Origin: Acetobacter garciniae
GTDB taxonomy: Bacteria > Pseudomonadota > Alphaproteobacteria > Acetobacterales > Acetobacteraceae
DNA: 64,000 bases
Direction of reading: 5' to 3'
NCBI RefSeq assembly: GCF_017377735.1
Contig: NZ_JAFVMH010000011.1
Span: 1 to 64,000, forward strand
The notes below the pieces were generated by a model. The model saw only the letters and a program-made list of their open reading frames with translations, had not been told where the DNA came from and did no database searches. The position numbers and the translations under genes are program-made. Positions 1 through 64,000 of this stretch are shown here, piece after piece. How positions within the stretch are numbered: position 1 is the first letter of the stretch; each line of letters opens with the position of its first letter.

Positions 1-55
1 CACTGCTCAATGCAATCCTCACGGCCTCGCGCTTGAAATCTTCCGTATGTTTCAT
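1..55 (-). pseudogene. IS3-family transposase OrfA, N-terminal end only (runs off the window)
   Basis: The minus strand starts with ATG at 55 and reads MKHTEDFKREAVRIALSS before leaving the window. This is the usual beginning of IS3-family OrfA proteins, small helix-turn-helix DNA-binding subunits of the transposase. Only 18 codons are visible, so I cannot tell whether the element is intact outside the window. A truncated methyltransferase lies immediately on the other side, which suggests that this insertion or a related rearrangement broke that gene. Confidence 0.65.
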
Positions 56-94
56 GGTGTCGTCGGTCTCCTGATACGAGCTTAAAACGCTCAG

Positions 95-415
95 ATGACC
101 GGCACAAAACCGTTACAAGTCCATGTTGAAGAAGCCGGGCTGGCCGATCTGGTGGAAATACGCGAGGGGGATGCCCTGACCACGCTCGCCGCCAATCTGC
201 CCGAAACCATCGACCTTGTGCTGCTCGACGGTGCCAAGCCGCTTTATCCCGATATCCTTGCGCTGCTGGAAAGCAGGCTGCGCCCTGGCGCGATGATTGT
301 CGCGGACAATGCTGATTACAGTCCGGATTATCTGGCGCGGGTGCGTTCTCCGACCGCCGGGTATCTTTCGCTGCTGTTTGACGGGGACGTTGAACTGTCG
401 GTGAAGCTTGGCTGA
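95..415 (+). pseudogene. SAM-dependent O-methyltransferase, C-terminal fragment
   Basis: The open frame resembles the second half of family-3 (CCoAOMT-like) O-methyltransferases. It has an acidic ribose-binding loop region (VEIREGDAL), then DLVLLDGAK, where the family has (F)IDADK, and VADNA, where the family has DN. It ends at the normal C-terminus. A complete enzyme is about 200-220 residues and carries the SAM-binding glycine loop at its start, which is missing here. The first codons (95-123) do not look like the family and include a 19-bp sequence that recurs at 25684. I read it as a decayed gene cut by a mobile element, with no activity expected. Confidence 0.6.
105..123 (+). repeat. 19-bp repeat, copy 1 (identical to 25684-25702)
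   Basis: CAAAACCGTTACAAGTCCA occurs here and again at 25684-25702. Each copy sits at the broken edge of a truncated gene near an IS3-type OrfA start. It may be the end of an unrecognised element or a recombination scar. Confidence 0.6.
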
Positions 416-541
416 CTGCTGCGTTTTGTGGAGACACATTGCCCAAGGGCAAAAACACGGACGATGACGGCTACGTAGTTGCGCATCGTAAGGCTGCCGC
501 TATGGAGGTGTAGGCTATAGAAAGGTAATAAAACGCGAATA

Positions 542-739
542 AAGCCCTGCATTCCTGTCCGGAAATTTCGTGGAAAACCGGTCAGATACGACAGACGGAA
601 ATACAAACGCCGCAGCCGTATCGAGATCATGTTCGGAAGAATCAAGGACTGGAGACGGGTCGCAACACGTTATGATAGATGCCCGAATATCTTCTTCTCA
701 GCCATCTGCCTCGCTGCAACCGTCATCTTCTGGTTATGA
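542..739 (+). pseudogene. IS5-family transposase, C-terminal remnant
   Basis: One frame reads RRSRIEIMFGRIKDWRR, then VATRYDRC, and ends ...VIFWL with a TGA at 737-739. This is the classic C-terminal DDE region of IS5-family (IS1031/IS1032-like) transposases; the E in IEIMF is the last catalytic acid. The N-terminal two thirds are absent. Directly after the stop comes TCCTGAGCCTA (741-751), which also follows the second IS5 remnant at 14749-14759 and is probably the element's right end. Not functional. Confidence 0.8.
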
Positions 740-826
740 GTCCTGAGCCTAGCCCACATCAGGCGGATTGGCTGGAAAATGGAAAACTTGTTATAAAATA
801 AATCGACAGTGCAAGAGGGTTCCATT

Positions 827-2845
827 TTACCGTATACGAATATCAATAGTCGCATGGGCGTTTTGCGCGTCCGCAAGAGTGATATGCGCAAAGCCAGGCG
901 CATCGGGCGTCCAGGAAGGTTGCGCACCGGGCGGCACATCCAGCGGAATGCCATTGATATACCAATGATAAGGCGGATGGCCGCCTGAGCCTTCCAGCCC
1001 GACGGGAAGCATCGTGCCCTCGGAAGAGCGGCTTTCAATTTCGGAATGATTGCGCGGAAAGATGATCTGCGGTGCTTGCCGTTGTTGCAAAGTGCGCAGA
1101 GCAGGTGACAGGACTGCAACAGCACGATGAGGTTGAGCACTGGCTGACGGGGCTGATGTATGCGGGGGTGAAGAAAGCAGAGAGAGGAGAACTGCCAGCA
1201 CTGGCCCTGCCGTATCCCGTCCTGTCAGCCCAGGAGAGGCGGTGCCGTCCGGGCGTCCGGCCCAGACACCGACCGTTGCCTGCGGGGTGGAGGCCATCGC
1301 CCATCCGTCACGATTACCATAGGATGTGCCTGTCTTGAAGGCAACTCCCTCCCATGATGCTACGCCGGCCGGTGGAGCGGTGCCCCGCAGGATTGTACGA
1401 ATGTCTGCATTTGCTCTGCTGGACAGCAGGAATGTCTCGGGCGCAGGGCCTGCCGATTTCAGACCTGTCGGTTCACGATGCAGGGGGGCGACGCGACCAT
1501 CATGATCGAGTGCCGCGTACAGCATTGTCAGGTCATGGAGTGAGATGGCTGCTCCTCCGAGAACGATCGCGAGGCTCGGTGCGCTTGGTGTGCCATCCGG
1601 GTTTTCTGGCAGTCGCAATCGCACACCGCAGGCGGAGAGGCGGTCCGTGAACCGGGAGGGGCCAACCCGCTCCAGTGCCTGAATAGCAGGCACATTGAAT
1701 GAAAGCTGAAGGGCTTCACTCACGGTGGTTTCACCCCGGAAAGCATGGTCAAAATCCCTGGGGGCATAGCCGCCAATGGCAAGTCGGCTATCGCGCACAC
1801 GTGTATGGGGTGTCATCCAGCCTTTTTCGAATGCCATGCCATAGACAAACGGCTTGAGTGTGGAACCGGGGGAACGGGGTGCCAAAACAGCATCTATCGC
1901 ATTGCCCGGAGCCTTATGCTCGGCCCCTCCGACCCATGCAACGATCTGCCGTTCATGGTCGACAATCAGTGCTGCAAATGTTCCACGCAGCGGGGCAGGG
2001 TGGCTGGCAAGCACCTGCCGTGCGTTGCGCTGGAGCCTTGCATCAAGCGTTGTCATCACCACGCCGTTGCGCCCTGCGCTGAGAAAATGACCGGCGAGTT
2101 CAGGGGCGTCATGCGGTACGCCGCGTGTGTCTGGTGTTGGCCATGCAACAGGCCGTAATGAAGTGGCGCGTTGCAGTGTGCGGTGCGCAGCGTTCAGCAA
2201 GGCGTCAGGATGGCGGTCCGGGCGGAGTGCGGCGGGCCGCCGGGGTAAAGTCACAAGAAACGCGGCCTCGGTGAGTGTCAGATGGCTGGGCTCATGCCCG
2301 AAATAGAGCAGGGATGCCGCACGGATGCCTTCGATATTCGTGCCTTCAGGAGCTAGCGTGAGGTAAAAGTTCAATACACCCCGGCGCCCGAAACGCCATT
2401 CAAGCTGGAGGGCGCGCAGGATATCGCGCAGCTTGCCGCCCCATGTATGACGGTGCGGGGTAAGGAGACGGCTTGTCTGCATGGCCAGCGTGGAACCACC
2501 CGAGACAATATGACCACGCCAGGCCAGTTGCCAGATGGCGCGCGCAAGGGCCTGCGGATCAACCCCCGGATGGCTTTCAAAGCGGTGGTCTTCCGTCATT
2601 ATCAGGAGTGTGATGTAGGTCGGGTCAACATCCTGGTTTTCAACCGGCAGACGCCAGAAGCCATCGCGGCTTGTATGGCCGTCAAGCAGTGTATGGTCGC
2701 GGGCTTGAACAAGAAGGGCGGCTTGCTCGGCCCGATGCAGGTCTGGCGGATTAAATCGGTCGGCCACCAGTAGACAAGCCGGAATGAGGCTGGTGAGCAG
2801 CAGGCCGAGTGTACAGTTTCTGATGAGGTGGAGAGAAGCCCTCAA
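827..2845 (-). CDS. pbpC: Penicillin-binding protein 1C (peptidoglycan glycosyltransferase/transpeptidase)
   Basis: This is a 672-residue bifunctional murein synthase anchored in the inner membrane and acting in the periplasm. A single membrane segment lies at about residues 8-27. The glycosyltransferase-51 domain has the catalytic Glu in TEDHRF (E85) and GGSTLAMQ. The transpeptidase domain has SxxK as S328-T-L-K, SxN as SFN at 382-384, and KTG near residue 500 (FKTGTSYG). The last ~90 residues match the PbpC C-terminal beta domain. Length is close to the usual 700-780. The start is a TTG that overlaps the stop of the upstream macroglobulin gene (TTGA), indicating translational coupling. pbpC next to an alpha-2-macroglobulin gene is a recurrent pair in proteobacteria. 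Confidence 0.93.
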   Translation of the reverse strand: MRASLHLIRNCTLGLLLTSLIPACLLVADRFNPPDLHRAEQAALLVQARDHTLLDGHTSRDGFWRLPVENQDVDPTYITLLIMTEDHRFESHPGVDPQALARAIWQLAWRGHIVSGGSTLAMQTSRLLTPHRHTWGGKLRDILRALQLEWRFGRRGVLNFYLTLAPEGTNIEGIRAASLLYFGHEPSHLTLTEAAFLVTLPRRPAALRPDRHPDALLNAAHRTLQRATSLRPVAWPTPDTRGVPHDAPELAGHFLSAGRNGVVMTTLDARLQRNARQVLASHPAPLRGTFAALIVDHERQIVAWVGGAEHKAPGNAIDAVLAPRSPGSTLKPFVYGMAFEKGWMTPHTRVRDSRLAIGGYAPRDFDHAFRGETTVSEALQLSFNVPAIQALERVGPSRFTDRLSACGVRLRLPENPDGTPSAPSLAIVLGGAAISLHDLTMLYAALDHDGRVAPLHREPTGLKSAGPAPETFLLSSRANADIRTILRGTAPPAGVASWEGVAFKTGTSYGNRDGWAMASTPQATVGVWAGRPDGTASPGLTGRDTAGPVLAVLLSLLSSPPHTSAPSASAQPHRAVAVLSPALRTLQQRQAPQIIFPRNHSEIESRSSEGTMLPVGLEGSGGHPPYHWYINGIPLDVPPGAQPSWTPDAPGFAHITLADAQNAHATIDIRIR

Positions 2846-5800
2846 TGTGCGGTGATCTCGACAGTCCCTGATGCCGTGCGAGCCATCAGGCTTGGAAGAC
2901 GCCGTGCGCTGACCATCGCTTCTGGCAGAGTGAAGCGGCCCGGCGTAATGGCGCGGACGATGTAGGCGACATGGAAACTCCGCGCCGCAAGATCTGGAGA
3001 CTGCGTCGTGAAGCGCACCGCAGCACTGAAGCGATCATCCCGCGCGGCAGCATGTTCGGTGTTGCTGAGTGTGCCCAGAAAAGCGTAAGGGGGCTGTGCG
3101 CGGTCGTTTTCAGTGTTGTCACTGTCATGCTCGTCAGAGGCGGCATCCTCAGGAGACACAATGCTCTCGATTTCCCATCCGGCAGGAAGCAGGCTGGTGA
3201 TGCCCACCAGATACTGACCGGGGTGGAGGGCCGTGCCTTTGAGACTGACGATAAACCGGTCATTCTGTTGCATATGTGTCAAGTCAAATGGCTGGCCAGT
3301 CAGGGTAAAGCCCTGCATGGCCAGTGTCAGTCCGTTGGTGAGAGGTTTGACATTCCCGGCTGGCTCGCCTTGCACGGTCAGGGTGCTGAACAGCATCTTC
3401 CTGCCGGTATTTTCAACCTGAAACCCCTTTTCGAGTGCGGCGGAATCAAACGGATAGGCAAGCGGCAGGCGAAGCGGTGTGGCGTTGGAGCGCCCCTGTA
3501 CACGCACACTTCGCCCGTCAGTATCCTTGTTCAGAGCGCTGGCAGCTTCGAGCAGCGCCGTTCTGGTTGCGGTTGTCAGCATATCAGGCGACAGAGTCAG
3601 CTTGCCAAACCGCCCAATGAGCAGATGGGTGCGCCGGTCGTCATGCGCTTCGGCTGTCAGGGCAGCAAGCCCGGCCAGGTCGCGCACGTAGGTCCAGTAT
3701 CTGTAATCCCACAAATCCGGCTTTCCGGTGCGGGTTAGCCCGAGTGCCGAGATGGCTGCGTCCAGCAATGCTTCTGGTGATGTCGCGCTGTTGTCCTCCG
3801 GTACATCGTCCATCGCGAGTGCGACAGCGAGATGCCCAAGGGCCAGAGGATAGGCCTGTGCATTGGAGCCTGCCGTGCCAGCCCAGACATAGTTGACGCG
3901 GGTACCATCCTGCCGCGCGACGAGCGAGGCCGCGAGAGTGTGGATTGCATCAGGGTGGAGGCGACCAGCACGGGCCAGCACGTACGCCGCGTAAGCGCGT
4001 ATATTCAGCAGTTCTGCCTGCCTTTCACTGTCATGCTCTTCATCATAGACGCTCTGAGACTGGAGCTGCTCGCTTTCAATATGGTCGAGTAGCAGGCCCA
4101 GCCGGTCCTCTGGCACGGTGTAGCCAGCGGCTTTTGCCCGGATCAGGAAATCGGCAAGATAGTCCAGATCGTCGGGAAGACTGAGGCCGTCGGAGCGGTC
4201 CCACTGGCCAATCTCACCTGAGGGGTTCTGGCGATCAAAAAGCGTATTGATGGCTGACTGGATGGATGTGCCCGCAGTGTCTCTGTGGTCGTGAGTCTCG
4301 GAGACGGCCGGGTTGTCTTGTTGCAGCAGCGCACGGGCCTGAGCCGCCAGTGTATCAGAATCCTCCCAGACGCTGGATTGCAGGGATTCTTGCAACCCGA
4401 CTGTATCAAGGCCGTCCGACGCGGAGATGTTGAGGGTTATCCGAGCATCTGCCGGGTTGAAGCCCGCAAGTTCCGTGCGGTCCCATGTCTTATGGCTACC
4501 GGGTGGGAGCGGGATAGTCCGGCTGGCGGTAAGCGGAACATGCGCCAGCCTGATGCCGATGGGCCAGCTTCGCGTCAGCAGCGTTTTTGATGAGCCGCGT
4601 CGGCGCAATGTGAGATGAATATGCGCAATGGCGGTGCGGCCCGGCAGGGTTGGGGTGGCCGCCAGCGTAACATGCAGGTCAGCGCGCCCACCGGGTTTGA
4701 CAGGGGCGCTGAGTGTGCCAGAGCCGAGAACCCGGAGCGGTCCATCCGTGGTGATCTGGACCTCGTACGGTGCTGATGGCGCATCAACATTGATAATGGA
4801 GACCTGTGCCTGTGCCGTATCTCCCGGGGCGAGGAACCGTGGCAACCCCAGGTCGGGGAAAACCGGGTCTCGTGCTGTGATGTCTGCCTGCGCGTTGCCA
4901 ACGGCATCTTTGCTCCAGGCTGAGGCCATCAGGTGAAGCTGCCCGTCAAAATCCGGCACATCGAACGAGAGAGTGCCGTGTCCGGTGCTGTCGAGTGCGA
5001 CAGGGCCATCGAACAGCGCGACGCTTTCCGTTGTCCGCACGGGCGGGCCGTCCGCGCTGCTGTCATTTGACGCTGCATCTCCCCCAGACCGGATCCGGCC
5101 ATTTTTCGCATCACTCAGCAGAAGAGACCCGTAGTTGTCCAGCATGTCCAGCCCAAGACGGGGGCGACCGTAAAGGGCATCAAACAGGTTGAGCGGCGTG
5201 AAATGCGTGAGGTTGAGAATACCCTGATCGACCGCAGACACCGCGACCTGCACATGCCCCACCGGGAGACCCTGACTGGCCTGAACTATCACGGGAATGG
5301 TGATGCGATGGCGCGACGTAACGGTGCCGGGCGCATCGAGCGTTACGTTCAGCCGATGTGTGTCCTGATTGACACCAATCCATGTGACACCAACCGCCCG
5401 CACAGGGTCATGCGGACGCAGGCCGGAGGGGCTGTTGAGGGGGCGATAGAGTGTGACCAGTGCATAGGCACCGGAATGCCAGTCCGGTGCGGCGGTTACG
5501 GGCACGTCCAGCCCTTCTTTTGGAACGTCCACGAAGCGTGTGTTCAGCACACGGTCTGTTGCAAGCGTTATCTGGGCCTGCCCGGAAAAACCGCCGCCAA
5601 TGTGGATGACCGTGCTGCCGCCTGGCACGATATGGGTATCGCGCACGCTGAGCGGCAGATGGTCCGGCGTGCTGGCATTACCGCTTCCACCCCAGCCGAC
5701 CTGAAAGCGGAGTGAACTGCCTGTTACGCCGCCACTTTCGCTCGGGACGGCACTCAGGCGATATTCGCCCCAGTCCAGCGTTGGGGTGATCCGAGCTGTA

Positions 5801-7902
5801 CCTTTGGCATCTGTTGCAAGATCGCCCGAGCGCATGGGCACGTCCACGGTGTGGCTGCTGAAGGTCCAGCCATTGTCGGGCGTGTAGGACCAATTATAGA
5901 TCCGGTTGACGCGTGACAGGGTCCAGTGAATTTTGCCGATGGCAACCGGACTGTTGTCAGGCGCAAAACTTGCAAGATCAATGGGGATAACAGCACTGCC
6001 CACGCTGGAGGAGGCATCTGTCGCGACACGGAGGCCGATCAGCGGTGCGGTGCGGCGGACAGGAATTGTAAAGTGTTCACCCACGCGCCGCCCCATGGGG
6101 TCAAGAAAACCGGCACGTATATCAAGGGCGAGTGGCCGGGTAAGGCCCTGAGGAATATCCGGCGTGAAGGTCAGCTGCGTATGGCCTTCATGATCGGTTG
6201 GAGCCGCGCTGATGTCGCCGCTGGCTGATGGTGTCTCCTCGTTCTCAAACCCGAAAGCCCAGCCTGTGTGGTCAGGGATCGGATCGGTCGTGGGAACAAG
6301 TCTGTAGGAACTGTCACTTTTAAGGCCCGCACCGGGCGCGCCGTAGAGAAAACGTGCCGAGGCATCAATCACAACGGCCTGTCCGGCGGTTGCGGAGGCT
6401 GGTGGCCTGAAACTGGCTTCGATACTGGGTGGTACGAAATCCTGAACGCTGAAACGGGCCGAACCGATGGGAGGCAGGGAAGGGTCGAGCAGAATATCGG
6501 CCCGCCATAGGCCCGTGGGTGCGCTGGCGCTCAGGGGCAGGGTGGTGGCGTAGCCGCCCTCTGCCGCAACTGTAAGCGGAATGCGGCGTTCTTCCATCAT
6601 ATCGGGACGGTAAAGAACAAGAACCGGGTGCGCGTCTGGAATAGCCTGTCCTGCCCGGTCACGCAGAAGAGTGAGGAGATGCACGCTCTCACCGGGACGA
6701 TAGATCCCGCGGTCAGGCTGCACGAGTGCGCGACTGCTCCCCTGAAAGGGGCTGACGGCGCCTTCAAGATGCTGTTCTGAAAAATCGAACCATTGCCGGT
6801 CAAGATGCAGAAAGCCAAAATCCTCTCCCTTGCTGGCCAGCAGGACCGAGGAGCGGTCTGCCATGGTGCCACGGAGCAGGGGGGCATCAAAATGCCCGAG
6901 GCCGTTCGCATCCGTTGTGACTGTTGCCAGAGTGCCGCCATCACGGGCGCGCAGTGTCAGCGTGACATCAGGAGCAGGCTGTCCGCTCATCAGGGAGCGG
7001 GCACTGACTGTCAGCCCGTCTTCACCCCGCAGCATGGACAGGCCAAGATCGCTCAGATTAACCCAGTGGGCAGAAATAGGCTTGCTTTGCAGAAGATCGG
7101 CGTTGATGTTCCCATGTTTAAGCGCGGTTTCCACGGGGCTTTTTTCGGGCGGCGTTGCTGCGTCTTCAACCGTCACCAGATAGAGTCCGTTCTGTCCTGC
7201 GCCAATTGTCTCTGCCAGCGGGAAGCCAGTTGTCACAGATCGGTCTGGAGCATGATCGATAGCCATGGTGCCGTGCCAGATTTCACGCATGGTCGTGTCC
7301 AGCAGGGTCTGGAACGTATAAGGGTCAAAACTGGTCTGGTTCAGATCAGGAAGTGTGCTGTCAATATGATCTATGCCGGGAAATTGCTGATATGCAGCGA
7401 CCCGAAAGACGTGGAGACGAACCGTGGAGACGTTAATAGTTTCGATAGCGAGGGCAGGCGTATGCCCGGTCGTGCGTCCGGGCAGGATAAAGCCGTCTCC
7501 TGTCAGCCCAACGTGCGCATCACGACGCCCAAAACGGGCGCTGAGCGTGAGGGGGGTTGCGAGATTCTGGCCATCGGCTGAAGTAAAATCCGGGTCGACC
7601 TTCATTGTGTAACCCTGCCCGAAGGCAAGCTGGCCAAGGCAGAATGTGTCATTCTCCACACGCGGTATGAAGGCGCTTTCTGGTGAGAGATGGACCGAAT
7701 GGGCCAGTGTTGATATTTCTCGTGCGTTCAGCTTCTGATTGAAATGCAGGCAGATTTCAGGGTGTTCGCCCGTTGCATCGAGAGAGGTACGCTGGAACGC
7801 GAAAGGTGAGGACTCAGCGGAGGCCGCCTGACTGCATGGCGCGAGGTACAGAGCCGGAAGGGCAACAAGGCTCAGGGAAGAAAGCAGAAGGCGTAGAGAC
7901 AA
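2842..7902 (-). CDS. Bacterial alpha-2-macroglobulin-like protein (YfhM type)
   Basis: A 1686-residue secreted or periplasmic giant. It begins with a signal peptide (hydrophobic stretch at about residues 5-25) followed by A-P-C-S; the Cys could be a weak lipobox. The MG1/MG2 domains follow, with the family motif RGIYRPGESVHLL near residue 400 and VSAVDQGIL in the later MG domains. Family members are thought to trap host or competitor proteases in the periplasm. The position where the thioester CxEQ would be expected (around DTVGLQESLQSSVWED) has no CxEQ, so this looks like a thioester-less member. It shares a 3-nt overlap with pbpC and is probably its operon partner. Translation seems to start at TTG (7902-7900); no better ATG is nearby. 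Confidence 0.9.
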   Translation of the reverse strand: MSLRLLLSSLSLVALPALYLAPCSQAASAESSPFAFQRTSLDATGEHPEICLHFNQKLNAREISTLAHSVHLSPESAFIPRVENDTFCLGQLAFGQGYTMKVDPDFTSADGQNLATPLTLSARFGRRDAHVGLTGDGFILPGRTTGHTPALAIETINVSTVRLHVFRVAAYQQFPGIDHIDSTLPDLNQTSFDPYTFQTLLDTTMREIWHGTMAIDHAPDRSVTTGFPLAETIGAGQNGLYLVTVEDAATPPEKSPVETALKHGNINADLLQSKPISAHWVNLSDLGLSMLRGEDGLTVSARSLMSGQPAPDVTLTLRARDGGTLATVTTDANGLGHFDAPLLRGTMADRSSVLLASKGEDFGFLHLDRQWFDFSEQHLEGAVSPFQGSSRALVQPDRGIYRPGESVHLLTLLRDRAGQAIPDAHPVLVLYRPDMMEERRIPLTVAAEGGYATTLPLSASAPTGLWRADILLDPSLPPIGSARFSVQDFVPPSIEASFRPPASATAGQAVVIDASARFLYGAPGAGLKSDSSYRLVPTTDPIPDHTGWAFGFENEETPSASGDISAAPTDHEGHTQLTFTPDIPQGLTRPLALDIRAGFLDPMGRRVGEHFTIPVRRTAPLIGLRVATDASSSVGSAVIPIDLASFAPDNSPVAIGKIHWTLSRVNRIYNWSYTPDNGWTFSSHTVDVPMRSGDLATDAKGTARITPTLDWGEYRLSAVPSESGGVTGSSLRFQVGWGGSGNASTPDHLPLSVRDTHIVPGGSTVIHIGGGFSGQAQITLATDRVLNTRFVDVPKEGLDVPVTAAPDWHSGAYALVTLYRPLNSPSGLRPHDPVRAVGVTWIGVNQDTHRLNVTLDAPGTVTSRHRITIPVIVQASQGLPVGHVQVAVSAVDQGILNLTHFTPLNLFDALYGRPRLGLDMLDNYGSLLLSDAKNGRIRSGGDAASNDSSADGPPVRTTESVALFDGPVALDSTGHGTLSFDVPDFDGQLHLMASAWSKDAVGNAQADITARDPVFPDLGLPRFLAPGDTAQAQVSIINVDAPSAPYEVQITTDGPLRVLGSGTLSAPVKPGGRADLHVTLAATPTLPGRTAIAHIHLTLRRRGSSKTLLTRSWPIGIRLAHVPLTASRTIPLPPGSHKTWDRTELAGFNPADARITLNISASDGLDTVGLQESLQSSVWEDSDTLAAQARALLQQDNPAVSETHDHRDTAGTSIQSAINTLFDRQNPSGEIGQWDRSDGLSLPDDLDYLADFLIRAKAAGYTVPEDRLGLLLDHIESEQLQSQSVYDEEHDSERQAELLNIRAYAAYVLARAGRLHPDAIHTLAASLVARQDGTRVNYVWAGTAGSNAQAYPLALGHLAVALAMDDVPEDNSATSPEALLDAAISALGLTRTGKPDLWDYRYWTYVRDLAGLAALTAEAHDDRRTHLLIGRFGKLTLSPDMLTTATRTALLEAASALNKDTDGRSVRVQGRSNATPLRLPLAYPFDSAALEKGFQVENTGRKMLFSTLTVQGEPAGNVKPLTNGLTLAMQGFTLTGQPFDLTHMQQNDRFIVSLKGTALHPGQYLVGITSLLPAGWEIESIVSPEDAASDEHDSDNTENDRAQPPYAFLGTLSNTEHAAARDDRFSAAVRFTTQSPDLAARSFHVAYIVRAITPGRFTLPEAMVSARRLPSLMARTASGTVEITAH

Positions 7903-7981
7903 TATATTGAACCCTGAACAGTTTATGCTGGATTACGCGATGTAATCAGTCCCAGGATTAGGGGGGACCGGGTTTCACAAA

Positions 7982-8140
7982 TTACGCGGCCATGAGAATT
8001 TGGTCCATAGCAACGTAAAAATGTTGTTCGGCCTCGGCTGGCGTGATGTTGCCGACAGGCTCAAGGATACGGCGGTTGTTGAACCAGTCTACCCTTGGAG
8101 GGTGGCGTATTCGACGGCCTCAAACGATCGCCATGTGCCG
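7982..8140 (-). pseudogene. IS3-family transposase OrfB, C-terminal remnant with frameshift
   Basis: The minus strand reads DWFNNRRILEPVGNITPAEA, then EQHFYVAMDQ, and a TAA at 7984-7982, the typical end of IS3-family integrase-like OrfB proteins. Immediately upstream, GTWRSFEAVEYATLQG continues in another frame, so a one-base frameshift near 8095 breaks it. The catalytic core is absent. It is a dead fragment. Confidence 0.75.
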
Positions 8141-8699
8141 GATCGATGCTTATGATCGCTTCTCAGACCGCCTCTAGGATTGGGGAAGCTATGCCCCGTC
8201 CTGCGTTGAGCATGCGATCAGAAACGCATCTGAAGCAGCGCGTGGACAAACGCCATCCCCTCCCTGGGTTCTCCAAAGCTGTGCGGTATTAAACGACCTT
8301 TCTGTGTCGTTTTGCTGCGCCGAAAGGACAAATATCCTACATCCGCTCATGGTATGTGCGGACATATCCGTTGGCTCATCGGGATGGCGCATGTTGGTCT
8401 GTAGCCATAATGAACATGAGTGCAGGGAATGGCTGTTTTCGGTTGTCGCTTGCCGATAACCGACCTTCCGCTTTCCTCCCCCTCCGGATTTGCCTGTCTG
8501 CTCGGCGGACTAGGAGCAGACAGGCAGCAGTCGCCTTTATTCAAGACATTACGTCTCTCAGCGACATTTTCGTCAAGCCAACGTTGAGGGACGAATTCTG
8601 GCCCATTCTTATAGTCAGGTCAGATATCTACCGTGCTGTGAAGTTTAAACACCTTTTTCGAGTTTTCCGTGACGACATGCGAGGAGGGTCTGGAACTGA
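8141..8699. other. Non-coding stretch, no recognised feature
   Basis: About 560 bp lies between the transposase remnant and the TetR remnant. Short open frames exist on both strands, but none has a recognisable domain, a convincing ribosome binding site or family-like composition. I see no terminator hairpin, tRNA or repeat. It is probably insertion-sequence scar DNA. Confidence 0.4.
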
Positions 8700-8711
8700 T
8701 CAGGAAGGACG

Positions 8712-9053
8712 TTGCGCGGTTCGGCGCGCATGCAGGCGGCCCGGGCGCATCCGACCGGATGCGTGGTCGTGTCCGGCGCTAGCAACTGCTCACCTGAAAA
8801 CGAACCCGTCCGCGCCTTTCTTGCGGCAGAACGACAGCGCACGCGGGCAGGCCTCAGGGCTTGCGTGGAACGCGCTGTGACAAGGGGCGAATTGAGGGCG
8901 TCCCCAGCGACAGATATCCTGCCAGACATTCTCGCGACTTTTTTCCACGGCATGACATGCGAAGCCCGGGACGGGATGACTTCGGACACTCTGGATGCGG
9001 CCGTCACGTCTTTCCTCACATTGTGGGATATCAACGCAGTGAAGCCGAGACGG
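8712..9053 (+). pseudogene. TetR-family regulator, C-terminal remnant lacking the DNA-binding domain
   Basis: The protein segment from AARAHPTGCVVVSGASNC through FFHGMTCEARDGM to TSFLTLWD matches the ligand-binding C-terminal half of TetR regulators that sit beside short-chain dehydrogenase genes. The ~90-residue N-terminal part with the helix-turn-helix is missing, and the frame is closed by a stop at 8697-8699. No stop separates it from the next gene: the frame runs on into the dehydrogenase start at 9225 and ends at 9563. The remnant therefore cannot act as a repressor. Its former target is probably the adjacent broken dehydrogenase. Confidence 0.6.
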
Positions 9054-9224
9054 AAAAACGGTCAAAAAGACGCTGAGGAGGGCAGGGCGACCGGCCCCGG
9101 CGCCACTCTTCCATATCGGTCAATCCATAAGTCCTTGACCTCACCTTGTGCCCATATTATGGATCGGTCGGTATGGAAATGGTGTCTTCGGAACCCGGCA
9201 CATGCCTCTTCAGGGAATCCGATC

Positions 9225-9720
9225 ATGAGCACATCAAAAATCGCCCTCGTCACGGGTGCCAATCGCGGCATCGGCTACAGCATCGCGAAGCATCTGACGG
9301 CCGCCGGCATCAGCGTGATCGGCACTTATCCTGCTGACGGTAGCGCTCCTTCCGCTGATCCGCGATGGCGGCCGCATTCTCAACATCACCTCGGCCGCGA
9401 CACGCTTCTATCTGACGGATCATGGTCCCTACTCGGCCATGAAAGCCGCAACCGAAGTCATTTCGCTCTACATGGCGAAGGAACTGGGCGAGCGTGGCAT
9501 TACCGTCAATGCCGTCGCTCCCGGGGCGGTCGCATCGGGTTTTGGCGGGGGTCTTGTCCGTGACGATGCCTCGATCAACAAGAGTCTGGCCGAGATCACG
9601 CCGCTGGGGCGTGTCGGCCAGCCCGACGACATCGGCGCCGCGGTCCGTGGCCTCCTGTCTGACGACATGCACTGGGTAAATGGCCAGCGCATCGAAGTGA
9701 CGGGCGGCCAGTCGCTTTAA
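9225..9720 (+). pseudogene. Short-chain dehydrogenase/reductase with a large internal deletion
   Basis: The N-terminus is a proper Rossmann start, MSTSKIALVTGANRGIGYS (TGxxxGxG), from ATG at 9225. After GTYPADG the reading jumps: the rest of the enzyme (GGRILNITS, then YSAMKAATE with catalytic Tyr/Lys, and the tail WVNGQRIEVTGGQSL) is in a different frame and ends at 9720. About 80-100 residues between beta-2 and beta-5 are gone, so the cofactor site and the catalytic Ser/Tyr no longer belong to one protein. The C-terminal part alone could be translated from an internal start at 9439 but would not fold as an SDR. Confidence 0.7.
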
Positions 9721-9751
9721 TCCCACACAGAAAAGGGCAGGGGGAGTCCGT

Positions 9752-10204
9752 GTGATTCACGTTATAGCCAGCAGCGTCATCAATGCACCCGTTTCGTCCG
9801 TATGGGGGGTGATCCGTGATTTCGGCGCCCTTGGTCGCTGGTTGCCGGGCGTGAAAAGCTGCGTGATCGAAGGCGATGATCCCGGCGACCGTGTCGGCGC
9901 AATCCGCCGTGTTGAAATGGGCGATGTCGGCGTCATCCGCGAACAGCTTCTGGCGCTGTCCGACGTGGATCATGCGGTGACGTTCTCGATCATTGAATCG
10001 GCTCTGCCCATCCGGAACTACCGCTCGACCATCACGCTTCTGCCCATAACGGATGGCCATCGCACGTTTATCCGCTGGCGCGGCCAGTTTGAGGCGGCTG
10101 CCGAACACGCAGCCAGTATGGAGGCCCGGATGCCGACACACATCTACCAGCCAGCCTTCGACAGGCTGGCGGAAATTCTGGCGTTGAGGGAAACACGGTC
10201 ATGA
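9752..10204 (+). CDS. SRPBCC (polyketide cyclase/START-like) family protein
   Basis: A 150-residue single-domain helix-grip protein. It opens with the family pattern INAPVSSVWGVIRDF-G, followed by WLPGV, and ends with a long C-terminal helix. These proteins bind hydrophobic ligands or catalyse cyclisation and dehydration; the ligand cannot be read from sequence. Translation starts at GTG 9752 with GGGGAG a few bases upstream. The stop overlaps the next gene's ATG by four bases (ATGA), so it is coupled to the SDR that follows. It is probably the first intact gene of a small oxidoreductase operon (SRPBCC, SDR, aldo/keto reductase, perhaps GST). Confidence 0.8.
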   Translation: MIHVIASSVINAPVSSVWGVIRDFGALGRWLPGVKSCVIEGDDPGDRVGAIRRVEMGDVGVIREQLLALSDVDHAVTFSIIESALPIRNYRSTITLLPITDGHRTFIRWRGQFEAAAEHAASMEARMPTHIYQPAFDRLAEILALRETRS

Positions 10205-10914
10205 CCAGCTTTCATGGTAAATCCGTTCTCGTGCTTGGCGGTAGCCGCGGGATTGGGGCAGCCATCGTACGCCGCTTCGCTTCGGATGGAGCGAAAGTCG
10301 TTTTCTCGTATTTATCCTCCCCTGACGACGCTCACGCCTTGGCGGCCGAGACCGGAAGCAAGGCCCTGCGCGCCGACAGTGGCGACCGGGACGCCCTCAT
10401 CGCGCTGATCAACTCGCTCGGTCCCTTGGACGTGCTGGTCGTCAATTCCGGCATTCTTGGCGCGGGTGATCCGCTGGATATGCCGCCGGACGACATCGAC
10501 CGGCTTTTCCGCATCAATATTCATGCGCCCTACCACGCGGCGGTTGCTGCCGCACGGACCATGCCGGACAGCGGCCGTATCGTCTTCATCGGCTCGGCCA
10601 ATGCTGACCGGATGCCTATGAGCGGGCTTGCTGCGTACAGTGCCAGCAAGGCGGCACTGAAAGGTATGGCCAAGGGACTGGCTCGTGATTTCGGGGCGCG
10701 CAACATCACCGTCAATGTTGTCCAGCCCGGCCCTACCGATACCGACATGAATCCAGCCGATGGCCCGCTGAAGGACGTTATGCACGACTTCATGGCGATC
10801 AAACGCCATGCCACGGGCGCGGAGATCGCGGGGCTGGTGGCGTATCTTGCCGGGCCAGAGGCTGGTATCATCACGGGGGCTGCATACAACATCGATGGCG
10901 GCTTCGCAGCCTGA
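10201..10914 (+). CDS. Short-chain dehydrogenase/reductase (classical SDR)
   Basis: A 237-residue NAD(P)-dependent oxidoreductase. The cofactor loop is GGSRGIGAAI near residue 12, the acidic/adenine-binding position falls in LRADSGD, and the NAG-like motif is VVNSGIL. The catalytic Ser is in FIGSAN, and Tyr/Lys are in YSASKAALKG. The C-terminal VQPGPTDTDMNP and ITGAAYNIDGGF are typical. Ser after the beta-2 strand (YLSSPDDA) suggests NADPH preference, but this is weak. It overlaps the upstream SRPBCC stop by four bases. The substrate is unknown. Confidence 0.88.
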   Translation: MTSFHGKSVLVLGGSRGIGAAIVRRFASDGAKVVFSYLSSPDDAHALAAETGSKALRADSGDRDALIALINSLGPLDVLVVNSGILGAGDPLDMPPDDIDRLFRINIHAPYHAAVAAARTMPDSGRIVFIGSANADRMPMSGLAAYSASKAALKGMAKGLARDFGARNITVNVVQPGPTDTDMNPADGPLKDVMHDFMAIKRHATGAEIAGLVAYLAGPEAGIITGAAYNIDGGFAA

Positions 10915-10962
10915 CGAAATAACGGATATCCAAGCATCCGCTGGAAAAAAGGAGCGAGGACC

Positions 10963-11853
10963 ATGACCCATTCATCTCCCAACGCCGCCAACGCCGGCAC
11001 CTTCACGATTGGCGGCGATCTCGTCGTTCATCGGCTTGGCTTCGGCGCGATGCGCATCACAGGCCCGGGCATATGGGGACCGCCTGCCGATCACGATGAG
11101 GCCATCCGCACGCTGAAACGCCTTCCCGATCTCGGCGTCAACTTCATCGATACGGCGGATTCCTACGGTCCCGATGTCTCGGAATGGCTGATCAGGGAGG
11201 CGCTGCACCCGTACCGCAAGGACCTCGTGATCGCGACCAAGGGTGGTCTGACCCGGTCGGGACCGGATATCTGGAAGCCGGTCGGGCGACCGGAATATCT
11301 GCTTCAGCAGGTGCACAAGAGCCTGCGCAATCTCGGCGTCGAGCAGATCGATCTGTGGCAGTTGCACCGGATCGATCCCAAGGTCCCGGTCGATGAACAG
11401 TTTGATGCGGTCAGGTCCTTCATCGACCAGAAACTGATCCGTCATGCAGGATTGAGTCAGGTTTCTGTCGATGACATCAAGGCGGCTTCGAAGTTCTTTA
11501 ACGTAGTCACTGTCCAGAACCGCTACAATCTCGTTGATCGCACCAGCGAGGACGTGCTCGACTACTGCGCTGGCCAGAACATCGGGTTCATCCCCTGGTT
11601 TCCGCTCGCCGCTGGCGACCTCGCCAAGCCGGGCTCGATCCTTGACAGCATGGCGGGGAAATACGGCGCCCATCCCAGCCAGATCGCATTGGCCTGGGTC
11701 CTGAAACGCAGCAAAGTGATGCTGCCGATTCCGGGGACTTCGAAGGTCGCCCATCTGGAGCAGAACGTCGCCGCCGCCGACATCACGCTGTCGGAAGAGG
11801 ACTTCGCGGCCCTCGACGCGGAGGGACGCAAGGCGTTTCAGGCGGCGCGGTAG
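10963..11853 (+). CDS. Aldo/keto reductase
   Basis: A 296-residue (alpha/beta)8 NADPH-dependent reductase. Catalytic tetrad positions are visible: Asp in [11 protein letters not shown] with the Tyr four residues on, Lys in VIATKGG, and His in LWQLHRID. The C-terminal [13 protein letters not shown] is the cofactor phosphate-binding segment. It is close to the YajO/oxidoreductase group that often accompanies SDRs in stress-induced operons. A purine-rich ribosome site (AAAAAAGGAGCG) precedes ATG 10963. It lies 48 bp after the SDR in the same direction, so co-transcription is likely. Confidence 0.9.
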
Positions 11854-11955
11854 GGGAGCGCTCCCGGACATTCACAGTCCCAGTTCCGAAAGCCTGAGGT
11901 GATTGTCCGGACCACGCCAGACTTTTTCGTTTTCGGTGCCAACAAGGCTGCTCCA

Positions 11956-12603
11956 ATGAAAATTTATGACTGGCCCACCGGGCCCTATCCGGCCCGTGTC
12001 CGGATTGCCCTGGCAGAAAAGAATCTCCAGTCCGACGTCGAATTCGTGCCGATCAACCTGTGGAAGGGAGAACACAAGACACCTGGTTTCCTCGCCAAGA
12101 ATTATTCCGGAACCTTACCAGTTCTTGAACTGGACGATGGAATTTGCCTCGCCGAATGTACGGCGATCACGGTCTATCTCGATGCGCTCGCCGGAGAACC
12201 CACACTGACCGGTCGAACGCCGCTTGAGAAAGGCGTGATCCAGATGATGACAAAACGCGCCGAGATCGAGATGATGGACGCTATCAGCGTCTATTTTCAT
12301 CATGCCACACCGGGTCTTGGTCCCGATGTGGAACTCTACCAGAACCGGGAATGGGGACTTCGCCAGCGTGACAAGGCCCTGCGCGGGATGCATTACTTTG
12401 ATGGGGTGCTGAGGAAACAGCCTTTCATAGCTGGTGAGGCTTTCTCGATGGCGGATATTGCAGTCATCGGCGGTTTTATATTCGCCAAAGCCGTAAAATT
12501 GCCGATCCCGCAGGAGTGCGAAGCACTTTTAGACTGGTTCGCGAGGATGCAGGAGCGTCCGAGCGTCCGGGAACAACTGGCAATTGTTCCGCCGAAACAC
12601 TGA
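11956..12603 (+). CDS. Glutathione S-transferase family protein
   Basis: About 215 residues: an N-terminal thioredoxin-like domain (MKIYDWPTGPYPARVRIALA, with cis-Pro in SGTLPVLEL and ES-like CLAE) and a C-terminal helical domain ending in the N-capping box FSMADIAVIG. I chose ATG 11956 over the earlier in-frame start at 11899, because the extra 19 residues (VRTTPDFFVF...) are outside the domain and AAGG lies eight bases before this ATG. The catalytic Ser/Cys is not obvious; Tyr or Ser near the start could serve. Likely role is glutathione-dependent detoxification alongside the neighbouring reductases. Confidence 0.85.
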   Translation: MKIYDWPTGPYPARVRIALAEKNLQSDVEFVPINLWKGEHKTPGFLAKNYSGTLPVLELDDGICLAECTAITVYLDALAGEPTLTGRTPLEKGVIQMMTKRAEIEMMDAISVYFHHATPGLGPDVELYQNREWGLRQRDKALRGMHYFDGVLRKQPFIAGEAFSMADIAVIGGFIFAKAVKLPIPQECEALLDWFARMQERPSVREQLAIVPPKH

Positions 12604-12772
12604 AACGCTAAGTAATCCCGAACGGCTAGACAATTGCCGTCCCCGTTGCGGTCATTACACCCACGTTCATTCTTCCCGATACCGGCTATTCGTAACAATA
12701 TCGTAATTCTTCAACGCTACTTTGGTTTCCAGATAAGCGGAGGGAAGGGGAGGGCGATCCCATCTGCTGGCC

Positions 12773-13687
12773 TCATAGTTTCCTGTAATCGCGTGGACTG
12801 ACGCCGACTTCCCTGCGAAACACCTGCGCAAAATGGCTCGAGCTTTCATAACCAATGGTCAAAGCGATCTCGATGATGGACTTGTCACTCTGGCACAGAC
12901 GTTCCTTCGCATGTTCAACACGCCGCCGTACAAACCAGCGTGAAGGGGTTTGCCCCATGGTGTTGTGAAATGATCGACTGAAATGAAACCGGCTCATCCC
13001 GCACAATCCGGCCAGAAAATCCAGATCGAATGGTTCGGCGAGATGTGCCTCCATATGATCAAGTGCCTTGCGGAGTTTCCACGCTGGTAGCTGTGCACGT
13101 CTGGGCGTGAGAGCAGAATGTGTCTCTGCATAATGGCGCAGAAGGTGGATGGTCAGGCTCTCCAGAAGCCCGTTCACAAATAAAGAACTGGCCGAATGAA
13201 CTGTCTGTATCTCAGCCGTCAGACCGGTCAGAACGCCAGATATAAAAGCGTCCTGAACACCAGAAATGTCACGCATGCGGAGCCGTGACGGATTAAGCCC
13301 CAAAGATCGGGCGGCGCGCTTTACCAGAGTAAGCCCCAGATAGAGATGCATGACTTCAAATGGACGTTCCGGACGGGCCTGCCATCGCATGAGATAAGGC
13401 ACATCGGTCTGTGTCAGGAAGAATGATCCTGTTCTAACCTCAGTTTTCGTCCATTCACCTGTCAGTTCGCGTTCCTCTATCTGAGCTTCTCCCGAGATGA
13501 TCCATACCAGCAAAGGCTCGGCCACGGCCGGGACCAGCACCTCATCTTCCTGTTGCGACCGGCGGAATATCTGTGCCTCGGCCTCTTTCCATGCTTCCCC
13601 CTGGCTTTGCCCGATTTTCCGGCCCGGAATGCGGTCTTCCAGAGCATAACTGGCGGCACGCAGGGAAGAACGATGCGAAGGAAGCAT
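12773..13687 (-). CDS. AraC-family transcriptional regulator (cupin-type sensor domain)
   Basis: A 304-residue regulator. The N-terminal half is a cupin-like effector domain, with WIISGEAQIEERELTGEW and the FFLTQTDVPYLMRW strand. The C-terminal ~100 residues form the two helix-turn-helix motifs: LDFLAGLCGMSRFHFSRSFH, then IEIALTIGYESSSHFAQVFR and the final VGVSPRDYRKL. It is transcribed divergently from the SDR at 13841, with 153 bp between the two starts, so it probably controls that gene. It may also control the convergent GST/aldo-keto reductase operon. The inducer is unknown. Confidence 0.88.
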   Translation of the reverse strand: MLPSHRSSLRAASYALEDRIPGRKIGQSQGEAWKEAEAQIFRRSQQEDEVLVPAVAEPLLVWIISGEAQIEERELTGEWTKTEVRTGSFFLTQTDVPYLMRWQARPERPFEVMHLYLGLTLVKRAARSLGLNPSRLRMRDISGVQDAFISGVLTGLTAEIQTVHSASSLFVNGLLESLTIHLLRHYAETHSALTPRRAQLPAWKLRKALDHMEAHLAEPFDLDFLAGLCGMSRFHFSRSFHNTMGQTPSRWFVRRRVEHAKERLCQSDKSIIEIALTIGYESSSHFAQVFRREVGVSPRDYRKL

Positions 13688-13840
13688 CCGGTTTACCTTT
13701 CAGGCGCGCCATTGATCGCCCAGATCAAACCACAAAAACGCAAAATCACAACGGTTTCAGCAAAAACGCGAGAGAAGCCATCTTCCGTAGTCTCTACATG
13801 TTTTTCCGATCGTTTTTAATTGGAATACGTGGGAATTATC

Positions 13841-14587
13841 ATGAGCATCAGAGGTAAGGTTGCACTTGTTACTGGAGCCTCCAGTGGGATTGGTGCTGCG
13901 ACAGCACGCAAACTTGCGACAGAAGGCGTTGTCGTCGGTCTGGCAGCACGGCGCAAGGACCGTCTGGACGCGCTGGTGACGGAAATCATCGAGGCAGGGG
14001 GCAAAGCTGTTGCCCTTCCGACCGACGTGACGAATCCAGCGTCATGCAAAGCCGCCGCAGATGCGCTCACCACCCAATTCGGGGGGATTGACGTGTTGGT
14101 CAATAATGCGGGCCTGATGCCCCTGTCCAGCGTTGACAGCCTGAAAGTGGACGAATGGAAACGGATGGTGGACGTGAATATATCGGGTGTCCTCAATGCA
14201 ACAGCAGCGGTTCTCCCACAGATGATCGCACAGCATTCGGGCCATATCTTCAACATGTCTTCGATTGCGGGTCGGAAAGTCTTTACCGGTCTGGCCGTTT
14301 ACTGTGCTACCAAGGCCGCTGTCACGGCGTTCTCGGATGGGCTCAGGATGGAAATCGGACCCAAACACAATATTCGCGTGACCTGCATCCAGCCGGGCGC
14401 CGTGAAGTCGGAACTGCACGAGCAGATTACGGACGCTACCTATCGCAAGCAGATGGATGATCTGGCGGCGTCCATGACCTATCTGGAGGGTGAGGACATT
14501 GCTGACACGATCCTGTTTGCACTGAAATCACCGTCCCGGATGGACGTTGCAGAACTGTTCGTTCTGCCCACCGAACAGGGATGGTGA
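13841..14587 (+). CDS. Short-chain dehydrogenase/reductase (YdfG-like)
   Basis: A 248-residue classical [16 protein letters not shown] cofactor loop, NNAG at about residue 90, catalytic Ser in NMSSIAG, and YCATKAA for Tyr/Lys. The C-terminus ([14 protein letters not shown] ... [11 protein letters not shown]) is like clavaldehyde/serine dehydrogenase-type SDRs. ATG 13841 is preferred over a TTG seven codons upstream because GTGGGA precedes it at suitable spacing and the extra residues are non-homologous. It is divergent from the AraC regulator, a common regulator/target arrangement. Confidence 0.87.
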
Positions 14588-14602
14588 ATATAGCTGGCAC
14601 CG

Positions 14603-14746
14603 TATAAAAAGCGCCATCTGATTGAAAACATGTTCGCCAGCCTAAAAGACTGGCGACTTGTTGCGACCAGATACGACCGGTGCGCTCATATATTCATGTC
14701 TGCCATCCAGATCGCAGCAAGCTTCATCTTCTATCTTAAAGAATGG
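14603..14746 (+). pseudogene. IS5-family transposase, C-terminal remnant
   Basis: The frame reads YKKRHLIENMFASLKDWRL, then VATRYDRC, and SAIQIAASFIFYL, a diverged copy of the IS5 C-terminus also found at 542-739. The normal stop after FWL has been lost (here YLKEW continues). TCCTGAGCCTA at 14749-14759 matches the putative element end seen after the first remnant. Only ~48 codons survive. Confidence 0.75.
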
Positions 14747-14759
14747 CGTCCTGAGCCTA

Positions 14760-15008
14760 AACAGTGTGCGATAGGGCTACGTGAACTTCACTCTTTGGTC
14801 TTCTATCCTTTTTGTGGTGTCTGGAAGAAAATCTTGCTCGAAAATCATTGCTTCGCGAGTTTAAATCTTTAGACGGGACATTAACACGACGAATTGGCGT
14901 GATGACCTTGGCGGAGCACCCAAGCATAATCTGTATCGATCATTATTGCACGGATTGTATGGTATGTGGTCGAATGGAATCTCATAGAATGTATGGAAAT
15001 TCCGTCCC
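14760..15008. promoter_or_regulatory. Upstream region of the MocR gene with TTGTATGG-type elements
   Basis: About 250 bp lies before the MocR start. ATTGTATGGT at 14954-14963 and AATGTATGG at 14989-14997 are direct repeats of a motif that recurs upstream of the Nit1 cluster (16557-16566, 16579-16586 and inverted at 16651-16658). MocR regulators usually bind such repeats in their own and their target promoters. The motif assignment is inference. Confidence 0.4.
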
Positions 15009-16412
15009 ATGTCCGCATACCCCTACCTGACCCACTGGAAAGAAGAGATCAGCCGGAGCCCGAATGCGATTTACATGACGCTGGCCGATGCCCTGGCACT
15101 TTCCATCCGCAAGGGCGACTTGCGGGAAGGGGATAGGCTGCCGCCACAGCGAACGATCGCAGAGTATCTTGGCACCAATCTGACGACCGTGACCCGGGCC
15201 TTTACGGAGGCCCGACGGCGCGGCCTGATTGACGCGACGGTGGGCCGGGGCACCTTTATCCGTGTTGGTGCGGGGGAAAGTCACTGGCGCCATACGGGGC
15301 CGGCTGTAGTTGACCTGACCATGAACCTGCCGCCCATCCCGCAGGACCCGCCGCTTCAACGGATTATCCAAAGTGATATCGCAGCTATCCTTAAGCAGCA
15401 GGATCTGAACAGCCTGATGTCCTACCGGGTGACGGGTGGCACACAGGAAGAACGCCAGCTTGGCGCGAAATGGATCTCGCCCGTCATCGGGCAGCGGCGA
15501 ACGGACGAAATCCTTGTCTCACCTGGCGCTCAGAGTGCGCTTGCGGCGATCGTCAGCACGCACACCCAGCCCGGCGATGTCATTGTCACCGATCGCATTG
15601 CCTATCCGGGCGTCCGAACCATCGCGGCGCAATTCGATCTCATTCTGGTCGGTATGGACAGTGACATGGAAGGCATGATGCCAGACCAGCTCGATCGGGT
15701 CTGCGCCGAGCATCATCCCCGGATGCTCTACTGCATTCCGACCATCCACAATCCCACCACGGCCACGATGTCCCTGCAACGACGCAAGGATATCCTTGCC
15801 GTCGCTCAGCGTCATCATCTGCATATTGCTGAGGACGATCCATACAGCCTGCTGATGGACAATCCGCTACCGGCGCTGGCAGCCCTCGATCATAGCCGTG
15901 TTAGTTACGTGGCTACCCTTGCCAAAACGCTCAGTCCGGGTCTGCGCACGGCCTATGTTGCCCTGCCCAATGCGGACATGACCCGACGGGTCGCGGCGGC
16001 CATCCGGGCCATTGCGCTGACCAATGCCGGTCTGCTCAGCGCGCTGACAGCGCGATGGATGCAGACAGGGCAGGCACATACAATCCTGCACGCCATCCAG
16101 AAAGAGCTGCGCCTGCGCCAGTCCATTGCCCGCAGGGTGCTGGGGGAGGGGCATTGCATGAACCCCGACGGGCCGCATGTGTGGCTGAAACTGCCGGACT
16201 GGTGGGGCAGTGCGGATTTTGTGGCGTATGCCCGCAGGCGAGGCCTGGCGCTGGTGCCCAGCACCGTTTTCACCATCAGCGGCGAGCCGCCGCAGCGGGC
16301 GCGCATTGCATTGGGCAGCGCACCGGATGCTGCCAGCCTTGAGGAATCCCTGCATGGCGTGCTGTCGGTCCTGCAACATAAACGTTCACCCGGCTTCGCC
16401 GATATTGTGTGA
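15009..16412 (+). CDS. MocR/PdxR-type transcriptional regulator (GntR wHTH + aminotransferase-like domain)
   Basis: A 467-residue fusion. Residues ~15-80 form a GntR winged helix (LADALALSIRKGDLREGDRL, PPQRTIAEYLGTNLTTVTRAF). From ~120 on it is a fold-type I PLP aminotransferase-like domain: SPGAQSALAAI, the TIHNPTTATMS Asn region, AEDDPYS for the Asp that contacts the pyridine nitrogen, and a candidate PLP-lysine in TLAKTLSPGLR. Family members sense amino acids or PLP derivatives and act as activators. It lies directly upstream of, and co-directional with, the Nit1 cluster and shares repeat motifs with that promoter, so it probably regulates the cluster and itself. Confidence 0.9.
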   Translation: MSAYPYLTHWKEEISRSPNAIYMTLADALALSIRKGDLREGDRLPPQRTIAEYLGTNLTTVTRAFTEARRRGLIDATVGRGTFIRVGAGESHWRHTGPAVVDLTMNLPPIPQDPPLQRIIQSDIAAILKQQDLNSLMSYRVTGGTQEERQLGAKWISPVIGQRRTDEILVSPGAQSALAAIVSTHTQPGDVIVTDRIAYPGVRTIAAQFDLILVGMDSDMEGMMPDQLDRVCAEHHPRMLYCIPTIHNPTTATMSLQRRKDILAVAQRHHLHIAEDDPYSLLMDNPLPALAALDHSRVSYVATLAKTLSPGLRTAYVALPNADMTRRVAAAIRAIALTNAGLLSALTARWMQTGQAHTILHAIQKELRLRQSIARRVLGEGHCMNPDGPHVWLKLPDWWGSADFVAYARRRGLALVPSTVFTISGEPPQRARIALGSAPDAASLEESLHGVLSVLQHKRSPGFADIV

Positions 16413-16752
16413 CCTGCGCGCAGTGTCTGGAATCGATCGGAACATCTGATTCCGGGGCGCGCCATGCGGGTACATGGAAAAACAAAAAGGCACTTCATTC
16501 ACGACTGCGTGATTATAAAATCAAGCCAAAACAGATCCTTATGGATGCCCCTTACCATTGTATGGTTGTCGTATATTTTTTGTATGTCTCTGTCTTGGCA
16601 GGATGGCGGCATGTGATTTGATTTGAGCCGTTTGTACCTATTTCATAGAACATACAATATTTTGGCTCTTTGCCATCCCGTGCCACGTTGCTCTCGGCAA
16701 CGCGGTCAGGCCCGGCTCTCCGCCGGAGACCGCAGTACACGGGAGATATACC
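16413..16752. promoter_or_regulatory. Promoter region of the Nit1 cluster with a MocR-like palindrome
   Basis: 340 bp without a gene. ACCATTGTATGGT (16554-16566) is an inverted repeat (ACCAT-TGT-ATGGT). TTTGTATG follows at 16579-16586 and the inverted copy CATACAAT at 16651-16658. The same TTGTATGG word occurs before the MocR gene. A GGGAG ribosome site precedes the first cluster gene at 16740. No terminator was recognised after the MocR stop. Confidence 0.45.
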
Positions 16753-17235
16753 ATGCCGAAAGTCGAACACGCTCCGTACAAAGACGGCGATTGCTTCGTC
16801 AATTATGAAAACAAGGTCTTTGAGGACGTCAAAGCCCAGCCCGGCGAAAAAGCCCTTATCACCTTCCACACTGTCGCCAATGAAGGCTCGGTCGGGTTCG
16901 TCAACCTGCTGCAGGCCACCCGCCTGATCCGCAAAGGATTTGAAACCTCGGTGCTGCTGTATGGCCCGGGTGTGACCCTTGGTGTGCAGCGCGGCTTTCC
17001 CCGCCTGGGCGACGAAGCCTTTCCGGGGCATATGAACTGCAACAAGCAGATCACAAAAATCCTCGAAGAGGGCGGCAAAGTCTATGCCTGCCGCTTCGCG
17101 CTCCAGGCTCTCTACGGCTACGGCGAGCAGAACCTGATCCCCGGCATCACGCCGATCAATCCGCAGGACGTGCTCGACATCATCCTGCTGGCCCGGCGCG
17201 ACAACGCCTTCATCCTCAATACCTGGACTCTCTGA
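16753..17235 (+). CDS. MSMEG_0572/Sll0783 family nitrogen starvation response protein
   Basis: A 160-residue DsrE/peroxiredoxin-like fold protein. [19 protein letters not shown] and [20 protein letters not shown] resemble the alternating beta-alpha pattern of DsrE proteins, and [20 protein letters not shown] carries two cysteines. The cyanobacterial homologue Sll0783 is strongly induced by nitrogen starvation and supports polyhydroxybutyrate formation. It is the first gene of the Nit1 cluster and lies 24 bp before the nitrilase. Start ATG 16753 has GGGAG upstream. The biochemical role is unknown. Confidence 0.88.
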
Positions 17236-17259
17236 AGACCGAAGGGAGGACCGCAAGCC

Positions 17260-18234
17260 ATGTCCCGTATCGTTCGCGCCGCAGCCATCCAGATCAGTCC
17301 CGTCCTTGGCGATGACGGTCTGGGAACTGCCCGGAAAGTCTGTCAGGCCATCCGCGAGGCCGCCGAAAAAGGTGTGAAGCTTGCGGTCTTTCCCGAAACC
17401 TTTGTGCCGTACTACCCCTATTTCTCGTTCATCCAGCCGGCTTTCCGTTTCGGCGGTGAACATCTGGAACTCTACGAGCGTGCCGTCGTCATTCCCGGTC
17501 CGGTCACCGACATGGTGGCAGAGGCCGCGCGCCAGACCGGCATGGTCGTGGTGCTGGGCGTGAACGAGCGTGATTTCGGAACGCTTTACAACACGCAGAT
17601 CATCTTTGACGCGACAGGTGAGATCCTTCTCAAACGCCGCAAGATCACGCCCACCTATCATGAGCGCATGGTCTGGGGGCAGGGTGATGGTTCCGGGCTG
17701 AAAGTCGTTGAAAGCGCTGCCGGTCGCATCGGTGCACTGGCCTGCTGGGAGCATTACAATCCGCTCGCCCGCTACGCGCTGATGACCCAGCATGAGGAAA
17801 TCCATTGCGCCCAGTTCCCCGGCTCGCTGGTAGGGCAGATCTTTGCCGACCAGATGGAAGTCACCATCCGGCATCATGCGCTGGAATCCGGCTGCTTTGT
17901 GGTGAACGCCACGGGTTGGCTGACGGAAGAGCAGATCAAGGAAATAGCCCGCGATCCCGCGCTGGAAGGCCCGCTGCGGGGTGGGTGCTTCACGGCCATC
18001 GTCTCGCCTGAAGGGAAGCTGCTCGGCACACCACTGACGGAAGGCGAGGGGATGGTAATTGCCGATCTCGACCTCGCCCTGATTACCAAGCGCAAGCGGA
18101 TGATGGATTCCGTAGGGCATTACGCACGGCCCGAACTGCTCAGCCTGCTTCAGGACCGGCGGCCCGCCCGCACCGTTTATTACGTTGGGGAAGCCGATCC
18201 GTTTTCCACATCTACAGATGAGGTTGCGTCATGA
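17260..18234 (+). CDS. Nit1-type nitrilase (Nit6803 family)
   Basis: A 324-residue carbon-nitrogen hydrolase converting nitriles to carboxylic acids and ammonia. The catalytic triad is intact: Glu46 in [12 protein letters not shown], Lys128 in [12 protein letters not shown], and Cys162 in [12 protein letters not shown] second conserved Glu sits near WGQGDG. Length equals that of characterised nitrilases such as the Synechocystis Nit6803. The stop overlaps the radical SAM start by four bases (ATGA). Position inside the conserved seven-to-nine-gene cluster defines it as Nit1. The natural substrate is unknown; the cluster suggests a dedicated, biosynthetically formed nitrile rather than general detoxification. 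Confidence 0.95.
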
Positions 18235-19340
18235 CCGTCCCAATGCTCGGCACGCTTTCCGGCCGCAAGCTTGTCACGGACCTGCAGTCCTTCGGGTTGC
18301 AGATCGGCGAGCAGACCGGCGGCATCGCCCGCAAGGGCGGCGCCGGTCCTTCGGATCACAAGACGATCACCATCGCCGGCCAGACCGTCATGGTCCCGGT
18401 CTATACATCTGGCGCGCAGCATTCACCATTCCAGGCCAGCCCGCCGGACCAGCACGGGGCCAGCACGCTGCTACGCGATGGGCAGACACTGGGCACCATC
18501 CACTTCCCGGCCGCCCCGCGCTTTTATGGCCTGAGCACGTCGGACGGCATTCCCTACTGGAAGATCGCTCTGCTGCATGGCCGTGACACGCTGGCGACCA
18601 CGGTGCACCAAACGTGCATCCGCTATGCCGACCGGCGCACGTCCTGCCAGTTTTGCGCCATTGGCCAGTCGCTGGAGGCTGATCGCACCATTGCCTACAA
18701 GACGCCAGCACAACTGGCCGAGGTCGCCAAAGCTGCTGTGGAACTCGACGGTGTGCGCGACATGGTGCTGACCACCGGCACGCCTAACGTGGTGGACCGG
18801 GGTGCTGCCGTGCTGGCGGAATCAGCCCGTGCCATCAAGGCGGCGGTGGATCTGCCGCTTCAGGTCCAGTGTGAGCCGCCGCGCGATCACGGCTGGTTCC
18901 AGCGCCTGCGCGACGCTGGGGCGGACAGTCTGGGGATGCATCTCGAAGCCGCAACACAGGCGGTGCGCGAGAAGATCATGCCAGGCAAGGCCACAGTCAG
19001 TGTCGATCGCTATATGGACGCTTTCGCCAGCGCCGTGCCGATTTTCGGGCGCGGGCAGGTCAATACCTACATTCTGACCGGTCTTGGCGACAGCGCCGAG
19101 GACATTCTGGCCCTCGCCGAGCGTCTGATTGCGCTCGGGGTCTATCCCTTCGTGGTGCCGTTTGTGCCCATTTCCGGCACCCCGCTGGAAAATCATACCC
19201 CGCCTTCGGCCGATTTCATGAAGTCCGTGCTCGCGCCAATCGGGCGGATGCTGCGGGAAGCGAACATGAAATCCACCGACATCCGGGCCGGATGTGGCCG
19301 TTGCGGCGCGTGTTCCTCGCTTTCGGCGTATGAACAATGA
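18231..19340 (+). CDS. MSMEG_0568 family radical SAM protein
   Basis: A 369-residue radical S-adenosylmethionine enzyme. The iron-sulfur cysteines appear as C129-x9-C139-x2-C142 ([14 protein letters not shown]), a wider spacing than the canonical CX3CX2C. GGTP-like and beta-strand motifs follow ([26 protein letters not shown]). The tail [11 protein letters not shown] supplies extra cysteines that could ligate a second cluster. It is biotin-synthase-like in general layout. The gene overlaps both neighbours by four bases, so its product is probably made in step with the nitrilase and GNAT. The reaction is unknown. Confidence 0.92.
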
Positions 19341-19900
19341 CCGTGATCCTCGAAGGTATGGAAGACCGGCCGTTCATCCCTACGGAATATGTCGTGCGGC
19401 TGGCCCGCACGCCGTGGGAACGGGCTGGTTACCATGCGCTGCGCCGCGAAGTGTTCTGCACCGAACAACAGGTGTTTGCCGATGATGACCGGGACGCAAT
19501 CGACGCGGTTGCCATTCCCATCATCGCGGCGTGCTGCATGGCGGGCATGCCGGACCGAGTGGTAGGGGTAGTGCGCATCCATGAAGCCGAACCCGGCGTC
19601 TGGCGCGGCTCCCGTCTGGCCGTCCATGAAGACCATCGCAAACTGGGACGGATCGGCGCGGAACTCATCCGCATGGCGGTCAGCACGGCGCACGGGCTTG
19701 GGGCTACGCGGTTTCTGGCCCAGGTGCAGGAACAGAACGTGCTGTTCTTCCGACGTCTGCACTGGAAAAGCCTTGGAGCCATGACCCTGCATGGGCTGCC
19801 GCATCACGACATGCAGGCCGACCTCTCACGCTATCCGGCGCATGGCCAGGATCAGACTTGGCTGCTGCGCCCGCAGCCTCGTAACCGGCAGGTGGCATGA
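19337..19900 (+). CDS. MSMEG_0567/Sll0786 family GNAT N-acetyltransferase
   Basis: A 187-residue GNAT-fold acetyltransferase. YHALRREVFCTEQQVF is the N-terminal helix region, RVVGVVRIHEAEPGVWRGSRLAV holds strands 4-5, and EDHRKLGRIGAELIRMAV matches the acetyl-CoA pyrophosphate loop (R/Q-x-x-G-x-G/A) as RKLGRIGAELI. It overlaps the upstream and downstream genes by four bases. The acceptor substrate is unknown, presumably an intermediate of the Nit1 pathway. Confidence 0.88.
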   Translation: MTVILEGMEDRPFIPTEYVVRLARTPWERAGYHALRREVFCTEQQVFADDDRDAIDAVAIPIIAACCMAGMPDRVVGVVRIHEAEPGVWRGSRLAVHEDHRKLGRIGAELIRMAVSTAHGLGATRFLAQVQEQNVLFFRRLHWKSLGAMTLHGLPHHDMQADLSRYPAHGQDQTWLLRPQPRNRQVA

Positions 19901-20871
19901 TGGCACACGAACTGACTACACTGCTGCGCACGCTTCGACACGGTCGGGCCCTTGCGGGCAAACAGGATATTGCCGAAACCGTCGCAATTCTTGGTCGGGA
20001 TACAAGCGATGGTATCCGCCTTGGCGATGACTGTGCTGCCATACCGGATGGCGATGGCTATCTCCTGCTGGCCAGCGAGGGGTTTCAGGACAGCTTCATG
20101 CGCGCCATGCCGTGGTTTGCCGGGTATTGCGGCGTGATGGTCAATGTCAGTGACATCGCGGCGATGGGCGGTCGCCCTGTGGCTGTGGTGGACGCGTTGT
20201 GGAGCGATACATCCGAGGCGGCCGCGTCCATTCTGACCGGTCTGCATGAAGGTGCGCGCACCTATGGCGTGCCGGTTGTCGGCGGCCATACCAACATGCG
20301 CAGCACCCATAATTCCCTGTCGGTGGCGATCCTTGGCCGTGCCCGTCATCTGCTGACCAGTTTCGATGCCCGACCGGGCGAAGTCCTGATCGCCACCATC
20401 GACCTGCGCGGCCGCTGGCACGACCCGCACCCGTTCTGGGATGCCAGTTCCGCACTGTGTCATACTCAGGGGGCGGCACGCCTTCGAGATGATCTCGATC
20501 TCTTGCCCGGCATTGCCGAGGACGGCCTGAGCCGCGCTGCCAAGGACATCAGCATGGCCGGACTGCTGGGCACCGCGCTCATGCTGGCCGAATGTTCGGG
20601 TATCGGCATGACCATCACGCTCGATGACATTCCACGTCCCGACGATGCACCAATGGAACGCTGGCTGTCCGCATTCCCCAGCTATGGCTATCTGCTGACT
20701 GCCCGGCCCGAGGCGGCCCGGGCAGTCATGGCCCGCTTTCATGGGCGGGGCATTGCGGCTTCTGTCATCGGGCAGTGTAACGGGACACGGCGCGTGGATG
20801 TCGCATGGAGGGATGAAAGGGAAACCTTCTGGGATCTCGCCCGGATGCCTCTCATGGGGTGTGCGCCATGA
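19897..20871 (+). CDS. Sll0787 family AIR synthase-like (PurM/ThiL superfamily) protein
   Basis: A 324-residue ATP-dependent enzyme of the PurM/ThiL/SelD superfamily. DTSDGIRLGDDCAAIPDGDGYLL is the Mg-ATP binding N-terminus, MVNVSDIAAMGGRPVAVVDA the characteristic central loop, and VVGGHTNMRSTHNSLSVAILG the second strand. Relatives phosphorylate or activate carbonyl and amide substrates, which would fit a nucleophilic amine or ammonia delivered by the nitrilase; that link is inference. It has four-base overlaps on both sides. Confidence 0.88.
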   Translation: MMAHELTTLLRTLRHGRALAGKQDIAETVAILGRDTSDGIRLGDDCAAIPDGDGYLLLASEGFQDSFMRAMPWFAGYCGVMVNVSDIAAMGGRPVAVVDALWSDTSEAAASILTGLHEGARTYGVPVVGGHTNMRSTHNSLSVAILGRARHLLTSFDARPGEVLIATIDLRGRWHDPHPFWDASSALCHTQGAARLRDDLDLLPGIAEDGLSRAAKDISMAGLLGTALMLAECSGIGMTITLDDIPRPDDAPMERWLSAFPSYGYLLTARPEAARAVMARFHGRGIAASVIGQCNGTRRVDVAWRDERETFWDLARMPLMGCAP

Positions 20872-22046
20872 GCCTCTCCATCGGCATCCTGACCCATTCC
20901 ACCAATCCGCGTGGCGGCGTGGTGCATGGCATGGCGCTGGCGGAAGCCCTGTGCGAGGCAGGCCACGACGCCACGCTCATTGCGCCGGACGTGACAGGGG
21001 CCGGTTTCTTCCGCACGCCCCGCTGCGCCACAAACTGCATCCCGGCCGTGCCCGAGACCGACCTGCCAACGCTGGTGGAACGCCGCATTGCCGAGATCAG
21101 GGACGCCCTGCGTGGGCAGCATTTTGACGTGCTGCACGCGCAGGACCCGATCAGCGCCAATGCACTGGCCGAACTGGTGGAAGAGGGACGGATACCGGGC
21201 TTTGCCCGCACGGTCCACCATCTTGACCATTTCACGCACCCGGTCCTTGCCGCGCGGCAGGAACGGGGGATCAGGGCGGCGGCCGAACTGTTTACCGTCA
21301 GCACAATGTGGGAAGATGTCCTGCGCAACGACCATGGCCGCGAAGCCCCGGTCGTGGGCAACGGGGTTGATCCCGTGCGCTTTTCGTCCGTAGAAACCGC
21401 GCACGATGCCACGTTGCGGGCGCGGTATCATCTGCCTGCCGACCGTCACCTGATCCTGTCCGTGGGCGGGATCGAGCGGCGCAAGAACACGCTGCAATTG
21501 CTCGACGCATTTCTGGCCCTTCGCCGTGAACAGCCTGATGTGCATCTGGTTGTGGCGGGCGGGGCTTCGCTGCTGGATCATTCTGCCTACCGCACCCGGT
21601 TCATGGCGCGTCTGCGCGAAAGCGGTGCGGCCGATCATGTCACCATCACCGGGCTGGTTGCGGATGAGGACATGCCAGCCTTCTACCGGCAGGCGGACGT
21701 GCTGGCCTATCCATCCGTAACCGAAGGGTTCGGGCTGTGCCCGCTGGAGGCGCTCGCCTGTGGCACGCCAGTCGTTGTGCCGGAAATCGCGCCCTTTACC
21801 GAGCATCTTTCGCGGGCAGATGCGCTGTGGTGCGACCTTGCGCCCCCCGACACCCTGTTTCTGGCCTTGCGGGATGCCCTTGGCGCCCAAAACCGCGAAC
21901 GCTTCCGGGCCACCGGCCCCGCAACCGCCCGCCGTTTCGACTGGGGCAGCGTCGCCAGCCGTCACCTCCCCGCATACCGGCGTCTAGCAGCGCGGTCGCG
22001 CATCGATGCCATTGCTTCAGGAGTTTTGTCACCATGCCCGAAATGA
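20868..22046 (+). CDS. MSMEG_0565 family glycosyltransferase (GT4)
   Basis: A 392-residue GT-B glycosyltransferase. The N-terminal domain opens ILTHSTNPRGGVVHGMALAEAL (acceptor side with the GGV loop). The C-terminal domain shows VGGIERRKN for diphosphate binding, then VAGGASLLDHS, and the EX7E-type signature in SVTEGFGLCPLEALACGTPVVV. I chose ATG 20868, which overlaps the upstream stop as ATGA, over an in-frame GTG nine bases earlier. Its presence suggests that the Nit1 product is a glycoconjugate. Confidence 0.9.
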   Translation: MSLSIGILTHSTNPRGGVVHGMALAEALCEAGHDATLIAPDVTGAGFFRTPRCATNCIPAVPETDLPTLVERRIAEIRDALRGQHFDVLHAQDPISANALAELVEEGRIPGFARTVHHLDHFTHPVLAARQERGIRAAAELFTVSTMWEDVLRNDHGREAPVVGNGVDPVRFSSVETAHDATLRARYHLPADRHLILSVGGIERRKNTLQLLDAFLALRREQPDVHLVVAGGASLLDHSAYRTRFMARLRESGAADHVTITGLVADEDMPAFYRQADVLAYPSVTEGFGLCPLEALACGTPVVVPEIAPFTEHLSRADALWCDLAPPDTLFLALRDALGAQNRERFRATGPATARRFDWGSVASRHLPAYRRLAARSRIDAIASGVLSPCPK

Positions 22047-22321
22047 CCTTTCGCGTGCGCTGGCCCGATGGGAAGGAGACTGACTGTTACTCCCCGTCGC
22101 TGGTCATAAGGGACCACTTCACGCCCGGTCAGGATTATCCGGTCCGGGAGTTTCTTGAAAAGGCGGACACCGCCCTGACGGACGCCAGCGAGCGGGTTCG
22201 CGCCCGCTACGGCTTCCCATGCAGCCGCGCCCTTGGCCAGCTTCAGGCCATAAGGCAGGCCAGTGCGCCTTTTCTGAACCAGTCCGACGCGCAGGTGCGC
22301 GTCCTGTCTTTCAGTTATTGA
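22034..22321 (+). CDS. MSMEG_0570 family nitrogen starvation response protein
   Basis: A 95-residue protein starting MPEMTFRVRWPDGKETDCYS and ending at 22321, matching the small family found only in Nit1 clusters. It overlaps the glycosyltransferase end by 13 bases in another frame. The sequence has conserved Cys-Tyr-Ser, a REFLEKADTAL helix and an RARYGFPCSRAL segment. There is no known domain, and it may be a chaperone-like or carrier subunit. Function is unknown; assignment rests on sequence pattern and position. Confidence 0.85.
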   Translation: MPEMTFRVRWPDGKETDCYSPSLVIRDHFTPGQDYPVREFLEKADTALTDASERVRARYGFPCSRALGQLQAIRQASAPFLNQSDAQVRVLSFSY

Positions 22322-22337
22322 GACGAAAAGAACGACC

Positions 22338-23585
22338 ATGACACAGAACGAGAAAAGCATCCCCGTCATCATCGTGGGCGGCGGACAGGCCGGGCTTTCC
22401 ATGAGCTGGTATCTCTGCCGCGAGAAGGTGGAGCACATTGTCCTTGAGGCAAAGACGGCCTGCCATTCGTGGGATGATGAACGCTGGGACAATTTCTGCC
22501 TCGTCACACCGAACTGGCAATGCGAACTCCCCGGCCACCCGTACAAGGGAAAAGATCCGCACGGCTTTATGGTGAAGCAGGAAATCATCGACTACGTCAA
22601 AGGCTTTGTTAACTCGTTCAACCCACCGTTACGTGAACACACAGCGGTTACTTCCATCACACGTCACAAGGCCGGTGGCTATCGTGTGGTGGCGGGCGGT
22701 GAGACCTGGCACGCAAAGCATGTGGTCATCGCCTCGGGAGCTTACCAGGATGCGGTGATCCCCGGATATGCGAGCGCTATCGATCCATCGATCTTTCAGG
22801 TGCACTCACAGGATTACCGTAATGCGGCCCAGTTGCCAGAAGGGGCTGTGCTGGTTGTGGGCAGCGGCCAGTCCGGCGCGCAGATCGTCGAGGATCTGTT
22901 CCTTGAAAAACGCAAGGTCCATCTCTGTGTCGGCTCCGCCCCGCGCGTCTCGCGCTTCTACCGTGGCCGCGACGTTGTGGACTGGCTTGCGGACATGCAC
23001 TTCTACGATCTTACGGTGGATAATCACCCCCTGCGTGACGGCGCACGCGACAAGACCAATCATTACGTCACGGGCCGAAATGGCGGGCATGACCTTGATC
23101 TGCGCAAGTTCGCGAAGGAAGGCGTGGGCCTGCACGGCACGCTGGAGACCATCCGCGATGAAGTGGCGCACTTCGCGCCGGATCTGAAAGAAAACCTTGA
23201 TGATGCGGACAAGACCAATGCCGACATCAAGAAATCCATCGATGCCTGGATTGCCCGTGAAGGGATCAGTGCGCCAACCGAAACGCCCTACGTGCCCGTC
23301 TGGGAGCCTGATGGCAGCAACACGCCGCTCGACCTGAAGGCGGCCGGGATCACCTCGATCCTCTGGTGCATCGGCTTCCGTCCGAACTATCGCTGGATTG
23401 ATCTGCCGGTCTTCAACGGGGCCAACAAGCCGGTCTGGCATCGTGGCGTGACCGATGCGCCGGGCTTCTACTTCCTCGGCCTGCCATGGCTGCACACATG
23501 GGGATCGGGACGGTTCTCCGGTGTCTCGCGTGATGCCGCGTGGCTGGCCAGCCAGATCACCGGCAAAGATGTGCCTGTAGCCTGA
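22338..23585 (+). CDS. MSMEG_0569 family flavin-dependent oxidoreductase
   Basis: A 415-residue two-dinucleotide-fold flavoprotein. The FAD site is VIIVGGGQAGLSMSWYL at the very start. The NADPH site is VLVVGSGQSGAQIVEDL near residue 180, and between them lies the FMO-like ASGAYQDAVIPGY. The C-terminal FYFLGLPWLHTWGSGRFSG closes the FAD domain. Relatives are N- or C-hydroxylating monooxygenases (ornithine hydroxylase/YUCCA-like). In the Nit1 cluster it may oxidise an amine towards the nitrile level; this is inference. A 16-bp gap separates it from the upstream gene. Confidence 0.92.
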   Translation: MTQNEKSIPVIIVGGGQAGLSMSWYLCREKVEHIVLEAKTACHSWDDERWDNFCLVTPNWQCELPGHPYKGKDPHGFMVKQEIIDYVKGFVNSFNPPLREHTAVTSITRHKAGGYRVVAGGETWHAKHVVIASGAYQDAVIPGYASAIDPSIFQVHSQDYRNAAQLPEGAVLVVGSGQSGAQIVEDLFLEKRKVHLCVGSAPRVSRFYRGRDVVDWLADMHFYDLTVDNHPLRDGARDKTNHYVTGRNGGHDLDLRKFAKEGVGLHGTLETIRDEVAHFAPDLKENLDDADKTNADIKKSIDAWIAREGISAPTETPYVPVWEPDGSNTPLDLKAAGITSILWCIGFRPNYRWIDLPVFNGANKPVWHRGVTDAPGFYFLGLPWLHTWGSGRFSGVSRDAAWLASQITGKDVPVA

Positions 23586-23600
23586 ACGGAGTAAAGCGCC

Positions 23601-25373
23601 ATGCTTCCATGGACGACATACGAGGCGATGTACGATGCGGCACTGACCCAGCCCGAGCAGTTCTGGCTGGCTGCGGCACAGCGCGTCACATGGAAGCAGG
23701 CCCCTGTGACCGCATGCAGGACACGGTCGGATGGCTGGCATGACTGGTTTCCCGATGCCACGCTCAATACCTGCCACAACGCCGTGGACCGGCATATTGA
23801 AAACGGTCGCGGTGACCAGGCGGCCCTGATCTGGCATTCCTGCGCCACGAAGGAACGGCAGGTGGTAACCTACCGGGAACTACAGGGCAGGGTGGCCGGG
23901 TTTGCCGGTGGCCTACGATCGCTGGGAGTAGGCAAGGGCGACCATGTCCTGATCGCCATGCCGACCATGATCGAAACCGCCATCGCCATGCTGGCCTGTG
24001 CGCGGATCGGGGCCGTGCATGTGGTGGTTTTTGCGGGTTATGCCGGGCCCGAACTGGCGTACAGGATTGATGATGTGGCACCGAAGGTCATCATTATTGC
24101 TAGTTGCAGCTTTCAGGGGCAGACGCCCATCCCGTCTGCGCCCGCCCTGAACGAGGCACTTGCCACGGCAACGCACAGGCCCCAGGCCTGTGTGATCGTG
24201 CAGCGCGAAGCTTGCTCGGCCTCGCTTCTGCCGGTGCGGGATCATGATTTTTGTACGCTGGAACAGTCCGCACCAGCAGAGCCGGTCATGCTCCGGTCAG
24301 AAGATCCGCTCTATATCCTCCATACATCCGGAACGACGGGCAATGCGAAGGGCATCGTGCGTGACAATGGTGGCCACGCTGTAGCTCTCGCCCTGTCCAT
24401 GGATCTGATCTACGGCTGCAAACGCGGCGATACCTTCTTCACGACATCGGATCTGGGCTGGGTGGTCGGCCATTCCTATGGCGTCTACGCGCCGCTGATC
24501 AGTGGCTGCACCAGTGTGATCGTGGAAGGGGGCGCATCAACTTCTGCGATCCGCGCGCTTTGCCATGAGCACGCGGTGAAATGCCTGTTTACCACGCCCA
24601 CTCAGATGCGGCTCATGCGACAGGAGAGCCGCTATCTGTCAAGGGCGATACTGCCTGCGCTAGCGCGCATCTTCGTGGCTGGGGAGTATGCGGACCCAAC
24701 CTTGCTGGAGTGGGCACGGTCGTATTTCCGCAAACCTGTGGTCAATCACTGGTGGCAGACCGAAACCGGGTGGAGCATCACCGCCCATTTCTTTGGCCTG
24801 CCCAAGCGTGAACCGGTCTCGCTCATGAACGATATCGGCCGGCCTGCGCCCGGATTCCGTCCGGCCATCGTGTCGTCCATGCCGGGCGAACAATGCGGGG
24901 AGATTGTCCTGTCCCTGCCGCTGCCGCCTGGTTGTCTCGCTGGGATGTGGAAGGATGGGGCTATCGACATTCCGTCCGCTTATCTTGATGAAACAGGTAG
25001 ATATTACCGAACCTTTGACGAAGGCATGATTGAGGCCAACCGCGCCGTTCATATGCTCGGGCGTTCTGACGACGTGATCAAGGTGGCAGGCCGGCGTATT
25101 TCAGGGGTGCAAATCGAGAAGATTATTGCCGCTCATCCAGCTGTTCATGCGTGTGCTGTGGTGGCCATGCCTGACGAATTGCGGGGACAGCGACCTGTTG
25201 CCTATGTAGCCGTTGACTCCCAGGCCGCCTGCGAACCATCTTCCGAGGAAATCGTAGCACGGGTCAACGAAGTCATCGGCCGCTGGGTTGGTCTGAAGGA
25301 AGTCCGCTTCGTCAGGCATCTGCCGACCACGGTATCTGGCAAGATCACACGGAAACGCCTGCTGGTGTCCTGA
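23601..25373 (+). CDS. AMP-dependent acyl-CoA synthetase (acetyl/propionyl-CoA synthetase-like)
   Basis: A 590-residue ANL-superfamily ligase that adenylates a carboxylic acid and transfers it to CoA. An N-terminal ACS cap (NTCHNAVDRHIENGRGDQ) precedes the A3 P-loop YILHTSGTTGNAKGI. The A5 motif NHWWQTETGW is typical of acetate/propionate-activating enzymes. The A8 hinge is GRSDDVIKVAGRRIS, and the C-terminal A10 lysine is in TVSGKITRK. It lies 15 bp after the flavoprotein gene as the last member of the cluster. It may activate the acid released by the nitrilase. Confidence 0.92.
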   Translation: MLPWTTYEAMYDAALTQPEQFWLAAAQRVTWKQAPVTACRTRSDGWHDWFPDATLNTCHNAVDRHIENGRGDQAALIWHSCATKERQVVTYRELQGRVAGFAGGLRSLGVGKGDHVLIAMPTMIETAIAMLACARIGAVHVVVFAGYAGPELAYRIDDVAPKVIIIASCSFQGQTPIPSAPALNEALATATHRPQACVIVQREACSASLLPVRDHDFCTLEQSAPAEPVMLRSEDPLYILHTSGTTGNAKGIVRDNGGHAVALALSMDLIYGCKRGDTFFTTSDLGWVVGHSYGVYAPLISGCTSVIVEGGASTSAIRALCHEHAVKCLFTTPTQMRLMRQESRYLSRAILPALARIFVAGEYADPTLLEWARSYFRKPVVNHWWQTETGWSITAHFFGLPKREPVSLMNDIGRPAPGFRPAIVSSMPGEQCGEIVLSLPLPPGCLAGMWKDGAIDIPSAYLDETGRYYRTFDEGMIEANRAVHMLGRSDDVIKVAGRRISGVQIEKIIAAHPAVHACAVVAMPDELRGQRPVAYVAVDSQAACEPSSEEIVARVNEVIGRWVGLKEVRFVRHLPTTVSGKITRKRLLVS

Positions 25374-25413
25374 AGGAATTAGTGCGGCATTGCATTTGTG
25401 GAAGGGCCAGCCT

Positions 25414-25525
25414 TCAGATGGCCTGACCGCCAGAGACCTCGATCCGCTGCGCGTTCACCCAGCGATTACTCTCGGATAAAAGCGAGGCAATCATTGGGGC
25501 GATGTCATCTGCGATATCAGGCCTG
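25414..25525 (-). pseudogene. Short-chain dehydrogenase, C-terminal remnant
   Basis: The minus strand encodes PDIADDIAPMIASLLSESN, then RWVNAQRIEVSGGQAI and a stop at 25416-25414, the usual SDR tail (compare the tail of the broken SDR at 9720). Everything upstream of about 25525 is lost and replaced by the start of an IS3-type gene. It is convergent with the Nit1 cluster and not functional. Confidence 0.65.
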
Positions 25526-25573
25526 AACAGCCACGGTTTTACCGGAGAGTAAAACTCTCGGAGGATGAGCCCT

Positions 25574-25701
25574 ATGGCAGAGAAAAAGAAAATATCGAGT
25601 TATTCGCCTGAATTCCATGAGCGAGCCGTGCGCCTTCTGGACAAGCATCGCTCGGATTACCCGAGCATTTCGGCAGCCTGTCGCAAAACCGTTACAAGTC
25701 C
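25574..25701 (+). pseudogene. IS3-family transposase OrfA, N-terminal fragment
   Basis: ATG 25574 begins MAEKKKISSYSPEFHERAVR and continues to SAACR, the conserved N-terminal helix-turn-helix start of IS3-family OrfA. It is preceded by GGAGGATGAGCCC, which contains a good ribosome site. After about 42 codons it runs into the 19-bp repeat shared with 105-123, and homology stops. It is a truncated element. Confidence 0.7.
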
Positions 25702-25702
25702 A
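25684..25702 (+). repeat. 19-bp repeat, copy 2 (identical to 105-123)
   Basis: CAAAACCGTTACAAGTCCA abruptly ends the OrfA homology here; the other copy adjoins the truncated methyltransferase. Together the copies bracket 25.6 kb of the window in direct orientation. Confidence 0.6.
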
Positions 25703-25735
25703 AACGCGTGCTGCCTTCCCCATAGGCTAGTCCTA

Positions 25736-27124
25736 TCACGAGGGTAGAGGCACACGGGCATGCGGCGGCCTATGCAACTGCTTCCAGAGTGCAGGGTCCC
25801 GGTTGTAGAAATCCGGCGCGTATCGCAGCGCGCCGTTTTCGTCCACGAACGCGGTCAGGTAAATGACGAAGACCGACACACCCGTAGGTAGGTCGTGACG
25901 CGTCGTCTTGCCGGTCGCGATCTCCTGATCCACGGCCTTGAGAGGTTCCTTCAGCAAAATGGCTGCCAATTCCCGCGGATTTTGCACCCGGATGCACCCA
26001 TGGCTGATACGGCGGTTGACACGATTGAACTCGGACTGGTCGGGCGTGTCGTGAAGATAGACGTCAAAACGATTGGGCATGTCGAACATCAGCAGGCCGA
26101 GCCCCGCTTCCGGCCCCGCCATCTGCTCGATTTCTCCGTTGGGAAGCATGATCATCCTGTTGCGGGCAAGATAGTTCGGATCGCGACTGATCTTGGGCAG
26201 CATCTCACGCGTCACGATGTCTTTCGGAACGACCCAGGGCGGATTGAACAGGCTCGCTTCGATTAGCGCCTGGAATTCCGGGCTCTGGTTGCGCTTCGCG
26301 TCCTGCCCGACGATCACCCGGGTGGCCATTACTGGCTGGTTATCGTGATAGGCCACCAGCCGTTCATCCGCCACGTTGACCACGATGCGATCGGCGGGCA
26401 TCGCGCGCGGCAACCATCGCTGGCGTTCGAGATTGACCTCGATCCGGCGCTGGCAATCCACGACCTTGCGCCGTTCAGTCGGTCCTGCGGAACGGCAGGT
26501 CCGCAACGCCTGTCGCAGGGCGCGATAGGCCGGGGTCGTGGGGGCGAGGCTTTCGATCATAGCCACCGGATCAGCGGCGTCCAGGGCCTGGCTCACTTGG
26601 GCCGCGACATCGACCGCCGCGGGGATCAGGGCCTGATTGTCGTCGCGTCGTTCCGGCGGTACGGCCCCGTGCGCCAGAGCGTCGGCATAGGACAGTGCTG
26701 CGTCCGACAGCAGAAGTTCACGCTCAAGCGGTGTCAGGTTCTTGTTGTGCCGCAACAGGTCGGCGTGAAACGATACGGGGTCCAGACCTTGGTCGCCCGC
26801 TTGGGCAATGGCCTTCAGGATGGCCTGTGCCTGGGCGGGATGTTTATCCCATACCGGTTCAAAGTCATGGCGAGCGTAAAATCGTTTCAGCAGGCCGCCG
26901 TTGAGCGTGTCCCCCCGCGCGGTGACCGACTCCGGTGCGTTGAGTGCGCGCCCTATCTCGGTGGACGCATACTCCGGGACGGCGGTGCAGGCGGAGAGAG
27001 CCGCCACCGCCGCCAGCGCGCAATGGCGGGCGGCAGCAACCCATCGGCCCGCAGTGCGTTTTATTGTTCTGATCGTTGAGGAATCGTCATAATATGACCC
27101 GTTTTGCCACCATGATGTAGACAC
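25736..27124 (-). CDS. L,D-transpeptidase (YcbB/LdtD-like), probable lipoprotein
   Basis: A 462-residue periplasmic cross-linking enzyme forming 3-3 peptidoglycan links. An N-terminal hydrophobic segment ends in the lipobox-like ALSAC (about residues 43-47). A scaffold domain with the long helical LDT_N region follows, including LNGGLLKRFYARHDFEPVW typical of YcbB proteins. The YkuD domain follows, with the catalytic His/Cys motif in RRISHGCIRVQNP. The start is uncertain: GTG 27124 gives 40 residues before the hydrophobic stretch, and a downstream start is possible. It is divergent from the proline-rich lipoprotein at 27235, with 110 bp between them. Confidence 0.9.
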   Translation of the reverse strand: MSTSWWQNGSYYDDSSTIRTIKRTAGRWVAAARHCALAAVAALSACTAVPEYASTEIGRALNAPESVTARGDTLNGGLLKRFYARHDFEPVWDKHPAQAQAILKAIAQAGDQGLDPVSFHADLLRHNKNLTPLERELLLSDAALSYADALAHGAVPPERRDDNQALIPAAVDVAAQVSQALDAADPVAMIESLAPTTPAYRALRQALRTCRSAGPTERRKVVDCQRRIEVNLERQRWLPRAMPADRIVVNVADERLVAYHDNQPVMATRVIVGQDAKRNQSPEFQALIEASLFNPPWVVPKDIVTREMLPKISRDPNYLARNRMIMLPNGEIEQMAGPEAGLGLLMFDMPNRFDVYLHDTPDQSEFNRVNRRISHGCIRVQNPRELAAILLKEPLKAVDQEIATGKTTRHDLPTGVSVFVIYLTAFVDENGALRYAPDFYNRDPALWKQLHRPPHARVPLPS

Positions 27125-27234
27125 GAAACACGACTCCTCGATCTTCAGTATGACGTAAATAGCAGTTTGACTTTCTGTCGAGTGATGTTCTTAACTACTT
27201 ACTGTCCATCAGGGACTGAACAAAGGGGTAACAG

Positions 27235-27426
27235 ATGTCCGCGAATTCCAAAACATCGTCCCGTTACAGACTGCTCCGTAATGCGGCGCTTGTAGCCGTC
27301 GTCATTCCTCTGTCGCTGCTCGCCGCTTGCGCAGACGACAAGCCACCGCCGCCCCCACCACCCGCGCCCGCCGAAGCACCGCCCCCCCCGCCGCCCCCGC
27401 CGCCAGCACCTCCGGCCCGCGGCTGA
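27235..27426 (+). CDS. Small proline-rich lipoprotein
   Basis: A 63-residue precursor. A basic N-terminus (SSRYRLLRN) and a hydrophobic stretch lead to a lipobox LLAAC at residues 29-33, so the mature protein would be about 31 residues: CADDK and then runs of proline broken by APAEA and PAPPARG. AAAGGGGTAACAG before the ATG is a good ribosome site. Asp at +2/+3 might favour retention in the inner membrane by the enterobacterial rule, which is uncertain here. It is similar in style to short alphaproteobacterial lipoproteins of unknown role. The divergent L,D-transpeptidase hints at an envelope function. Confidence 0.65.
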   Translation: MSANSKTSSRYRLLRNAALVAVVIPLSLLAACADDKPPPPPPPAPAEAPPPPPPPPPAPPARG

Positions 27427-27455
27427 CGCCTGCTTTCGACAGTTCAATACATGAG

Positions 27456-27482
27456 CTTCCAGCTCCTTCATGGAGCTGGAAG
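27456..27482 (+). terminator. Hairpin after the proline-rich lipoprotein gene
   Basis: CTTCCAGCTCC-TTCAT-GGAGCTGGAAG forms an 11-bp perfect stem 30 bp after the stop. It is followed by an AT-rich stretch (ATTTGAAAAACTTTTT) rather than an immediate T tract, so termination is plausible but not certain. Confidence 0.55.
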
Positions 27483-27617
27483 ATTTGAAAAACTTTTTGG
27501 ATATAATGCGCTCTCTGGTCTTGTAATGAGGGAGGCATGAAACACTCCAGTTTCTTTGATGTTGAAGACTGAACTGCCCAGATTTTACCGAAGAGCGATT
27601 GCAGGCCCTTATTCTGC

Positions 27618-28211
27618 TCAATTGTGCGCTGCAGTATCGAGCAGCAGTCGTGCCAGTTTGCCGGTCTGTGCCACAGGGCCCGGAGAGAGAAAGACCTGCC
27701 CGCAGGTATAGGTGCTTTCCATAATCAAGATCAGGCCATCGGTCAGCAGGTCAGGATCGTCTGTCGTCAGAGTGCATACTTTCTGCCTGACCCACTCACG
27801 GATTTCCTGTTTCAGACGTGCGACTTCCTGACGAACGGGGTGTTCCGGTTCCGGATACTCGGCAATGGGATTAGTCAGCGCGCAGCCACGATAACCGGGC
27901 TGGCTAGGCCGTCGGGCCAGGTCATCGAAATAGGCGAGAATTTGTGTACAGGGATCATTTGGATGATCGTGGCAGATCGCGTCAATCCGGTACCAGAACG
28001 CCTGCTGGTAATCCGCCAGCTACGCGGCCGTCGGCCCATCCTTGGAGCCAAAAGCCCTATAGAGAGAAGACTTGGTCACACCCGCCTTGTGTACGATCTC
28101 ACCCACGCCAACGGCGCGAATACCCTGATTGTAGAACAGGTCACGCGCCGAACTGCGGATTTTACTGGCCGCACAGGGACGGGGGAGAGCTTTGGGAGAC
28201 GACATTTCCAA
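27618..28211 (-). pseudogene. TetR-family regulator interrupted by an in-frame amber codon
   Basis: The minus strand encodes a complete TetR-like protein of about 197 residues. The helix-turn-helix reads VGVGEIVHKAGVTKSSLYRAF, and the C-terminal domain includes YLADYQQAFWYRIDAI-like text, RRPSQPGYRGCALTNPIAEY, and ends at TGA 27620-27618. A single TAG at 28022-28020 (codon 64, after KDGPTAA) interrupts an otherwise open frame, with no shift on either side. As read, only a 63-residue DNA-binding stub would be made. Either the regulator is dead, or the base is a sequencing error, or the stub still binds. It is divergent from the MFS gene, a classic repressor/exporter pair. Confidence 0.75.
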
Positions 28212-28229
28212 ACTCGCAACTGGCGATGT

Positions 28230-28241
28230 TACCGATCGGTA
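28230..28241. promoter_or_regulatory. Candidate TetR operator between tetR and the MFS gene
   Basis: TACCGATCGGTA is a perfect 12-bp palindrome in the 67-bp gap between the two divergent starts, with a related half site (TACCGATGG) directly following and TTATCGGTCAGT at 28263. Position and symmetry suit a TetR operator. Binding is inferred. Confidence 0.5.
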
Positions 28242-28278
28242 CCGATGGTCGGGACAACGTAACTTATCGGTCAGTCAT

Positions 28279-29559
28279 ATGAAACTTTCCATACCCCGAA
28301 ACAAGGGAACACAACGCCCGCACATCTTCGTTCTGGTGGTCGGGCTCACGTTTCTCTCGCTGCTGGTATCCGCCGGTGTCCGGGCCACGCCCGGCGTGCT
28401 GATGATGCCGCTGCAGGACGCCTTGGGCTGGAGCCGCAGCAGCATTTCCGTCTCGGCCGCCGTGGGAATATTCCTGTACGGGCTCGTCGGGCCTTTCTCC
28501 GCCGCCCTCATGCAGAAGTTCGGCATCCGCCGCATGCTGATTGGTGCGCTGCTGCTGATCGGTCTATCGACGCTCATGTCACTGGACATGACGCAGCCCT
28601 GGCAGTTTTTTCTGACCTGGGGTGTGCTGACCGGTTTTGGCACGGGTGCGGTGGCGATGGTGCTGGGCGCCACGGTGGTGAACCGCTGGTTCGTGGCCCG
28701 GCGCGGCACGATCATGGGTCTGCTAGCCGCCAGCACGGCAACCGGTTCGTTACTTTTCCTGCCGGGTCTTGCAGGACTTGCCCATCATTTCGGGTGGCGG
28801 GCACCTGTCATGGCCGTTGCCGCAACCACCCTGATACTGGTGCCCCTTGTGGCTCTTTTCCTGCCAGAGCACCCTGAGGATCGTGGACTGGTGCCACATG
28901 GGGCGGAACCGGATCATGAGCCGCTCCGGTATACGGACCAAAACCCTTTACGCACGGCCATAACGGCCCTGCTGGCGGCCGCGCGCAAACGAGACTTCTG
29001 GTTTCTGTTCGCGACCTTCTTTGTGTGTGGCTTCACTACGAATGGACTGATCGGCACGCATTTCATCGCAATCTGCGCCGACCATGGCATCGGGGAAGTT
29101 CCGGCGGCAGGATACCTTGCCATGATGGGAATGTTCGATCTTATCGGCACCACGCTGTCCGGCTGGCTGACAGACCGGCTGGATGCGCGCTGGCTGCTGT
29201 TTTCCTATTATGGACTGCGGGGGCTGTCGCTGATTGCGCTACCCTTCATCGATTTCTCGCCTGAAAGTCTGATGATCTTCGGGATATTCTATGGCCTCGA
29301 CTGGATCGCAACCGTTCCGCCAACCCTGCGCCTGTCCAACATGGCGTTTGGGGAACGCTCTGCCCCGATCGTGTTTGGCTGGATCGTGTTCGGACATCAG
29401 ATCGGGGCGGCCTGTGCCGCCTCCCTCGCAGGCATACTGCGACAGGCGCAGGGAAGCTACCAGGACATGCTTGTTCTGGCAGGTGCCGCCGGAGTAATCG
29501 CCGCGTTTCTTGCTATAAGCATTGGCAATGGTCGCGCTTCGCCTGGAACACTGATCTGA
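28279..29559 (+). CDS. MFS transporter (OFA/monocarboxylate-type)
   Basis: A 426-residue membrane protein with twelve hydrophobic segments. The first is FVLVVGLTFLSLLVSAGVRA, and a signature loop RRGTIMGLLAAS follows helix 4. The layout matches MFS members resembling oxalate/formate and monocarboxylate exchangers. I place the start at ATG 28279 (MKLSIPRNKG) rather than 29 codons earlier, because the longer form would overlap the divergent TetR gene and the operator palindrome. It was presumably controlled by the now broken TetR gene, so it may be constitutive. The substrate is unknown. Confidence 0.88.
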   Translation: MKLSIPRNKGTQRPHIFVLVVGLTFLSLLVSAGVRATPGVLMMPLQDALGWSRSSISVSAAVGIFLYGLVGPFSAALMQKFGIRRMLIGALLLIGLSTLMSLDMTQPWQFFLTWGVLTGFGTGAVAMVLGATVVNRWFVARRGTIMGLLAASTATGSLLFLPGLAGLAHHFGWRAPVMAVAATTLILVPLVALFLPEHPEDRGLVPHGAEPDHEPLRYTDQNPLRTAITALLAAARKRDFWFLFATFFVCGFTTNGLIGTHFIAICADHGIGEVPAAGYLAMMGMFDLIGTTLSGWLTDRLDARWLLFSYYGLRGLSLIALPFIDFSPESLMIFGIFYGLDWIATVPPTLRLSNMAFGERSAPIVFGWIVFGHQIGAACAASLAGILRQAQGSYQDMLVLAGAAGVIAAFLAISIGNGRASPGTLI

Positions 29560-29680
29560 AAATCGGATGGTGCGGAGCGGGACGTTTTGCCATGGCCCAT
29601 GAAGAAGCGTGCATAACGACCAGCCCCCCAAATCTCGGGACGAAATATCAACCGGCACCCGAGGCATGGTGCCAACAACG

Positions 29681-30892
29681 TTAACCATACAAGGAGGGCT
29701 CTGGAAGCCAGCCCGTGAGGAGATGTCGGCCAATCTCTTCATGTTTCCAATCGACCGGATCGTGAAGTGAGAGCGTTCTCGCATCGCGCCAGTAACGGTC
29801 GAAGCCGATCGATTCCCTGGTCGCCCGCGCCCCCATGGCGCTCATGATGTCCGACGTGGCACGCAGGCTCACCCGGGAGGCAAGAGAGCGTGCCGCATAG
29901 ACGGCCATGGCGGCTTCCGCCCGCGGAATAACGCCGGATGCACGCAAGTCGAGCCCGTTGGCGGCGTCACGGATCAGGGCGACGGCTCCGGCAAGCTCCG
30001 CGCCGATCTCGCCAAACAGGCGGCGCACCATCGGGTCGTCACTGGCATTTTTCCCTTGTACGGAAATCCATGGCCGCGCCTGTTCGCGCACAAAGCCGGC
30101 CGCATAACGCAATGCGGCCATCCCGATCCCGGCCATGATTGTAGAAAAACCATGCTGGTAACGAAGGGATGACCAGTCGGGTGGGGATGGGTTCTCCTTC
30201 GGTATCACCAGTCCTGGTACGGTTCGCACATTGTCCAGTATGACAGTGCCTGAGGCTGTCGCGCGTTGTCCCATGCCGCTCCAGTCGTCCAGAACGGTCA
30301 AACCAGCCGTCCGACGGGGGACGAGGTCGAAGCGCATGGCTCCGCCGGCAATGTCGTGGGACGTAATGGCGATAAGGTCGGCCCCCATTGCTCCCGTGGC
30401 GTAAATCTTGCGGCCGTTGAGGATATGACAGCCATGGTCGGGTGTTGCAACGACATGCCCGAACTGATCGGCGCGGGCTCCTTCCTCCGCAATCGCTTGA
30501 CCGATAATGATATTGCGCGATGCAATGTCGTGGCCCAGGCGGCGGCATGTGGCATCATCCGCGAAAGTGAAGATTTCGCGCACCAGATCGTCATGGACCT
30601 TATATATTTGTGCGACTGACGGATCTGCGCTGGCCATGCGCAATAGAATTTCCTGGGACTGGGCCTGTGTCAGGCCCCAGCCGCCATAGGAGCGGGGTAG
30701 GGCAGCGGCCATTACACCACATGCCTTCAGCGCTACGATGGACGTTGTCGGATAGTGCCCCTCTCGATCGGCGGCAGGTGCGTTGGGGGCGATGGAGTGA
30801 TGAATGACGTCATACAGGGTTTCGATATGTGGCCGCAGAATGTCAGGCCAGACATAGGAAGGAATAAGGGCCGCCAAGACAGAAGCATCCAT
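29681..30892 (-). CDS. Acyl-CoA dehydrogenase-fold flavoprotein (SfnB/DszC-like)
   Basis: A 403-residue protein with the acyl-CoA dehydrogenase fold: an N-terminal helical domain (GVMAAALPRSYGGWGLT), a middle beta domain (GHVVATPDHGCHILNGRKIYATGA, WSGMGQRATASGTVILDNV), and a C-terminal four-helix domain. No catalytic Glu for acyl-CoA oxidation is apparent, and the GQRATASGT strand is typical of the SfnB and DszC/NtaA-partner flavin monooxygenases that desulfurise sulfones. It is convergent with the MFS gene. A second flavin monooxygenase of the NtaA/SnaA type lies at 40326. A role in sulfur or xenobiotic use is likely but unproven. Confidence 0.85.
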   Translation of the reverse strand: MDASVLAALIPSYVWPDILRPHIETLYDVIHHSIAPNAPAADREGHYPTTSIVALKACGVMAAALPRSYGGWGLTQAQSQEILLRMASADPSVAQIYKVHDDLVREIFTFADDATCRRLGHDIASRNIIIGQAIAEEGARADQFGHVVATPDHGCHILNGRKIYATGAMGADLIAITSHDIAGGAMRFDLVPRRTAGLTVLDDWSGMGQRATASGTVILDNVRTVPGLVIPKENPSPPDWSSLRYQHGFSTIMAGIGMAALRYAAGFVREQARPWISVQGKNASDDPMVRRLFGEIGAELAGAVALIRDAANGLDLRASGVIPRAEAAMAVYAARSLASRVSLRATSDIMSAMGARATRESIGFDRYWRDARTLSLHDPVDWKHEEIGRHLLTGWLPEPSLYG

Positions 30893-31001
30893 GTGTTCGT
30901 CCTTATGGGAAGGAATGGGTCTATATATTCACCATATGTTGATTTTTGGAAGGTTTCATGCTTAAAGACAGCGGTTCCTGTTCACCGCTGCGGCCCGAGG
31001 G

Positions 31002-31373
31002 ATGATCGTACAGAACTTCGCATTCTACGCCGATATGCCCGAGGACATGCGTTATCTACGCAAGGTTGACGGCAGACAGACCTGGATCGAACAGGACATG
31101 ATTTTCCTTCTGCCGCCACGGCTTCGGGATTTCAGGAAAAATCTTTTCCATGTCAGATACGACCAGAGGTCGGACAGTGCTTTATATGCCCCGCTCTTTC
31201 AAGTAAAATGCATTGAAGCCGAAACATGCGACATGAATGGCTTTGAAGGGCCATATAATGTCTTTCCCTTTTATGAAAAGGTTTTCCGGCGCAGGCGGAA
31301 CTATCGTGATTACTATGTTCTGTTTCTTTTTAAACACAAGTCCGATTACCAGAAATATCTTCGGCTTTACTGA
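31002..31373 (+). CDS. Hypothetical protein
   Basis: A 123-residue open frame with a normal-looking, soluble and aromatic-rich composition (FHVRYDQRSD, YNVFPFYEKVFRRRRNYRDYY). I do not recognise a family. It begins at ATG 31002, with GAGG immediately upstream, somewhat too close for an ideal ribosome site. It lies alone between the SfnB-like gene (divergent) and acnB. Base composition is lower in GC than the neighbours, suggesting acquired DNA or relaxed selection. It may be a real gene or a chance frame. Confidence 0.45.
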   Translation: MIVQNFAFYADMPEDMRYLRKVDGRQTWIEQDMIFLLPPRLRDFRKNLFHVRYDQRSDSALYAPLFQVKCIEAETCDMNGFEGPYNVFPFYEKVFRRRRNYRDYYVLFLFKHKSDYQKYLRLY

Positions 31374-31867
31374 GTTAAGGCCGGTCGCCCCGGAGGCAGG
31401 AGAACCCTGAACCAGGGAGCCGGATGACATCCCCTCACTCCATCGCGGTCGGCATTGGAGCATCTACGACAATGGCCCGGCAGGGGCGGTCAACGGTTTA
31501 TGCGATGCCAGGGTCATCCGTGAAAATCAGAGCCGGCTCGATATCGCAGGCTTCGGTTAAAGCCGGGCAGTTCAAGAGTGCCAGTGCCGGAAAATTGAAA
31601 TGACAATTGCTGCGTCATCGGCCAGATCGGGAAAGCTCAGGGGGGTTAAAATTGGTGATCGCATATTCCAGTCCAGCCGGCATGTGGATTGCCATTTTTA
31701 AGCCGTCAACGCTGAATTCAAAGGACTATTGTTGCTGAAATGCCGTGTCTTGTCAGTCGGCAGGGGTTGGCGTAACTGGGATCCATCAGAACCTTAAGCC
31801 GACTTAACCATACCGGTTTGCGGGGCCGCGTTTCAGGTCCATACACCTCAATGACGTTGGAATTGCG
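31374..31867. other. Intergenic region before acnB
   Basis: 494 bp with no convincing gene on either strand. It contains a small dyad, TTAAG-CCGA-CTTAA (31794-31807), 60 bp before the acnB start, which may be regulatory. GGA at 31857-31859 is the acnB ribosome site. No sigma-70 promoter stands out clearly. Confidence 0.4.
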
Positions 31868-34657
31868 ATGAACGCCTACTCAGATTACCTGGCCGAAATC
31901 AAGGACAGAGAAAAGCAAGGGCTTGCCCCCAAGCCGATCGACGACGGCGGCCTCGTTCGTGAAATTATCACGTTGATTGAGGATCCCGGTAACGAACACC
32001 GGGCAGAGGCCCTCAAATTCTTCATTTACAACACGCTGCCCGGCACAACGAGTGCCGCCGATGTCAAAGCGGCCTTCCTGAAGAAGATCGTCCTGGGCGA
32101 AACGGTTGTCCCCGAGATTACCCCAGCCTTTGCGCTCGAACTGCTTTCGCACATGAAGGGTGGTCCGTCGGTCAGGGTGCTGCTCGATATCGCCCTGGGC
32201 GATGACAGCGCGATCGCCAAGCAGGCGGGCGAAGTACTGAAGACCCAGGTCTTCCTCTATGACGCCGACATGTTCCGGTTGCGCGATGCCTACAAAGCCG
32301 GCAACGCCGTCGCAAAAGACGTGCTCGAGAGCTACGCCAAGGCCGAATTCTTCACCAAGCTTCCGGATGTCGAAGACGAGATCGAGGTCGTGACCTTCAT
32401 CGCCGCTGAAGGCGATATCTCGACCGACCTTCTGTCACCGGGCAATCAGGCGCATTCGCGCTCGGACCGCGAATTGCACGGCCAGTGCATGATCTCGCCC
32501 GAGGCGCAGCAGGAAATCGTCGCCCTGCAAAAGCAGCACCCCGGCAAGCGGGTGATGATGATCGCCGAAAAGGGCACGATGGGCGTGGGCTCGTCGCGGA
32601 TGTCTGGCGTGAACAACGTCGCACTCTGGACCGGCAAGCGGGCCAGCCCCTATGTGCCTTTCGTCAACTTCGCCCCGATCGTCGCTGGCACCAACGGTAT
32701 TTCGCCAATTTTTGCAACCACTGTCGACGTGACCGGTGGTATCGGCATCAACCTGAAAAACTGGGTCAAGAAGACCGACGCAGACGGCAAGCCGGTCCTG
32801 AACAGCGACGGCAACCCCGTTCTTGAGCAGAAATATTCAGTCGAGACCGGCACTGTCCTGAAGATCGATGTCAAGAACAAGCAGCTTCGTGACGAGAACG
32901 GCAAGGAGCTGGTTGATATTGCCGCCGCATTAACTCCGCAGAAAATGGAGTTCATGAAGGCGGGCAGTTCTTACGCGATCGTTTTCGGCAAGAAGCTCCA
33001 GACCTTTGCGGCCCAGACGCTGGGGATCGAGGCCACCCCGGTCTTTGCACCGAACAAGGAGATTGCGCTTGACGGCCAGGGCCTGACCGCGGTCGAGAAG
33101 ATCTTTAACCGCAATGCCGTTGGTGTAACGCCGGGCAAGATCCTGCACGCGGGTTCGGACGTTCGTGTGAAGGTGAATATCGTCGGTTCCCAGGACACAA
33201 CTGGCCTGATGACCGCACAGGAGCTTGAGGCGATGGCAGCGACCATCATCTCCCCCCTTGTGGATGGCGCATACCAGTCTGGCTGCCATACGGCCTCCGT
33301 GTGGGATAAGAAGGCACAGGCGAATATCCCGAAGCTCATGAAATTCATGAACAACTTCGGCCTGATCACCGCGCGTGACCCCAAGGGCGTCTATCCCGCG
33401 ATGACGGACGTGATTCACAAGGTGCTGAACGACATCACCGTGGATGACTGGGCGATCATCATCGGGGGCGACAGCCATACCCGCATGTCCAAGGGTGTGG
33501 CCTTTGGTGCCGACTCTGGCACCGTGGCGCTGGCACTGGCCACGGGCGAGGCGACGATGCCGATCCCGCAATCGGTCAAGGTTACGTTCAAAGGCACGAT
33601 GCAGCCGCATATGGACTTCCGTGACGTGGTGCATGCGACACAGGCGCAGATGCTTAAGCAATGCGGCGATAACGTCTTTCAGGGCCGCGTCATTGAGGTG
33701 CATATCGGAACGCTGCTTGCCGACCAGGCCTTCACTTTCACCGACTGGACAGCCGAAATGAAGGCGAAGGCTTCCATCTGCATCTCGCAGGATGAGACGC
33801 TGATAGAGTCGTTGGAAATCGCCAAGTCGCGCATCCAGATCATGATCGACAAGGGCATGGAAAATGCCGCAGGCACGTTGAAGGGCCTTATCGCCAAGGC
33901 TGACAAGCGTATTGCCGAGATCCGCTCGGGCGAAAAGCCCGCGCTGGCCCCCGACGACAATGCGAAATATTTTGCCGAAGTCGTGGTCGATCTCGACGAG
34001 ATCAATGAGCCGATGATCGCCGATCCGGATGTAAACAACCCTGACGTGTCCAAGCGCTACACCCACGACACGATCCGCCCGGTTTCGTATTACGGCGGCA
34101 CCAAGAAGGTAGACCTTGGGTTTGTGGGCTCCTGCATGGTGCATAAGGGCGATATGAAAATCGTGGCCCAGATGCTCAAGAACCTTGAGAAGGCGCAAGG
34201 AAAGGTTGAGTTCAAGGCGCCGCTGGTCGTCGCTGCGCCGACCTATAACATCATCGATGAACTGAAGACCGAAGGGGATTGGGAAATCCTGGAGCGCTAT
34301 TCCGGCTTCGAATTCAATGACCTGCTCCCCAAGGCCACCCCGCGGACCGAATACGAGAACATTCTCTATCTGGAACGTCCGGGCTGCAATCTCTGCATGG
34401 GCAATCAGGAAAAGGCGGAAAAGGGCGATACCGTTCTGGCGACTTCGACCCGCCTGTTCCAGGGCCGTGTCGTTGAAGATTCCGGCGAGAAGAAAGGGGA
34501 ATCCCTTCTGGCCTCGACCCCCGTCGTGGTGTTGTCGGCTATCCTTGGCCGGATGCCGAGCAATGAGGAATACATGGCTGCCGTCGAAGGGATCGACCTG
34601 ACCACCTTCGCTCCGCCGAAAGTGACGCCGATCGATTCCATGTCCGTCCATTACTAG
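31868..34657 (+). CDS. acnB: Aconitate hydratase B (bifunctional aconitase/2-methylisocitrate dehydratase)
   Basis: A 929-residue TCA-cycle enzyme interconverting citrate and isocitrate. The N-terminal HEAT-like domain (residues 1-160, with NEHRAEALKFF repeats) is specific to AcnB. Swivel and catalytic domains follow. The three [4Fe-4S] cysteines are visible in VGSCMVHKGD and GCNLCMGNQ (Cys-x2-Cys). Substrate-binding segments such as GGDSHTRMSKGVAFGADSG are intact. It is longer than the E. coli protein (865) because of inserts such as the one containing KKTDADGKPVLNSDGN. AcnB apo-enzyme is also an mRNA-binding regulator in E. coli. A strong terminator follows. Confidence 0.97.
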   Translation: MNAYSDYLAEIKDREKQGLAPKPIDDGGLVREIITLIEDPGNEHRAEALKFFIYNTLPGTTSAADVKAAFLKKIVLGETVVPEITPAFALELLSHMKGGPSVRVLLDIALGDDSAIAKQAGEVLKTQVFLYDADMFRLRDAYKAGNAVAKDVLESYAKAEFFTKLPDVEDEIEVVTFIAAEGDISTDLLSPGNQAHSRSDRELHGQCMISPEAQQEIVALQKQHPGKRVMMIAEKGTMGVGSSRMSGVNNVALWTGKRASPYVPFVNFAPIVAGTNGISPIFATTVDVTGGIGINLKNWVKKTDADGKPVLNSDGNPVLEQKYSVETGTVLKIDVKNKQLRDENGKELVDIAAALTPQKMEFMKAGSSYAIVFGKKLQTFAAQTLGIEATPVFAPNKEIALDGQGLTAVEKIFNRNAVGVTPGKILHAGSDVRVKVNIVGSQDTTGLMTAQELEAMAATIISPLVDGAYQSGCHTASVWDKKAQANIPKLMKFMNNFGLITARDPKGVYPAMTDVIHKVLNDITVDDWAIIIGGDSHTRMSKGVAFGADSGTVALALATGEATMPIPQSVKVTFKGTMQPHMDFRDVVHATQAQMLKQCGDNVFQGRVIEVHIGTLLADQAFTFTDWTAEMKAKASICISQDETLIESLEIAKSRIQIMIDKGMENAAGTLKGLIAKADKRIAEIRSGEKPALAPDDNAKYFAEVVVDLDEINEPMIADPDVNNPDVSKRYTHDTIRPVSYYGGTKKVDLGFVGSCMVHKGDMKIVAQMLKNLEKAQGKVEFKAPLVVAAPTYNIIDELKTEGDWEILERYSGFEFNDLLPKATPRTEYENILYLERPGCNLCMGNQEKAEKGDTVLATSTRLFQGRVVEDSGEKKGESLLASTPVVVLSAILGRMPSNEEYMAAVEGIDLTTFAPPKVTPIDSMSVHY

Positions 34658-34730
34658 GACCGATGGACATCGGGCTTTTTTGTGGAGCCCATGATTCCCT
34701 GAGCACCGTATTGATGCGGTACAAGTTGAA

Positions 34731-34768
34731 AGAGGCGCAATCCCGATGGATTGCGCCTCTTTTTCTTT
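34731..34768 (+). terminator. Rho-independent terminator after acnB (shared with rtcB)
   Basis: AGAGGCGCAATCC-CGAT-GGATTGCGCCTCT is a perfect 13-bp stem followed by TTTTCTTT. It ends acnB transcription. Because rtcB converges from the other side and stops at 34791, the same hairpin can also act on the minus strand. Confidence 0.9.
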
Positions 34769-34790
34769 CCGGCCAAGTCAGCGCCCCGGT

Positions 34791-36209
34791 TCAGGGAGAG
34801 CGGCGGGCAGACCTGCGCCCCCTGTAGCCCATGTTGCCCGCCATGATACAGCCAAAGGGGTCGATATAGTCCTCGATCTCGGCCAGGCCGTATTCCCCGA
34901 TCTGCTGCACCACCGTATCGGCCCTTTTGTAGCTTGAGGGCAGTTCCGAGATATCCACCTTGCCTCCGTAAAAACGGATATCCAGCCCCTGTGTCTCGGC
35001 CGTAAGCAGCGCTTCCGCCGTGATGGCTCCCATGCGGCGGCGGTGCTCGGTTCGCGTGAAGTTGCGACCCGCGCCGTGGGGCGCAAAGCCCAGCGCGTGG
35101 GGGGCGTCGTTTCCGCGTGCGATCAGGACCGGCTCGGCCATGTTCAGCGGAATGATCACCTTGCCACAGGCATCATCGGCATGCTTGCCCCAGGCGGGTG
35201 TCGCGCCCTTGCCATGGTAGAACAGGCCATCACGCTCGAACACGAAGTTATGTTCGTTCCAGAACCGCTCCACCACATTGGCCCGTACCGCCGTGCTGAT
35301 GGCGTGGTGCAGCGTGGCATGATTGTCCTTTGTCCACCGGTGCGTCAGTTGCAGAGCCTGCCAATAGGCACGACCATCCTCGCTATCGGCCGGTATCCAT
35401 GCATTCTGGGGCAGCGTGTCGGGCGAAAGCTGCTGTCTGTAGCGCTCCGCCACCTCCATGCCGGAGGTGTACAACCGTGCACCCGGCCCGCGTGACCCAT
35501 GATGCGTGACCATGACCGTATGCCCCGTACTGCGCGAACGCCCGACAAACAGGAAGTGATTACCATCCCCCTGGGTACCCATGTGGGTCCGGGCCGCGTC
35601 CAGGGTCTTTTCGCGCTTCAAGAACGGGTTGGCGCGGAATGCGTCCAGCAGATCGGGGTCCACCGCGAAGCGGTTGCCATCCTTGCGCCCACCGGGACCG
35701 AAATGCGTAATGGCCGAAGCCGCATCCAGCACCATCCTGGGCTCGGCATTACCAAGGTCGGTCATCATCACCGAGCAGCATATGTCGGCCGAATGCATGC
35801 CGGGATGAATGGCGTTGCGCGTCGCGACAATGCCGCCCACAGGAATGGTGCCCAGCGGTCCCGCCGGGCAGGCATCGGGCATGACGGCCCCGGCTTCCAC
35901 CGTAGGGGTGCGCAGCACTTCGCGCATCGTGGCCAGCACCTTGTTCATGTTGGTGGTTTCGTCCTCGTTTTCCGCACGAAGCGAGATATGCAGCGGCACC
36001 TCGCCTTCCGCACGCAAGGGCAGGAGCGACGGCGGGGGTGGCGACAGATCGGCCGCCAGCAGAGAGCGGATCTGGGCACTGTCCATTCCGTCTTTTTGCG
36101 CGGTACTGGCACGCGCCAACAAGGCGGCAAAGCCGGCACCGGGACGGTGGCCCCATGCAATCAGGTCATTTCCAGTTATGGGGGCTGGATGTTCATGGGT
36201 CATGGTCAT
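34791..36209 (-). CDS. rtcB: RNA-splicing ligase RtcB family
   Basis: A 472-residue GTP- and Mn-dependent ligase that joins 2',3'-cyclic phosphate (or 3'-phosphate) and 5'-OH RNA ends. Metal and guanylylation residues are visible: HPGMHSADICCSVM (Asp and Cys), GTQGDGNHFLFVG, THHGSRGPGARLY, and the histidine that becomes GMP-linked in APHGAGRNFTR. The N-terminus diverges from E. coli RtcB (it opens HPAPITGNDLIAWGHRPGAGF), typical of the RtcB paralogue that travels with Ro60. The start is ATG 36209, with AGAAGACG upstream. The leader between Ro60 and rtcB carries the Y-RNA-like units. No RtcA cyclase gene is present in the window. Confidence 0.93.
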   Translation of the reverse strand: MTMTHEHPAPITGNDLIAWGHRPGAGFAALLARASTAQKDGMDSAQIRSLLAADLSPPPPSLLPLRAEGEVPLHISLRAENEDETTNMNKVLATMREVLRTPTVEAGAVMPDACPAGPLGTIPVGGIVATRNAIHPGMHSADICCSVMMTDLGNAEPRMVLDAASAITHFGPGGRKDGNRFAVDPDLLDAFRANPFLKREKTLDAARTHMGTQGDGNHFLFVGRSRSTGHTVMVTHHGSRGPGARLYTSGMEVAERYRQQLSPDTLPQNAWIPADSEDGRAYWQALQLTHRWTKDNHATLHHAISTAVRANVVERFWNEHNFVFERDGLFYHGKGATPAWGKHADDACGKVIIPLNMAEPVLIARGNDAPHALGFAPHGAGRNFTRTEHRRRMGAITAEALLTAETQGLDIRFYGGKVDISELPSSYKRADTVVQQIGEYGLAEIEDYIDPFGCIMAGNMGYRGRRSARRSP

Positions 36210-36274
36210 TCACGTCTTCTTTCCAGGCCGCGCGTGCGCAGGCACCCGCGGTTATGTGCGCATGATCCCGGCAA

Positions 36275-36299
36275 CCGGCCCGTGGCTTACGCGGGCCGG
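36275..36299 (-). ncRNA. GC-rich hairpin between the Y-RNA-like array and rtcB
   Basis: The minus strand folds as CCGGCCCG-CGTAAGCCA-CGGGCCGG, an 8-bp perfect stem. Its first bases overlap the outer helix of unit 3, so the two folds compete. There is no U tract after it. It may be an RNA processing or stability element in the rtcB leader. Confidence 0.45.
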
Positions 36300-36376
36300 C
36301 CACACCATGGGGACAAGGGCTGTGATGGACTTGATGAATGTAGTCCGCCATGCATTTCCCCGGCGGTCGGGGTGGC
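36299..36376 (-). ncRNA. Y-RNA-like unit 3
   Basis: On the minus strand, GGGGA (36361-36357) pairs with UCCCC (36313-36309). The latter is preceded by CCUUG, the same 3' element as in units 1 and 2, and GGGGA is followed by AAUGC. Inside, GGACU pairs with AGUCC around the loop ACAUUCAUCA. An outer GCCAC/GUGGC helix can close the unit. It shares GACUACAUUC with unit 2. It has no tRNA-like part. Classification as a Y-RNA relative is inference from the shared ends and position. Confidence 0.5.
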
Positions 36377-36384
36377 TAAAAAGG

Positions 36385-36468
36385 CCCTGGCGACAAGGGG
36401 ATGGGGGGACATAAGGGCCCCATAGGGGCTGCCTTCACGAATGTAGTCCCCCCTTGCATTCGCCAGGG
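36385..36468 (-). ncRNA. Y-RNA-like unit 2
   Basis: On the minus strand the ends pair as CCCUGGCGA with UCGCCAGGG (9 bp). A three-base AUG bulge follows, then CAAGGGG with CCCCUUG (7 bp). Inner pairs GGAC/GUCC and an apical GCCCC-UAU-GGGGC hairpin complete it. A long end-to-end stem with a bulge and a CUUG-containing 3' strand is the layout of Ro-binding Y RNA stems. It lies 12 nt after unit 1 in the Ro60-rtcB gap. Confidence 0.6.
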
Positions 36469-36480
36469 GTTGGAAAATGG

Positions 36481-36574
36481 GGCCGGAGACAAGGATGGTG
36501 GGGAGCGGGATTTGAACCCGCGACAGGCGGTTGCCCGCTGCCTTTCCTGTAATCCCACCGGCATTCCCCGGGCC
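36481..36574 (-). ncRNA. YrlA-like Y RNA with tRNA-like module (unit 1)
   Basis: It begins four bases after the Ro60 stop on the minus strand. An outer stem GGCC-(C)-GGGGA pairs with UCUCC-GGCC, with one bulged C. It encloses a tRNA-like module at 36559-36496. That module has acceptor GGUGGG with CCCACC followed by A (so CCA is encoded), T-arm GCGGG-UUCAAAU-CCCGC, and one ACAGG...CCUGU arm with a GCGG-GCAA-CCGC tip in place of D and anticodon arms. There is no anticodon loop, so it is not a normal tRNA. This is the architecture described for YrlA RNAs, which tether Ro60 to nucleases and sit in rsr-yrl-rtcB loci. Confidence 0.75.
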
Positions 36575-36577
36575 TGT

Positions 36578-38134
36578 TCAAAGGGGCTGGGCCATGATCT
36601 GCCCGACCCAGTGTGTGGCCTCCATCCGGCCGGATGCGAATTCGGCCATCTGGTCGAAGGCCGCATCGGAAAAGCCGCCTATATTCAATACATCCTCCCG
36701 TTCGAGCACCTGTGCGGTGCCGTAAGGCTGGATATCGATGCATACGAGGCGCGCTTTCCGGTTACGGGCCTTCAGCTTTGTCCACTCCCGCAGCATGCCT
36801 GTGGGCGTCCCATCGGGCCGTTTATTGCCCCAGGACTGGTTATCCGACACGAACACCACAAGGTCCGGTGCTTCATGCCGGGCGTTGAGCCACGCCAAGG
36901 GGGCCGCGCAATCCGTGCCACCGCCGCCCAGTTCCGCAAGCCGGCGGGCATTGGTCAGGATCGTATCCCGCGGCTCCAGGGCGATGTCCCGCACCTGTTC
37001 CTCGAAGGGCAGGATACGTGCATCCGGGTTGCTGCGCTTGATCGCCGCAGCCACAAGAGCTGCAACATCAATGCACTGCACCGCCGTGGCGGCGCCGCTC
37101 CGGTACCCCGTAACCGGCGAACGCATGGAACTGGACACGTCGGGGCACACCACAACCTGCCCGGCAAACCGGGGCACGTTGGCGACCGCACGCTCCATGG
37201 CGTCATGCAAGGCCTCCCGCAGGGCAGGCGGCACCGCCTTGTTCAGGGCGCGCAGCGTGGCCAGCAACTGGTAGGGCAGGGCCTTGGCCGCCCTGATCCG
37301 TTCCGGGTCGCACAGCACACTCGCCACATGCGCTATGACCGCAGGGTCCGCAAAGGCGCCGTTGCGTGTCAGCATGTTCAGCCCCTGCCGCAGGGTCTGC
37401 CATGAAGCCGTGCGGGCGACAGCACCCCACTGCCCGGGCGTAAGCGGCAGGCTGCCCAGCAACTGGAACGGCACGGCGGGCACCTGTTCCGACACGCCAG
37501 AGCGGAAGGCCAGCAGGTCCTGCACGATGGGCGGCAGGGCCGACACATCGACAGGCCGGTCGATCAGCCACGCATAGAAGGCTTCGCGCTGCGGGTCAGC
37601 CGGACGTGGATGGACCATGCGAATGACATCGGCCAATGACGGTGCATTCCCTACCGACGCTGCCAGAAGCTGCCCGTCGGAGGCACCATTCAACCAGTCC
37701 CGCACCATGGCCTTGGGGCGTGAGCCCAGGGATTTACGCCCGGCCTGTCCAGACCGCATGATCTGCACAAAGGTGCGCAGCACCCGGCCCGATGTCACCA
37801 CCTTGGGGAACGCACGGGCAAACAGCACCGGATCTCGCCCGGACAGAACAGCCAGCAGCAAAGCAGGCGTATCCTTCATGTGCCCCTTGTCCCGCGCATG
37901 GATGGCAGTGCGGGCCAGGAAATCCGGGTTTACGGTGTTGGCCAGTTCGATCAGGGTTCGCGCCTGTGCCTGTGCGTCCTGGTAATAGCCACCGCCGAAA
38001 GTGCCTGTCATGGCAAGCTGGGCGAGCTTATGGGCCGGAGCGAGGTCATAGGCAGGAGCACCTGCCGCGTTACGGGTGTCGGCCTGCGGTGCGAACCGCC
38101 CCCGCAGCGACGCAAACACCGATCGGTTTGCCAT
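36578..38134 (-). CDS. rsr: Ro60/Rsr orthologue (TROVE-domain RNA-binding protein)
   Basis: A 518-residue ring-shaped RNA-binding protein that holds misfolded RNAs and Y RNAs. The TROVE HEAT-repeat ring spans residues ~10-360 (e.g. FLARTAIHARDKGHMKDTPALLL, a hallmark). The C-terminal von Willebrand A domain has an intact MIDAS: VVCPDVSSSM, with VFVSDNQSW later. The start is ATG 38134, with AAAGGAAAC eight to nine bases before it. A GTG eight codons upstream is possible but has no ribosome site. It is divergent from rtcR and co-directional with the Y-RNA units and rtcB, as in enterobacterial rsr-yrl-rtcBA loci. Confidence 0.93.
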   Translation of the reverse strand: MANRSVFASLRGRFAPQADTRNAAGAPAYDLAPAHKLAQLAMTGTFGGGYYQDAQAQARTLIELANTVNPDFLARTAIHARDKGHMKDTPALLLAVLSGRDPVLFARAFPKVVTSGRVLRTFVQIMRSGQAGRKSLGSRPKAMVRDWLNGASDGQLLAASVGNAPSLADVIRMVHPRPADPQREAFYAWLIDRPVDVSALPPIVQDLLAFRSGVSEQVPAVPFQLLGSLPLTPGQWGAVARTASWQTLRQGLNMLTRNGAFADPAVIAHVASVLCDPERIRAAKALPYQLLATLRALNKAVPPALREALHDAMERAVANVPRFAGQVVVCPDVSSSMRSPVTGYRSGAATAVQCIDVAALVAAAIKRSNPDARILPFEEQVRDIALEPRDTILTNARRLAELGGGGTDCAAPLAWLNARHEAPDLVVFVSDNQSWGNKRPDGTPTGMLREWTKLKARNRKARLVCIDIQPYGTAQVLEREDVLNIGGFSDAAFDQMAEFASGRMEATHWVGQIMAQPL

Positions 38135-38250
38135 GGCTTTGTTTCCTTTCTTCGTCACCCCTCTTTTTTGCTAGATGGAAGAGCGAAAAAAAAGAAAAAC
38201 GGCAAATCCCCATAACAGGTTGTTACTAAATGATATTATGAGATTTTCAG

Positions 38251-38266
38251 CGCAAGGGGTGCGCGA
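38251..38266 (-). promoter_or_regulatory. Weak candidate sigma-54 promoter for the Ro60-rtcB operon
   Basis: On the minus strand, TCGCGCACCCCTTGCG has the -24 GC and -12 TTGC at the correct 11-base spacing of TGGCACG-N4-TTGCW, but matches the -24 box poorly. It would start transcription near 38240, about 105 bases before the Ro60 ATG. RtcR loci normally use sigma-54, but the RtcR here lacks the sigma-54 contact motif. Confidence 0.3.
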
Positions 38267-38310
38267 AATATTATATGGATTTATAGGGTTTTATCGTTTT
38301 ATATAAGCGT

Positions 38311-39885
38311 ATGCGTAATGTTGTCATCGGCTTTATCGGCACCGTTCTCGACCAGGGGCGTCGCCGCTCCTGGCGGCCCTCGGTGCAGATCTGTGCCAAC
38401 CCTGAATTCCCGGTCGATCGGCTGGAACTGCTCCATGACCACCGCAACCTGCGGCTGGCCGAGAAGGTGGCGCGTGATATCGTGGCCCTGTCGCCCCAGA
38501 CCGAGGTGCGGCTGGTGGATATGGAACTCGACAACCCGTGGGATTTTCAAGAGGTTTACGGAAAGCTGTACGATTTTGCGGAATCCTACGGCTTTGACGA
38601 AGATCGGGAACATTATTACGTCCACCTGACCACAGGCACCCATGTCGCCCAGATCTGCTGGTTCCTGCTGACGGAAAGCCGCCATATTCCCGCCTGCCTG
38701 CTCCAGAGCGGACCACCGCGCGGGAAGAGCAGCCCCAACAGCACAATCGACATCATCGACCTTGACCTGGCACGCTACAATGCGTTGCAACGCCGCTTCG
38801 AAGCGGCGGCACGTGAACATTCCTACATGCTGCGCGGCGGTATCCCGACCCGGAACGCGGCCTTTCACAGCATGATAGAGCGGCTGGAACAGGTCGTGAC
38901 CCGCTCGGATGAGCCAGTCCTGCTGGTGGGGGAGGCTGGTGTTGGCAAGACCACGCTTGCGCGCCGTATTCATGAACTCAAACTCCAGCGCCGTCGTATC
39001 AAGGGTCGTCTGGTCCAGGTGAACTGTGCCGGATTGCAGGGGCCGCAGGCCATGGCGGCCCTGTTTGGCCAGCGGCGCAACGTGGTGGGGCTTGCGGGCA
39101 CCGAGCGGTCCGGCTTCATCAGCGAGGCCGAAGGCGGCGTGCTGTTCCTCGATAACATCGACCTGCTGCCCCAGGCGGAACAGGGCCTGCTGCTCGATGC
39201 GCTGGAAAGCGGCAGTTACTACCCCGTGGGGTCGGATACCGCGCAGAGCTGCCGCTTTCACCTGATTGCCGCCACCAGCCGTGACCTGTCCGTGTTGGCG
39301 CAGCAGGGCATCATGCGCCCCGACCTGCTGGCGCGACTGGCCTTATGGGTTTTCCACCTTCCGCCATTGCGCAATCGGCGCGAGGATATGGAAGCCGAAC
39401 TGGCGTATGAACTGGAGGAAGCGGAACGGAGCCTGGGGTGCAAGATCGGCTTCAATGTGGATGCAAGGGCACGCTACCTGCATTTTGCCCGTGACCCGGC
39501 CATGGCCTGGACAGGTAATTACCGGGATCTGTCGGCCTCGGCCCGCAGGCTGTGCACCCTTGCCGAACGCGGGCGCATAACCCTGCCCATGGTGGAGGCG
39601 GAAATCACGACCCTGACCCGCCAATGGTCGGCAGTCCAGCGCGACGATGACCTTGCGCTGCTGGCTGAAATCCTGCCCGACCCGGCAGGCGTGGACGAGT
39701 TCGACCGGGCACAACTCGCAGCCGTGGTGCGGGCCTGTCGCGAAGCCTCGTCGCTTTCCGCGGCGGGGCGGCGGCTGTTCGCCGTATCCCGCCAAGGCAA
39801 GGCCAGCCAGAACGACGCGGACCGCCTGCGCAAATATCTTGCCCGTTTTGGCCTGAACTGGGAAATGCTCGCCAGCAGTGCCTGA
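38311..39885 (+). CDS. rtcR: RtcR-type transcriptional regulator with degenerate AAA+ motifs
   Basis: A 524-residue protein. The N-terminal CARF-like RtcR domain (MRNVVIGFIGTVLDQGR, YYVHLTTGTHVAQICWFLL) senses RNA fragments or cyclic-phosphate ends. The central AAA+ domain has Walker A GEAGVGKT at 207-214. Where sigma-54 activators have GAFTGA it reads NVVGLAG (257-263), and Walker B is LFLDN (278-282) instead of LFLDE. A C-terminal Fis-like helix-turn-helix (SLSAAGRRLFAVSRQGK) remains. It is divergent from Ro60. ATP hydrolysis and sigma-54 remodelling are doubtful, so it may act as a repressor or a sigma-70 regulator. Confidence 0.9.
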   Translation: MRNVVIGFIGTVLDQGRRRSWRPSVQICANPEFPVDRLELLHDHRNLRLAEKVARDIVALSPQTEVRLVDMELDNPWDFQEVYGKLYDFAESYGFDEDREHYYVHLTTGTHVAQICWFLLTESRHIPACLLQSGPPRGKSSPNSTIDIIDLDLARYNALQRRFEAAAREHSYMLRGGIPTRNAAFHSMIERLEQVVTRSDEPVLLVGEAGVGKTTLARRIHELKLQRRRIKGRLVQVNCAGLQGPQAMAALFGQRRNVVGLAGTERSGFISEAEGGVLFLDNIDLLPQAEQGLLLDALESGSYYPVGSDTAQSCRFHLIAATSRDLSVLAQQGIMRPDLLARLALWVFHLPPLRNRREDMEAELAYELEEAERSLGCKIGFNVDARARYLHFARDPAMAWTGNYRDLSASARRLCTLAERGRITLPMVEAEITTLTRQWSAVQRDDDLALLAEILPDPAGVDEFDRAQLAAVVRACREASSLSAAGRRLFAVSRQGKASQNDADRLRKYLARFGLNWEMLASSA

Positions 39886-40325
39886 ACGCACCCGCCGTCG
39901 GGTTCGGCACCAAAAGGGAAAAGGCAAACAGGGTGGGGCAAGTTCACCGGCGGGTTTTCCTCCCCTTGCGTGGACCGATATAATCAGTATACTGATTATA
40001 TCGCATGAGTTACGATGATGGGCGTGGGTTTCAGCGTCGTATCCGATAAAGAGGATGCCATGCCCGGTCGAAGAGGAAGCGCCATGAAATCATGGAGATC
40101 GCATCATTATGGCATGGACGGGTTCATGGAAGGCGGGGGAGCCGTATGTGCCTGCATCCTGCTCCATCAGAACACCGTGTGCGTTGCAACTGCCGACATC
40201 TCATGATGCTGCCGAACGAACGTAAAACCAGGACCTGTCCAGGCAAAATGGGTGAGTGCTACCCGAAATCCATTTCGGCAACTGGAGCTTTGTCCATCCT
40301 AGAACCTAAGCTTGAGGGATAGCTG
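39886..40325. other. Intergenic region between rtcR and the monooxygenase gene
   Basis: 440 bp. It contains the 28-bp palindrome at 39976-40003 (listed separately). A short open frame at 40015-40206 has unusual composition and no recognisable domain, and I do not call it. AGGGATAG before 40326 is the ribosome site of the monooxygenase. Confidence 0.45.
39976..40003. promoter_or_regulatory. Perfect 28-bp palindrome, probable operator
   Basis: CGATATAATCAGTA is followed immediately by its exact reverse complement. It is AT-rich in a GC-rich setting, 90 bp after rtcR and 320 bp before the monooxygenase. A GntR/MarR-type operator or a mobile-element end are both possible. No adjacent regulator gene is visible to pair it with. 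Confidence 0.55.
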
Positions 40326-41648
40326 ATGACCAATAAAATGCTGCGTCTCGCACTCTTTCTTTTTCCCGGGCAACATCTGGGGGCCTGGCGCCTGCCCGAT
40401 GCCATTCCGGAAATAGATCTTGGAATCGAGCATTACGTCCGGGCGGCCCAGCTTGCCGAACAAGCGAAGATGGACGCCATTTTCTTTGAAGATCAGGCGG
40501 CTGTACCGCGTAGTAATGAGATCTTGAAAGGCGATACTTACGGCGCTGCCAATCCACGCTCGATCCATTTCGATCCCATGATGCTCCTGCCTGCCCTGGC
40601 CATGAAGACCACGCATCTCGGTCTTGCCGCCACATCGACCACAACGTTCAACGAACCCTATAATGTGGCGCGTCGGTTTGCCTCCATCGATTTTATCAGT
40701 AACGGGCGTGCTGGCTGGAATCTGGTCACATCGTTCAATGAAAGCGAGGCCCAGAATTTTGGTCTCGACGCACATATGCAGCACGGCGCGCGCTATGAAC
40801 GTGCCAGCGAGTTCGTCGATGTCGTGACCGGGCTTTGGGACAGCTGGGAAAAAGGGGCGATAACCCGGGATAAGGAGAGGGGTGTTTATTTTGATGTCAA
40901 CAAAATGCATTTCCTCCAGCATGAAGGAAAATTCTTCAAGGTCCGTGGACCGCTGACAATGGACAAGAGCCCGCAGGGCAGGCCCGTGATCCTGCAGGCC
41001 GGGGCGTCCGAACCCGGGCGGGAACTGGCGGCCCGGACGGCCGACGTCATCTTCACCCTGCAAACGGATATCGCCGAAAGCCGTTTATTCCGCGAGGATA
41101 TTCGCAAGCGCGCCGTACGTTTCGGTCGTGATCCGGACAAGATCAAGGTGCTGCCCGGCATTACGCCCATTGTCGGGAAGACGGACCAGGATGCCGCAGA
41201 CTTCAGGGAACGCATGAAGAATCTCATTCCCGAAGACCTGGCGATTACGCATCTCATGCCCCATTCCGGCGGCATAAACTTCCGCGACTATGATCTTAAC
41301 GGCCCGATGCCCGAACTGCCCGACACCAATAACGGCAAATCGCATCGCGCGGCAATCATGGCGCTGGCCCGTCGCGGAAACCTGTCCATTATCGAGACAG
41401 CCCGCACGTTTGCCGAAGGCAGCTACATGAAAATGGTGGGATCGCCGACCACCATCGCCGACACGATGCAGGAATGGCTTGAAGCCGATGCCTGCGATGG
41501 TTTTCTGGCCGTGCCCACTCACTTCCCCGCCGGTGTGGAAGACTTCACCACCCTTGTCGTGCCGGAACTGCAGCGCCGTGGCCTGTTCCGCAAGGATTAC
41601 GAGGGCAGGAATTTCCGTGAAAACCTGGGGGTTGAAACCTATAGCTGA
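40326..41648 (+). CDS. NtaA/SnaA/DszA-type FMN-dependent monooxygenase (LLM class)
   Basis: A 440-residue bacterial luciferase-like (beta/alpha)8 monooxygenase using reduced FMN from a partner reductase. Family signatures are AAQLAEQAKMDAIFFEDQAAV, STTFNEPYNVARRFASIDFISNGRAGWN, and QAGASEPGRELAARTADVIFT. Relatives oxidise nitrilotriacetate (NtaA), dibenzothiophene sulfone (DszA), pristinamycin (SnaA) or dimethylsulfide (DmoA). The substrate cannot be fixed from sequence, and no reductase is adjacent. The SfnB-like flavoprotein at 29.7 kb and this gene suggest organosulfur or amine use. Confidence 0.9.
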   Translation: MTNKMLRLALFLFPGQHLGAWRLPDAIPEIDLGIEHYVRAAQLAEQAKMDAIFFEDQAAVPRSNEILKGDTYGAANPRSIHFDPMMLLPALAMKTTHLGLAATSTTTFNEPYNVARRFASIDFISNGRAGWNLVTSFNESEAQNFGLDAHMQHGARYERASEFVDVVTGLWDSWEKGAITRDKERGVYFDVNKMHFLQHEGKFFKVRGPLTMDKSPQGRPVILQAGASEPGRELAARTADVIFTLQTDIAESRLFREDIRKRAVRFGRDPDKIKVLPGITPIVGKTDQDAADFRERMKNLIPEDLAITHLMPHSGGINFRDYDLNGPMPELPDTNNGKSHRAAIMALARRGNLSIIETARTFAEGSYMKMVGSPTTIADTMQEWLEADACDGFLAVPTHFPAGVEDFTTLVVPELQRRGLFRKDYEGRNFRENLGVETYS

Positions 41649-41704
41649 CATCTGGACCTGTCGCGCGCAGGCGCTAAGATCGGCCTGATCGCGGCAGGAC
41701 GGAT

Positions 41705-42538
41705 ATGAACTTTGTGACGACACCTCTCCAGCGTGCAAGAGGTCAATTCGGGTTGGAGGTCAGGGCTTTCGGGCCACGGACCCGCATGGCCGATCTGGTA
41801 CAGGGGGGCTGTTGTCGCCTGCTTTTTCCGCGCGTAGCGGGGCAGGGGCTGGAAGCGGCGACAGTCAATATATCGGGCGGAATTGCGGCGGGAGACCATA
41901 TTGAAGGCCGCCTTGCCTGCGGTGAGGGAACAGACCTTGTGGTGACATCCCAGGCCGCTGAACGGATCTATCGTGCCCGCGCGGGGGATACGGCAGCGCA
42001 GATGGCGGTGTCGTGCCATGTCGGGGCGCAGGCCCGGCTTGAATGGCTGCCGCATGGCACGATCTTTTTCGATGGCAGCCGCCTGCATCGCCACATGCAG
42101 GTGGACATGGCCGCATCCTCCACCTTCCTGTTTGTAGAAAGCCGGATATTCGGGCGCAGGGGCTCGGGCGAGCATTTGTCTGACCTGGCCGTGCGTGACC
42201 GCCTGTCCATCCGGCGTGATGGCAGACTGCTGCTTGAAGACATGCTGCGGCTGGAAAGCGCGGATGTGGCGAGCCTGCTGGCGCAGCCTGCGATTGCGGG
42301 CGGGCAAGGGGCGGTGGCGACACTGGTGCTGGTCAGCCCGCAGGCCATGGATCTTTTGCCGGCCCTGCGCGCCCGGTTGACGGAACCCGAATGCGTGGGG
42401 TTTGCGGCTTCCGCCTGGAATGGCATGCTGGTGGTCAGGGGAATGGCGCAGGGCGGCTGGCCTCTGGAAGTCGCGTTGCGGCATATCCTGCCCGTGTTGC
42501 GGAACGGCCGGCCCCTGCCTTCCACATGGCGGTCATGA
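41705..42538 (+). CDS. ureD: Urease accessory protein UreD
   Basis: A 277-residue scaffold of the urease maturation complex (UreDFG), channelling nickel to the apo-urease. Typical segments are VQGGCCRLLFPRV, NISGGIAAGDHIEGRLACG, VVTSQAAERIYRA, and RLEWLPHGTIFFDGSRLHRHMQVDM. It is the first gene of ureDABCEFG and begins 56 bp after the monooxygenase. Length matches the family. Confidence 0.95.
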   Translation: MNFVTTPLQRARGQFGLEVRAFGPRTRMADLVQGGCCRLLFPRVAGQGLEAATVNISGGIAAGDHIEGRLACGEGTDLVVTSQAAERIYRARAGDTAAQMAVSCHVGAQARLEWLPHGTIFFDGSRLHRHMQVDMAASSTFLFVESRIFGRRGSGEHLSDLAVRDRLSIRRDGRLLLEDMLRLESADVASLLAQPAIAGGQGAVATLVLVSPQAMDLLPALRARLTEPECVGFAASAWNGMLVVRGMAQGGWPLEVALRHILPVLRNGRPLPSTWRS

Positions 42539-42572
42539 CGGGTAAAGGCACATGGGAACGGATCGATAAGAC

Positions 42573-42875
42573 ATGAAGTTGACACCGCGGGAAAAAGACA
42601 AGCTGCTCATTTCCATGGCGGCCATGGTGGCGCGGCGCAGGCTGGAACGTGGCGTGCGCCTGAACTACCCTGAAGCCGTCGCCCTGATTACAGACCACGT
42701 GGTGGAAGGTGCGCGCGACGGGTTGAGCGTGGCCGAGCTGATGGCCAGCGGCGGCCATGTGCTGACCCGCGCGCAGGTCATGCCCGGCGTTGCCGAGATG
42801 ATCCACGATGTGCAGGTGGAGGCAACTTTTCCCGATGGGACAAAACTGGTGACCGTTCATGACCCGATACGCTGA
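42573..42875 (+). CDS. ureA: Urease subunit gamma
   Basis: A 100-residue structural subunit of the UreABC heterotrimer in the cytoplasm. [23 protein letters not shown] and [25 protein letters not shown] are diagnostic; the tail [19 protein letters not shown] is complete. Its last 17 bases overlap the start of ureB in another frame, a common coupling in urease operons. Confidence 0.97.
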
Positions 42876-43203
42876 TCCCTTGCCCGAAGGGGCCATACCC
42901 GGGGAAACCCTGCCTGCCAGTGGCGATATTACCCTGAATGAAGGCCAGCCCCGCCGCGTGCTGCGTGTCACCAATACGGGCGATCGTCCGGTGCAGGTTG
43001 GCAGCCACTACCACTTTGCCGAGGCCAATCCCGCCCTGCATTTCGACCGGTCGCAGGCCCTGGGCTGGCGGCTGGACGTGCCATCGGGCGGTGCTGTGCG
43101 TTTCGAACCGGGGCAGGAGCGGGACGTGACCTTGGTGCCCCTGCGCGGACTGCGGCGTGTGATCGGCTTTCGGGGCGACGTGATGGGGAAGGTGGATCAA
43201 TGA
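42859..43203 (+). CDS. ureB: Urease subunit beta
   Basis: A 114-residue subunit. [20 protein letters not shown] opens the domain, and [18 protein letters not shown] and GALRFEPGQ-like text ([15 protein letters not shown]) are conserved; it ends [12 protein letters not shown]. It overlaps ureA by 17 bp and ureC by four (ATGA), ensuring equal synthesis of the three subunits. Confidence 0.96.
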
Positions 43204-44906
43204 CCCGTCTGACACGGCATGATTACGCTGGCCAGTTCGGCCCCACCACGGGGGATCGGGTGCGCCTGGCCGATACGAACCTGCTGGTGCAGGTGGAAAA
43301 GGACTTTACCACCTATGGCGAGGAAGTGCGTTTTGGCGGTGGCAAGACCATTCGCGATGGCATGGGGCAGTCCCAGGTCACGCGGGCGGAAGGGGCTGCG
43401 GATACCGTCATTACCAATGCGCTGATCATCGACCATTGGGGGATCGTCAAGGCGGATGTGGCCCTGCGCGATGGGCGGATCGCGGGAATAGGCAAGGCGG
43501 GCAATCCCGATATCCAGCCTGGCGTGGACATTATAATCGGACCGGGCACGGAAATTATCGCCGCCGAAGGCAAGATACTGACCGCTGGCGGCATTGACAG
43601 CCATATCCATTTCATCTGCCCCCAGCAGATAGAGGAAGCCCTGGCATCGGGCATCACCACCATGTTGGGCGGTGGCACGGGGCCTGCCACGGGCACCGCC
43701 GCCACCACCTGCACGCCCGGGCCGTGGCATCTGGCCCGCATGTTGCAGGCGGCGGATGCCTTCCCGGTCAACCTGGCTTTCGCGGGCAAAGGCAATGCGT
43801 CCCGCCCCGAAGGGCTGGAGGAAATGGTGCGCGCAGGCGCGTGCTGCCTGAAACTGCACGAGGACTGGGGCTCAACCCCTGCGGCCATCGACTGCTGCCT
43901 GGGCGTTGCCGACAGGATGGACGTGCAGGTCATGATCCATACCGACACGCTGAACGAAAGCGGGTTTGTGGAAGATACGATCGCGGCCTTCCGGGGGCGG
44001 ACCATCCATGCCTTTCATACGGAAGGGGCGGGCGGGGGACATGCGCCCGATATCATCCGCGTGGCGGGCCTGCCCAACGTGCTGCCATCTTCCACCAACC
44101 CCACGCGGCCCTTTACGCGCAATACGCTTGACGAGCATCTGGATATGCTCATGGTCTGCCATCACCTTGACCCAAGGGTGCCCGAGGATATCGCCTTTGC
44201 CGAAAGCCGTATCCGGCGGGAGACCATAGCGGCCGAGGATATTTTTCATGACATGGGCGTGCTGTCCATGATGTCTTCGGACAGCCAGGCCATGGGGCGG
44301 GTGGGCGAAGTGCCCCTGCGCACATGGCAGACGGCCCACAAGATGAAGCTCCAGCGCGGTGCATTGCCGGGGGACGGTGCTGCGGATAACAACCGCGTCA
44401 AGCGCTATATCGCGAAATATACCATCAACCCGGCCATAGCCCATGGTCTCTCGCACGAGGTCGGGTCCATCGCCGTGGGCAGGCTGGCCGATCTTGTTCT
44501 GTGGGACCCCGCCTTTTTTGGCGTCAAGCCCGATCTGGTCATCAAGGGTGGGGCCATCGCCTATGCCATGATGGGTGATCCCAATGCCTCCATCCCCACG
44601 CCGCAACCCGTACACGGGCGCATGATGTTCGGTGGCTACGGCGGGGCGTTGACGCATACGAGCCTGACATTCGTATCAAAGGCAGCGCTTGAGGACGATA
44701 TCGGCCGCAAGCTGGGCCTGCACAAACGTCTTTCCGCCGTGTCCGATACGCGTGGCGGCATTGGCAAGTCCAGCATGATCCACAACGACGCCATGCCGCA
44801 GATCGAGGTGGACCCCGAAACCTATGAAGTCCGCGCCGATGGCGTGCTGCTGACATGCGAACCCGCCGAGATCCTGCCCATGGCCCAAAGGTATTTCCTG
44901 TTCTGA
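43200..44906 (+). CDS. ureC: Urease subunit alpha (catalytic)
   Basis: A 568-residue amidohydrolase-fold enzyme that hydrolyses urea to ammonia and carbamate at a di-nickel centre. All ligands are present: His135 and His137 ([12 protein letters not shown]), the carbamylated Lys218 ([10 protein letters not shown]), His247 ([11 protein letters not shown]), His273 ([11 protein letters not shown]), and Asp361 ([10 protein letters not shown]). The active-site flap Cys320-His321 is in [10 protein letters not shown]. Full length and intact, so the enzyme should be functional when matured. Confidence 0.98.
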
Positions 44907-45430
44907 TGACCCGTGTAATCGAAATCCTGCCAGCAGGAAGCTGGACCGAAGCGGATGCTGCGGATGTATTCGCCGCCGATTACGAAGGCCGCCACCGCAG
45001 GCGCATGATGCTGCCTTTACGCTCCGGCGCTAAAGTATTGCTCGACCTCGAACACGCCCGCCTGCTGCACGATGGCGACGGGCTGCGGCTTGAAGATGGC
45101 CGTATTGTCCGGGTAGAGGCCATCCCCGAAGCGCTGATGGAAGTCAGTGCGCAGGATCCGCTGCATCTGCTGCGGCTGGCATGGCATCTGGGCAACCGGC
45201 ATCTGCCCGCCGCCATCGCGGAACACCGCATCTTTGTGCGGCACGACCATGTGATTGCGGACATGATCGAAGGGCTGGGCGGCCAGATCCGCCATGTGCA
45301 GGCGGCCTTCGACCCCGAAAGCGGGGCCTATGCGGGGCGGGCCGGCACGCATGAACATGGCCATGCGCATGCCCACCCGCACGACCACAAGCACGACCAT
45401 GGCAGTGGCCACACCCATTCGCATGGCTGA
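44906..45430 (+). CDS. ureE: Urease accessory protein UreE (nickel metallochaperone)
   Basis: A 174-residue nickel carrier. ATG 44906 overlaps the ureC stop (TGATG), and I prefer it over an earlier in-frame start inside ureC. The N-terminal peptide-binding domain includes RRMMLPLRSGAKVLLDLEHARLL. The C-terminal metal domain has HLGNRHLPAAI and IFVRHDHVIADM. The last ~28 residues are a histidine-rich tail (EHGHAHAHPHDHKHDH), which stores nickel in many UreE proteins. Confidence 0.95.
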   Translation: MTRVIEILPAGSWTEADAADVFAADYEGRHRRRMMLPLRSGAKVLLDLEHARLLHDGDGLRLEDGRIVRVEAIPEALMEVSAQDPLHLLRLAWHLGNRHLPAAIAEHRIFVRHDHVIADMIEGLGGQIRHVQAAFDPESGAYAGRAGTHEHGHAHAHPHDHKHDHGSGHTHSHG

Positions 45431-46133
45431 GCAGGCAGGGGCGGGAGAAGTACCGGCTGGACAGGCACTGGCAGGGCAGGATTTTCTGCGGCTTCTGTCA
45501 TGGGTGTCTCCCGCCTTCCCCACGGGCGGGTATGCCTACAGCCATGGGCTGGAATGGGCCGTGGAGCGTGGGGATGTGTGCGATGTGCAGACCTTGTGCG
45601 CATGGACCTACGCCCTGTTGCAGCATGGCAGCCTGGGCAACGACCTTGTCATCCTGCACGCGGCCTGGGTGGCGGGGGAAGACGATGACCGCCTGCGCGA
45701 TATTGCGCAGTTCGCCTGCGCCACAGCTACCTCGCGCGAGCGGTATGAGGAAACGACCTACCAGGGCGAAGCCTTCCTGCGCGCTGCTGGCGTATGGAAT
45801 GTCACACCGCCCAGCACGGTTCTGGCCGGGCAGCGCTGGCCCCTGCCGGTAGCCCAGGGGCTTGTGTTCCGCCGGGGCGGTGTCGCATGCAGGCAGGCCG
45901 TGCTGTCGGGCGGCTATGCGGCGATGGCGGCCCTTGTCTCGGCCGCTGTCAGACTGGTACCGCTGGGGCAGACGGACGGGCTGCATGCGCTCGCCCGGCT
46001 TGAACCTGCGCTGGCGGCGGCGGCGCGCCACGCACAGGACCAGACGCTGGAAGATGTGGGCGGGGCGTGTTTCGGCTCCGACCTTGCGGCCATGTATCAC
46101 GAAACTCAGGAAACGAGGTTGTTCAGGACATGA
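45423..46133 (+). CDS. ureF: Urease accessory protein UreF
   Basis: A 236-residue all-helical GTPase-regulating scaffold that binds UreD and UreG. The start is ATG 45423 ([14 protein letters not shown]), overlapping the end of ureE by eight bases; upstream codons in this frame are the shifted His tail of ureE. The signature is [25 protein letters not shown]. The C-terminal region [20 protein letters not shown] is conserved. It overlaps ureG by four bases. Confidence 0.95.
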
Positions 46134-46744
46134 CAAAGGCAAAGCACGGCCCGCTGCGCGTAGGGATTGGCGGCCCGGTTGGCACGGGCAAGACAGCCTT
46201 GATGGACGCGCTGTGCCGCCGCTTTCGCGACGACTACAATATCGCCGCCATCACCAATGATATCTACACGCGTGAAGATGCGGAATTCCTGACCCGTGCG
46301 GGGTCCCTCCCACCCGAGCGGATCATGGGTATCGAAACCGGCGGCTGCCCGCATACGGCGATCCGAGAAGACGCCAGCATCAACCTTGCGGGCATTGCGG
46401 AACTGACGGAGCGTTTTGCCGGGCTGGATCTGGTGCTGGTGGAAAGCGGGGGCGACAACCTTGCCGCGACCTTCAGCCCTGAACTGGCCGACCTGACCAT
46501 TTATGTCATCGATGTTTCGGCCGGCGACAAGATACCCCGCAAGGGCGGCCCGGGCATTACGCGCAGCGACCTGCTGGTTATCAACAAGATCGACCTGGCA
46601 CCCCATGTTGGGGCCGATCTGGGGGTCATGGAGCGTGACAGCAAACGCATGCGTGCCGAACGGCCTTTCGTGTTCGCCAATGTCCGGGCCGGGCAGGGGG
46701 TGGATGCGATTGCCGCTTTCATTATCGAACAGGGTGGGTTGTAA
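46130..46744 (+). CDS. ureG: Urease accessory protein UreG (GTPase)
   Basis: A 204-residue SIMIBI-class GTPase delivering nickel. P-loop [11 protein letters not shown], metal-binding Cys-Pro-His in [32 protein letters not shown] as Walker B/switch, and [15 protein letters not shown] for base recognition. The start is ATG 46130, overlapping the ureF stop. It is the last maturation gene before the nickel permease, 36 bp away. Confidence 0.97.
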
Positions 46745-46780
46745 AGTATCGCCCCGCGTAACCGGCATGAAGGCACTGAA

Positions 46781-47788
46781 ATGGCAAGGCACGCGAGGGG
46801 GCTGACGGGCCCGCGGGGAATAGGGCGACCGGCTGGCGTCTTGTACGCAATGCTGCTGGCCAACCTGCTGGCCTGGGCAGGGGCCATAAGCTTGCTGGGT
46901 ACAACGCCCCTGCTGCTGGGGGCGGCAGGCCTTGCATGGACATTCGGCCTGCGCCACGGGCTGGATGCAGATCATATCGTGGCGATCGATACAGTCACCC
47001 GCAGGCTTGTGCAGTCCGGTCGCACGCCGTCACTGGTCGGGCTGTTCTTTTCGCTGGGTCATTCCAGCGTCGTGATCCTTGCCACATTCGTGCTGGTGGG
47101 GTTGCCCGCGCATGGCTGGCTGGAGCGATGGCACCTGCTTGGCGGGGCTTTTGGCACGGCTGTTTCAGCCATGTTCATGGGCGTGGCGGTTATTGCCAAT
47201 GCCCGCATGGCCGTGGGGCAATGGCGGGCCCTGCACCGTGGCGGCGCTTCATTGCCCGCCACCGGCACGCCGGCAACCTGGCTGCTGCGGCCGGTTTTCC
47301 GCCTGATCGGGCGAAGCTGGCATATGTATCCGCTCGGTTTCCTGTTCGGTCTCGGCTTCGATACCGCAAGCGAGATCGGCCTGCTGGGAATGGCAACGGC
47401 CCAGGCCAATCAGGGGGTTGGCCTACTGGGTGTCATGGCCCTTCCATTGCTGTTCACGATGGGCATGGCGTTGGTCGATACGCTGGATACCGTGCTGATG
47501 TGCCGTGCCTATGGCTGGGGCATGCGCAGGGGCGATCGGTACCGGGGCTACGACCTGGCCGTGACCCTTGTCTCGCTCGGGGCCGCAGGCACAGTTGGCA
47601 CGATCGAACTGGCGCAAGGAATAGGTGGGGCAGATGGCGGCAACGGCCTGCTCATGCGCGGAATAATGGCGGCCAATGACCATTTTACGGCCCTCGGAGC
47701 CGCCATCGTGCTGGCTTTTCTGGCCCTGTGGGGCGCGGCGGTTGCGATCGGCCGCGTGCAGCGCGGAGAAGTTACCACCACCCCGTAA
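46781..47788 (+). CDS. NiCoT-family nickel/cobalt permease (HoxN/NixA/HupN)
   Basis: A 335-residue, eight-helix membrane transporter. The metal-selectivity signature in helix II, GLRHGLDADHIVAIDTVTR (HX4DH), is intact, as are LFFSLGHSSVV (helix III) and FLFGLGFDTASEIGLLG (helix V). It is placed directly after ureG in the same direction. High-affinity nickel uptake for urease is therefore the obvious role. No nickel riboswitch or NikR gene was noticed. Confidence 0.94.
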   Translation: MARHARGLTGPRGIGRPAGVLYAMLLANLLAWAGAISLLGTTPLLLGAAGLAWTFGLRHGLDADHIVAIDTVTRRLVQSGRTPSLVGLFFSLGHSSVVILATFVLVGLPAHGWLERWHLLGGAFGTAVSAMFMGVAVIANARMAVGQWRALHRGGASLPATGTPATWLLRPVFRLIGRSWHMYPLGFLFGLGFDTASEIGLLGMATAQANQGVGLLGVMALPLLFTMGMALVDTLDTVLMCRAYGWGMRRGDRYRGYDLAVTLVSLGAAGTVGTIELAQGIGGADGGNGLLMRGIMAANDHFTALGAAIVLAFLALWGAAVAIGRVQRGEVTTTP

Positions 47789-47834
47789 ACCTGCGCCGGG
47801 TCGAACAGGCGGGGGGCTGCTGCCGTTCCCGAAC

Positions 47835-49871
47835 TTATGGCGATCCCGGCTGAGCCCGGGTGGCGGGCTGTTCTATCGGCAGCCAGAGCATGAAGTTCGT
47901 TCCCGGGTTGCCAAGCCGCCAGTCGACCCGCCCGGCCAGGGCATTGGCACGCCAGCATATGTTGTGGAGCCCGCGTCCTTCATTCGTGCGCTGATCGGGG
48001 CAAAAGCCCAGCCCGTTATCTTCCACCCGCACAAGAATGCCCGGGGGTTCGGTCTCGGTCGACAGGCGGATATGGCTGGCCTGGGCATGCTTGAGAATAT
48101 TGGTAATGACTTCCTGGAGAATACGCAGGATATGCAGGGCGGATGACGGTGTCAGCCACTGCAACGGCGGCAGGGGGGTCACGGCCCATTCCAGCATGAC
48201 ACCCTGCGCGCGCAGGCGTGGGGTCAGGCGAAAGCGCAGGTTGGCCAGCAGCATCAGCAGGTCGGCGTCTACCGGTTCAAGCGAATCAACAGTCAGTTTC
48301 AGGTCGAACAGGCAGTCTTTCAGGGTCTGCGCCAGCACCTCGTGCGATGCGGCGTGGTCGGCCATATGGATCGCCCCGGTCAGGGTCGAGCCCAGGCCGT
48401 CATGCATGTCGCGCATCAGGCGCTGCCGTTCGGCTACCAGCAATTCGCGCTGTTCGATCTGGTGCAGGCGTTCGTATGTGTCGCGCAGGGTTACTTCCTG
48501 CGCGTGCAGGCGTGTTTCCAGAATCTGGTTGCTGCGTTCGGCAAGGCCCAATGCGTTGATGTAACGTCGGCACAGAATATACAGACAGCTCAGGAACAGG
48601 TCGGGGGTGATATAGGGAAGCAGGTAGATATGCCCGATGCTGACATAGTAATTGGCCATCAGCATGTCATGCACCGCAATGGGGAACATCAGCATGTTCC
48701 AGAACAGCAGGAGCATGCCCGAGCCCGAACGCCGTCGCCACATGGCGGCCATCAGCAGAGGCATGGTCGGCGTCGAAAGCGTGAAGCAGAAAATATAGGC
48801 ACAGAGTGCGAGTGCGGAGATCGTGGCGGAAGAAAGGAACAGGGGCGACGTTGCAACCGTGCATGCGATCATGCCCCAGACCAGCAGGCGCTTCAGCCAG
48901 CGGAACTCCACCTCGGCCAGGCCGCAGCAGAACAGCCAGCCCACGACGATCAGCCAGCACATGGAATTGACGGTGGCCCAGCCGAACCAGACGGGCGAGA
49001 TGATGCTCGGATCGAGCGGGCCCAGAAAATGCAGGATCCGTGTCGTATAAAGCACGGCCGCAAAAACGAAGAGCAGATAAAGATCGCTGTCGGGCCGGGC
49101 CAGGGCCACGAAGAACAGAACAACGGCCATGGACAGCAGCACGACCGCAAACACCCCCGGCACGATACATTGCAGCGCGATACGAATGCGGTATCGCCAG
49201 AACAATGCGTCATGCTGGCCAACCCAGGCCGGGGTGATGGCGCCCCCCAGCCCCGGTAGCGTGTCCATGCGCAGCAAAATGACCGATGGACCGGCAATGG
49301 GCAGGTCGATCAGCACCGGGCGGTTAAAACTGTTCCAGATGATATCGCCATGGGATCGCCAGACCAGATGACCGTTCTGGTATACGGCCAGTCTTCCCTC
49401 CGTTTTCCACCGCGGCAGGTAGAAGCTGATATCGTTGCTCATCTTCCCCAGTGTGGCGGGGGGCGCTACCTTGAAGCGGTACCAGCTTGTCATGGCATGG
49501 CCATGGCTTGCCGATGGAATGACATTCGTGCGCGGCACACCTGTGTAGGGGAGGGTCGCCAGCCGCCAGTCACCCTGCGGGCCGTCTGCTGCGATCTCAT
49601 CGGCCTGCGGGGCGTTCAGGTCGGTGACGGTCTCCTGCCTCAGGAACTCGGCAGCGGGAAAAAACTGGGTCCACAGGACCGGGGAGCCCCCGAAAACAGG
49701 GCCATGGAGCATGCGGACCAGCAGCAGCACGATAAGCCCCACGGCCACTGTACCCGTGCCGAGCAGAAACATGCGGCGCCCCTGGGGCGAATGCGGGCGG
49801 GGTGTGTCGTATCTGGCGCTGTCGTCAAACAGGATGGTTGTGGCCGCATTTTCAGTCATTGAGCCATCCAT
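47835..49871 (-). CDS. Sensor histidine kinase (7TMR-DISM + HisKA_3/HATPase, NarX/DesK-like)
   Basis: A 678-residue membrane kinase. One membrane segment lies at ~35-55, then a jelly-roll 7TMR-DISM extracellular domain (SWYRFKVAPPATLG ... GHLVWRSHGDI). Seven membrane helices follow at ~230-440, then a coiled coil (NQILETRLHAQEVTLRDTYERLHQ). The phospho-His is in RQRLMRDMHDGLGSTL, and the ATPase N box in EVITNILKHAQA with the G box VEDNGLGF. Pairs with the LuxR-type regulator encoded just upstream, overlapping it. The start is ATG 49871, or ATG 49859 four codons on. The signal is unknown, perhaps a carbohydrate or envelope cue. Confidence 0.9.
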   Translation of the reverse strand: MDGSMTENAATTILFDDSARYDTPRPHSPQGRRMFLLGTGTVAVGLIVLLLVRMLHGPVFGGSPVLWTQFFPAAEFLRQETVTDLNAPQADEIAADGPQGDWRLATLPYTGVPRTNVIPSASHGHAMTSWYRFKVAPPATLGKMSNDISFYLPRWKTEGRLAVYQNGHLVWRSHGDIIWNSFNRPVLIDLPIAGPSVILLRMDTLPGLGGAITPAWVGQHDALFWRYRIRIALQCIVPGVFAVVLLSMAVVLFFVALARPDSDLYLLFVFAAVLYTTRILHFLGPLDPSIISPVWFGWATVNSMCWLIVVGWLFCCGLAEVEFRWLKRLLVWGMIACTVATSPLFLSSATISALALCAYIFCFTLSTPTMPLLMAAMWRRRSGSGMLLLFWNMLMFPIAVHDMLMANYYVSIGHIYLLPYITPDLFLSCLYILCRRYINALGLAERSNQILETRLHAQEVTLRDTYERLHQIEQRELLVAERQRLMRDMHDGLGSTLTGAIHMADHAASHEVLAQTLKDCLFDLKLTVDSLEPVDADLLMLLANLRFRLTPRLRAQGVMLEWAVTPLPPLQWLTPSSALHILRILQEVITNILKHAQASHIRLSTETEPPGILVRVEDNGLGFCPDQRTNEGRGLHNICWRANALAGRVDWRLGNPGTNFMLWLPIEQPATRAQPGSP

Positions 49872-50511
49872 GGCGGCGGCCCAGGGTGACGGCTTCCATC
49901 CGCGATGTCACGGCAAGCTTGCGATAGATCCGCCGGATATGGGTCTGCACGGTATGGGCCGATATCTGCAATTCGCCCGCGATTTCGGATGACGTAAAGC
50001 CCTGGGAAATTTTTTGCAGCACTTCATGTTCCCGCCCGGACAAGGGTGAAGGCTCGCGTTCGGCAGGTTGGGGCAGTTGCGTGCGAAAGCGTGAGAGGAT
50101 CCGGCGCGCGATCATGGGGCTGATCGGGCTGCCGCCTTGATGGACGCTGCGGATATCCGCAATGCGCTGGCTGTCATCGCTGTCCTTGAGCAGGTAGCCT
50201 ACAGCGCCCGAGGCAATGGCGGTCATGACATCGGTTTCATCCCCGAATGTCGTGTTCACCAGCACGGCACAGTCCGGCCAGCGTTCGACGGCGGCACGCA
50301 CCACGTCGAGCCCGGACCCGTCGGGCAGGCCGATATCGGCCAGCAGCACGTCAGCAGCAGGCCCGTCCAGCATGGCCAGCCCGGCCGCCCGGCTGGTGGC
50401 CGCGGCATGGAGCGCCATGTCCGGCTGGGCGGCAATCGCCCTCGCCATGGCGTCGTGAAAGGTCACGTCGTCCTCTAATATGGCGATACGCAGGGAATCG
50501 GGTTTTTCCAT
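49852..50511 (-). CDS. NarL/FixJ-family response regulator
   Basis: A 219-residue regulator. The receiver domain has the acidic pair in AILEDDVTF, the phospho-Asp in DVLLADIGLPDGSG, Thr in VLVNTTFGD and Lys in GYLLKDSDDS. The LuxR-type helix-turn-helix is LSGREHEVLQKISQGFTSSE, IAGELQISAHTVQTHIRRIY. It is followed in the operon by its kinase. The inverted repeat GTCCCC-N6-GGGGAC lies 96 bp upstream of the start and also before vgrG, so this protein is one candidate regulator of that site. Confidence 0.92.
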   Translation of the reverse strand: MEKPDSLRIAILEDDVTFHDAMARAIAAQPDMALHAAATSRAAGLAMLDGPAADVLLADIGLPDGSGLDVVRAAVERWPDCAVLVNTTFGDETDVMTAIASGAVGYLLKDSDDSQRIADIRSVHQGGSPISPMIARRILSRFRTQLPQPAEREPSPLSGREHEVLQKISQGFTSSEIAGELQISAHTVQTHIRRIYRKLAVTSRMEAVTLGRRHGWLND

Positions 50512-50606
50512 GATCGCATCATGGCCACGAATGTGACGTTAAATGAAAGCTTTAGACCGGTTTTTTCTCCAAATATCACATTCTTTCGATTGAAAAATGA
50601 CCCCGT

Positions 50607-50624
50607 GTCCCCAGAATTGGGGAC
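50607..50624. promoter_or_regulatory. Inverted repeat GTCCCC-N6-GGGGAC, copy 1
   Basis: GTCCCC-AGAATT-GGGGAC lies in the 255-bp gap between pppA and the response regulator, upstream of the latter. Identical arms occur at 62451-62468 and 62625-62642. The rest of this gap is GC-rich and shows no gene. Confidence 0.6.
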
Positions 50625-50766
50625 AATAAACACACCTCTTGCCCCCGCCCCGGTTCCCCGAAGCCAGGCCCTGCCCAGGCCCCGCCCTGGCCGACATTGC
50701 CCCGGCATGGCAGCACCAATGCGGGAGTCGCCCGGTGAACGCCCCAGCCAGGAACGCCCCTGCCAG

Positions 50767-51498
50767 TCACAGGGGGCTGTCGGTCCGGTCGCAGGTAATG
50801 ACCACCGCGGTCACGTTATCGGTCGCCTTGTGCGCCAGGGCCGCGCTGATCAGCATGGTTGTGGGGTCCAGGTCCGGCAAGACAGATAGCGAGGCGCTGA
50901 GTTCGGCAGCGTTCAGGGTTTTGGTGATCCCGTCACTGCAAAGCAGGAAACTGTCACCCGGATGGAGCTTGCCTATGACCTTGTCCAGCACAAGGTCTTC
51001 CTCCCCCGCGCCGATCGCGCGGGTGATGATGTTGGCATGGGGGTGGGATTCGGCATTTTCCGGCCTGATCTGCCCCGCATCCACCAGTTCCTGCACCAGG
51101 CTGTGGTCCTGGGTGATCTGGCTCAACATGCCGTCGCGATAGAGATAGGCACGGGAATCACCCGCCCACAGGCAGGCGAAATAGCCGTTCCTGATCACAA
51201 GACAGACCAGGGTGGTGGCGATCACAACATTGCTGCCCCGGCGCGCGGCCTCCCGCCGTATACGGGCGTCGGCCCCGGTCACGGCCTGGCGGATCGCACC
51301 AAGCATGTCCGCCGCCATGGGCAGGGAGGGCAGAGCGTCCAGTGCTTCGATCACCATCGTGGCGGCGACATCGCCCGCCTGATGCCCACCCGCACCGTCC
51401 GCCACGGCCCATAAACCGATATCGGGGCGGTTCAGGAGACGGTCTTCATTATGCCGGCGTTTGGGGCCGGGGTCCGTCTTTGCCCATGAACGTATCAT
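50767..51498 (-). CDS. Type VI secretion PP2C serine/threonine phosphatase (PppA-like)
   Basis: A 243-residue PPM phosphatase. Metal-binding motifs are DPGPKRRHNEDRLL, GLWAVADGAGGHQAG and LLCSDGITKTL, with a final D in TDNVTAVVI. In type VI systems PppA dephosphorylates TagH/Fha to switch firing off, opposing a PpkA kinase. No kinase gene is present in the window. The start overlaps the tagF stop by four bases, at the 3' end of the operon. Confidence 0.9.
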   Translation of the reverse strand: MIRSWAKTDPGPKRRHNEDRLLNRPDIGLWAVADGAGGHQAGDVAATMVIEALDALPSLPMAADMLGAIRQAVTGADARIRREAARRGSNVVIATTLVCLVIRNGYFACLWAGDSRAYLYRDGMLSQITQDHSLVQELVDAGQIRPENAESHPHANIITRAIGAGEEDLVLDKVIGKLHPGDSFLLCSDGITKTLNAAELSASLSVLPDLDPTTMLISAALAHKATDNVTAVVITCDRTDSPL

Positions 51499-52106
51499 CT
51501 GACCTCTGTGGGAACATAGTCTGTGGGAATACAGGATGACTCATTATCGCGGACCATGCCCGCCGCCATTGCGGCAGGTGGCAGGCAGGCAAGAGCAAGC
51601 CGGGCGGGGCTGTGCCGCGGCCCGCCATCGGTCCACCAGCCCGGTGTGTCGGCAACGTGGCGGGGCGTTGCCGGTTCATCGAGAACCCGGCGCAGCGTGG
51701 CCGTGGGTGCGTCCTCGACCACGCAGCGGATCGCCGCCTCACCAACGCGGTCCAGCCATACGGCGCCGTCCAGCAGGGCGGCAGGACCGGGTGCGTGGGC
51801 ACAGGCGATGAACGGGTAGCACCGTCCCACCCGGTCCATGCTGGGCATCCACACACCCAGCAGCGCCTGGGGGCCACAGGCACCGACCGGCAGCATGAAG
51901 TGCCAGACAGGGGCAACCATCCAGGCGTCGCGCCAGTCCGGGCCAAGTGTCCGGGCAACGCTCAACAGGCTTTCGCGGCACCACAGGTCCAGGGCCGCGA
52001 CGGTGGCTTCACAAAGCCCGTCGCGCACAAAATCGGCCTGGGAGGGAATTTTGCCGAAGAACCCGGCCGAAGGCGGATGATACGGCATTGCACTATGCGC
52101 CATCAT
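51495..52106 (-). CDS. tagF: Type VI secretion-associated protein TagF
   Basis: About 203 residues. GFFGKIPSQADFVRDGL at the start and WMVAPVWHFML, GVWMPSMDRVGRCYPF are the TagF/ImpM signature. TagF is a post-translational repressor of type VI assembly in Pseudomonas. The longer open frame to 52280 lies inside tssM and lacks homology. I start at ATG 52106 (ATGATGG), overlapping the tssM stop. It overlaps pppA by four bases downstream. Confidence 0.88.
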   Translation of the reverse strand: MMAHSAMPYHPPSAGFFGKIPSQADFVRDGLCEATVAALDLWCRESLLSVARTLGPDWRDAWMVAPVWHFMLPVGACGPQALLGVWMPSMDRVGRCYPFIACAHAPGPAALLDGAVWLDRVGEAAIRCVVEDAPTATLRRVLDEPATPRHVADTPGWWTDGGPRHSPARLALACLPPAAMAAGMVRDNESSCIPTDYVPTEVR

Positions 52107-55100
52107 AATGCGGGACAATGAAAGGAGGATAGAAGCCCGGGCACAAACGGGTTCAGAACCGAGGTGGCACCCAGCGTATAGCTGACGGTATGGCCCCCGA
52201 TATCGAAACTCAGCGTATAGCGATCGGGCCCGCCTGCCGGGGTCATGCGGCCCTGGCCAAACAGGTGGAACAGAGCCCACGGCCCCGTTGCCGTCAGTTG
52301 AAGGGGCGCGCCCCCCCCCGCCAATGTCAGTGTCAGCCGCGCTGTCTGCATGCCGTCATTGCCGGGCCAGGAAACCGTGGTGGCCATTTGCGGGCCCTGT
52401 GCGTAGGTCACGCTCAGCCCACCCAGTTGCAACACGGCCTGCGTTGCATCGGCACTCAGGGAGAGTGGCGTAAGCGTGAACTGCACGGCTGGCTGCATGC
52501 CCGAGGCAAAGAACGCCTGCTTGATGGTCTGGGCGCGTTGAAAGGCCGCCAGCGCCCCCTGGCCGATAGGGGGGGCCACGCCGTTGACCGCCTGCACCCG
52601 CCAGACGGATTGCGACATGTCGATAAACGGCTGAACCTGCTGGCTGAAGAAACTGTCCAACTGGCCATTGGGTGCGAACAGACGCGCGAAGTCCCCCAGC
52701 GGAATATCGGCGCTTGAAGACGCAGTGAACGGATAACGCCCCGCCACCGCCTGCTGGCATAATTGCGCGGGCCCACCCGCCCCGTTGAAGGCGGTACCCG
52801 CCGCCCGGGCGGCACTGCCGCCACGCAGGTCGTTGACGTTGCGGGTCAGGCTGCTCAGCCACCGGTTGACGGGCGCGGGCGCTGTTGCGGCTTCCCCCGC
52901 CAGCAGGGACGCCGCATCCCCACCCTGGAGGGACGAACCTGCGCCCCCGGAAGGCGCCATCAGGGCGGCCATCTGCTGATGCAGGTTGGTAATAAGGTTC
53001 AGGGTCAGGGACAGCGGTGCGCCAGTCCCCGTGCCGACATAGGTCATAAGCGGGGCGTAATAGGTGGCCACATCGCTGCCGGGCAAGGCCGCTTCGCTGT
53101 CGGCACCCGTGGGGGCCATAAGCCCTTTCAGGGCCGCTTCGGCCGAGTTCGCATTTGCGACGGCGGCACCGGCCTGGGCGATGGCCTGAACCGGCCCGGC
53201 GGATGGGGCTGTCGGCTGGGCGGAAAGCTGCATCTGGGTGATTGCGCTGTTCAGCAGCCGGGCCATGGGCGACTGGGGTGATGACAGGACATACAGGTTC
53301 TGTGCAGCCTGTGCTGCATTTGTTGCGGGTTTGAGGTTCAGGTCAGCCAGCATGGCGTCCCAATGCGCTTCGTAATCCTTGGAATACAGTGCCAGCACAT
53401 TGCTCTCCAGCCCGGCAACTTCGGGGCTTGCGGCATCGGCTGTCATTTGCGGGCCCAGCACCCAGCTTTCATCGGTGACATCGCGCGTGACATGCGCCAA
53501 GGCCGGCAGCATGACGGTGCGGAACCCCTTGAGCGTATAGAAACCGGGAATACCCTCAGTCAGCGGTCTGCCGGACGCACGGCTGAAAAGGGGCACACCC
53601 GCAGCCCCCATTTCCTGCGCGGGAACCCAGGGCGGCAGGGTGGCAGGCGCTGAATCGCGGATGCGCGAATAGATCCGTTGAGCCGGGGAAACATGGGCGA
53701 AGGTCGTGCGCGCCGCATCGACCAGCGTGCCGTCCAACGGCACCGGAGGCAGGGAGGAGGCCAGCAGCGCGTCCAGGTGACGTTGCAGGTCGGCGCGTTG
53801 CCGGGCGCGGGCCGGTCCGGGATAAAGGCGTTCCCAGTCCAGTTTCATCCAGGTCTTGACCAGCGTGCGATCCATCGGTCCCTGACCGCCGAGCATCAGA
53901 TACACCCGTGTCACCTGATAGAGGAATTCCGGCCTGTCGAAGCTGCCCCGCATTTCCGCCTCCAGTTGCAGGACGATGCGGGGCAGCAACGCGTGGTCAA
54001 GGGCGTGCACGTAGGTTGCCTGCGCCCCCGCCGCCAGTTTCCCGGCCTGGCTCAGCCCCATGCCGGCAAGACCCGTCACCCGGTCGTCCGGCCCGAAGGG
54101 GAGGGCCCGTGCCGCGTCCAGCAGCGGCAGAACAGCCATGACATCGGTATCGCGCACCGGGTCCAGCGGCAGGCCGCCCGCCACGCGTTCATAGGCGCGC
54201 AAGGCGGTATTGCTGCGCTCGATCGCATCGGCATTGCGCGCGCGGCTTATCAGCAGCCCCACCAGGATCAGCATGAAGGCCGCCGCCACGGCAGCGTATC
54301 CGCCGCCAAGCAGCACCATCCGCCGCCGCCTGCGGGCGGGAGACATGCTGGCCAGCATGGCCTCGCCGAACATGACATCGCATAACAGACGCCGCAGGAA
54401 GTAACTGCGGCCCTTGACGGGGCGCAGGGAAGACGCGCGCGCCTGATCGATACCATAAGACCGGGCCAGGGCACCGGTCAGACGATCGAACGGCGTGCCT
54501 TCCTGTGTGCCGGATGTGAAATAGACCCCGCGCAGGAACGGTGCGGGATCGAGAAGTGACGCACCGAAGGCCTCGGTCAGAAAACCTGTCAGTGGCGCAT
54601 GCAGGCTTGCGAACTGCGAGGGGAAGGCAGCAATCTGCACGCGCTTGTCGGGGCTGCGTTCGCGTTGCAGCAGATCGATCAGCCGGTCATCCAGCCGCTG
54701 GCACAGGAGCGAGAATTCGCTGTCCAGCGTTCCAATCGGGTTGGTGGCGGCGGGGTCGAAGGTCATGCCCCAGACCTGGGCGCGGCGTTCCTCGTCCAGG
54801 TCGTCGTAGAACTCGCTGAATCCGGCCAGCAGGTCGGCTTTCGTCAGCAGCATGTAGACCGGAAGTTTCAGGCCCAGCCGTTCTGTCATTTCCCGGATAC
54901 GGCGGCGTATGGCCTGGGCATGCGCACTGCGTTCCGATGCCGTCATGCCAGCCAGATCGGCCAGCGAGAACGCGACCATCACACCGTTGAGCGCCTGCCG
55001 CTTGCGGGTATTGCGCAGCAGGTCGAGAAACGTGTCCCACCCGGCACGGTCGGTGCCATTGCCCGTATCCTGCGTCGTATAACGACCGGCCGTGTCGATC

Positions 55101-55609
55101 AGCACCGCCTGATCGGCGAACCACCAGTCGCACAGGCGGGTTCCACCCACCCCGGCGATGGCGCTCTCGTTCAACGGAAAGGTCAGTCCGGCATTCAGCA
55201 GGGCCGTTGTCTTCCCCGAACCCGGTGGGCCGATAATGACGTACCAGGGCTGTTCGTAAAGATAACTGCCCCGGCCCCGGGCCTTGCGCAGCACGGCCAG
55301 AGCGCTTTTCAGCCGCTCGGCCAGGACTGCGGCTTCATTCGCTGCGGCTTGGTCCGTGGCACTGTCAGGGGTGCCGCCATGTGCGACACCCTGGGCCAGG
55401 GCGGCATCGCGCATCCGCCGGCGCCAGTCGATGGCCAGGTTGATACCCGCCCAAAGGCCGAGCAGCAGCACCACGCCCGCAAGACGGGGCCAGATCGGGG
55501 CCAGCACGGACAGGAACGGGCCGAAGAACCAGAGCAGCGTGCCCAGTACGGCGGTCGCGACGCCGCTGAGAAACCAGCGCGCGGTCAGGATGGCGACAAT
55601 CTTGCTCAT
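52103..55609 (-). CDS. tssM: Type VI secretion membrane subunit TssM (IcmF)
   Basis: A 1168-residue inner-membrane protein spanning to the periplasm as part of the TssJLM complex. Two N-terminal membrane helices lie at ~13-35 and 43-60. A cytoplasmic GTPase-like domain carries Walker A GPPGSGKT at 127-134. The third helix is near 430-455 (GYAAVAAAFMLILVGLLIS). The large periplasmic domain follows and ends in the conserved IcmF C-terminal beta region. An alanine/glycine-rich stretch near residues 810-930 is low-complexity. It begins seven bases after tssL. Confidence 0.95.
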   Translation of the reverse strand: MSKIVAILTARWFLSGVATAVLGTLLWFFGPFLSVLAPIWPRLAGVVLLLGLWAGINLAIDWRRRMRDAALAQGVAHGGTPDSATDQAAANEAAVLAERLKSALAVLRKARGRGSYLYEQPWYVIIGPPGSGKTTALLNAGLTFPLNESAIAGVGGTRLCDWWFADQAVLIDTAGRYTTQDTGNGTDRAGWDTFLDLLRNTRKRQALNGVMVAFSLADLAGMTASERSAHAQAIRRRIREMTERLGLKLPVYMLLTKADLLAGFSEFYDDLDEERRAQVWGMTFDPAATNPIGTLDSEFSLLCQRLDDRLIDLLQRERSPDKRVQIAAFPSQFASLHAPLTGFLTEAFGASLLDPAPFLRGVYFTSGTQEGTPFDRLTGALARSYGIDQARASSLRPVKGRSYFLRRLLCDVMFGEAMLASMSPARRRRRMVLLGGGYAAVAAAFMLILVGLLISRARNADAIERSNTALRAYERVAGGLPLDPVRDTDVMAVLPLLDAARALPFGPDDRVTGLAGMGLSQAGKLAAGAQATYVHALDHALLPRIVLQLEAEMRGSFDRPEFLYQVTRVYLMLGGQGPMDRTLVKTWMKLDWERLYPGPARARQRADLQRHLDALLASSLPPVPLDGTLVDAARTTFAHVSPAQRIYSRIRDSAPATLPPWVPAQEMGAAGVPLFSRASGRPLTEGIPGFYTLKGFRTVMLPALAHVTRDVTDESWVLGPQMTADAASPEVAGLESNVLALYSKDYEAHWDAMLADLNLKPATNAAQAAQNLYVLSSPQSPMARLLNSAITQMQLSAQPTAPSAGPVQAIAQAGAAVANANSAEAALKGLMAPTGADSEAALPGSDVATYYAPLMTYVGTGTGAPLSLTLNLITNLHQQMAALMAPSGGAGSSLQGGDAASLLAGEAATAPAPVNRWLSSLTRNVNDLRGGSAARAAGTAFNGAGGPAQLCQQAVAGRYPFTASSSADIPLGDFARLFAPNGQLDSFFSQQVQPFIDMSQSVWRVQAVNGVAPPIGQGALAAFQRAQTIKQAFFASGMQPAVQFTLTPLSLSADATQAVLQLGGLSVTYAQGPQMATTVSWPGNDGMQTARLTLTLAGGGAPLQLTATGPWALFHLFGQGRMTPAGGPDRYTLSFDIGGHTVSYTLGATSVLNPFVPGLLSSFHCPAL

Positions 55610-55616
55610 GTCTCGC

Positions 55617-57035
55617 TCAGTTTCCCAAAGGGTGGTCTAGGACAATTTCGATACGCCGGTTCTGGCCGCGCCCTGCCGGGGTGGCGTTGTCGGCAACCGG
55701 ATCGGCGGCGCCCATGCCGTTGGTCACGACCCGGCTGGCATCACCGATCGTCTCGCCCAGCACGGCCCCCGCTGCCTGCGCCCGTGCGCGCGAGAGTTCG
55801 AAATTGGACGGAAAACGAAGGGTGTGGATCGGCTGGTTGTCCGTATAGCCGGTCACGCTGACCTGCCCGGTTTCCGACGCCAGGGCCGTGCCGATCTTGT
55901 GCAGCAGCGGCAAAGCGCCTGTTTCGACGGCGGCCGAGCCCGAGGCGAACAGCCCCAGGTTGTTGATCCGCACCATGGGCTGGCGCGGCGTGCCCAGAAC
56001 ACTGACCTGGCCTGCCGCAATTTCGGGCTGCAGGAATGTGGACAGGCGTTGCAGGATCGTCGGCCCGGCAGCGGGGGCTACCGCAGGTGGGGTGGCTGGC
56101 TGGTCACGCAGGATTTGCGGCATGGCCGCCGGCGGGGCCGAGAGGGCGGCTGAAAATGTCGTATCGGAGCGGCTGCTGAGCGAAAAAAGCGATTGCGCGA
56201 AAACAAGGCCCAGCACACCGGCGGCCAGCACGCCAACGGTCCACAGGGGAATACCACGCCCCCGGCCCCTAAAAGGCGCGTTCACCCCCTGCCAATGGGG
56301 GGACAAGGCGGCATCGCCCCGGGGTTTCTGGCGGCGGATGATTTCGTATGTCTCTTCACGCAGCCTGTCGATTTCGGACATGCCGCGCGGGGTCAGGCGG
56401 TAGCGGCCCATATACCCCAGTGAAAGGCAGAAATACATCAGTTCCAGCACGGGCAGGAAGCGGCCCGGGTTCTGCCTGATCTGTTGCAGCACATCGAAAA
56501 ACCGCTCGCCCGAGCGCACTTCCTGATGAAAGGTCGAAACCAGCGAATGCTGGGCCCATATTCCCTGGCTGCCCCATGGCGTGGCCAGTATGACATCGTC
56601 CAGGCTGGCGCACAGGGCGTAATGCGCGGGCCTAAGCTGCTCCATTGGAATATCGCCCAGGCGCGCTTTTTCCTCGAACGCGCGGAGTGCGCGAACCGTG
56701 CGTTCGCGCAGTTCCGTCTGGTTGGGCGGGGTGCGCAACTGGCGTAGCCGACCCAAAAGCTGCAACAGCGGCCCCGCGGCCGATAGCAGCGGGCCGCCCC
56801 CCATCTCGATCGTCTGCGCGGCTTCGACGGTGCGCGGTCCGGGTGGCGCATCGGCCGGGGGCACAAACGCCGTCGCCTCGGACGCACTTGCCTCGAACGG
56901 CTGGCTGAACGGGGCTCCACCGCCAAACGCAGGCGCTGCGGGCGGGGGTGTGCCCGGCTTACGCCCGCCCGGCATGGGGCGGATGATTGTCCGGTCCGAA
57001 TCATCGGGTTCGGCAAATGGATTATCGCTGCTCAT
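55617..57035 (-). CDS. tssL: Type VI secretion subunit TssL (DotU) with OmpA-like C-terminal domain
   Basis: A 472-residue fusion. The N-terminal ~100 residues are Pro/Ala-rich. The DotU/IcmH cytoplasmic domain follows (PAHYALCASLDDVILATPWG, SLVSTFHQEVRSGERFF, LELMYFCLSLGYMGRYR), then one membrane helix at ~275-295. A periplasmic OmpA/MotB peptidoglycan-binding domain comes last (VSVTGYTDNQPIH, FELSRARAQAAGAVL, NRRIEIVL). It is the evolved TssL type that anchors the membrane complex to the cell wall. Confidence 0.94.
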   Translation of the reverse strand: MSSDNPFAEPDDSDRTIIRPMPGGRKPGTPPPAAPAFGGGAPFSQPFEASASEATAFVPPADAPPGPRTVEAAQTIEMGGGPLLSAAGPLLQLLGRLRQLRTPPNQTELRERTVRALRAFEEKARLGDIPMEQLRPAHYALCASLDDVILATPWGSQGIWAQHSLVSTFHQEVRSGERFFDVLQQIRQNPGRFLPVLELMYFCLSLGYMGRYRLTPRGMSEIDRLREETYEIIRRQKPRGDAALSPHWQGVNAPFRGRGRGIPLWTVGVLAAGVLGLVFAQSLFSLSSRSDTTFSAALSAPPAAMPQILRDQPATPPAVAPAAGPTILQRLSTFLQPEIAAGQVSVLGTPRQPMVRINNLGLFASGSAAVETGALPLLHKIGTALASETGQVSVTGYTDNQPIHTLRFPSNFELSRARAQAAGAVLGETIGDASRVVTNGMGAADPVADNATPAGRGQNRRIEIVLDHPLGN

Positions 57036-57065
57036 GGTGTTCTCCCGCCCTATGGCCGTGCCATG

Positions 57066-58400
57066 TCATCCCCGGATCGCCCACAGATCCATGCGCAGGC
57101 CGGGAAAATCGCCCGAGACATGGATCGCGAAACCGCCCGAGTTGCGCATCTGCTGCCAGTGCGGACTGTTGCGATCGAGTTCGAAATAGGTTGCCCCGGC
57201 ATGAAAAGGGATCTGGCGCGGTGCGACGGGCAGCGGCCGGATGGCAATACCGGGCAGGGCAACGTTCACCAGTTCGCGGATCTGTTCCACAGCCCCGATC
57301 TTGACCTGGGCGGGGAAAAGCCTGCGCAGGGTTTCGGTGGGCACGTCGGCCTGCACGCTCAGCACGAAATTGGCGTTCTGGAGCACGGTCCGATCGGTAA
57401 TCGGCCCCACATGCACGCCATGCCTGCGTTCCTGCAGGGGAATGGCGATGGCGTTCGTTTCCATGACCGAAGACAAGGCCCGGCGCAGATCGGCAATAAC
57501 GGGGCCGAACGCGCGTTGAAGATCCTCGTGCCGATAACCGGGGTAAGCGCCGGGCCTGCGTTTCGTATCCGTAAAGGTGGCGAGTTCGCCCGCCATCTGC
57601 ACACAGGCGCTATAGAGCGTTTCGGGGTGAATGGCGAAGGCGTCGCTCCAGTGTTGCAGCAGGCCCTGCCAGCGGTTGAGCGCCTGGAGCAGCATGAAAT
57701 CCGCGACTTCCGCGACCCCGCGCGTATTGGGTGCCGCAAGCCTTGTGGCCAGGGCTTCCCCGCGCTGGTTGATCATGCCCGCCAGTTCCACGATCAGCCC
57801 GGACAGCGCGCGCGAGACATGACACAGCAATGAAGGGGGTATCCACCGTTCGTCCAGCGTCACGCGCCGATCGGCGGAAACTTCGATAATCCGCGCAAGG
57901 GGAATGCACAGATAACCCGAGCGGTCATCCGTATCGAGCAGGTAGCGCAGCTTCAGCCGCCCCACCAGAATATCCGCAGGCTGGGGGGAGGCGGAATGCG
58001 TGTCATAGGCTTCGAACACGCCCGGGCTGTAGCGTCCTTCGGCCCCCGGATCGGCAGACGCGGAAATTTCCACCGCACCGGGCTGTCGCACGGGCAGGGC
58101 CAGATGAACCAGCACGCCGCGTGCGGTATCGGGCACGTCCAGCGGTGGCGGATGATCGGCGTCACCCGGCAGGGAAAAGGTCGTTCCGTCCTCGAACACG
58201 CCTGCCGCGGCCGATAATGCGAAACGGCCCGTTCCCAGAAGGTCCTGGTCCGTCGTCATCTGTGTCAGGCCCCAGCCATGGGGCTGTAATCCGGCCAGTC
58301 TGGCGCGTAGCCCGGCTTCCAGCCAGCGATCCTGCTGCTGGAAATGCTGGGAGCGGATGAACATGCCTTCCTGCCAGATCACACGATTGGTCCAGCTCAT
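57066..58400 (-). CDS. tssK: Type VI secretion baseplate subunit TssK
   Basis: A 444-residue protein linking baseplate and membrane complex. It starts MSWTNRVIWQEGMFIRSQHFQQQDRW, the family's typical beginning, at ATG 58400; the open frame runs upstream but only as junk. Conserved parts include YLLDTDDRSGYLCIPLARI and PTETLRRLFPAQVKIGAVEQIRE. Length matches TssK (about 445). There is a 46-bp gap to tagH upstream. Confidence 0.93.
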   Translation of the reverse strand: MSWTNRVIWQEGMFIRSQHFQQQDRWLEAGLRARLAGLQPHGWGLTQMTTDQDLLGTGRFALSAAAGVFEDGTTFSLPGDADHPPPLDVPDTARGVLVHLALPVRQPGAVEISASADPGAEGRYSPGVFEAYDTHSASPQPADILVGRLKLRYLLDTDDRSGYLCIPLARIIEVSADRRVTLDERWIPPSLLCHVSRALSGLIVELAGMINQRGEALATRLAAPNTRGVAEVADFMLLQALNRWQGLLQHWSDAFAIHPETLYSACVQMAGELATFTDTKRRPGAYPGYRHEDLQRAFGPVIADLRRALSSVMETNAIAIPLQERRHGVHVGPITDRTVLQNANFVLSVQADVPTETLRRLFPAQVKIGAVEQIRELVNVALPGIAIRPLPVAPRQIPFHAGATYFELDRNSPHWQQMRNSGGFAIHVSGDFPGLRMDLWAIRG

Positions 58401-58446
58401 GATTGCGTGTGCTCCATCTGGCAGGACTGCCCTGTCTGTTCGTCTT

Positions 58447-59958
58447 TCATGGCGTTCCCCGATCCTGGATGTCCTGAAGCGCTGTTTCGTAGGCGCGGGC
58501 GAAGGCCTGTCCGAACACGGCGTCGAAATTATCGGCCAGCCCGTTCGTGACCGTTCTGTATTCTTTCTCGAAACTGTCGAAGGCACGGGCCTTTTTCTGC
58601 GCTGGCAGCAGGGCCATGCCACCTGCCTCGTCCGCGCTGGCCCGCAGGCGCGCGGGGTCCAGGCGGGCCATCACGGCGCGGACCCCGTCCTGCATGGCCG
58701 CCATCGTCGCCAGTTCGTGCAGGCGCATATCGCGCAGCGTATCGCCCACCGCCACGTCCGGGCGCATGTCCACCCGGCGGCCCAGCCCCAGCAGCGCGCA
58801 CAGGGCATCGTCATCATGGGCGGAAAATTTCAGCGGGTTGTTGCCCCGTGCGCGGATCATGGTCTGTTCGATACGGAATTCGCCCTTGATGGTCGCGCGC
58901 GCGATCAGGGCCTGCCGCAGGCCGGACACCATGGCGCGAAAGGTCGCACCGATCTCGCCCATAAGGGCTTGTGGGTCGGCAGGGGCGGGCATGTCGCTTA
59001 ATCCGGCCCCTGCCAGAAAGGCGCTCATCAGATCACCCCCGGCCGTTACCGCAGCGTGGGGGGCTGTCGCAGGTGCAACCGGGGCCACGGGCCTGTCAGC
59101 CCTATCCGCCGGTTCGACAAAGGGGTTGCCCTGCGCAGCCCCCTGACTGAAACCGACCGGATCGTCGATGGCAAAATCATCGTTGTTCGTATCCTGGGGC
59201 GAAGCTGTGCCATCCGGCGTGTCTGGTGCTGGCGCAGGCGTGGCCGATGGGGCAGGAGGTGGCGCAATGGGCGAGAGATCCCAGTCGTCATCATCGGGCA
59301 GCAATATGCGGGCGGGCGGGGGTGCGAACGCATCCCCAAAGGCGGGTATGTGATCGGCAATGGCGGCTGGTTCGATGAAGTCGGGCGAGGATGTCGGAGG
59401 GCTGAAATCGTCCGGCAGGATGACAGGGGCGGGCTGCGGGGGCGCACCGAACAGCGGATCGGCATTCCCGAACGCCTGCTCTATAAAGGCACTGTCCCGC
59501 GCGGGCTCACCGGGGGCGGATGACGGGGTGCCGAACAGCGCATCGGTGAACGGATCGTCCAGCGGGGAGGGGCCGTTTCCACCGGGCGTCAGACCGAGCG
59601 GCGGGGCAGGATAGTCTTCCTGCCCTGCGGGCGCGTAGGCGGCAGGGGCGATCTGGGCTTCGATCTCGTAGGTGCCGATACGGATACGGTCACCAGTGCG
59701 CAACTCGCGGATCGTGCCGTGGCCGAGGGGGGCAGCGCCGTCATTGACGAAGGTGCCGTTGGTGCTGATATCGGCCACCGCCCAGCCGCCCTGATGAAAG
59801 GCGATAATACAGTGCCGTTTGGACAGATGCCGTTCGGGGTCGGCCAGAACCCAGTCATTGTCGGGCCCACGCCCGATGCGCAGTTCACCACCGGTTACGT
59901 GCCGTGTTTCTGGGTACACGGCATCGGGGCAGCGCAGTACGGTCAGTGTCAGGGTCAT
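58447..59958 (-). CDS. tagH: Type VI secretion FHA-domain protein TagH
   Basis: A 503-residue protein with an N-terminal forkhead-associated domain (RIGRGPDNDWVLADPERHLSKRHC, ISTNGTFVNDG), which binds phosphothreonine. A long Pro/Ala/Asp-rich linker (~130-300) follows, then the conserved TagH C-terminal domain (FRAMVSGLRQALIARATIKGEFRIEQTMI, GNNPLKFSAHDDDAL). It integrates kinase/phosphatase signals (PppA lies downstream) to trigger assembly. It overlaps the upstream DUF6931-like gene by four bases. Confidence 0.92.
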   Translation of the reverse strand: MTLTLTVLRCPDAVYPETRHVTGGELRIGRGPDNDWVLADPERHLSKRHCIIAFHQGGWAVADISTNGTFVNDGAAPLGHGTIRELRTGDRIRIGTYEIEAQIAPAAYAPAGQEDYPAPPLGLTPGGNGPSPLDDPFTDALFGTPSSAPGEPARDSAFIEQAFGNADPLFGAPPQPAPVILPDDFSPPTSSPDFIEPAAIADHIPAFGDAFAPPPARILLPDDDDWDLSPIAPPPAPSATPAPAPDTPDGTASPQDTNNDDFAIDDPVGFSQGAAQGNPFVEPADRADRPVAPVAPATAPHAAVTAGGDLMSAFLAGAGLSDMPAPADPQALMGEIGATFRAMVSGLRQALIARATIKGEFRIEQTMIRARGNNPLKFSAHDDDALCALLGLGRRVDMRPDVAVGDTLRDMRLHELATMAAMQDGVRAVMARLDPARLRASADEAGGMALLPAQKKARAFDSFEKEYRTVTNGLADNFDAVFGQAFARAYETALQDIQDRGTP

Positions 59959-60569
59959 GCGGTCTCCATCGGTAGGCGACCGGCGCCACCTGTTGCGATA
60001 TCCTGTGCGGAACGAAGGAAGAATGTCAGACGTGTGTCGCGCTTCTCGGCATTGCCCCGGACTGCCGCCAGGGCTACGGCGCTGGCCACGGCCGTTCCCG
60101 CCAGATGGGCGGCGGGGGGCACAGGTGGGGTGCGCGGCGGGGTGATGGATGCACCGCTCCAGAACGCGGCCAGTGCTGCCCAGGATTCCGGGCTTTGCAG
60201 ACCGGCTTTGCGGGCTGCCTCCATGGCCTGGCGGCCCGTATCCTCATCGGGTTGACGCACCCAGTTTTCAGTCAGGCTGCGGGCGGCCAGCGTGGCCTCG
60301 GGCAGCGTGGCAGGTGCGCTATGCCGCGCGCACATGCAGGCCCACCACACAGCTTCGCGCCGGGGCAGGGCATAAGCCAGCAAACGCGCGGCCTCCGCCG
60401 CCCGGCCCGATGCGACCAATGCCGAAAGCACCTGTTCGAGCGTATCGGCGCGAATGGCGCTGGCCGCGATTTCGTCTGCCATGCCGCTCAGTTCCAGCAC
60501 ATCGGGCAGATTCGCTCCGGCCAGTTTGCTTGGTGTGCGGGGCGGCATTACGCTGGGGTCCGCCATCAT
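59955..60569 (-). CDS. DUF6931-like protein of the type VI locus
   Basis: A 204-residue, mostly helical, alanine-rich protein. ARLLAYALPRREAVWWACMCAR and ALRSLTENWVRQPDEDTGRQAM-like text (AARSLTENW) resemble the T6SS-associated DUF6931 proteins encoded between vgrG and tagH. There is no signal peptide and no catalytic motif. It overlaps vgrG and tagH by four bases each, so it is co-translated. Suggested roles such as adaptor or chaperone remain unproven. Confidence 0.75.
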   Translation of the reverse strand: MMADPSVMPPRTPSKLAGANLPDVLELSGMADEIAASAIRADTLEQVLSALVASGRAAEAARLLAYALPRREAVWWACMCARHSAPATLPEATLAARSLTENWVRQPDEDTGRQAMEAARKAGLQSPESWAALAAFWSGASITPPRTPPVPPAAHLAGTAVASAVALAAVRGNAEKRDTRLTFFLRSAQDIATGGAGRLPMETA

Positions 60570-62410
60570 GAATTGATCATGGTGACACCGCCGGACAGTT
60601 GCAGGAGCGCCTGCCCGGAAATGCTCACCTGAGCGGATTCGACGGTAATTCCCGCAGCCGTCAGCTGCATTTTGCTTGCCCCGATACTGAGCGTGATGCC
60701 CGAAGGGTCGATCACGACCGCACTGTCCCCCACTTGCAGGGTGATGGACTGCGCGGCCTTGCAGTCCATGCTGCCGGCGCTGACATCGACCGACAGATTG
60801 CCCTGCGATACGGTGGTGGCGTGATCGCCGCGGACCGTATCCGTCTTGCTGCCGTCGATCTGCACAGTCTCATCATGCGTGACGGTGACGGAGCGGTCGT
60901 TTTCCACTTCCACGACAAGGTCGCGCTCGGCATGCAGCAGGATTTCCTCCCGCCCCCTGGCGTCATCGACCGAGAATTCGCTGAAATTCGCCCGCCCGCC
61001 ATCCATCGAGCGCGAACGCCATCCGCTGCGGGTTTTTTCCGCCGCGGGAAAGATCGGGGCATTGCGGGCATTGTAAAGGCCCCCGACAGCCACGGGCCGG
61101 TTCACGTCCCCTTCAAGGAACGCGATCGCCACCTCGGTCCCTACCCGCGGGATGTGCTGCATCCCCCACCCATTGCCAGCCCAGGGGTGCATGACACGCA
61201 CCCATAGCGTCTTGTCCGCCGCGATGTCGCGCATATGATCGGACGGGAACTGCACCTTGATCCGGCCCAGGTCGTCGGTATGCACTTCCTCGCCCTGCGG
61301 CCCGATCACCAGCGCACTATACAGCCCGGCCATGACGGGGGGGGAACAGTCATGATCCGGGCGATAGGCCACAGCGGTGCGGAAGGCCGTCAGGCTCATG
61401 CCGACAGCACCGCCCTGCTGGCCGTTGGATACGTCGTAGCTCAGGGTCCGGACGACGTATTCCGTGCTGCCGCCGCCCGCGAACGGGTCGCGTTGCAGAA
61501 TGAACCTGCCCCCCGCGAAAAAAGCCGGCGCCTGTCCGCTGCCTTCGTAAAGTTCGGCAACCGCTTCGGCCGCCTGCATCCGCGTCTTGACCACACCGGC
61601 AACGCCGCCGCGTGTGTCGCGCGTTGCGGGCCAGAGGTAATGCACGCGGCTTTCAGCCCCCGACGCCTTCAGCAAGGTGGATTCGTCCGCCTGCAAGGTG
61701 CCGACCGAGGCGGTGTCGGTTGCAGGATCGTAATCCGCGGCACCGACCCGCCCCGTAACGGTCTGGTCCGCCCGGTCCCAGTCCTGGATTACGCCCAGGC
61801 CGGGGGTAACCTGATCCAGCGGCAAGGCATGCGGGTCCATGGCGGGAAAAGCGGTGTTGGCATCGGCCAGAATCAGGCGATGGCCATATTCATCATGAAT
61901 GAAGAAATAGAAAATTCCGCAATCCTGCAGAATTCTGTGCAGGAAATTCAAATAGGATTCGTTGAACTGGACAATGTAGTCCCGCGCTGCATAGTCGAGC
62001 GTGAGGCGGCTGTCACAGGTGATTCCGAAATCCGATAGAATTTGCAAGGCGATTTGGGGCACAGACATCTGCTGATAGAAGCGGCAGTCGTTCGTCTGGC
62101 CCAGAAACCACAGGCGCGGCACGACGGTCAGCCTGTAGGACCACAGAGTATCGCCCTGCATGGGATCCTGCACGACGGATGAGACAATACCGTTGATATA
62201 GCGCGCAGGCGCCCCACCACCGCGAGGGCGCGCGACCTGAATGCTGACCGACTGGTCCAGAAGCTGGTCAGCGTCGAGACGCTCCGCCCCGGAATGAAGA
62301 TGGACCTGGTACGTGAAAGGACGGCTCAGCTCCTCGGTGCCATGCACGCTTGCGACGCCGAATGGCGCATCACTCAAAGGCGTAACAATGGAGAGAAGAT
62401 CAAGATCCAT
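60566..62410 (-). CDS. vgrG: Type VI secretion spike protein TssI/VgrG
   Basis: About 614 residues. The gp27-like N-terminus begins MDLDLLSIVTPLSDAPFGVASVHG, with the VgrG box RPFTYQVHLHS. The gp5 OB fold (DDLGRIKVQFPSDH, WAGNGWGMQHIPRVGTEVAIAFLEGDVNRP) leads to a beta-helix spike (DETVQIDGSKTDTVRGDHATTVSQG repeats). There is no extra effector domain at the end, and no PAAR or adaptor/effector gene follows. I start at ATG 62410; the open frame to 62476 would overlap the inverted repeat at 62451. It is the first gene of the minus-strand operon. Confidence 0.94.
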   Translation of the reverse strand: MDLDLLSIVTPLSDAPFGVASVHGTEELSRPFTYQVHLHSGAERLDADQLLDQSVSIQVARPRGGGAPARYINGIVSSVVQDPMQGDTLWSYRLTVVPRLWFLGQTNDCRFYQQMSVPQIALQILSDFGITCDSRLTLDYAARDYIVQFNESYLNFLHRILQDCGIFYFFIHDEYGHRLILADANTAFPAMDPHALPLDQVTPGLGVIQDWDRADQTVTGRVGAADYDPATDTASVGTLQADESTLLKASGAESRVHYLWPATRDTRGGVAGVVKTRMQAAEAVAELYEGSGQAPAFFAGGRFILQRDPFAGGGSTEYVVRTLSYDVSNGQQGGAVGMSLTAFRTAVAYRPDHDCSPPVMAGLYSALVIGPQGEEVHTDDLGRIKVQFPSDHMRDIAADKTLWVRVMHPWAGNGWGMQHIPRVGTEVAIAFLEGDVNRPVAVGGLYNARNAPIFPAAEKTRSGWRSRSMDGGRANFSEFSVDDARGREEILLHAERDLVVEVENDRSVTVTHDETVQIDGSKTDTVRGDHATTVSQGNLSVDVSAGSMDCKAAQSITLQVGDSAVVIDPSGITLSIGASKMQLTAAGITVESAQVSISGQALLQLSGGVTMINS

Positions 62411-62450
62411 CGATCGGTTGTCCGTCCAGATTGAGAAGTGCGCGCGCCGT

Positions 62451-62468
62451 GTCCCCTGTTTAGGGGAC
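62451..62468. promoter_or_regulatory. Inverted repeat GTCCCC-N6-GGGGAC, copy 2 (vgrG promoter)
   Basis: GTCCCC-TGTTTA-GGGGAC is centred 50 bp upstream of the vgrG ATG. With copy 3 it shares GTCCCCTGTT before, and GGGGACTTGC after, two differing central bases. A DNA-binding site for a dimeric regulator of the type VI operon is likely. Confidence 0.6.
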
Positions 62469-62624
62469 TTGCACACACAGTATTGGAGAGTATAGAGATC
62501 AACAGCGACGCGGAAAAGGGGAAAAATAAAAGTTCTTGAAAAAAATAAAGATAATAAAACGATCTTTCATAAATGCAGTTTTATCGCTGCCAGAGCCGGG
62601 AGTCTGGCCTGTGCGTGCCGTCCT

Positions 62625-62642
62625 GTCCCCTGTTCTGGGGAC
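62625..62642. promoter_or_regulatory. Inverted repeat GTCCCC-N6-GGGGAC, copy 3
   Basis: GTCCCC-TGTTCT-GGGGAC lies 157 bp downstream of copy 2 and 166 bp upstream of the transporter start. It continues with ACTTGC like copy 2. Confidence 0.6.
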
Positions 62643-62807
62643 TTGCGCCCGCATTCGTGGGATGTCAGACTCGTTTTGTCATGAAACTGTGGAACATCTC
62701 GTTATTTTTTATGCCGCGCGTATAGAGTCCAGTATATCTGGCATTTTTTCTTGCATGTTCTTTGCTGTTGACGGGTTATTTCTTTTTCGAGGCGGGCAGG
62801 TGGTGTA

Positions 62808-64000
62808 GTGTCGAAGGGTGAACATGCAGTCTGGCGGACATGGCTGGGGGTTGGGTCTGTCGTGCTGTTTCCCGTCTCGTCAGCCTTGGCGCAGCCGTCA
62901 TTGCCCGTGCTTGAGACATCACCCATTCCAACGGAGCCACCCCCGGCACAGCTTGGTGCGGGACATGCGCTGCCGGTCGTCCGCGAGGTGGAGCGCGAAG
63001 GCAGGCTGCCATCGCTTTCCCTGTCCGTAAGATCGGTATCGTTTGTCGGCGCCGATGCTTTCCCGCTTTCTGTCCTGAACGGGATCGCAAAGGATCTTGC
63101 GCATCGCCGTGTTACGCTGGCCGTAATCGAACAGACACGCCTTGCCGTGGTCAGGCTTTATCGCGACCATGGTTTTCTGCTGTCAACCGTATCGATGACC
63201 ATCGATCGGCAGGCCAATGTTCACTTCGTGGTGACAGAAGGCTACATTGCCTCGGTCCGGCTGGCGCATGACATCGGACCTGCCGGTGCCAAGGTATTGG
63301 CCCTGCTCGAGCACCTGGTCGATCGCAGGCCTTTGGCAAACGCGGAAATGGAGCGCTGGCTGCTTCTTGCGCAGCAGGTTTCTGGCGTCAGGCTGCGTGC
63401 CGTGCTGCAGAATGCAAACCGTGAACCCGGCGCGCTGACGCTGATTGCCGATGTCAGTCGCCAGGCCGTATCGGCCATGATATCGGCCGATAATCGCGGG
63501 TATGAAAATACCGGACCGGAAGAAGCGCTGGTGGTGGTCCACCTCAACAGCTTTACGTCGCTGGGTGAACGGACGGACCTTGTCTATTACCATACGGCTG
63601 GAAATACGGATAATTTCGGGCAGTTATCCGAAAATATCTTTCTGGGTTCGAGCGGTCTCCAGTTTCATGCCTATGGTGGCATGGGCCGTGCTGCACCTTC
63701 GGGCGTGCTGCGCGAAATCGACTATCATAGCCAGGTCGTAAGCTTTGGCGGTTCACTGGATTACCCCGTTCTGCTGGGGCGCAGGCAGGCGCTGACAACC
63801 CGGCTCAGCCTGGATGGGCGGGATGTCGCGATTTCCGTCGGGCCGGCGGGGCTTAGCCAGGACAGCATGCGTGTCGCGCGGGCCAATGCCAGTTACGCCT
63901 GGCAGGACCTGTGGTTCGGCAACACCCTGGCAGGCACGAGCACGGTCGATATCACCGGATCGCAGGGGCTTCCCTTCATGGGGAGTTCGGCGAACGGGCG
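62808..64000 (+). CDS. Two-partner secretion outer-membrane transporter (ShlB/FhaC/HecB family), 5' part
   Basis: The frame starts at GTG 62808 (MSKGEHAVWRTWLGVG...) with GGCAGG seven bases before it, and stays open to the window edge, so the 3' end is missing. A signal peptide ends near FPVSSALAQ. A proline-rich linker follows, then POTRA domains: SLSVRSVSFVGADAFP, VIEQTRLAVVRLYRDHGFLL, VHFVVTEGYIASVRL. The start of the TpsB beta-barrel (AVSAMISADNRGYENTGPEE, SLDYPVLLGRRQALTTRLS) comes next. TpsB proteins export large TpsA adhesins, haemolysins or contact-dependent toxins. The TpsA partner is not in the window. Confidence 0.85.
   Translation, partial: MSKGEHAVWRTWLGVGSVVLFPVSSALAQPSLPVLETSPIPTEPPPAQLGAGHALPVVREVEREGRLPSLSLSVRSVSFVGADAFPLSVLNGIAKDLAHRRVTLAVIEQTRLAVVRLYRDHGFLLSTVSMTIDRQANVHFVVTEGYIASVRLAHDIGPAGAKVLALLEHLVDRRPLANAEMERWLLLAQQVSGVRLRAVLQNANREPGALTLIADVSRQAVSAMISADNRGYENTGPEEALVVVHLNSFTSLGERTDLVYYHTAGNTDNFGQLSENIFLGSSGLQFHAYGGMGRAAPSGVLREIDYHSQVVSFGGSLDYPVLLGRRQALTTRLSLDGRDVAISVGPAGLSQDSMRVARANASYAWQDLWFGNTLAGTSTVDITGSQGLPFMGSSANG

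Follow-up and report, generated by a model that had tools for sequence, protein, structure and literature searches.

A Y-RNA array of three units between rsr and rtcB in Acetobacter garciniae, with a probable trimmed tRNA mimic as its first unit

The gap between the rsr and rtcB genes of Acetobacter garciniae holds a Y-RNA array, with three units on the minus strand. We consider it likely that three Y RNAs are encoded there, in the orientation of both genes, and that the first unit (U1) descended from a permuted tRNA mimic and was later shortened. The locus lies in a stretch of 64,000 nucleotides, hereafter the window. A previous sequence-only reading had described three Y-RNA-like units with pairing ends in the 368-bp gap, and this was borne out: a motif-plus-stem scan found three units in the sense direction, none in antisense, and 0.0 per shuffle (0.05 with an earlier version of the scan). 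To be counted, a unit needed a closing stem, GA(1–3)UG(C/U), either an inner NUACA-like motif or a T-arm, and a 3' YYGUY. Chance repeats were rejected on the antisense and shuffle results, and the positions that had been given for the 3' elements (plus-strand starts 36485, 36389, and 36309) were exact.

The source genome measures 3.8 Mb and shares its genus with Acetobacter papayae, in agreement with the earlier suggestion of a probable acetic acid bacterium. On the minus strand, rsr is followed by the gap (36210–36577) and rtcB, with rtcR divergent; the layout is that of an RtcR-controlled RNA repair operon. The names Ro60 and rtcB, assigned earlier to the flanking genes, are correct (Table 1). 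The rsr product matches Deinococcus radiodurans Rsr (2nvo) with an E value of 5.2e-22 (phmmer) and scores 83 bits with NCBIfam RNA-bind_Rsr, under the equivalog cut-off of 900 bits; the rtcR product scores 625 bits with RNA_repair_RtcR, slightly below the cut-off of 650. No match to PF01137 (rtcA) was found in the genome, which is 99.5% complete, while the same search was positive in 5 of 14 control genomes, including Escherichia coli. The best candidate sigma-54 site in the window has two mismatches, lacks the GG, and was equalled in 55 of 400 shuffles (20 regions pooled); upstream of rsr, the window holds no sigma-54 promoter beyond chance level. Elsewhere in the window, positions 43349–43638 (minus strand) match the 5' ureB sRNA (RF02514) with 109 bits, near apparent urease genes.

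The distribution of Ro60 is patchy. It is present in 2 of 49 genomes of the genus and in 10 of 397 genomes drawn from the family (the source genome counted; 3 of the 10 weak). A plasmid copy of the Ro60-rtcB gap was rejected, as the plasmid collection gave no match, and a search of viral contigs, able to reach close relatives only, returned no relative of the window's Ro60. Ro60 does occur in 349 phage records, all less than 60% identical to that of the window. Among these, Myxococcus phage Mx1 (OR576727.2) carries a Ro60 that is 42% identical, with a tRNA-Gly and a peptidyl-tRNA hydrolase gene nearby; model R1, described below, found no clear Y unit there (top match, 16.4 bits). Two "phage" records with a Ro60 fragment, OR845705.1 and OR851267.1, are only 1.7 and 2.2 kb long and are possibly mislabelled host sequence.

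Table 1. Features of the rsr-rtcB locus (positions in the window) and of other Ro60 loci (locus, or locus@position)
Feature	Position	Strand	Evidence
rtcB RNA ligase, 472 aa, frame intact	34791..36209	-	Pfam RtcB 5.4e-35
Y unit 3 (U3), short, hairpin-headed	36305..36363	-	Scan; upper stem pairs 6/7
U-run directly 3' of U2, terminator-like	36378..36382	-	At least 4 U within 12 nt of the stem also in 5/6 other Acetobacteraceae U2
Y unit 2 (U2), non-tRNA head, two stems nearest Rfam YrlA	36386..36467	-	Scan, fold, covariation
Y unit 1 (U1), Y RNA with apparently trimmed tRNA-derived head	36483..36571	-	Scan, alignment with A. papayae U1, fold z -2.35
U1 upper Y stem, 3' arm CCCACC	36497..36502	-	Coordinates
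U1 T-arm, 5 bp, 7-nt loop UUCAAAU	36505..36521	-	tmRNA T-arm match
U1 short hairpin GCGG-GCAA-CCGC at anticodon-arm position	36527..36538	-	Aligned with GCGG-GAAA-CCGC of A. papayae
U1 upper Y stem, 5' arm GGUGGGA (earlier "acceptor")	36553..36559	-	Pairs with 36497-36502
rsr, bacterial Ro60 (TROVE/vWA) protein, 526 aa, frame intact	36578..38158	-	Pfam vWA_Ro60 1.7e-16
rtcR, sigma-54 activator with RtcR (CARF) N-terminus, divergent	38311..39885	+	Pfam RtcR 3.4e-73
Heads with T-arm and second hairpin	L017@112, L019@393, L020@503, L023@576, L024@386, L027@649, L035@405, L041@794, L043@977		
Gaps with tRNA genes	L018, L019, L021-L024, L027, L032, L033, L035, L039, L041, L154, L155, L157, L161, L163, L166, L168, L170, L171, L173		ARAGORN

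U1 begins 6 nt past the rsr stop codon, and all three units share a common build: GGnGA(A)AUGC, a second, inner stem in which UACA comes directly after the terminal GA(C/U) of the 5' arm, then CUUGU and the closing 3' arm. In each unit the ends pair as a GGnGAAUGC/CUUGUCnCC stem; that of U3 has five contiguous pairs and continues past a 2-nt bulge. U2 folds better than all 200 of its shuffles and U1 better than 193 of 200. In the case of U3, 48 of 200 shuffles fold equally well, which is no better than chance, so its identity rests on motif and homology. Compensatory stem changes among relatives, the absence of which would have spoken against the earlier reading, do occur. Namely, in the U2 orthologs of seven Acetobacteraceae, 96.4% of cells are paired, and compensatory changes affect 5 of 16 pairs, with 8 doubly changed cells; no shuffle out of 500 reached 8 cells, and 6 of 500 reached 5 pairs. 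In the covariance search that had been proposed, with the Rfam YrlA model (RF02553), both stem motifs of the consensus recurred in U2, which scored 23.2 bits (E, 0.012), and in U1, at 17.2 bits (E, 0.63); these scores are far under the gathering score of 69 bits. We thus rejected U1 and U2 as canonical YrlA, and none of eight Acetobacteraceae genomes has a YrlA above the cut-off.

To place this array among others, we applied the scan to 50 Ro60 loci, which gave 180 units in sense, 0 in antisense, and 0.3 in shuffled sequence. The scanner was tuned over several versions while loci were being inspected, and both controls were run under the same rules. Before the set was fixed, we left out L009 to L012 (distant, weak, or partial Ro60; L009 had 0 units in earlier scans), L002, L003, L005, and L006 by hand (copies of L016, L013, and L015), and 14 further duplicates by shared 31-mers. 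Since near-relatives were kept (L024 and L032 share 43% of 31-mers, L019 and L035 share 38%, and L025, L028, and L029 about 15%), the counts are not independent events. The loci contain no unit (2 loci), one (5), two (6), three (10), four (10), five (11), six (4), or seven (2). With at least three units in 37 of 50 loci, a three-unit array is ordinary. Arrays of several units, few of them tRNA-like, are not uncommon; the earlier reading took a three-copy array with a tRNA module in one copy only to be undescribed. The available text of PMC9879122 already reports two Y RNAs in rsr-yrlB-yrlA-rtcB-rtcA. The scan makes no demand on the upper stem; this stem is fully paired (7/7) with the unit's own 3' tail in 152 of 174 units, versus 20% with the tails of other loci; at least six of the seven pairs form in 168 of 174, versus 60%. 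A UUUU lies within 12 nt of 20 of the 180 units, versus 3% of other spacer windows, and at this frequency U-runs were rejected as a general feature of the units.

The heads of these units are diverse. After four units were added by hand to the 180 scanned, the 184 comprised 64 anticodon-opened heads, 58 short hairpins, 31 heads with a T-arm only, 12 D-loop-opened heads, and 19 others. These counts are approximate, since the head parser made errors: the window's U1 came out as a hairpin, and five D-loop-open units were sorted into different classes. We set the class ranges ourselves, at tRNA positions 12–22 for D-loop-open and 23–46 for anticodon-open heads. Within the "T-arm only" group, one head recurs: besides its T-arm it has a second long hairpin, and no tRNA alignment extends past the T-arm (Table 1). 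In four Komagataeibacter loci (L004, L013, L014, and L015) there is a single Y unit without a T-arm or any tRNA-like part. It is an apparent fusion of U1 and U2, with a flank like U1 and a head like U2, which is what shortening of the array by recombination between repeats would give. At positions 201–1067 after Ro60, a planctomycete locus (L044) has weak Y-like matches instead of clear units, one of them resembling a tRNA, and ARAGORN calls five tRNAs there (Arg, His, Pro, Leu, and one undetermined).

We evaluated permutation by doubling each head and aligning it locally to 83 tRNAs from two genomes, with 10 shuffles for each head of at least 40 nt. According to this circular alignment, the Y stem enters at tRNA positions 14–20, in the D-loop, in 12 units and at positions 23–41, the Rfam YrlA arrangement, in 64. 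Five more units (L016@12, L018@528, L020@669, L039@345, and L163@729) have the D-loop-open order, for a total of 17. This order is D3', a short anticodon-arm hairpin, a variable part, the T-arm, a closed acceptor, and D5'. In alignment A3, made of eight class I units, GG...UAGAG stands before the T-arm and UAGCUYA after it, and the two are paired by RNAalifold, which pairs D3' with D5' in both D-loop-open alignments (eight class I and eight Leu-like units). Overall, 18 of 31 and 17 of 29 pairs in these two alignments, respectively, show double compensations. No D-stem pair is doubly changed within either alignment; compensation there occurs solely between subtypes, the 8 class I units having U-A at pair 12-23, the 8 Leu-like units G-C, and L033 C-G. 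An ACGC element is present at L161@854.

When the class I units were joined in tRNA order, ARAGORN called 4 of 8 as tRNAs, a count without a shuffled control. Three of them (L018, L019, and L161) allow a 7-nt anticodon loop to be drawn, in which position 33 is not U; the L161 fold closes this loop to a triloop. Folded alone, A. papayae U1 was equalled by 1 of 200 shuffles, L022 by 0, L018 by 8, and L161 by 17, the first two results being clear and the last two modest. The D-loop-open covariance model R1 gave at least 91 bits to 10 class I units in 9 of the 50 loci (8 training and 2 new, L173:190 and L171:2392), the next match scoring 66.5, and covariance model R2 gave at least 100 bits to 15 tRNA-Leu-like units (8 training and 7 new). 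Taken together, the strong matches number 25 units (16 training and 9 new) in 20 of 50 loci. Among 394 Rhodobacteraceae genomes, 23 of them with a Ro60 match, R2 exceeded 100 bits in 8, and in each of the 8 Ro60 is less than 1 kb away. R2 also gave four weak matches (1e-4 range), all in genomes where Ro60 had none. Applied to 395 genomes of the order, R1 had matches in 77 at E 0.001, mostly at 28–39 bits, and we suppose that many of them are ordinary tRNAs. Three Labrys units (L025:4943-5064, L028:5104-5225, and L029:5111-5232) score 60–67 bits with R1 and lack a UUCRA T-loop. A 2014 study by Chen is said to have found at least one tRNA-like Y RNA per species. A limited literature search, which did not cover the key Y-RNA papers, returned no D-loop-opened class; it is this topology of the intact relatives of U1, rather than the size of the array, that looks undescribed.

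One of these relatives is U1 of A. papayae (L016). Circular alignment gives it no gain over linear alignment (41 and 41); folded alone, it pairs GAGC (D3') with GCUU (D5'), and we placed it by its element order, its own fold, and its alignment with other D-loop-open units. The window's U1 is alignable with it from the closing stem through the T-arm but is 33 nt shorter (89 versus 122 nt), lacking the closed acceptor hairpin, the 5' half of the D-arm (D5'), and the linker. Its tRNA-derived part consists of the T-arm and part of the D-loop, with a D3'-like stretch kept. Without D5', U1 is at most a remnant of the D-loop-open class, and through the loss of the acceptor hairpin and D5' its T-arm is now joined to the 3' arm of the upper Y stem. 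Judged by sequence, U1 appears to be a trimmed form of a D-loop-opened tRNA-mimic Y RNA; our guess is that a deletion between short UCC repeats caused the shortening. The tRNA module that the earlier reading saw in U1 thus stands as regards the T-arm, with part of the D-loop, and falls as a plain mimic with acceptor and CCA. The supposed acceptor stem is the upper Y stem (GGUGGG/CCCACC), common to U2 and U3, and the supposed CCA is three internal bases and no tRNA 3' end. The anticodon arm, reported as absent, has its position occupied by a short hairpin.

Compared with the YrlA head, U1 has the T-arm but neither a closed acceptor nor a D-arm after the T-arm. With model R1 it scores 41.2 bits, versus at least 91 for members, while plain Komagataeibacter Y units score 35.0–44.2 and the best unrelated place in the order 39.2; moreover, the R1 alignment of the 3' end of U1 is wrong. 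As R1 does not separate U1 from plain Y units, its assignment rests on alignment and gene order shared with one close relative. The trimmed form is known from one genome, and selection on it therefore cannot be deduced.

Besides Y units, many of these gaps contain ordinary tRNA genes. ARAGORN called 33 in the gaps of 22 of the 50 loci (Table 1), 33/33 on the operon strand and 28 between Y units, against an expectation of about 0.4 for the 42 kb examined, based on one such genome with 42 tRNAs in 4.5 Mb. Their identities are Asn (11), Gln (9), Lys (6), Pro (6), and Gly (1). One call overlapping a Y unit was removed, the planctomycete locus without units was not counted, and for arrays where rtcB was not found, the end was set 150 nt beyond their last unit. 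Owing to the common ancestry of related loci, these genes are not independent events. Neither the window nor the other seven Acetobacteraceae loci have such a gene according to ARAGORN.

Several alternative scenarios may be considered for U1 and for the array. A perfect T-arm with a UUCAAAU loop and the internal letters ACCA might recall an ordinary or split tRNA gene, but neither ARAGORN nor Rfam calls a tRNA in the window, U1 has no D-stem and no 7-nt anticodon loop, and its "CCA" lies inside the Y unit. We rejected this scenario on the missing ARAGORN call and regard it as almost certainly wrong. It is also very improbable that U1 is merely a degraded canonical YrlA, entered at the anticodon arm, and that the D-loop-open class is an alignment artefact: GG...UAGAG and UAGCUYA flank the T-arm and pair in the class I units, R1 sets these units apart from the next match, and the Leu-like set repeats the element order with a different D-stem. 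This scenario would nonetheless fit the family signal found with Rfam YrlA (38.7 bits for A. papayae U1 and 17.2 for that of the window), the few strong class I matches, 8 of the 10 being training units, and the equal linear and circular scores of A. papayae U1.

The repeats could instead form a cis-acting attenuator or terminator array that controls rtcB, with U2 and its U-run as the terminator, rather than Y RNAs acting in trans. A U-run follows U2 in 6 of 7 Acetobacteraceae, and a terminator-like site is called there; however, terminator calls in the region are at the shuffle mean (2 versus 2.1), UUUU accompanies few units in the wider set, albeit more often than other spacer windows, and the tRNA-derived heads would be left unexplained. 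Overall, we find this improbable. More weight can be given to the idea that the trimmed U1 is a dying pseudogene in a lineage losing tRNA mimicry, as Komagataeibacter already has, although we think it rather unlikely. The four Komagataeibacter loci retain one unit without a T-arm, YrlA is over the cut-off in none of the eight Acetobacteraceae genomes, and the trimmed form was found in no second genome. Yet both stems of U1 and its T-arm are intact and paired, which neutral decay would not require. The most likely scenario remains an array of three Y RNAs whose first unit is a shortened descendant of a permuted mimic.

If this is the case, U1, U2, and U3 would each be cut from the rsr-rtcB operon transcript. 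By analogy with published Rsr-YrlA biology, Rsr would hold each unit through the common two-stem base (GGnGAAUGC...CUUGUCnCC), leaving the variable head free as the effector part. In the literature, as far as the available texts go, Rsr is tethered through the Y stem, PNPase is bound by the tRNA-like domain, which also undergoes modification by tRNA enzymes, and cleaved tRNAs switch on RtcR (PMC8394870, PMC7790460); the domain has further been proposed as a possible competitive inhibitor of a tRNA nuclease (PMC7790460). The ancestor of U1 would have been a permuted tRNA mimic with the Y stem entering at the D-loop. The trimmed U1 may still be recognized as a T-arm minihelix by enzymes that need only the T-arm (TruB/TrmA type), and may no longer be recognized as a whole tRNA elbow. 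The plain heads of U2 and U3 might gate or occupy Rsr without imitating tRNA.

More broadly, and only tentatively, alphaproteobacterial rsr-rtcB gaps could be viewed as an RNA-made kit against tRNA damage. Up to seven Y RNAs would be encoded there. Many of their heads would be tRNA bodies opened at the anticodon arm or the D-loop and would imitate more than one tRNA: class I tRNAs, and class II tRNA-Leu, which has a long variable arm. Their acceptor would be closed, and their anticodon loop absent, shorter, or without U33; real tRNA genes lie on the same strand in 22 of the 50 loci. By means of the mimics, Rsr might draw in different tRNA-handling enzymes or nucleases, the tRNA genes might replace cleaved tRNAs, RtcB might reseal the rest, and the window would be a kit being stripped down. 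The tRNA genes within arrays suggest that some RNA repair operons also supply replacement tRNAs. From A. papayae, with a whole mimic, through A. garciniae, without the acceptor hairpin and D5', to Komagataeibacter, with no tRNA part, there is a series in which the need for the mimic can be tested within a single family of harmless bacteria.

With regard to known systems, the locus shares with the RtcR-type operon of Salmonella the order rsr, Y RNAs, and rtcB in line with a divergent rtcR, as published in PMC9879122 as far as its available text shows. It differs in that the A. garciniae genome has no rtcA match and no recognizable sigma-54 site. In the accessible portion of PMC7790460, the Salmonella operon was induced less strongly when rtcA was deleted in a truA background, and a ruvA background showed no such effect. 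U2 and U3 would fit the role of YrlB, which the available text of PMC9879122 gives as a second Y RNA beside YrlA in rsr-yrlBA-rtcBA operons, except that A. garciniae has two plain units and the likeness is one of operon position. YrlA (Rfam RF02553; PDB 6CU1) is a bacterial Y RNA with a tRNA-like domain, and its circular permutation relative to tRNA has been published, according to the part of PMC11472068 that was accessible. The A. garciniae locus has in common with YrlA the gene neighborhood (rsr, rtcB, and rtcR), the two-stem base with GGCGAAUGC and CUUGUCGCC, and a head carrying a T-arm. In the Rfam consensus, the Y stem of YrlA enters the tRNA body at the anticodon arm, and the head consists, in order, of the T-arm, a closed acceptor hairpin, and the D-arm; the intact relatives of U1 are entered at the D-loop instead, and the U1 of the window further lacks the closed acceptor and D5'. 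YrlA is thus a known tRNA mimic by circular permutation in which the Y stem replaces the anticodon arm. Opening at the D-loop, with the anticodon-arm side kept, is a second solution. Set side by side, the two topologies make a natural pair with which to ask what part of the tRNA surface is presented by Rsr RNPs and which enzyme it is presented to.
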